Of a DNA stretch of 25,080 nt, positions 1 through 25,080 are shown piece by piece (position 1 is the first letter of the stretch; each line of letters opens with the position of its first letter). The stretch is from positions 1 through 25,080 of IMG/VR virus record IMGVR_UViG_3300034068_000868; one strand, 5' to 3'. The position numbers were made by a program, and so were the translations under genes. Source of the stretch: a virus. A model generated the notes under the pieces. It did not search any database. It had not been told where the DNA came from and worked only from the letters and a program-made list of their open reading frames with translations.

Positions 1-449
1 CCGTCGCCGGATTCGGAATCGCGGTCTCCTCGGCCATTGGTGTTTCCCTCGATGGTGATGATCTGGTGGCCGGAATCGGATTCGACGATTCCGACATGGC
101 TGAAATCGAAGACGACGATGTCGCCGGGGCGAGCGAGTTCGCGTTCGTGAAGGATGATCGTTGTTTTTGGGCGGGCCTTGGCCCAGCCGATGAATCCGTA
201 GGCGAGCGCGGTCTGCGGTCGCCATTCTTTGAACGGATTTGAGCTTTGGAGATTGAGCCACTCGGTGACGCCGGGTGCGTGGAGCCACTCGCGGATGCAC
301 CAGTCCACGTAGGCGGCGCACCATGGCCATGAGGCGGGCTTGAGGTTGGTGGCCCGTTGGTAATTCCGAATCGGAATGCCGTTGTTATTCCCGCCTTCCT
401 CGCGAGTGCCGATTTGCGAGGCGGCGATTTCGGCGAGGAGCTTGGTCAT
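1..449 (-). CDS. CHAP-type endolysin, 3' end missing at window edge
   Basis: The first 149 residues are visible and the gene runs off the left edge. Sequence around WPWCAAYVDW gives a candidate catalytic Cys at about residue 44. FDFSHVG gives the His at about 118. ITIEGNTNG gives the acidic or polar third residue at about 134-136. This Cys, then His, then Glu/Asn order with a PGDIVVFD strand before the His is typical of CHAP (NlpC/P60-like) amidase/endopeptidase domains that cut peptidoglycan. The N-terminus has no obvious signal peptide, so release through the upstream holin is expected. The ATG overlaps the stop of the lipoprotein gene (ATGA), which places it in the same lysis operon. The missing C-terminus could hold a wall-binding domain. 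A virion-associated role is less likely given the neighbours. Confidence 0.85.
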   Translation of the reverse strand, partial: MTKLLAEIAASQIGTREEGGNNNGIPIRNYQRATNLKPASWPWCAAYVDWCIREWLHAPGVTEWLNLQSSNPFKEWRPQTALAYGFIGWAKARPKTTIILHERELARPGDIVVFDFSHVGIVESDSGHQIITIEGNTNGRGDRDSESGD

Positions 450-691
450 TTGTCTTCGAGGGCTTTGGCTTCGCCAAATTTCGACCAGGCGTGAGTGAGG
501 TTGCTGTCTCCGGGGAGTTCGGGGTTGGTGAGCGGGATGTATTTCACCGACACGCTGACTTGCAGGTTGCCAAGCTCGCCCATGCGGTCACCGAATGGAG
601 GGACGGGAACGCTCACGCAGGATGTGAGGAGGAACAGGACCGCGCCGAAAAGGAGCGCGGCGATTGCGAGGGTAACGAACTTGGGTTGCAT
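446..691 (-). CDS. Rz1-like outer-membrane lipoprotein (o-spanin candidate)
   Basis: The product is 81 residues. It starts with a short basic region and a hydrophobic stretch (residues 6-22) ending in the lipobox LLTSC, so Cys25 would be the lipidated residue. The mature part begins VSVPVPP and is proline-containing, as in Rz1 proteins. An open frame extends upstream to 871, but that part overlaps the holin gene and has no signal-like sequence, so the ATG at 691 is chosen. It lies between a holin and an endolysin, which supports a role in the last step of lysis of a Gram-negative host. No Rz partner overlaps it, which is unusual: either this is a unimolecular spanin or the inner-membrane partner is elsewhere. 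It could also be an unrelated small lipoprotein. Confidence 0.65.
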   Translation of the reverse strand: MQPKFVTLAIAALLFGAVLFLLTSCVSVPVPPFGDRMGELGNLQVSVSVKYIPLTNPELPGDSNLTHAWSKFGEAKALEDK

Positions 692-723
692 CACCGTTCC
701 CAAGGGAAATTGCGGTTGGTCAT
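691..723 (-). other. 10-codon mini-ORF linking holin and lipoprotein genes
   Basis: An ATG overlaps the holin stop (ATGA at 723-720). It opens a frame encoding MTNRNFPWER and stops in a TGATG that overlaps the lipoprotein start. Overlaps at both ends would let ribosomes pass from holin to lipoprotein without a separate binding site. This arrangement is seen in the sequence; translation is inference, and it may be chance. Confidence 0.25.
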
Positions 724-893
724 TTGCCCTTGCGAAAAATGTTGATCGCTCCGACGAGTCCAAGGCCCGCTGCGACGATGGCTTCTTGGTGGGATGGCGA
801 GAGCGACACGCCGAGGGCTGTGGCGACCAGCAAAATCCCGCGCCATGTGGAGTTCTCGTTGAGCCTGTCAAGGATGAAATAGAGTGGTTTCAT
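720..893 (-). CDS. Small class II-like holin
   Basis: This 57-residue protein is too short for usual ORF cut-offs. It has a polar N-terminus (MKPLYFILDRLNENSTWR), two hydrophobic segments at about residues 19-33 and 38-53 separated by a short turn with SPSHQE, and a basic C-terminus (FRKGK). Size, topology and position directly before an Rz1-like lipoprotein and a CHAP endolysin fit a holin that permeabilises the inner membrane. No Shine-Dalgarno sequence is visible (ACCACC before ATG). A copy of the dispersed 15-base motif ends 11 bases upstream of the start, so the lysis genes may have their own promoter in the 36-base gap after the giant gene. The ATGA overlap with the mini-ORF suggests translational coupling. 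Confidence 0.75.
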   Translation of the reverse strand: MKPLYFILDRLNENSTWRGILLVATALGVSLSPSHQEAIVAAGLGLVGAINIFRKGK

Positions 894-904
894 GGTGGTT
901 ATAT

Positions 905-919
905 GGTATCAGTCAAAAC
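905..919 (-). promoter_or_regulatory. 15-base motif copy 1, upstream of lysis genes
   Basis: Minus-strand sequence GTTTTGACTGATACC, an exact match to the consensus, lies in the 36-base gap between the giant gene stop and the holin start, 11 bases before the ATG. The flank is CCTGTTTTGAC, so it lacks the hairpin arm present in copies 5 and 6. Position and orientation suggest a promoter for the lysis cassette. Confidence 0.55.
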
Positions 920-929
920 AGGTGAGTTG

Positions 930-3900
930 TCAATCTTCGGTGGTGGCGTTTTGGTAGAGGCCATACACTGGTTTGACCATGTTCAGCAGGACGGCGGGAG
1001 CGGCCAACCATGGGGCAAGAGCCATTGAGCGGAAAATGTTGTTCCACTCCTTGAGCATGGCATCCGGGTCGTCGAGGTTGAAGACATCGTCGAGATTATT
1101 TCCCGCACGCACCGCTTGCTCCATGGCGGAGAGTAGTGGGTTCTGTGTGCTGCTGTTGAAAGTTTTCTGTCCGGTGAGCTTGGAGATGGCGAGTTCGCCG
1201 ACCGTGCCTGCAAAGAAAAACCCTTGCAGCGGGGCGAGGAGAATGGCCTTGGCGAAGCCGCCGAGGTTCCAGATTTCCTCGTCGTCGTCATCGGAGAAGA
1301 CATCGCGGAAGGCGCTGGCTACGACATGGGAAAGGACGGCCATCGTTTCGACCACAAGGATTCGCCGGATGTGTTCGTTGGCGTTGCCTTGCCCGGTGGC
1401 CAGCCCGCGAGCGGCATCGGCGAGGATGGCGGTTTTGAGGCGAGGATCGGACATGAAAAGGAAGAAGGTTTTTGCCAATACATTCTTGTTGTTTTCCATG
1501 ATGGATTTTTGTCCGAAGCTGACCGGCTGCGCGAATCGGTAGATGGCTTGGCTGGCGGCGTCGAGGGCGGCTTGTTTGGCGAGGTTCTCCGGCATGCCCG
1601 CTGCGAGGGCGTCGTTGAGGTTGGCCCGGTAGACGATGGCCGATGAGATCGAGGTCGCGGCGGAGTCGAGCCAGTTGATCGGAGTCATCGATGCCTCGGC
1701 AATCTTTGCGCCGAAGTTTGGTTTGCCTGCGTAGCGCGAGAATAGGAATCGAGCCTCGGCGGTTGCTCCACCTTGGAGTCGGTTCTGGATGGCATCGGAT
1801 TCCCACACGGTCTGAATGTCCTCCGTGATTGTCGATGGGTTGGAGAGAGCGGAGACGATCTGTCGCATGTCGAGGGCGAGGCCGAAGCGGATCGTGTTGT
1901 CCAACTGCATGGCGAGGGTCTTCAAGCTGAATCCCAGCGAGGAGACGGCCTTGCCGGAAAGGACGGTGCCGAGGATTGGATTCAACCATGCGACTTCGAG
2001 AGCCTTGTTGCCGCCTCGTTGCTCCAGTTGGTCGGCCCAGAGTTCGGCGCTTTTGAGGACGCCCTCTCCGTGGGTTTGCTTGAGGGATTCGCGGACCTCC
2101 GGGTTGGAAAGGATAGCGCGGAATTCGCGGGCAAGTTCGGCGAAGTGGACCCAGTGGGCCTGCTGGGCGATGTGGCCTTGCGCCACGGTGAGGGCATCCT
2201 CCGGCGCGATCTTGGCCGAGTGGGTGACACGGGATTTGGCAAAGCCCGGAGTCGTGCCGGTGGCTGTAGGCGACCCATCGAGGCCGATGTCCTTTGAGTC
2301 TTTGGCGTTGAGGAAGCGGGTGGGTGCGTAGTTTTTGACCTGCGGCATGGTCATTCCGAACATCCGAGAGTAGACCGGATTCACGATGCCTGCGCCTTTG
2401 CCGTAGAGGCTTTGCAGGTAGCTCACAACGGATCGAGAGACGGGGTCGTTGACAAGCGCCTTGAGGTCGGTGGCGCTTTCATCGGTCCATCCTTCCTTTC
2501 GCATCTTGATTTGGACATCCGGTTGACTCCATGAGAGCAGGAGTTGGATGGCCTTGGCGCGGGACATGTCGAGCTTCACATCCTCGCCACGGAAAATGAC
2601 TCGCTTGATGGTGACGAATTCTTTTTGCGTGTCTGCCGGGAGTGCGGCGAGTTCGTTGCGGAGCGTCTCGACATCGGCATCGGTGAGCTTGCTGCGGTCG
2701 GCCTCGCCGGTGACGATCTTCTCGGCGAGTTCGATGGCGATGCGCTCGTCCTTTACCTTGCGGCCTTCAAGGTAGGCGACCGCATTTTTCTGATCTCCCT
2801 TGAGCCAGAGCATGGCATCGCCTGCGGACATGTTGGCGGCTTTCGCGCCTTCGCGGACGGCATCGAGAATGCCTTTGCCATCGCGGATTTCCGAGGATTG
2901 CGCGGCCATGTCGGCCTTGCGGAGGCGCTCCGAGAAGTTCGCGGCGATCTCTGGCGGGAGCATGGCGGTGACGAACTGCTCAAAGCTGGCGTGGTCGAGG
3001 AGGTAGTTGTTCCCGACCTCGGCGATGCGTTGCATGAGTCCCTTGTCGGCGAAGCGTTTTTTTGCAGTGCCTTTGCCAAGCCATTCGATGGTCGCTGCGG
3101 CACGCGCCCGCTGCTCGTCGATGCGGGCCTGCTCCTTGATGCGCCATGCTTCGCGGCCCATTTGGAGTTGTCCCTTGAGCCAATCGAGTCCCTGCGCGAG
3201 CGTCTCGGAGGAGCGGTTGTCGAGGTCGCCAAAGGTGTTGAGGATCGACCACTCTTCGGAGAGCGCGGAGATGTCCTCGGCGGTGGCATCCGGGTTGGTG
3301 AGCGCAGCCTCGATTTCAGCCATGCGCTTAGGCGTGGCCTCGTCGTCGAGGAGTGTGGCGCGTTGGACCATGTCGGCGAACTTCTGCGTCTCGGCTCCCA
3401 GCGTGGATTTTCGGACTCCGTTGTCGCCCGCCTTCGGACGGGATTTCTTCACGGCCTTGGTGATGGCCTCGGTGTATTCGCGCACCAGCACCTTTTCGAG
3501 TTCGGTGTCGATCTTCTTGATGCGGTCGCGCAAGAAGTCGGCGATGGCCTTGTCGGCCCGCTTGGTGGAGAGGTTCTCGGTTGCGGTGTAGCCTGGTGGT
3601 AGGGAAACCTGCTTACCTGCCTGCCCGATGTTTTGGCCCTCGCGCATCCATGCCGAGATAATCGCGCCGTTCATGCCGCTGACTTCGGAGACCTTCACCC
3701 CGTCCTTGAGGACATCGTGCGGGGCGATTCCGGCGAGCTTGGTGTAGCCTCCTACCCTGCCGCGCACTTCGGGCGGGAGGACAGACATGATGCCGTCGAG
3801 TTCTCCCAGCCCTTGCAGGATTTGCGTTCTGCGGATTTGCGTCTCGTCGCTGCCGGTCTCGGCCATCGCGGCGAGTTTGTCGGAATTCCAAGCCATGAGC

Positions 3901-6900
3901 TTGGAGAATTTCTGCTTCGCCCGCTCGTAGACCTTGAGCCGTTCGTCCGGGCCTCGGTTCATGCCGCCGAGCGCCTTGTTCACCCGGTCGATCTCGGACT
4001 GGCTGGCGATGGAGTAGTTTACTCCTCCGCTTCCATCTCTGCCCTTGCGTCCTTGTCGAACTCCAGATTGAACACTTCCTGCGGAGTTAGCGTTCTGCCC
4101 AACATTTTTTCCCACGCCACCTTGGATTCCCGAATTGGCGCTACCCACTCTGGCCCATTCTGGGGGAGTGATTCCCAGCTTGATGATTTGAGTTCTTGCA
4201 GAGTTAGCATCTTGAGAAGTTTGCCATATTTTGGCGATATTTGCAACAAAGTTCTTGTCTCGCTTTTTCACATCGGTGAACAACCCACGGATCGCTTCCC
4301 ATGTGATGGATTGCATCTGCCGAGGCATCACTTTCCGAGCCGCCGCAGCTTCGCGCAGGGCTTCGTGGAAGAGCCAATAGGTTCCAGAGTTGCCTCCACC
4401 CGCCACGCCCGCACCGCCAAAGTTAAGATTGACCAAATACCCCTTGTTTCCCATCGGGAAAAGCACAGCGGCATTCACTGCGTGAGTGTCCACGGTGGCG
4501 TCTCCGTATGGAGAAGTGGGGGCGACGATGTTGTTGTAGAAGTTCCGAATCTTGTGTTCGGTTCCCAGCACCTTGGAAATGTTCTTGGCGCTTCCGTCCT
4601 CGTAAATGGAAATCGCTTTTTCGATGAAAGTATAAGATTGCCAGACCAACTTCTTGTTCGTGCCGTCGAGGTTTTTGCGTATTCCAAGAGACTCCCCTTC
4701 TGGAGACAATACATCATGCGTCAGTCCATGGACATGGGTGGACATGAGCCGAACGGCAACTGCGGTGACTTTTCTTCCTTCCTCAGTTTTGTCGGCCAGA
4801 AGCTGTGAAATAGAGCGCCCTTTGATCTTTTTAAATGCTTTGCGAAGATCGCTCTCGTTTTCGGCGGCAGTGAGCATTTCACTCATAGCATTGCCCACCG
4901 TAGCTTTTGAAATCTGCGTGTCCTTGTGGTTAGCCATCACATCGGCAAACCTCTGACCCATTGCCACATTCTGGAACCAATCCTTCATCGGACTGAATAC
5001 CGCGATGACGGCTGATGATTGCTCAATAGTTAGCCCATACAAGTCGCGAATCCCCTCTGCGAGTAACCGCGCTCCATCATACCAATGCGTGGAGCGGATC
5101 ACATAGTCGTGTGATAGCGAATCAAATGCATCATAGAGGGCCAAGAGGTTTTCCTTTTGGAAATCGATGAAAGCCCGCATTCTCTCCTCTGGATTTTGAA
5201 ACTTGGTAATGAACTCCGGTAATGGAACCCCATCGACGAAATGCGTGAGCATCGCCATTTGCTTTTCAAGTTCCTTTGAATTGATCGTGGCAATGCCGTC
5301 ATTGGTGTCTTGAGTTGTAGGTCTGACCTTCCCTTGCCATGCCGTGCCTACCCTGCTGCCATCATGCTTTGGATTTTCCTTCGTAATCTCGTCGAAGCGA
5401 ATCCCTCCGGCTGATTTCTTTTTCCCTATGCTGTAAGAAATATCTGAAATCTGACCGTCTCCAAATTGCGCGTCTTTCACAAAAACGGTGTTGCCAATTT
5501 GGTAAGCCTCGGAGCCTCCGACAACCTGCTTCATCGTGGCTCGGTCGTAGTAAAAGCTGTGGCGGTCTGGGTTGAATCCGACTTGCGTCCATTCACTCAA
5601 ATCCGCAGGCATCGACTGATCGCTGGACCACTTCCCACGAATAGCAATGTGCGGGCCTTTTGCGCCACCCATTCCAATTTCCAGAGATTTTTTCTCGTTA
5701 AGAATGAATTGAGGATCAGAAATCCTCGCAGCAGCATCATACGAATTTCCGGATTTGCCTTTGATGGTAACAACGCCGACTCCCTTGCGCGTCATGGCAG
5801 GGACATCTTGGCGGATTGTTACAGCCTCGCCGGGTTGAATGTTCGATTTGGCAATTTGATCCCTGCGTTGTCCCTCGTTGATGGCATCGTCAATTGTGGC
5901 GCGGCTTGGCAATTCAGACTCAGTTTTCGGAGGTTCGACAAGTTGTGCCGGGAAGTTGTCGTTGATGGCTTGGTCGATTACGGATCGCGGGATGTCTTCG
6001 CCTGCGGCTCGGCGCTGCAAAAGGTCACGGACTATTGGGGAATATGCGCGGCCATTTTCAACAGCAACGCCGGTAGCTGGTTGAGCGAGAGCTTCCGATG
6101 CGGGGATGCGGTTGCCGTTCTCCTCGGTGATCTTGATGAGGTTCTCGTCGAAGACGACATAGTTGTATGTTCCTTGGCCTTCGGAGCGGCTGCCTTGGTC
6201 GAGGTAGCGGATGCCGGGGATGCCGATGTTTGCTAAATCTTGCGATAATGTTTTTGGGTCAGTGTCGTCTTTGGTGATAAAAGCGTGCCACTCTCCACCA
6301 GTCATTTCCATTGGAGCTAAAACGCCAAACTCTTTTTCAATTGCAACTCTCACCTTTTCGCTCTGCTCACTCAGCGGCTTGTCCCAGTCGAGGAGGTCTC
6401 CCGGTTCGACATCGAGGTCTACGGTGTAGAGGTTTCCGGATTTTGGTCTCTCTCCTCGTTTCAGTAGATCAACAGCACTGGACTGCATCTCTGGAGTAAG
6501 CGTAATCCCAGAAATGTCATTCGCCTTAATGTCATCAATAGCATTCTCAACATTCCCTCTCCAGACTCGTAGTGCTTCAGCCGCGACCCGCTCTGGAGTG
6601 TTGAGGTGGTCGGGTCGATATCCGCGAGCATAGTTCTCGGCGACCGTGATATTCTCGGCAAAATAAAGTCCCCATCCAAAAGCCTGTGCTGCCTCGCCTG
6701 TGCCGATCTTCTCGGTGCTGAAGCGGTCCACCCTGTGCGGGGTGCCGTGGAATGCGCCGATGCTGTAGTTCGCTGGTCCGGTGATCGTGGCGTTGCTGGC
6801 GCGGATCGAGGGAGTATCAGTCGAAACAGCACTGGTTCGGGAGCCGATGGAGAAGTCCATGAGCGTCTGCCCTCCATCGGTGATGATGTCTTTGCTGACC

Positions 6901-9647
6901 CTGCTGCTGGCGGTATCGACACGCGCCTGCTGGTTGAGGCCGACCGAGTCGGCGAGGAGGGTTTCAAAGTTGGCGTCCACCTTGCCCTCGGCAACAAGGC
7001 GTTTGAGCTTGTAAGCTCGGCGGAAAATGTCTTTCACGACAATCGCCATCCGGCGCAGGAATCCACGGAACCCTGCGGGAATCTGCTCTTCGCGAACGCG
7101 CCCGGTCATGTAGGCCAAGGCGACATCGGAGAACGACTCAATGACATCGGTGTCGGTCTCGGTGCGGAGTGCAGGTCCGGTGTTGCGCTCGCTCTCAATG
7201 AGCGGGATGATCTGGTTGAGGTTTTCTCGCACCCATTCCATTTTGATGCGGCCCTCCGCGATGGCGCGTTTCAGATTGTCTTGCGCGACATCTCGCACGA
7301 CCTTGTCGCCGGTTGCGCCTTCGTAGATGCGAATGACGCTTTTGAAGATACCCTCAGCAAGCGCCCCCTGGTTGCTGGCGAGGACGGGAAAGTTGGCAAG
7401 TTCGGCGGGTTCGGAAATATCCTGCCCAATAGTTCCTACGGTCTTGAAGAGGTTGTCGAGGTTCTGTTCAGTAGGGTTGGCCTCGTATTCGTCGAGGAGG
7501 TTGCGAGGAGTATTTTCCAGAATGAATTTTTGAATATCATCACCCCGGTTGGCAGCTTCATTTACCTTGTTAAAAAACGAGAGGGACTCCACGATGCCAC
7601 GGGTCGTGCCGGTGATCGCGCTTCGCTCCATCATCCTGGTGATGTTCACCAACGCCATGTCGGCTTCGACTGGATCGCTTGTGCGGTAGATCACCGTGCC
7701 GTCACCCTTCTCAATGATGTGGGTGAGTGTCCCGTCTGGGTTTTCCTCGATGCGGCGGGTTGGGAAGTCGGGATTTGCTTGGGTGGACTGCGCGGCGTCG
7801 AGCATTGCAGCCCGCTTGGCGATGCCTGCGCGGATGTCCTCCGGGCTGCGCTTGTCCCATGCCTCGCGATACAGGGTGGTGGCGGCATCTTGATCTTGCT
7901 CGGCTGCGATGTTTTGCGCGGCCTCGCCGGTGATGCCGTGCATTTGTAGTTCATCCAAGTTCCGCATGTAGACGCCGGAGCGTTCCAGTTCGCGGACGCC
8001 AACAGCCCCGCCGCCCATGAGTCCGCCCCAGAGCATGCTGTAAAAAATCTTGGGTGCTAGTTCCCGGTATTCTCCCCATGCTTTACCAGCATCGAACTCC
8101 GGCATGTCTTCCCGGACGGCGGATGCGAGTTGGTCGGCAACAACAGGCATGGCTTCTTGGATAAGTTCCGTGCCGGTTTCCAAACCGACCACCGCGCCAT
8201 ACCCAAGACCAATCCGGGCGGGCAGTGGCACACGGGCATCGGTGAGTTTTTTCATGGCCTTTCCGAGGAATGGCAGCTTTCCAAGCAGTAATCCGGCTTG
8301 AAACCGCTCGGCAACGGCTTGCGGGCCTGCAATGGCGAGGGACAAATCGAAGGCTGCGTCGGCATCCATGTCTGGATACTGGTCGAGCATCCGCAGGTAG
8401 TTGGAATTGGCGAGCGCCCCCATGACGGCGGGGAGTCCCACATACGGGACCATGGCCATGCCGGTGTAGGCGGCGGACTGAGAGAAGTCATACGCGCCCT
8501 GCACGACTTGGCCGAGGACGCCATCCATCTCGGTCTTGATGGGATCGATGCGGCCTTGGGCGAGGTCGCGGATTTCGCGCATGACTCGGAGTTCTCCGAG
8601 GCGTTGCTTGTTTTCCTCAAGTCCCTTTTGCGCCATGTCGCTTTGCATCTGGATGCTGTCTGCGGTCTGCATGATGTCCGGCTCGGCCTGCGGCTTGTCG
8701 ATGAGGTCTTGGAAAAATGAGATGTTCTGGCGGGCCTGCCGGTCCTGTGCGGTTATGGCGGCATCGTCGTAGATATTGCCTCCTCCGCGAGCCATCCCCT
8801 CGCCGACTTTTTCCCAGAATCCCTTGCCCATGCCTGCGCCACCGGCCTCGGCGGCGTAGGAGAGAGTCGCGTAGATGCCCTCCCGTTTCTCCGGGGTGAG
8901 CTTGGCAAAATCCTTGGCAAGGTTCTCCACATCGGCACGGTCGGCATCAGGGAGGGATTCCGCATCTTCCGGGCGCGTGAACTTCATCAGCGTGTCCATG
9001 GCGCGTTTGCTCTCCGGGGCGACATCGTCCATGAGTTGCTCGGTGCGGGCGTGGAGCTTCACGGCGGAATCCAGCATGGCGGTCTCCCAGCCTTTCGGCA
9101 TGGAGGCGAGCTTGTCGGCGTGCCGGTCTTTCCAATCGGAAAAGGCGAACCACGAATCGACCTCGTCGAATGGCTTGCCCTCGCCTGCGCGTTTGAGGAC
9201 GCCTTGGGCAAGCACGCCCGGAAGCTCTCGGAGGGCTTCTTCGCTGGCCGTGCGGGATTCGACGGAGTGCTTGAAAAGATCGAAGGTTTCTTTTTCGGAG
9301 AGACCCGTCTTGCCAAAAAGTTTGTCTGTGACCTCGTCGCGTTTGGACGGGTAGACGAACATCTGGTTCTCCGGAGTGTCGCCGGTCTGGTTGGCGATGA
9401 ATTTGCGGTTGGCGTATTGGTAGCGGGACTCCTCGTCGAAATCATCCAACCCCTCGGCGGCAGAATAGTTGTCGAAATCGGTGAAGACCTTGGAGACATG
9501 ATCCCACTCTTGTCGGGACTGCACGGCCTTCTTGTTGTTTGCCCACGCCTCCAGCGCGACCGTCTTGCTTTGCAAGTCGTCGCCGGTCGCGGTGTCGATC
9601 TCGTTGTAGTAGTTGGACGCTGTTTGGTCGTCGATGAGTTGGAGCAT
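930..9647 (-). CDS. Giant polyvalent-type internal virion protein (gp16 position) with ADP-ribosyltransferase-like domain
   Basis: The 2905-residue product occupies the place of the T7 gp16 ejection protein, two bases after the gp15-like gene. I see no lytic transglycosylase at its N-terminus. Residues 1-930 are mostly helical with hydrophobic stretches near 391-411 and 533-550. Residues about 960-1178 resemble the ART domain of phage and plasmid polyvalent proteins: FHGTP (His967), GTGEAAQAFGWGLYF (Tyr995), LYTVDLD, LLDWD, GIPGIRYLDQGSRS and TYNYVVFDE. Near 1356-1396 lies a GFNPDRHSFYYDR module common in such proteins. About 1500-1735 is a helical module with a FYNNIVAP...TVDTHAVNAA motif that resembles phage families of unknown function (from memory, DUF7178-like). 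The C-terminal third is long and helical, with hydrophobic segments around 2760-2820. [FY]SI[GA] motifs at 931, 960, 1404 and 1877 separate the blocks. The inferred role is packaging in the virion and delivery into the host with the DNA. Confidence 0.8.
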   Translation of the reverse strand: MLQLIDDQTASNYYNEIDTATGDDLQSKTVALEAWANNKKAVQSRQEWDHVSKVFTDFDNYSAAEGLDDFDEESRYQYANRKFIANQTGDTPENQMFVYPSKRDEVTDKLFGKTGLSEKETFDLFKHSVESRTASEEALRELPGVLAQGVLKRAGEGKPFDEVDSWFAFSDWKDRHADKLASMPKGWETAMLDSAVKLHARTEQLMDDVAPESKRAMDTLMKFTRPEDAESLPDADRADVENLAKDFAKLTPEKREGIYATLSYAAEAGGAGMGKGFWEKVGEGMARGGGNIYDDAAITAQDRQARQNISFFQDLIDKPQAEPDIMQTADSIQMQSDMAQKGLEENKQRLGELRVMREIRDLAQGRIDPIKTEMDGVLGQVVQGAYDFSQSAAYTGMAMVPYVGLPAVMGALANSNYLRMLDQYPDMDADAAFDLSLAIAGPQAVAERFQAGLLLGKLPFLGKAMKKLTDARVPLPARIGLGYGAVVGLETGTELIQEAMPVVADQLASAVREDMPEFDAGKAWGEYRELAPKIFYSMLWGGLMGGGAVGVRELERSGVYMRNLDELQMHGITGEAAQNIAAEQDQDAATTLYREAWDKRSPEDIRAGIAKRAAMLDAAQSTQANPDFPTRRIEENPDGTLTHIIEKGDGTVIYRTSDPVEADMALVNITRMMERSAITGTTRGIVESLSFFNKVNEAANRGDDIQKFILENTPRNLLDEYEANPTEQNLDNLFKTVGTIGQDISEPAELANFPVLASNQGALAEGIFKSVIRIYEGATGDKVVRDVAQDNLKRAIAEGRIKMEWVRENLNQIIPLIESERNTGPALRTETDTDVIESFSDVALAYMTGRVREEQIPAGFRGFLRRMAIVVKDIFRRAYKLKRLVAEGKVDANFETLLADSVGLNQQARVDTASSRVSKDIITDGGQTLMDFSIGSRTSAVSTDTPSIRASNATITGPANYSIGAFHGTPHRVDRFSTEKIGTGEAAQAFGWGLYFAENITVAENYARGYRPDHLNTPERVAAEALRVWRGNVENAIDDIKANDISGITLTPEMQSSAVDLLKRGERPKSGNLYTVDLDVEPGDLLDWDKPLSEQSEKVRVAIEKEFGVLAPMEMTGGEWHAFITKDDTDPKTLSQDLANIGIPGIRYLDQGSRSEGQGTYNYVVFDENLIKITEENGNRIPASEALAQPATGVAVENGRAYSPIVRDLLQRRAAGEDIPRSVIDQAINDNFPAQLVEPPKTESELPSRATIDDAINEGQRRDQIAKSNIQPGEAVTIRQDVPAMTRKGVGVVTIKGKSGNSYDAAARISDPQFILNEKKSLEIGMGGAKGPHIAIRGKWSSDQSMPADLSEWTQVGFNPDRHSFYYDRATMKQVVGGSEAYQIGNTVFVKDAQFGDGQISDISYSIGKKKSAGGIRFDEITKENPKHDGSRVGTAWQGKVRPTTQDTNDGIATINSKELEKQMAMLTHFVDGVPLPEFITKFQNPEERMRAFIDFQKENLLALYDAFDSLSHDYVIRSTHWYDGARLLAEGIRDLYGLTIEQSSAVIAVFSPMKDWFQNVAMGQRFADVMANHKDTQISKATVGNAMSEMLTAAENESDLRKAFKKIKGRSISQLLADKTEEGRKVTAVAVRLMSTHVHGLTHDVLSPEGESLGIRKNLDGTNKKLVWQSYTFIEKAISIYEDGSAKNISKVLGTEHKIRNFYNNIVAPTSPYGDATVDTHAVNAAVLFPMGNKGYLVNLNFGGAGVAGGGNSGTYWLFHEALREAAAARKVMPRQMQSITWEAIRGLFTDVKKRDKNFVANIAKIWQTSQDANSARTQIIKLGITPPEWARVGSANSGIQGGVGKNVGQNANSAGSVQSGVRQGRKGRDGSGGVNYSIASQSEIDRVNKALGGMNRGPDERLKVYERAKQKFSKLMAWNSDKLAAMAETGSDETQIRRTQILQGLGELDGIMSVLPPEVRGRVGGYTKLAGIAPHDVLKDGVKVSEVSGMNGAIISAWMREGQNIGQAGKQVSLPPGYTATENLSTKRADKAIADFLRDRIKKIDTELEKVLVREYTEAITKAVKKSRPKAGDNGVRKSTLGAETQKFADMVQRATLLDDEATPKRMAEIEAALTNPDATAEDISALSEEWSILNTFGDLDNRSSETLAQGLDWLKGQLQMGREAWRIKEQARIDEQRARAAATIEWLGKGTAKKRFADKGLMQRIAEVGNNYLLDHASFEQFVTAMLPPEIAANFSERLRKADMAAQSSEIRDGKGILDAVREGAKAANMSAGDAMLWLKGDQKNAVAYLEGRKVKDERIAIELAEKIVTGEADRSKLTDADVETLRNELAALPADTQKEFVTIKRVIFRGEDVKLDMSRAKAIQLLLSWSQPDVQIKMRKEGWTDESATDLKALVNDPVSRSVVSYLQSLYGKGAGIVNPVYSRMFGMTMPQVKNYAPTRFLNAKDSKDIGLDGSPTATGTTPGFAKSRVTHSAKIAPEDALTVAQGHIAQQAHWVHFAELAREFRAILSNPEVRESLKQTHGEGVLKSAELWADQLEQRGGNKALEVAWLNPILGTVLSGKAVSSLGFSLKTLAMQLDNTIRFGLALDMRQIVSALSNPSTITEDIQTVWESDAIQNRLQGGATAEARFLFSRYAGKPNFGAKIAEASMTPINWLDSAATSISSAIVYRANLNDALAAGMPENLAKQAALDAASQAIYRFAQPVSFGQKSIMENNKNVLAKTFFLFMSDPRLKTAILADAARGLATGQGNANEHIRRILVVETMAVLSHVVASAFRDVFSDDDDEEIWNLGGFAKAILLAPLQGFFFAGTVGELAISKLTGQKTFNSSTQNPLLSAMEQAVRAGNNLDDVFNLDDPDAMLKEWNNIFRSMALAPWLAAPAVLLNMVKPVYGLYQNATTED
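6813..6827 (-). promoter_or_regulatory. 15-base motif copy 2, inside the giant gene
   Basis: Minus-strand GTTTCGACTGATACT differs from consensus at two positions (T to C at position 5, and the last base). It encodes VSTDT at residues 941-945, in the low-complexity linker between two [FY]SI motifs. It has the same orientation as transcription. It may be an internal promoter or a decayed copy. Confidence 0.35.
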
Positions 9648-9649
9648 GA

Positions 9650-11344
9650 TTAGCTGGTGACTCCCGACATTTCCGGGAGCTGAGTGTCAAAGTCGATTTT
9701 TAGGGCTTCGTCCTTGATTTCTTTTTGGGTCGCCTTGGGAGTGAGGGAGGATTTGGGTTTGATTTTTCTCAAGACCTCGTCCGGATCGATTGGAGGGGGT
9801 GGGGGAGCGACAGGAGCCGCCTCTTCCCACCACCAGCGGGAGCGGGTTTTTTCTTGCTGGAATTTCTGGAGTTGGCGCTCATAGGTGAGGTTGCGGTTGA
9901 ACTGCTCGTAGACTTTGTTGGCATCGCTGGCCTCACGGGGGTTGTTCTTTGCCCAGTTTTCAAGGGACGATTTGTGACCGGCGTATTTGCGTCCGGCATC
10001 GATGTATTTATTCCACTCCTCGTCGTTGAGCGGTTTCTTGTCGTCGCCGACTTTCCACGATCCGAATTGGCCTGCATCGAAGAGGTCTTTCATTTGACCC
10101 TTGGCGACATTGAGCGGGGTGGGATCGGCTTTTTCATCCCGCGATTTGCGGAGCATGGCCAAAGGCTCCTCACGCTGATCGGATGGGAGTTGCAAGATCG
10201 TGTCGCGAATTCTGAAATACTCGCTCCGGTTTTCGTCGTCGTTATCCGGGTTGTAGCTATCGGCCATCGCGTAGGCCATTGGGCGCATGGAGAGTGCCTT
10301 CTCCCGCTGTATGGGGGTTTCTGAAAGCGCCTTGAGGAGGGGAAGGACTTGCTGCTCCGGCAAGGCGTCTCCAACAAAGTCCCGCACATCCTTTTCGGTT
10401 TTAAGGTCTCCTGTGAGAACCATGTCGAGCGCATCGTCATCGAGGCGGCTTTTGTATTGAGACAACTCTGAGCTGGCAAAACCGTGAAAGCGGACGATGT
10501 CGGATTTTTCTTTAAGTCCAAAGATTTTGGATTCTCCGGATTTTAACGCCTCGTCGAGATCGCGTTTTGCTTCAACAGGATTCAGGGTGATTTTGCTGGC
10601 GATATCGGCGTTGCGCTGCTCCTCGAACTTGCGGACGACATTGTCCTGCAACATGGCATTTTTAAGTTTGCCTTCACTTTCGGAATATGTGCCGTCCTTG
10701 ACGCCTTTGTTGATGACGGCAAATGCGCCTTCGTAGTCCTCGTCGGCGATCTTCATCAAGGCGTTCGCTTCGATGTCCTGCCGGTAGCCTTCGATGCGCT
10801 TCTTGTTGGCTGCGCCTTCGATCTGGATGCCGGACATTTCCCCCCATCGTTGAAAGGCGGGGGAGAGCGATTGGGCGGCGTTGTTGGAGATGCCGATCTC
10901 GCCGATGGCTTTCTTGGTCTGCTCGATGTTGGCGGTCCATTTCTCCTGCCACTTGTCCACCGGGGTGTTCATCTGGTCGTTCTGCTGCTTCTCGAAGGCC
11001 GAGCGCATGAGGGTCTCGGCGCGGGCGAGGTCGGCGGTGTCTTTGGCCTTCGCCATCTTCTCGGAGTAGGCCAGTGCTACCTCGCCAATCTTGCCGATGG
11101 ATTGGCCGAACTGCGCGGCGGCTTGCGCCTCCTGCGAGTAGGCATCGAGTTCCAGCGTCTGGTCGAGCATCGACCTTGCCCCACGGGTGGCCATGGAGGA
11201 ATCCACCATGGCGGCTCCGGTGAGCTTCGCGGCTTGCGGGTCCACCGCGAAGCGCGGCACGGATGGCGCGGAGATGCCCACATTGCTCGCACCGAGCGAT
11301 TGCGGGCCTGCGTTGGGTATGTCGGCGAGTCGGATGGATGGCAT
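9650..11344 (-). CDS. gp15-like internal virion (ejection) protein
   Basis: This 564-residue soluble protein is predicted mostly helical and rich in charged residues, Ala and Gln, without signal peptide or transmembrane segment. Its N-terminus (MPSIRLADIPNAGPQ) is extended and Pro/Gly-rich. A tryptophan triplet at about residue 502 is followed by a proline run (about 508-516) that acts as a linker to a lysine-rich tail. I recognise no catalytic motif. The assignment rests on position: it lies between a gp14-like Q/A-rich protein and the gp16-position giant, as T7 gp15 does. It starts two bases after the gp14-like stop and ends two bases before the giant gene, so the three are probably co-translated. 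T7 gp15 is somewhat longer (about 750 residues). Direct sequence similarity is not visible by eye. Confidence 0.55.
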   Translation of the reverse strand: MPSIRLADIPNAGPQSLGASNVGISAPSVPRFAVDPQAAKLTGAAMVDSSMATRGARSMLDQTLELDAYSQEAQAAAQFGQSIGKIGEVALAYSEKMAKAKDTADLARAETLMRSAFEKQQNDQMNTPVDKWQEKWTANIEQTKKAIGEIGISNNAAQSLSPAFQRWGEMSGIQIEGAANKKRIEGYRQDIEANALMKIADEDYEGAFAVINKGVKDGTYSESEGKLKNAMLQDNVVRKFEEQRNADIASKITLNPVEAKRDLDEALKSGESKIFGLKEKSDIVRFHGFASSELSQYKSRLDDDALDMVLTGDLKTEKDVRDFVGDALPEQQVLPLLKALSETPIQREKALSMRPMAYAMADSYNPDNDDENRSEYFRIRDTILQLPSDQREEPLAMLRKSRDEKADPTPLNVAKGQMKDLFDAGQFGSWKVGDDKKPLNDEEWNKYIDAGRKYAGHKSSLENWAKNNPREASDANKVYEQFNRNLTYERQLQKFQQEKTRSRWWWEEAAPVAPPPPPIDPDEVLRKIKPKSSLTPKATQKEIKDEALKIDFDTQLPEMSGVTS

Positions 11345-11346
11345 GG

Positions 11347-12351
11347 TTAGCTCACGGCGCGTGGCACGGTATTGGTTCGGTATTGATATTCCCCGGCTGG
11401 GTTAGTTCCCGATCCTGTTGGATTTTTCGATGTCGAACTTCCGTAAGCGGACAAACCGATCTGGCCCATCTGGGCGACTCCGGCGGCTCCGGCGGCGTAG
11501 CCACCGAGCTGGGTGGCGCGGGAGGTTGCGTAGCCTGCCTGTTGCTCGATGGCGGCTTGGCGCATGGAGATGCGGTAGCCTGCGCCTGCGGCTTTCTCGG
11601 CAAACTGCGCGTCATTGAAGGACATGCGGGCGGAATCCAGATTGCGGCCTGCGGTGAAGAGGTCTTGGTTGAGGTTGAACCCGATGGCCGACTCGTTGAT
11701 CTTAGCCTGGTCGCGCATCATGCTTCCCTCCAGCGCGGTGATCCCTGCATTGAAATCCGTGACATCCGCCTCGTAGCGTTTCTTGTTGGATTCCAGATTG
11801 GCGAGGAGGCGCGTGTCGGCGACCTGCATCTGGTAGAGATTTGCGGTATCAGCCAAAACAGCAAGAGGAGAACCTTCGGGGGTGACTCCCCCTGCGGCGT
11901 ATTGGGAGCGTTGGAGACCAAGGATGCGATCCTTCTCGGCACGGATGCGGTCGGCTTGGTCCTTGGCTTGGCGATCCTGCCCGTCTGCCTGCTGGCGCAT
12001 CTGGTCGGCGGCGTTGCGTTGCACCTGCGCCTGCATGTCGCTGAACTGCGATTGTTGGCGAAGCTGTTCGTTCTGGTAGGTGGAAATCTGGGATTGGAAT
12101 GCGGCCTGCGACTGCTGCGATCCAGCGTTGAACATGGCAAGCTGCGCGTTGTATTGCTCGGACTGCGCGGCCCGCTCTGCGGCCATGCGTTGCCATGAGG
12201 CGTTCTGCTCGTTGACTTGGCGGTTGTAGTCGGCGATGGCCGCTTGGGACTTCGCCTGCTGGTTGGCAGAATACATGGCGATGCCGGTCGAGGCGGCGGT
12301 GGCTGCCACAGAAGTAACGGCCAAGATGACTGGGATGGAGGCTTGAGGCAT
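11347..12351 (-). CDS. gp14-like internal virion protein
   Basis: The product is 334 residues. A hydrophobic Ala/Thr/Ser-rich N-terminal segment (about residues 5-27, VILAVTSVAATAASTGIAMY) is followed by a very Gln/Ala-rich helical region up to about residue 150. The rest has further helices and a Gly/Ala-rich, possibly membrane-active stretch near 290-315. T7 gp14 has the same plan (hydrophobic N-terminus, Q-rich helices) and forms the outer-membrane part of the ejection channel. The frame is open further upstream to 12606, but the ATG at 12351 overlaps the preceding stop as TAATG, has GGAGG ten bases before it, and removes an implausible arginine-rich extension, so it is preferred. A degenerate copy of the 15-base motif lies inside the gene. 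Confidence 0.6.
   Translation of the reverse strand: MPQASIPVILAVTSVAATAASTGIAMYSANQQAKSQAAIADYNRQVNEQNASWQRMAAERAAQSEQYNAQLAMFNAGSQQSQAAFQSQISTYQNEQLRQQSQFSDMQAQVQRNAADQMRQQADGQDRQAKDQADRIRAEKDRILGLQRSQYAAGGVTPEGSPLAVLADTANLYQMQVADTRLLANLESNKKRYEADVTDFNAGITALEGSMMRDQAKINESAIGFNLNQDLFTAGRNLDSARMSFNDAQFAEKAAGAGYRISMRQAAIEQQAGYATSRATQLGGYAAGAAGVAQMGQIGLSAYGSSTSKNPTGSGTNPAGEYQYRTNTVPRAVS
11845..11859 (-). promoter_or_regulatory. 15-base motif copy 3, inside the gp14-like gene
   Basis: Minus-strand GTTTTGGCTGATACC has one mismatch to consensus (A to G at position 7). It encodes VLADT at residues 165-169 and is about 500 bases upstream of the gp15-like start. Orientation matches transcription. 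It could be an internal promoter for the ejection-protein genes. Confidence 0.4.
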
Positions 12352-12764
12352 TAGTGGTTGCCCTCCAGAAGTGGTGTAATGAGAAAAACCTGATTGCCGG
12401 ATAACTTTTGAAATCCCTGCCGTTCCAAGATGCGAGCAATTCCGGGGGCGGTAAACACGGCCATGGTGTGGTAGCCAAAGCCGCGAGCGATTTTTTGCAG
12501 GCAGGTCATGCAATGCCGGAAAGCCTCCAGCGCCGTTTTCAGCGGGAGTCGCGGCCTGCTTACGGCGTGGTCGGCCATGCACATGCCAGACGAGTTGTCC
12601 ATGCACAGGAAAAGGGCGCTCACTGGCTCGCCTTCCATCTCACAAATGACGCCAAGCTTTGGGAGCATCGGCAGAGGGCGCGGATGCTTCCCGTGGAAGT
12701 AGCACCACTCGCTGATCATGTCGTGGTCGGCCTCGGTGAATTCGCGCATGGTGATGTTATTCAT
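12351..12764 (-). CDS. GNAT-fold protein in the gp13 position
   Basis: The 137-residue product begins MNNITMREFTEADHDMISEW, a typical first strand and helix of GNAT acetyltransferases (xIR.FTxxDxxxI). GEPVSALFL resembles beta-strand 3-4, and a C-terminal GFGYHTMAVF...ILERQGFQKL matches the usual beta5-alpha4 region of the fold. The acetyl-CoA-binding Q/RxxGxG/A loop is not clear, so enzymatic activity is doubtful. T7 gp13 is a small protein of similar size with the same kind of sequence, located just after gp12, as here. The start codon lies inside the end of the gp12-like gene (8-base overlap, ATGAATAA) and the stop overlaps the next start (TAATG). A virion-assembly role is inferred from position. 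Confidence 0.6.
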   Translation of the reverse strand: MNNITMREFTEADHDMISEWCYFHGKHPRPLPMLPKLGVICEMEGEPVSALFLCMDNSSGMCMADHAVSRPRLPLKTALEAFRHCMTCLQKIARGFGYHTMAVFTAPGIARILERQGFQKLSGNQVFLITPLLEGNH

Positions 12765-15423
12765 TACCGAAAGTATCCCACACGGGTTGAAGGGCGATGA
12801 CGGCCATTGGGTAAGGGGCAGTTTGCCTCAGAGTCACATCGGCGTCGAGACCGAACGCTCCGGCGAGGATCATTTTCTGGTCGCCGGTGGAAACCGTGTC
12901 GGCGAGGGCATACCACTCGCCGTTGTTCGTGCGGATTTCTCCTCCCCGGCTTTTGTAGAGGCGGGCGATGATTTTGTGGATGCGCTTCTTGCGGCCTTGT
13001 GAGGAACCGTCTTCCAAATCCATGTCGAGCTTCATGGGTGTGAGGGTGCTGGTGTAGGCCAAGCCGACATAGCCTGCGGCTGCGACTGGGACGGTGATCG
13101 CTGCGCTGGCGACCGTGCGGGTGACGGGGGCTTGGCCGTCTTGCATGACGGTGACGGTCTTGCCGTTGAAACGGTCGAGACCGGAGACCGTGCGGCCTGC
13201 CGCCCCGGAGACGAAGGCGACATGGCCGTCGAGGTAGCGCCATGAGGCGGCGGTCTGGTCGTCGAGGTATTTGCGCCAGAGGAGTGGGAACCGCTCGATG
13301 GTGCGGTAGGTCTGCCCGGAGACGGTGCGCTTGACGACCATCCAGACCTCATCCTCCGTGCCGTTGCCGTAGATGGTGGCAACCGATTCGACATCGGCAT
13401 CGTCGCCGATGACATGGCGATGCCAGCCGACGACCTTCTGGTCGCGCTCGTAGGTCATGGCGATGAGCGTGCCATCGCCGCGCACGCACCACAGGATGGC
13501 GTCGGGTTGTTGCTGGTAGGCGATCTCGACGATTTCGCCACTGGTGATGTGTTCGGCCAACAAGGTGAGGTCCGGCGCGACCCATCCGTCTTTGTTGAGT
13601 TCGTAGACGAGTTCGCGCACCTTGCGTCCGTTGCGCTGGACGAAGAGGAGGACATCGTTGACCAGCGCGGCCCGCATGTATTTGCTGCCGTAGGAAGACT
13701 GCCGGTTCGCCTGCACATTGGTGGATGAAAGCGAGGCCGAGGAGTCGGCGCTGCCGATGGTCCACTCGTCGCCGGATGTGCCGATGAGGAGTTGGCTCTG
13801 CGAATACATCCAATTGATGCGGTTGCCCTCGGAGGCGGCGAGGGTGAATTGCACGGCATCGCTTGCGGTGACGCCGGTCTTGAAGTTCTCGAAATTGTCA
13901 ATCTGACTGCACCAGATCGTGTTTGGCTGGGAGGATGTGCCGCCGAAGCAGAGGCGCTGTTCGTGCATGGCGACTGAGCGCGGGTAGCCGCGCTTGGCAG
14001 AGAATGCCGCTTCGGACCAGAACAGGGTCTTCGCTCCGTTTCGGGCAGAAGCGGATAGCCAGCGGGTCACATTGGCTCCGGCTTTTGTTGAGGATGTCAA
14101 CCCATTTTGGATAATCCACTTGGTGACATCGAAGGTTGCGGTCGATGTGTGAGGCGTTGTGCATTTGTAATTTGCACCGCCCTGCGTGACATAATCTCCG
14201 ACGACATAAACGGTCGATGCCGCCCAAGTCGCCATGTAGGTGTCCACGATGGTCACCAGACCTCCGGTGCGGAAATCCGAGCTTTCGATGACGGCGCGGC
14301 CCTTGGTGTTGGAGGTGTAGTTGAGGACTCGGATGAGCATGCCGCAGCGGGCGCTTTCCGTTCCCGTGGTGATGATGTTGGATTCGCCGGAGGCGCGGTC
14401 GTATTCCTTCACGACCTCCATTTGGCTGATGTTTTCGATATAGGCAAACGGACAGGTTGTGGCTCCGCTGTTTGCGACAGGGTAAGTATAGGCGTCCTCA
14501 CTGGTCACCGTGATCGTCGCCAGACTGGTTCTGCCTGTGTGAAATGGGGCTGTATTTCCGGAAGCATTGATGGCCAGCAGGTCGCCGGTGTTGTAGCCAT
14601 GGGCGGCATGCGAGACGGTGGCGGTCGCGCCGGAGCGGGTGAGGGTTCCTGTCTGCGTGTATCCCTTCTCCATTTTGTCGTTCGGGTAGCGCAGGATTTG
14701 AATTGAGGCGTCCCAGATACCGAAGGTCGTGAAAGTCCAGTCTCCCTCGACATCCATGAGATCGCTGAGGTAGTTCCCGGCGATGTCCACCGACACGGTG
14801 GCGAGCGGGCGTTTCCACTCCAGCGCCCACTGCCCGCCGTTCATGCTGTCGTCGAAGATAGGGGTGGATGCGGTGAGTGTCGTGTAGCCAAGTTCGCTGG
14901 AAACCCGAATCGTGGTGTCCGTGGTGTTCTGCTCAAACAACGGGGGGTAGTCGAATAGAACATCCTCAAAAGTCCAATTGTTGTCGGCGAGGCGGGAGAG
15001 CTTGCGCGGCGGGTAGTTCGCATGGGCGAAATACATGAGATCGTTGATCTGCACGAACTGGACTTCGCGCAGGTGCGCTCCGACATACGGGTGGGTCACT
15101 TCCAAAATGCCGCCAGAGGCGTTGGTCTGGAGTTGTCCGGTCGCCGCGCTCCAGAAGCGCAGGTAGCCTACTCCCATTTCGAGGATGAACCGGGTGGTGG
15201 TGCTGAAGTTGAAGCCGATGAGGCGGACCTCGCCTGCGGCGGGGTTTTTGGGCGGGCCGCGAAACTCTGTGCCGGGGCGGCGGATGACGCCGCCGTAGGG
15301 GAGGATTTGGAAGTTCTCCAGCGTGCGGCAGGCGCTGCGGTATTTCTCCAGGCTCGTCCGGGCGTCGATGAAGGGGGAGACTTCACCGGCGTTGAAGGAG
15401 GGGTAGAAATCGAACTTCGGCAT
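12757..15423 (-). CDS. gp12-like tail nozzle protein (tail tubular B) with extra modules
   Basis: This 888-residue protein opens with FNAGEVSPFIDARTSLEKY and GGVIRRPGTEF (about 44-54), the signature of a widespread family of podovirus tail proteins. The segment at about 480-600 (MHEQRLCFGG, QPNTIWCSQIDNFENF, LIGTSGDEWTIGS, VNDVLLFVQR) follows the order of T7 gp12 (RNRLGFLSGENI.., LIWSDEAQFVL). Two modules look inserted: an Ig-like repeat with SGATATVSHAAHGYNTGD at about 265-316, and a chitin-binding-3-like motif with WAASTVYVVGDYV and ANYKCTTPH at about 400-437. T7 gp12 forms a hexameric nozzle below the gp11 ring, and the same role is inferred here. The gene follows the small membrane coiled-coil gene after four bases. 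GGAGG lies 12 bases before the ATG. Confidence 0.75.
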   Translation of the reverse strand: MPKFDFYPSFNAGEVSPFIDARTSLEKYRSACRTLENFQILPYGGVIRRPGTEFRGPPKNPAAGEVRLIGFNFSTTTRFILEMGVGYLRFWSAATGQLQTNASGGILEVTHPYVGAHLREVQFVQINDLMYFAHANYPPRKLSRLADNNWTFEDVLFDYPPLFEQNTTDTTIRVSSELGYTTLTASTPIFDDSMNGGQWALEWKRPLATVSVDIAGNYLSDLMDVEGDWTFTTFGIWDASIQILRYPNDKMEKGYTQTGTLTRSGATATVSHAAHGYNTGDLLAINASGNTAPFHTGRTSLATITVTSEDAYTYPVANSGATTCPFAYIENISQMEVVKEYDRASGESNIITTGTESARCGMLIRVLNYTSNTKGRAVIESSDFRTGGLVTIVDTYMATWAASTVYVVGDYVTQGGANYKCTTPHTSTATFDVTKWIIQNGLTSSTKAGANVTRWLSASARNGAKTLFWSEAAFSAKRGYPRSVAMHEQRLCFGGTSSQPNTIWCSQIDNFENFKTGVTASDAVQFTLAASEGNRINWMYSQSQLLIGTSGDEWTIGSADSSASLSSTNVQANRQSSYGSKYMRAALVNDVLLFVQRNGRKVRELVYELNKDGWVAPDLTLLAEHITSGEIVEIAYQQQPDAILWCVRGDGTLIAMTYERDQKVVGWHRHVIGDDADVESVATIYGNGTEDEVWMVVKRTVSGQTYRTIERFPLLWRKYLDDQTAASWRYLDGHVAFVSGAAGRTVSGLDRFNGKTVTVMQDGQAPVTRTVASAAITVPVAAAGYVGLAYTSTLTPMKLDMDLEDGSSQGRKKRIHKIIARLYKSRGGEIRTNNGEWYALADTVSTGDQKMILAGAFGLDADVTLRQTAPYPMAVIALQPVWDTFGNE

Positions 15424-15427
15424 GGGG

Positions 15428-15697
15428 TTATTTTGCCTCCAGCTTGCGCTCGACTCGCTCGATGACGGCTTTGGCCGAGGCGATGACTTGGAGCATTTCT
15501 TGGTTGGCGGTTTTCAAATGGCTCACGAATTCAGCGGTCTGGCCATCCATGCGGTCTTGGAGGGTGTCTAAGCGGGCCGTGAAATAGCGAAACAACACGC
15601 CGATGGCCGCGAGGCCGATGACGAGAAGCGCCACAAAGAGCCACCGGTCGGATTGACCGGCGGCAAAGTTTGTGGCGTCGATGAGGTGTTGATCCAT
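15428..15697 (-). CDS. Single-pass membrane protein with coiled coil
   Basis: The product is 89 residues. A short polar N-terminus ends in DR, followed by one clear transmembrane segment at residues 19-36 (WLFVALLVIGLAAIGVLF). A charged, heptad-like helix (about 42-88) contains LDTLQDRMDGQTAEF and AVIERVERKLEAK. The ATG overlaps the adhesin stop as TAATG, so it is translationally coupled to it; a longer open frame reaching 16300 is rejected because it overlaps the adhesin and is His/Arg-rich. N-anchor plus periplasmic coiled coil is the topology of an inner-membrane spanin (Rz), and it would complement the orphan Rz1-like lipoprotein. It is far from the lysis genes, however. It could instead be a tail-associated or superinfection protein. 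No family is recognised. Confidence 0.7.
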   Translation of the reverse strand: MDQHLIDATNFAAGQSDRWLFVALLVIGLAAIGVLFRYFTARLDTLQDRMDGQTAEFVSHLKTANQEMLQVIASAKAVIERVERKLEAK

Positions 15698-17526
15698 TAG
15701 CTGTTGGCTTGGGCGAGGAGGTTGCCGACGATGGCGGTGGTCGCGGTGTTGTTGATGCGGTCCACATTGATGGCATCGGTTTTGGCTTTGATGGCGGTGA
15801 CATCCGAGGCCAGCGTGCCGGAGGCTGCGCGACTTGCCACATTTGTGTCGAGGCGATTGAGTTCGGTGGTTAGCTCGGTTCTGACTTGTGTGGCGATGGC
15901 GGCTGCGGTAGGCACGGTGGGCGCGTTGGTCAATGTGGTGACCGTGGCGAGGGTGCCGGATGGTGCCAGACGGCTGGAGACCGTTGCGTCGAGGTTTGCG
16001 AGCTTGGTGCTGTTGGCGTCCATCTCTTGGCGGATTTGCACGACGCTGGGGGCGCTGGATGTCGTGAGCGACCGAGTCGCATAGTCCCAGACATCCGAGG
16101 CGCTGATGCCTGCGCCTGCTGTGAGCGTGCGAGTGGCTGCGCCCCACACGGCGCTTGCCACGGCTGCGGGATCGAGGACGGCTGTGCCGGTGGTTTGCAT
16201 GTTGGCCCCTGTGCCTGCGGTGGCACTGTGGGTGGCAGGGACGGTAAATGTCACCGAGGTGCCGGAGACGATGGAGGCGATAGTGTAGGTGCCATTCCAT
16301 TCGGAGTTGAATGCGCCGGTGACGGTGATCTGGTCGCCTGCGACGAACGGGTAGCTGTAGGAGAGCGTGGCCGTGGCGGTGGTGCCGCTGCGGGTGGCGG
16401 TAAAGGGCATCGACGGGCCGTAGTCCACATTCAATGCCACCGAGCCGCGTGCTGGGACGGTGAGGCGGCCGGTGTAGTTGCCATTTGCGTAAACAACGCC
16501 GGATCGCACATCGGTGGCGGCTGGGCTGCCAAAGATCGTGTTGTCGGCGGTGAACATATCGACATAGCTGCCAATGCCGTTGAGCGCGTAGCGGGTGTAA
16601 GCCAGAGTTGGGGTGGTATCCAAAAGAATGCGCGGAGCGGAAATCGGCAGTGTGCCATTCGAGGAATAGATGAAGCTGCCGGAGGCTTTGACCGTGCCAT
16701 TGTTGGAAATCGCATTGAATCCATTCGTGGCTGTGCAGTTGCCAACAACGGTCACCGTTCCTGCGGAGGCGTTGATTCCAATGGCGGACGCGCTGGCTGT
16801 GACATTTCCATTGACAAGCAAAGTGCCTGCCGCGTTTTGGAAAACTCCATTACCCGCGCCAGTCGAAGTCACATTGCCATTCTGAATATTGACAACGCCT
16901 GTGGATATGTTGGCTAGGCCGTGGTTTGGGTTCACCGTTCCTGTGACATTTCCTGAGACGACATTGATCGTTCCGACTCCTTTATTGACAACGGCTGTTC
17001 CTCCTAAGCTATCAGTGCCTGACGAGCCGCTGCCTCCCGTCAGATTGCCGGTGATGTTGATGGTGCCAGCACTGCTTAAATACACCGCATGTCCAGCATT
17101 TCCGCTGCTGCCTAAACCGTTGCAGTTTCCCGTGATGTTTAATGTGCCAGAGCCGGAATTTCGAATGGCATGCTGGCCGCCTATCGTTCCAGCTGTAATA
17201 GTCCCAGAGATGATGCTCGCAGAGGTGGTTCCAGAATAGAGAATCGTCGGCGCAGCGTTGGCTCCTCCGGTAATGGAGGTCGAGGTGACCGTGAATCCAT
17301 CGTTGAGATTGAAAGTGCCTGCGACTGCGGCGCTGGTGCCTCCTCCGACAAACGAGGCGGTGATCGCTGCGTTGCTAATGAGGTTGACATTCACATTCTG
17401 GTCGATAGTGACCGTGAAACCGTTGGAATAAATGTTGTGACCTTCCCCATCTGGGGGGGCTGCTCCGCCGCCCCATGTGGCCCCAGCTGACCAGTTTCCT
17501 GTTACGACTGCGCGATAGTTTGCCAT
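15697..17526 (-). CDS. Beta-helical adhesin / tail spike-like protein
   Basis: The 609-residue product is Gly/Thr/Asn/Ser-rich. The N-terminus (residues 1-45; NWSAGATWGGGAAPPDGE, then FTVTIDQNV) resembles the cap that starts many secreted beta-helices. Residues about 60-300 hold imperfect short repeats such as GTINITGNL, GVVNIQNGNV, GTLLVNGNV and GTVTVVGNC, which predict a right-handed beta-helix. Residues about 378-442 form an Ig-like unit related to one in the gp12-like protein. The next part has VASAVWGAATRTLTAG and VWDYATRSLT, motifs common in phage fibre-associated proteins, and the C-terminal 120 residues look helical and may trimerise. AAGGA lies nine bases before the ATG. Its place in the fibre cassette suggests host-surface binding. 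No depolymerase active site is recognised. Confidence 0.65.
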   Translation of the reverse strand: MANYRAVVTGNWSAGATWGGGAAPPDGEGHNIYSNGFTVTIDQNVNVNLISNAAITASFVGGGTSAAVAGTFNLNDGFTVTSTSITGGANAAPTILYSGTTSASIISGTITAGTIGGQHAIRNSGSGTLNITGNCNGLGSSGNAGHAVYLSSAGTINITGNLTGGSGSSGTDSLGGTAVVNKGVGTINVVSGNVTGTVNPNHGLANISTGVVNIQNGNVTSTGAGNGVFQNAAGTLLVNGNVTASASAIGINASAGTVTVVGNCTATNGFNAISNNGTVKASGSFIYSSNGTLPISAPRILLDTTPTLAYTRYALNGIGSYVDMFTADNTIFGSPAATDVRSGVVYANGNYTGRLTVPARGSVALNVDYGPSMPFTATRSGTTATATLSYSYPFVAGDQITVTGAFNSEWNGTYTIASIVSGTSVTFTVPATHSATAGTGANMQTTGTAVLDPAAVASAVWGAATRTLTAGAGISASDVWDYATRSLTTSSAPSVVQIRQEMDANSTKLANLDATVSSRLAPSGTLATVTTLTNAPTVPTAAAIATQVRTELTTELNRLDTNVASRAASGTLASDVTAIKAKTDAINVDRINNTATTAIVGNLLAQANS

Positions 17527-17529
17527 GGC

Positions 17530-17811
17530 TTAGAGTCCTTTCGAGAGGATGAATTTTTGGATGGCCGCGCTGATTTCGGCGACGGTGGTGAGGGTGGGCG
17601 CGTCGGAGCCGGAGAGGGAGCCGAGGGCGATGTTGATGGAATGCTCCTGCGCTTGTTCGACCTCATCTCCCTCGATGCGGGTGGGGATGAAACGGGCGGC
17701 GATGGACGCATCGCTGGAGCCGTCTGGTAGATACTTTCCGTTTATGGCGAGGTTGAGCGAAAAAAGGTCGAAAGACTTTTCTCCGATAACGATGGGGTTG
17801 GTAGCGTTCAT
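17530..17811 (-). CDS. Small tail/fibre-cassette protein, function unknown
   Basis: This 93-residue protein contains VIGEKSFDLFSLNLAINGKYLPDGSSDASIAARFIPTRI-type sequence in its first half, alternating hydrophobic and polar residues as in beta structure, and a short helical C-terminus (VAEISAAIQKFILSKGL). There is no signal peptide, membrane segment or catalytic motif. It lies between two adhesin or fibre genes, three bases before one and 19 bases after the other, so a role in tail or fibre assembly is inferred. No Shine-Dalgarno sequence is seen before the ATG. Confidence 0.6.
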   Translation of the reverse strand: MNATNPIVIGEKSFDLFSLNLAINGKYLPDGSSDASIAARFIPTRIEGDEVEQAQEHSINIALGSLSGSDAPTLTTVAEISAAIQKFILSKGL

Positions 17812-17830
17812 GGTGTTTGGATTTTTTGGG

Positions 17831-18199
17831 TTAAGAAAATTGGAGGTTTGTTTTGTTCGACCACGCGCCGGTGGCGCTGGCTTCGGTGCTGGTGGTGCCT
17901 GCGGAGTTGAAGATGGTTCGGACGATCTCCCATGCGGTGGCGTCGAAGACGCTGCCGGAATTGGGGAAGGCCGAGTAGAGGAGGTAGCCGAGGTAGGTGG
18001 TGTCGCCGATGAGGTCGAACATCCACAGCCGGTCGGGGGCTTCCTTTGCGCCTGCGAGTTTGTAGGTTTCGCCAGTGGCAGGGTTCCGAGTGTAAATCTT
18101 GCGGTCGGCGTGGTTGATGACGACCTCGCCGAAGGCCAGATCGGTAGGAATGCTCCCAGCGACCGTGCTTTTTCTCAGAATGATTTTCGGATTTGCCAT
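17831..18199 (-). CDS. Short fibre-like protein with Mtd-N-type head
   Basis: This 122-residue protein begins MANPKIILRKSTVAGSIPTD followed by LAFGEVVINHADRKIYTRNP. This is the KRS..G..P..L..GE..IN....K.Y pattern found at the N-terminus of many phage fibres, where it attaches the fibre to the particle (related to the major tropism determinant N-terminal domain). The C-terminal half (FPNSGSVFDATAWEIV, STEASATGAW) is short and has no coiled coil, so this may be a stub fibre or an adaptor. The start has no Shine-Dalgarno sequence. A perfect 9-bp hairpin lies 15 bases upstream, and a degenerate copy of the 15-base motif lies 109 bases upstream inside the preceding gene. Confidence 0.65.
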   Translation of the reverse strand: MANPKIILRKSTVAGSIPTDLAFGEVVINHADRKIYTRNPATGETYKLAGAKEAPDRLWMFDLIGDTTYLGYLLYSAFPNSGSVFDATAWEIVRTIFNSAGTTSTEASATGAWSNKTNLQFS

Positions 18200-18214
18200 G
18201 TTTGCGAAGGGTTG

Positions 18215-18239
18215 CCGCCGGGGGATCGAACCCCGGCGG
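18215..18239 (-). other. Perfect 9-bp hairpin with tRNA T-loop-like loop
   Basis: The minus strand reads CCGCCGGGG, loop TTCGATC, CCCCGGCGG. The 7-base loop matches the TTCRANY consensus of a tRNA T-arm closed by a G-C pair, but the stem is nine pairs rather than five and no complete tRNA fits in the 52-base gap. There is no T-run after it, so it is a poor intrinsic terminator. It may be a processing, stability or protein-binding element in the fibre mRNA. Confidence 0.7.
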
Positions 18240-18251
18240 ACTTGGGTGGGA

Positions 18252-19226
18252 TCAGTAAGTTCCGCCGTCGATCTCTGTCTCCAAAGCGGTCAGCCTATTC
18301 CCCAGTGAGGTATCAGCCGAAGCACGGGTCGATGCTTCTGAGGATACTGCGTTGGAGCGATTTGTGATCTCTGAGGCGAGGTCCGCTTCGACGGTATTGA
18401 TGTCGCTCTCGGCTGCGGAAACCCGCGAGGCCAAGGCTGTGGCTGCTGTCTCGATGTCCGAAATGTCCGAGGCGAGGGCCGCTTCGGCGGCGGTGGCCCG
18501 TGAAACTTCCGAGGCGAGGGCGGATGATGTCGAGGAGGTGAGCGAGGAGATCGCCGAGGTGCGATTCGTGATCTCAGTCGCGAGGTCGGCGGCGATGACT
18601 CCTTCGGCTGCGGTCGCACGCGAAACCTCATCGCTCAGTCCGGAGGAGGCGCTGGAAGCGAGGGAGGTGATGGCTCCGTTGAGGTTGGAATCTGCCGTTT
18701 GGAAAGCGGCGACGACTTCCGAGAGCGAATCAAGGGCTGGCCCCTCCACATTCGAGAGGACATTGTCAATCCTCACACCGAGAGCGACTTCCGCTGCGGT
18801 GGCGCGGGAAACCTCTCCGGAGAGGCTTGTGCTGAGAGCGCCTTCTGCGGCAGTGGCGCGGGTGACTTCCCCGGCGAGGTTTGTGGTCAATGTCGCATCG
18901 CTGGAGATGCGTGCGGCGGATTCCGTGGCGAGATTGCTCGCGGCGGTGGCTGCGGCTGCGGAGACCGCAGAAGCACGATCCGAAACCTCTGTTGCGAGAT
19001 TCGATGTCAACGTGGCGTCCGCTGCGGAGCGAAGCGCGGCTTCTGCGGCAACGGCTGCGTCAGTGTAAGTCTTTTTCGCAAAGACATTTTCACCGCCGAT
19101 GACGAGCGGGCCTTCTGCTGTTCCTACGAACAGGCTCTTGTTGAGTGTGTCGATGGCGAGTTCGCCAGCGGAAAGATTTTGTGGCGAACCACTTCCGCGT
19201 TTGATTTTCAGGATGGGATTGGGCAT
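18252..19226 (-). CDS. Coiled-coil tail fibre
   Basis: The 324-residue product starts with PILKIKRGSGSPQNLSAGELAID...LFVG...GPLVIGG (residues 3-45), the Mtd-N-like attachment domain shared with the next gene. From about residue 55 it is an Ala/Ser-rich helix with a recurrent unit: EVTRATAAE, EVSRATAAE (three times), and related ATEITNR and ATESAAR segments, alternating with SNLATE-type spacers. This is a long trimeric coiled-coil shaft. A short region (about 150-185) with NVEGPALDSLSEVVAAFQTADSN-like sequence interrupts the repeats. The protein ends ETEIDGGTY without a globular tip, so the receptor-binding tip may come from a neighbouring protein. A hairpin-forming copy of the 15-base motif ends 23 bases before the start, suggesting its own promoter. 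Confidence 0.75.
   Translation of the reverse strand: MPNPILKIKRGSGSPQNLSAGELAIDTLNKSLFVGTAEGPLVIGGENVFAKKTYTDAAVAAEAALRSAADATLTSNLATEVSDRASAVSAAAATAASNLATESAARISSDATLTTNLAGEVTRATAAEGALSTSLSGEVSRATAAEVALGVRIDNVLSNVEGPALDSLSEVVAAFQTADSNLNGAITSLASSASSGLSDEVSRATAAEGVIAADLATEITNRTSAISSLTSSTSSALASEVSRATAAEAALASDISDIETAATALASRVSAAESDINTVEADLASEITNRSNAVSSEASTRASADTSLGNRLTALETEIDGGTY
18309..18323 (-). promoter_or_regulatory. 15-base motif copy 4, at the end of the fibre gene
   Basis: Minus-strand GCTTCGGCTGATACC has three mismatches to consensus. It encodes ASADT near the fibre C-terminus and is 109 bases before the next start (18199), so it could drive that gene or be a chance or decayed match. It is the weakest copy. 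Confidence 0.25.
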
Positions 19227-19249
19227 TTGATTTATTTGGTTGTTGGTTT

Positions 19250-19264
19250 GGTATCAGTCAAAAC
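19250..19264 (-). promoter_or_regulatory. 15-base motif copy 5, upstream of the fibre gene
   Basis: Exact consensus GTTTTGACTGATACC on the minus strand, in the 70-base gap between a small fibre-accessory gene and the coiled-coil fibre. The surrounding bases make a 5-bp hairpin (19254-19267; TCAGT, loop, ACTGA). An 11-base direct repeat GTTGGTTTGGT flanks it at 19242-19252 and 19271-19281. Confidence 0.6.
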
Positions 19265-19296
19265 TGACGGGTTGGTTTGGTGTTATGGGGAAAGTT

Positions 19297-19536
19297 TTAG
19301 AAGGCTCCGCAGTCGATGGTCTCGACCATGAGTCGGTAGGTGCTGGCGGCGGCGTCCCAGAGCCATTGCACATGGGTGTCCTGCGCGTGGTAGATGCGGG
19401 CCTCCTTGCCGGGCTGCGGGAAGTCGGCGGCGCTGGGGTAGATGACGAGCTGCTTGATGCTGTCCTCTGGCAGGACGATTGTGAACTGGGAGAGGTCCAG
19501 TTGCTGGGTGATGTTGGTCTCGGTGATCGTCGTCAT
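19297..19536 (-). CDS. Small fibre-accessory protein
   Basis: This 79-residue protein begins MTTITETNITQQLDLSQFTI. Its second half, SAADFPQPGKEARIYHAQDTHVQWLWDA, fits the FP..G....IY.A.DT...Y.WDG..Y motif repeated in many phage tail-fibre and receptor-binding proteins. There is no membrane segment. Its ATG overlaps the stop of the third gp11-like gene (ATGA), so it is coupled to it. After its stop a 70-base gap carries a copy of the 15-base motif. It may form a short connector between tail and fibre. Confidence 0.65.
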   Translation of the reverse strand: MTTITETNITQQLDLSQFTIVLPEDSIKQLVIYPSAADFPQPGKEARIYHAQDTHVQWLWDAAASTYRLMVETIDCGAF

Positions 19537-21152
19537 GCGTAGGCGGCGGTCTCCCGGTTGGTCCACGCGACATTGGTCGCCTTGGTGGTGGTAGTGACGG
19601 CTCCGGCGGTGGTGAGCGCGGAGCGGGTGATCGACCATTTGGCCACGGCGGCGGGGGAGCCGGTGGCGGGGATGTCGGAGTTGAGGAGCAGCCCGTAGTA
19701 GGAAAAGGTTCCTGCGGTGTTGAGCGCGAAGGCGTGGATGGAGTTGTCGGGATCGCGCTGGGTGGTGGGCGAGTAGAGGCCAAGGGCGATGACGACGATT
19801 TTCGCGCCGTTCGGAATAGCCTGGGTAAAGGTGATCGTGCTGGAACCTTGGTTGACGAGGTAGTCGGTGGTGGGTTCCTGCGCGACCCCGTTGATGGCGA
19901 CCATGACATGGTTGGGGTCGCTCGACTTGAGGCCGGAGACCGCAAAGGTTTTGAGCGTGCCGTTGCCGGTGAGGGTGGTCTTGGCGCTGGAGAGGAGACC
20001 CGCCTGCGGGATGGTGAGGTTGAGGGTCTGGGCGGGAGCCGCGCCGGTGATGGTGGCTGAGGGGGTCGCGCCGGTAGTGACCGTGCCGATGGAGAGGGAG
20101 TTGACTGGACCCGCCGCGCCGTTCGTTCCGTTCGTGCCTGCTGGACCTTGCGGAAGGCCGAAGTTGAGGACGGCGGTGTTGCCTGTGCCGGTATTGGAAA
20201 CGGTGGGGGTGGAGCCGGTCGGGAGGTTCGTAACATCGCCGACTTGGACGAGGAGCGAGGGATAGCTGATGCCCCCTCCGGGTCCGCTGGACTTGGCCTG
20301 CGCCTCGATGCCGTCGCCGCCGTTGCGGGAGGAAACGAGTTTCGAGGACATCCAAGCGGGCTTGATGCGTCCCTTGCGCTCGGTGGAGTCCCGGCGCATG
20401 GCGGGGTTTTTGCCGACAATGTCGGTTTCCTTCGCGAGGAGCGCGGCCTTGGCGGCATCGCCGGTGAGCGGGATCGCGAGCTTGGCCGCGAGGCTTGCTG
20501 TGAGCAGGTCGATGAAGAGGGAATCGAAGAGGGTGACCTCGGTGACCTTGCGGACATACTCCAGAGTGATCGCCGTGCCGAGCCACACATCCCAGTCGGT
20601 GGTCCACCCGGCTGTGATTCCGGGTTGCTTGGTGGACCCGGTGACCATGCAGCGGTAGACTGCCTCGGCGCTGGTGACGACATTATCGACTTCGTAGGTG
20701 CGGCCCGCGACCCAACTTGGAGCGCCGGAGTCGGAGTTTGACAGGACAAAGTTGCCGGACACCTCCCACGCCGAATCGCCGGTCGTGTAGTCTTGGTCGT
20801 TCACCCGGAAGACGCGCAGGCAGTCGGATGGGATGGCGTAGCGGTAGGCCCACTTGTATTCCGGGCGAGGGACGCTCTCGGCCACCGTGGTGGATTTCAT
20901 CGCCCATGTCCACGATCCGGTGAGAAGAAGGGAGTCGCGCACCTGTGGGTAGAGCGACTTGGCGAGGAGCATCGCCTGCGAGGAGGGTCCGAACTGCTCG
21001 GCTGTGCCAACGCGCAGGATCGCTTGGCGGCAGAGTTCGTCTTCGGTAAGGGTGGACGATGGGCGCGAGGAGGCGCGGGCCTCGACCGCATTTTTCAATG
21101 CGGGCTTGCCTGCGAGGAACTGGAGTTCCTTGAATAACTCCTCGGACTTCAT
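19533..21152 (-). CDS. Third gp11-like protein fused to a fibre-type C-terminus
   Basis: This 539-residue protein starts with MKSEELFKELQFL, identical to the neighbouring gene, then carries one gp11-like domain (about 38-255; ELCRQAILRVG, WTWAMKS, YAIPSDCLRVFRVN, LFIDLLTASLAAKLAIPLTGD, KNPAMRRD). A segment at about 146-190 (WVAGRTYEVDNVVTSAEAVYRCM...W) is a chitin-binding-3-like insertion inside that domain. Beyond residue 280 the protein changes to a fibre: a short collagen-like run (GLPQGPAGTNGTNGAAGP), Gly/Thr-rich beta repeats, and a unit with LTGNGTLKTFAV, VMVAINGVAQEP, TDYLV, ITFTQAIPNGAKI (about 393-458) common in phage fibres. It would link the gp11 ring to external fibres. It starts three bases after the second gp11-like stop. 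Confidence 0.75.
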   Translation of the reverse strand: MKSEELFKELQFLAGKPALKNAVEARASSRPSSTLTEDELCRQAILRVGTAEQFGPSSQAMLLAKSLYPQVRDSLLLTGSWTWAMKSTTVAESVPRPEYKWAYRYAIPSDCLRVFRVNDQDYTTGDSAWEVSGNFVLSNSDSGAPSWVAGRTYEVDNVVTSAEAVYRCMVTGSTKQPGITAGWTTDWDVWLGTAITLEYVRKVTEVTLFDSLFIDLLTASLAAKLAIPLTGDAAKAALLAKETDIVGKNPAMRRDSTERKGRIKPAWMSSKLVSSRNGGDGIEAQAKSSGPGGGISYPSLLVQVGDVTNLPTGSTPTVSNTGTGNTAVLNFGLPQGPAGTNGTNGAAGPVNSLSIGTVTTGATPSATITGAAPAQTLNLTIPQAGLLSSAKTTLTGNGTLKTFAVSGLKSSDPNHVMVAINGVAQEPTTDYLVNQGSSTITFTQAIPNGAKIVVIALGLYSPTTQRDPDNSIHAFALNTAGTFSYYGLLLNSDIPATGSPAAVAKWSITRSALTTAGAVTTTTKATNVAWTNRETAAYA

Positions 21153-21155
21153 GCG

Positions 21156-22898
21156 TTATTGGCGAACGACCTGCGCGGGTTGGGATTCCATGAGTTGGGA
21201 GAGCTTCATGGCGAGGGTGACCGTGAGCATGTTCACGAAGACCGCTGGGAACTTGCTGGCGTCGGTGACGATGGCGGTCGTCTCAATCTGGACCGTGGGC
21301 GTGACATCTGTGTGGAGGTAACCGCCGACGATTTCCCATTTGCCGAAGTTCTCGTCTTCGTCCACGCCATTAACCCGAAGCACCTTGATGGTTGTGATCG
21401 GCAGCAGGTAGCGTTTGGCGTAGCCGAAGGACGGAGGCACGGCATCGGCGGCGACGGTTGTCTGGACTCGGGCGAACTGCCAGTCGAAGTCGGCGAGGAG
21501 TTCGTTGCGTGTCTGGTCGAAGAGACTGGTCGCGATGGACATTGGTTCTCCGTAGGGCTTGAAGACATCGGCGCTTCCCACCCGGAGGATGGCTTGGCGG
21601 CAGATTTCCGAGACCGTGTTGGCCGAGGAGGTCGTGCGGGGTTTCGCGGATTTCTCGATCTGGTTCTTGATCGATGGGCGCTGCATCGTCTCGGCGGCCA
21701 CTTGGATCATGGCGTTGACAATGTTCGCATCGGCGGTCAGCGGGAGAGCGATCTTGGCCGCGAGGCGGCAGATGAGCGCCTCGATGAATGGAGCGGGGAA
21801 TTCTGACACCGTTGTGATGAACGAGGTGTAGTCCACGATGAGAGGCGCTCCGATGTCCGTGTGCAGGAATCCGCCGACGATCTCCCATTGGCCGAAGTTC
21901 TCGGTGGTGTCGATGTTGTTGACCCGTAGCAGTTGGATGAAATCCGTTGGGAGCGTGTATTTTTTTGTATACCCCAAAGCCGGACCCGGAGTCGTTGTCG
22001 ATGACGCAAGCACTGGCAGCACTGGCTGTGAATTTAACTGGGGCTGAATGAGTGCAACTTGCTTCTTGGCAAATGCCCACGGCACATCGGAGAGGAGTTC
22101 CTCCAGGGTGTGGTCGTAGAAGCTGTTCGCGAAGACCATCGGCTGGCTTTTGAGGGATTCCAAGGAGCCGAGGCGCATGATCGCCTGTTTGCAAATATGC
22201 GTGCGGGTCGTCATTGTGCTGGATGCGCTGGCATCGGCGACCGTGGCGATCTCACGCTGAAGAGCGGGGCGTTGGATGATGAAGTCAAATTCCTTGGCTG
22301 CTGCCATGGCTTGGTCACCGGCTCCCAGAGCCATGGCGAGCTTGTAGGCAAGGCGAGCGACAACGAGTTCTATGAAGATCGCTGGGTATGCTGTTTCGTT
22401 ATAAGTTACAAGTGCAGGTGTTACACTTGAATTTGATGGCATTGCAATGTAATCGACTCGAATTGGACTGACGATGTTGGTGTGGATGAATCCGCCAACC
22501 ACCTCCCATGTCCCGAAGTTTTCCGAGGAATCAATGTCCTCGACCCGGAGAATTCTGATGGTTCCTGCGGGGATCGCGTAGCGGACCGAGTAGCCCGATT
22601 TTGGTGCAGCGTTGTCTTTGACAATATCCTCACTCTGCATGCGGGCGAAGCGCCAATCATATTCCGAAAGGATTTCATTGATGGTCTGCCCGTAGAACTT
22701 CGCCGCAAAGACGAAGGGCTGCCCGTTCTGCTGCTTGAAAGCGTCTGCGTTGCCCACACGCATGACCGCTTGGCGGATGATCTCGCTTGCGGTGGTGGTG
22801 AGCGTTCCGGAGTAGTTGGCGACTGCCTCGACTGCCTCCAGGAGGGCAGGCTTCGACATCAGGAATTGGAGTTCTTTAAAGAGTTCTTCGGATTTCAT
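21156..22898 (-). CDS. Second gp11-like protein with three tandem domains
   Basis: The 580-residue product contains three copies of the gp11-like (tail tubular A, gatekeeper) unit: about 38-215, 232-412 and 429-571. Each copy has the same ordered landmarks: [ST].IC[RK]QAI[LM]R[LV]G, an aromatic D[FVY].W.FA strand, a Y.YxLP....I..LRVN.[IV]D segment, ENFG.WEIVGG[FY][LI]HT, FPA.FIE or similar, L..KLA.PL, and Q[RK]P[AS]. The first 30 residues (MKSEELFKELQFLMSKPALLEAVEA) match the linker that normally ends one unit. The gene starts immediately after the previous stop (TAAATG) and ends three bases before the next ATG. In T7 a single-domain gp11 forms a dodecameric ring under the portal. Here the ring is probably built from several domains. 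Confidence 0.8.
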   Translation of the reverse strand: MKSEELFKELQFLMSKPALLEAVEAVANYSGTLTTTASEIIRQAVMRVGNADAFKQQNGQPFVFAAKFYGQTINEILSEYDWRFARMQSEDIVKDNAAPKSGYSVRYAIPAGTIRILRVEDIDSSENFGTWEVVGGFIHTNIVSPIRVDYIAMPSNSSVTPALVTYNETAYPAIFIELVVARLAYKLAMALGAGDQAMAAAKEFDFIIQRPALQREIATVADASASSTMTTRTHICKQAIMRLGSLESLKSQPMVFANSFYDHTLEELLSDVPWAFAKKQVALIQPQLNSQPVLPVLASSTTTPGPALGYTKKYTLPTDFIQLLRVNNIDTTENFGQWEIVGGFLHTDIGAPLIVDYTSFITTVSEFPAPFIEALICRLAAKIALPLTADANIVNAMIQVAAETMQRPSIKNQIEKSAKPRTTSSANTVSEICRQAILRVGSADVFKPYGEPMSIATSLFDQTRNELLADFDWQFARVQTTVAADAVPPSFGYAKRYLLPITTIKVLRVNGVDEDENFGKWEIVGGYLHTDVTPTVQIETTAIVTDASKFPAVFVNMLTVTLAMKLSQLMESQPAQVVRQ

Positions 22899-23924
22899 TT
22901 ATTGGGATGGTTGGCTTGTTGGGAATTCCACGATGGAGGCGAGTTTGAAGGCGAGGGAGGCGGTGAGGATTTCGACGAAGATCGGCGGGAACTTGGCCAC
23001 ATCGGCGACGGTGGCGGTGTGATCGAGAATGATGGGGGTCACGAAGTTGGTGTGAATGAATCCACCTACCACTTCCCACTGCGCGTTGTTCTCCGAATCG
23101 TCGATGTTGTTGACCCGGATGATCTGTTTGGAGTCTACGGGGATGGGGTAGCGATACGAGTAGCCGGTCCTGGGAGCGGCTGCGTCTTTGGCGATGGATA
23201 ATTGGGCGCGGGCGAACGACCATTGGAAGTCGGCAAGCAGGCTGTCGCGAACCGACTCGTAGAGGGATTGGGCGATGACCATTGGTTCGCCATGCGGCTT
23301 GAACAGGTCGGCAGAACCGACACGCAGGATGGCTCTGCGGCAAATCTCCGAGACGCTCACGGGAGCGGCGGTGGTGCGAGCCGGAGCGTAGGCTTCGGTG
23401 GCATTGCCGAATGCAGGCTTCTGGATGGTGGCCGTGTAGAGTTGGACGCACTGGGTGAACAACTCCTTCGATCCCGTGAGAGGCATCGCGAGGACGGCGG
23501 CGAGCTTCATGGAGAGCGCTTCGATAAAGATGGCCGGGAACAGGGTGGTGGTCGTGACAAGCGCGATGTAGTCGAGAACAAGAGGGATTTCTGCGGTTGA
23601 AGGGAGGTTTGTATGAATCTTGCTGCCGAGGATTTCCCAAGTGCCGAAGTTCTCGCTGGCATCGATGTCATCGAGCCGGATGGCGCGGATGAAATCGGTT
23701 GGTTGGTCGTATTGATACGAGTAGCCGGTGAGCGGGACCGTGCCGGTGGCGAGATTGGCTTGCTTGCGGCAGAACTGCCAATCGAACTCGGCTTGGAGTT
23801 CCTCGACCGTCTGCGCGTAGAACAAGGTGCAATACTGCGCTTGCGCGTTCGCGGCATTCAGCGCAGTGATGCGCGAATCTCCGAGGCGGGCGAGGGCGAG
23901 GTTGCAGATGTCGAGGTCTGTCAT
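22899..23924 (-). CDS. First gp11-like protein with two tandem domains
   Basis: The 341-residue product opens with MTDLDICNLALARLGDSRI, the classic start of tail tubular A proteins of T7-like phages. Domain 1 covers about residues 1-178 and includes FDWQFCRKQ, YQYDQPTDFIRAIRLDDID, ENFGTWEILGSKIHT and LFPAIFIEALSMKLA. Domain 2 (about 191-335) has SEICRRAILRVGSADLF, FQWSFARAQ, YRYPIPVDSKQIIRVNNID, WEVVGGFIHT and FPPIFVEILTASLAFKLA. Between them lies SKELFTQCVQLYTATIQKPAFGNATEA, the linker that reappears at the start of the next two proteins. No Shine-Dalgarno sequence is visible. The gene is separated from the capsid gene by a terminator-like hairpin, so it may depend on readthrough. Confidence 0.8.
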   Translation of the reverse strand: MTDLDICNLALARLGDSRITALNAANAQAQYCTLFYAQTVEELQAEFDWQFCRKQANLATGTVPLTGYSYQYDQPTDFIRAIRLDDIDASENFGTWEILGSKIHTNLPSTAEIPLVLDYIALVTTTTLFPAIFIEALSMKLAAVLAMPLTGSKELFTQCVQLYTATIQKPAFGNATEAYAPARTTAAPVSVSEICRRAILRVGSADLFKPHGEPMVIAQSLYESVRDSLLADFQWSFARAQLSIAKDAAAPRTGYSYRYPIPVDSKQIIRVNNIDDSENNAQWEVVGGFIHTNFVTPIILDHTATVADVAKFPPIFVEILTASLAFKLASIVEFPTSQPSQ

Positions 23925-23943
23925 TGAAGCGTAGTCAGATCAC

Positions 23944-23977
23944 AAAAAATGGTTGGCAGACATTGCCCGGTCTGCCA
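23944..23977 (-). terminator. Intrinsic terminator downstream of the capsid gene
   Basis: On the minus strand TGGCAGAC pairs with GTCTGCCA (23977-23970 with 23961-23954, eight pairs, 8-base loop) and is followed after four bases by six Ts (23949-23944). It begins 15 bases after the capsid stop. T7 has a terminator at the same place, after gene 10, that reduces expression of the tail genes relative to capsid. Confidence 0.75.
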
Positions 23978-23992
23978 GCGGGGTGCGGGAAC

Positions 23993-24901
23993 TTAGAGGA
24001 CTTCGTCGCAGGCGATCTCGACGACTTTCTTCTCTTCCATGCGCACGGCAGCAAGGCTGGCCACGGAGCGGATTTGAAGGGAGTGCGAGAGGTCGGGACG
24101 GACATCCATCATGGTCTTGAGGCCACGCTCGGCGAGGATGATGCCGCTCTTCACATAGGCGAAGCAGGAGCGGATATCGACGGCCAGCGGGAGCTGTTGG
24201 CTGCGGCGGAATTTGAAACCCATGAAGGTGTTCAAAGTGCCGTCCACAAGGGCGCGAACCGTGTTGTAGTCTGCCGAGGTTGCCTCGACCGTGCGGAGCA
24301 GGTCTTGGAGTTGCTTGGCGGACACCACCATGATGCGCTCTTCCTCTTCATCGACTTCGTTGGAGTCGAAGAGGAACTTCGCTTGGCGGAGCTTGGCAAT
24401 GGTGAGGCCGGAGTTGGCGACTGCGCCGGACTCGACAAAGCCAACTGCGATTTTCTGGCCTGCTGGCAGGACGGTGGCGGTTGTGCCAGTCACGCCGGTA
24501 AAGGCTGTGCCGCCGAGGGCGTCGATGATGACCTTGTCGCAAGTGCGGGCGTAGGCTGCGCCGTGCGATTGGATGATCGGGCTTGTGGGAAGCACGACTT
24601 CGCCGAGGAACTGCTCGTCGAACTCGTCAACGAGTTTGGCGCAGTCGTAGTTCAGTGGACGAATCCAACGCTTGGCCATCGCTTGATCGCTGATACGGGT
24701 GTCGCGTGAGCGGTCCGTGATCTGCGTCATGGAGGTTACATCGAGTTGGTTGTAGGATTTCTCCTTCCCTTCGATGGAATCGAGGGTGCAATATTCTTTC
24801 AGCTTGCTGTTCTTTTGCTGAACGAGGTGTTTCCAGTTGCTATCGAACTGGGTCGTGAAGTGATCGGGGATGTTCGTCAGAACTCCATTGAGATTTGCCA
24901 T
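23993..24901 (-). CDS. Major capsid protein
   Basis: The 302-residue product has the layout of a podovirus capsid family: an N-terminal helical arm (MANLNGVLTNIPDHFTTQFDSNWKHLVQQKNSKL), then DRSRDTRISDQAMAKRWIRPLNYD, VDEFDEQFLGEV and SPIIQSHGAAYARTCDKVIIDALGGTAFTGVTG, then LPAGQKIAVGF, KFLFDSNEVDEEEERIMVVSAKQLQDLL, FMGFKFRRSQQLP and a C-terminal beta region. An HK97-type fold is expected from family knowledge. It is the only gene here with a textbook ribosome-binding site (AAAGGAG, six bases before ATG), in line with a highly made protein. A hairpin-forming copy of the 15-base motif ends 26 bases upstream, and an intrinsic terminator follows. A scaffold or portal gene would be expected just outside the right edge. 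Confidence 0.85.
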   Translation of the reverse strand: MANLNGVLTNIPDHFTTQFDSNWKHLVQQKNSKLKEYCTLDSIEGKEKSYNQLDVTSMTQITDRSRDTRISDQAMAKRWIRPLNYDCAKLVDEFDEQFLGEVVLPTSPIIQSHGAAYARTCDKVIIDALGGTAFTGVTGTTATVLPAGQKIAVGFVESGAVANSGLTIAKLRQAKFLFDSNEVDEEEERIMVVSAKQLQDLLRTVEATSADYNTVRALVDGTLNTFMGFKFRRSQQLPLAVDIRSCFAYVKSGIILAERGLKTMMDVRPDLSHSLQIRSVASLAAVRMEEKKVVEIACDEVL

Positions 24902-24927
24902 TTTGGCTCCTTTGGTTTGAGTGAGTT

Positions 24928-24942
24928 GGTATCAGTCGAAAC
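24928..24942 (-). promoter_or_regulatory. 15-base motif copy 6, upstream of the capsid gene
   Basis: Minus-strand GTTTCGACTGATACC has one mismatch to consensus and ends 26 bases before the capsid ATG. The surrounding bases form a perfect 6-bp hairpin, ATCAGT, loop, ACTGAT (24931-24946). TGGTTTGA repeats flank it at 24913-24920 and 24946-24953, as GGTTTG repeats flank copy 5. Confidence 0.6.
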
Positions 24943-24954
24943 TGATGGTTTGAT

Positions 24955-25015
24955 CTGCTCCCTTCGCTTCCGAGTGTCCCGTGTGGGGTCAGCGGCGGCG
25001 GGTATTAGGGAGCAG
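24955..25015 (-). repeat. Inverted repeat in the capsid leader
   Basis: CTGCTCCCT (24955-24963) and AGGGAGCAG (25007-25015) are perfectly complementary, enclosing 43 GC-rich bases. It lies between motif copies 6 and 7, so a transcript from copy 7 would carry this stem while one from copy 6 would not. There is no T-run, so it may be an RNase III-type processing site or a stabilising stem. Confidence 0.5.
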
Positions 25016-25065
25016 GCTCACAAAGGAGGTGTCTGCTCTGACGAAGGTGACATTACCGCCGATGC

Positions 25066-25080
25066 GGTATCAGTCAAAAC
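25066..25080 (-). promoter_or_regulatory. 15-base motif copy 7, at the window edge
   Basis: Exact consensus GTTTTGACTGATACC on the minus strand, ending at the last base of the window, 164 bases before the capsid start. Its upstream flank is outside the window, so the hairpin cannot be checked. Together with copy 6 it would give the capsid gene two promoters. Confidence 0.55.

Follow-up and report, generated by a model that had tools for sequence, protein, structure and literature searches.

Six gp11-type adaptor domains in three genes that break inside domains: a candidate tail barrel of variable length in an uncultured short-tailed phage

The tail of a podophage is generally regarded as having a fixed build, with one portal, one adaptor ring and one nozzle. 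The locus described here raises the question of what a short-tailed phage makes of six adaptor-like domains encoded by three adjacent genes (A, B, and C; Table 1), found in a stretch of 25,080 bases that was analysed whole and is referred to below as the window. The minus strand carries the structural genes, namely those of the capsid protein, A, B and C, fibre-type proteins, the nozzle, and internal virion proteins, and the close relative L007 has an ordinary T7-type portal gene upstream (PF12236, E 1.6e-124; PHROG 332). The closest known systems, by sequence and by the order capsid protein, adaptor, nozzle, are the adaptors of BPP-1, epsilon15, BcepC6B, phiV10, and Carin-1 (PHROG 394; PDB 8ck1 chain E). 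The arrangement of genes is similar to that in BPP-1, epsilon15, and BcepC6B, where a single adaptor of ~200 aa is encoded directly 5' of the nozzle gene; adaptors of the BPP-1 type have one domain in one gene, whereas the window has six, spread across three genes, and fibre genes separate gene C from the nozzle gene.

The earlier note on this DNA had claimed that A, B, and C hold two, three, and one copies of one T7 gp11 (TTPA)-type domain, and both the count and the coordinates were borne out. A profile search of each domain, which the note had proposed as a check, matched PHROG 394 ("tail protein") to all six copies (E 7.7e-47 to 1.1e-18); these are the only six matches to the profile in the 25 kb record, and the same search across 14 control genomes returned none. 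All 15 domain pairs align with 25.6-53.4% identity and score 23-98 SD above shuffled sequences, with no shuffle (200 per pair) equalling the real score. Domain a is the closest of the six to the adaptors of single-copy phages and matches the Carin-1 connector in phmmer (8ck1_E, E 1.5e-11). Pfam gave no curated match for the domain, SU10_adaptor on B1 being sub-threshold only (a match to Aurora-A_bind was judged to be due to chance). The array is also revealed by DNA repeats, several of them spaced 1740 nt, and in a blastn search of the region against phages the only match was a short one to mycobacteriophage tail genes, at window ~20000-20130, where C is collagen-like.

Structure prediction for the gene B protein, also proposed in the note, likewise indicates a gp11-type fold. 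The AlphaFold model (mean pLDDT 72, pTM 0.39) has three repeats with an identical order of helices and strands, and every one of its strong structural matches is an adaptor, neck, or ring protein of a phage, among them the Carin-1 connector 8ck1_E (Z 15.8), LME-1 9efk_AA (Z 14.9), T7 gp11 6r21_M (Z 11.5), KP32 TTPA, SU10, and P22 gp4, with ring proteins of phicrAss001 lower (Z 8.3 and 8.0). A four-domain protein of a relative gave the same kind of adaptor list. T7 gp11 and KP32 TTPA (6r21; 5mu4) share this fold of helix bundle, beta domain, and C-terminal helix; T7 gp11 is a single domain with ~10% sequence identity to the window domains and forms a single, 12-fold ring (PMC6702177). Judged by profile and predicted fold, the array domains are thus confirmed as members of the PHROG 394 adaptor family, from which they depart in number, since its adaptors have one domain in one gene and here there are six over three. 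No description of fused or duplicated adaptor domains was found in the literature searched, many subscription papers being beyond reach.

Table 1. Features of the window, with the evidence for each.
Feature	Position	Strand	Description and evidence
Source record	25,080 bases		IMG/VR virus record; fragment of uncultured short-tailed phage
Major capsid protein	23993..24901	-	Adjoins array; PF19821 E 9.9e-74
Gene A	22899..23924	-	341 aa; two adaptor domains (a, zA); ORF and two PHROG 394 stretches
Domain a	23379..23924	-	PHROG 394 E 7.7e-47; 8ck1_E E 1.5e-11
Domain zA	22902..23366	-	PHROG 394 E 4.5e-27; stops after helix 4, without helix 5
Gene B	21156..22898	-	580 aa; N-terminal helix 5 and three adaptor domains (B1, B2, z)
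B N-terminal ~30 residues (helix 5 missing from zA)	22809..22898	-	Internal-junction profile and AlphaFold helices
Domain B1	22227..22808	-	PHROG 394 E 1.1e-18
Domain B2	21621..22220	-	PHROG 394 E 3.4e-30; adaptor structural match centred here
Domain z	21159..21614	-	PHROG 394 E 1.1e-22; stops after helix 4, without helix 5
Gene C	19533..21152	-	539 aa; N-terminal helix 5, one adaptor domain, fibre-like tail
C N-terminal ~30 residues (helix 5 missing from z)	21063..21152	-	PHROG 394 alignment and junction profile; two-domain relatives unbroken
Domain C1	20343..21062	-	PHROG 394 E 1.1e-30; most divergent class
C1 insertion, CBM5/12-like	20580..20723	-	CBM5/12 likeness in relatives only, sub-threshold
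C-terminal fibre-like region of C	19536..20297	-	Collagen-like run and DUF4183-like part; ~250 aa
Nozzle (gp12-type) protein	12757..15423	-	PHROG 376 E 7.9e-175

The positions of the two gene breaks, which the earlier note did not remark on, are a second feature of the array. In sequence and in the predicted structure, the A/B and B/C breaks both fall within a domain: the C-terminal helix that follows the bundle is present in a, B1, B2, and C1, but zA and z end after helix 4, and their helix 5 is encoded at the start of the next gene. The opening ~30 residues of B and C (MKSEELFKELQFL..KPAL...) match the helix-5-plus-linker segment found between domains within the chains, and a profile of such internal junctions recognised 26 of 26 distinct N-termini at 10.9-23.9 bits, the best of 4661 scored shuffles reaching 10.2. 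PHROG 394 positions 3-186 align through the TAA stop of B into C, and the same is seen in relatives. In the AlphaFold model of B, the N-terminal helices (residues 3-14 and 17-27) mirror those after B1 (194-208/211-216) and after B2 (391-404/408-418), and the last domain is without helix 5. In two-domain relatives, the chain is unbroken at the same place, linking the first domain's helix 5 to C1. The junctions are tight: 37 of 55 overlap by 4 nt (ATGA), 13 abut, 4 are spaced by 3 nt, and 1 overlaps by 1 nt, and both breaks in the window are in frame. By eye only, no clear Shine-Dalgarno sequence was seen at B or C, which would fit translation coupled to the preceding gene. Such breaks would be natural fragment complementation inside a virion part.

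The number of domains varies widely among relatives. Scans of IMG/VR with the domain profile, counted gene by gene and clustered at 97%, gave totals of 2, 3, 4, 5, 6, or 7 domains in related contigs, with 1, 2, 3, or 4 domains per gene. The 2+3+1 layout was found in 21 clusters in addition to the window and the 3+1 layout in four (omitting L065, whose first gene is perhaps cut by the contig end); 4+1, 2+1, and 3+3+1 layouts also occur, as does a two-domain form encoded by one gene (18 loci, 12 distinct sequences). The total of five is complete in L052 and L053 and is seen in three contigs cut at one end (L051, L054, and L082), and the total of seven comes from L079, in which the contig ends within C, and L078, in which C would be expected past the contig end. 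Twelve multi-gene records (11.8 to 40.3 kb) were searched over their full length, and all matches in them were confined to the array; the same held for two-domain records. Single-copy relatives had one domain in 95 of 95 contigs, and no extra copies were found in the isolates searched (Nostoc, Pseudomonas Ab31 and Shamal, Pelagibacter Baldr and Skadi-11, BPP-1, and Caulobacter Jess A phages), the two profile fragments of Ab31 and Shamal forming one domain.

The variation has a fixed frame. In a tree of 85 domains, those of multi-gene arrays sort into the classes a, X, zA, B1, B2, z, and C, and the arrays read, with a slash at each gene break, a z/C; a B2 z/C; a X z/C; or a X B2 z/C for three to five domains and a zA/B1 B2 z/C (the window) or a X zA/B1 B2 z/C for six to seven. 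Class a is first and class C last in every array, and the middle alone varies. Two-domain genes read a-C, with a first domain that is a-like at its ends and most z-like in its middle; this form may be ancestral or a later collapse. Domain number also differs among close relatives. For example, L083, L056, and L023, with three, four, and six domains, are 94-97% identical in C1 and 83-90% in a, and L063 and L052, with four and five, are 96% identical in C1 and 91% in a. On a poorly resolved C1 tree of 44 rows, at least 16 changes of array type are counted, and recombination is likely. Class zA is sister to class z (support 100/99); as for a possible block duplication of z/C1 into zA/B1, a grouping of B1 with C1 is absent from the best tree without being rejected (p-AU 0.41). 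It is very improbable that the extra copies are tolerated passengers of unequal crossing over, with one or two used in virions: tandem homologous domains invite crossing over and the changes of array type are frequent, but all copies are intact, in frame, and class-conserved over many contigs.

The last domain is strongly conserved, the window C1 being 78-89% identical to those of relatives. Its insertion matched CBM5/12 in L083 (E 2.8e-5, below the cut-off), and the window gene C protein had no Pfam match to that module. The fibre-like region that follows matched PHROG 21962, a tail protein (E 9.4e-11), PHROG 18673, a tail fiber (E 0.0021), and, sub-threshold, DUF4183 (E 0.0054). In L066, L078, L079, and L082, B2 has an insertion of ~85 residues within its beta domain, and that of L066 had no Pfam match.

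The earlier note had suggested, as speculation, that six different domains used twice would fill such a 12-fold ring, which would amount to 2 A + 2 B + 2 C. Six divides 12, as do the totals of two, three, and four in relatives, and the short linkers would also permit neighbours to lie side by side. However, totals of five (L051-L054 and L082) and seven (L079 and L078) exist, and as these do not divide 12, a single closed ring fails as a general rule; near-identical phages, such as the five-domain L052 and the four-domain L063, also differ in their counts. The precedent of phicrAss001, with its separate stacked 12-fold rings, likewise stands against this suggestion (PMC10172136), which is disfavoured here and regarded as quite improbable. 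A related arithmetic, in which each gene forms a pseudo-12-fold ring of its own (6 A, 4 B, and 12 C) and these rings are stacked, accommodates the counts of 1, 2, 3, and 4 domains per gene, all of which divide 12, but small numbers divide 12 anyway. In addition, every split z domain calls for a single N-terminus from the protein after it, which the numbers 6, 4, and 12 do not match, and two-domain genes hold both end classes in one chain, making this arrangement improbable.

We lean towards the reading that A, B, and C together form an extended tail barrel of stacked 12-fold rings, one per domain, between portal and nozzle. The three genes would encode one colinear run of six gp11-type domains, in which the portal-side ring is likely to be formed by domain a, spacer rings would come from the middle domains, and C1 would form the last ring, pointing the fibre-like tail outward and having the nozzle protein as its expected partner. 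Two cuts interrupt the run, both directly ahead of a domain's final helix, which the N-terminus of the next protein would supply; A, B, and C would thereby join in a fixed order and at 1:1:1 stoichiometry (12 of each), the order of the rings following that of the genes. A stack of one ring per domain accepts any total, which would explain the coming and going of middle domains, and it gives the two ends different jobs, one on the portal side and the other on the side of fibre and nozzle. A 12-fold stack with 12 of each chain also suits the split domains, since every z domain would be completed by one N-terminus from the following protein. Gain or loss of middle domains would then make the tail longer or shorter by whole rings, and C may act as a fibre carrier. 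Several points were counted against stacking: the resemblance to the crAss ring proteins is modest (Z 8.3 and 8.0), in T7 helix 5 grips the portal, which raises the matter of its grip in the lower rings, and linkers of ~15-20 residues would have to carry the chain from where helix 5 ends to the following ring. The domain folds of the AlphaFold models are good, but their interdomain arrangement is unreliable (pTM 0.39 and 0.32) and does not separate stacked from side-by-side domains. More generally, it is an even call whether tail-barrel length is set digitally, at two to seven whole rings, by how many adaptor domains are fused in tandem, with the chains joined via gene-split domains.

It could also be supposed that domain a alone forms the ring and that the others are outward arms or a collar ending in the fibre part of C. 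This would agree with the likeness of a to single-copy adaptors, with the fibre-like end of gene C, and with the adaptor of Vibrio phage K300 (PHROG 9239; L225:3905-6157), where a gp11-type domain bears a long C-terminal extension, as in gene C, although K300 has one domain only and its extension consists of three Ig-like domains and a Gly-rich end. Against this, each of the six copies has kept the landmarks and fold of an adaptor, and helix 5 is retained for every copy, in trans where the chains are cut; such arms or collars are considered rather unlikely.

Stacked rings have a precedent in phicrAss001, where four paralogous ring genes give a barrel of five dodecameric rings in a stack, and the number of ring genes varies among crassviruses, other podoviruses having been seen with only one ring (PMC10172136). 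The phicrAss001 rings R1-R5 (gp43, gp40, gp35, and gp34; PDB 7qog and 7qoj) share with the window array the presence of several paralogous gp11-like domains whose number varies among relatives. Their stacking between portal and muzzle is proven, whereas in the window it is inferred. The phicrAss001 rings come from separate single-domain genes, whereas in the window group two, three, or four domains are fused per chain, chains break inside a domain, and the last copy bears a fibre-like tail. The array would work like the crAss barrel without being classed as a member of that system, the ring genes there being separate and the fold match modest (see the two Z scores above). While phicrAss001 departed from the fixed-tail rule via separate ring genes, another lineage, of the BPP-1/epsilon15 type, may have done so via domain fusion. 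The variable domain number among close relatives suggests tails made of stacked rings, with a ring number that evolves quickly, and the natural relatives with two to seven copies and similar ends offer a ready series for relating ring number to tail length and host reach.

Several minor observations concern the rest of the record. Residues 399-429 of the nozzle protein (window 14226-14137) match the carbohydrate-binding module CBM5/12 (PF02839, E 3.6e-9). Two fibre-type genes (window 18199-17831 and 19226-18252, minus strand) have similar N-termini, and the longer has a sub-threshold match to Mtd_N (E 0.14) and an extended series of short coiled-coil-like repeats. A single internal virion protein of 2905 aa (window 9647-930, minus strand) matches DUF7178 (E 9.5e-21) and, sub-threshold, ART-PolyVal, which is ADP-ribosyltransferase-like (E 9.9e-5). 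As for hosts, a first pass of the genome-contig scan gave no match, and a second found one Verrucomicrobia MAG contig (L328) with the two-domain form, its C1 54% identical; the protein is an a-C form of 431 aa without a fibre tail, and the contig is a weak hint that the hosts of the group are Verrucomicrobiota. A short direct repeat, GGTATCAGTC.AAAC, occurs at window 19248-19279 (intergenic, 5' of a fibre gene), 24926-24957 (5' of the capsid gene), and 25066-25080 (the window end), and is possibly a promoter or another regulatory element.
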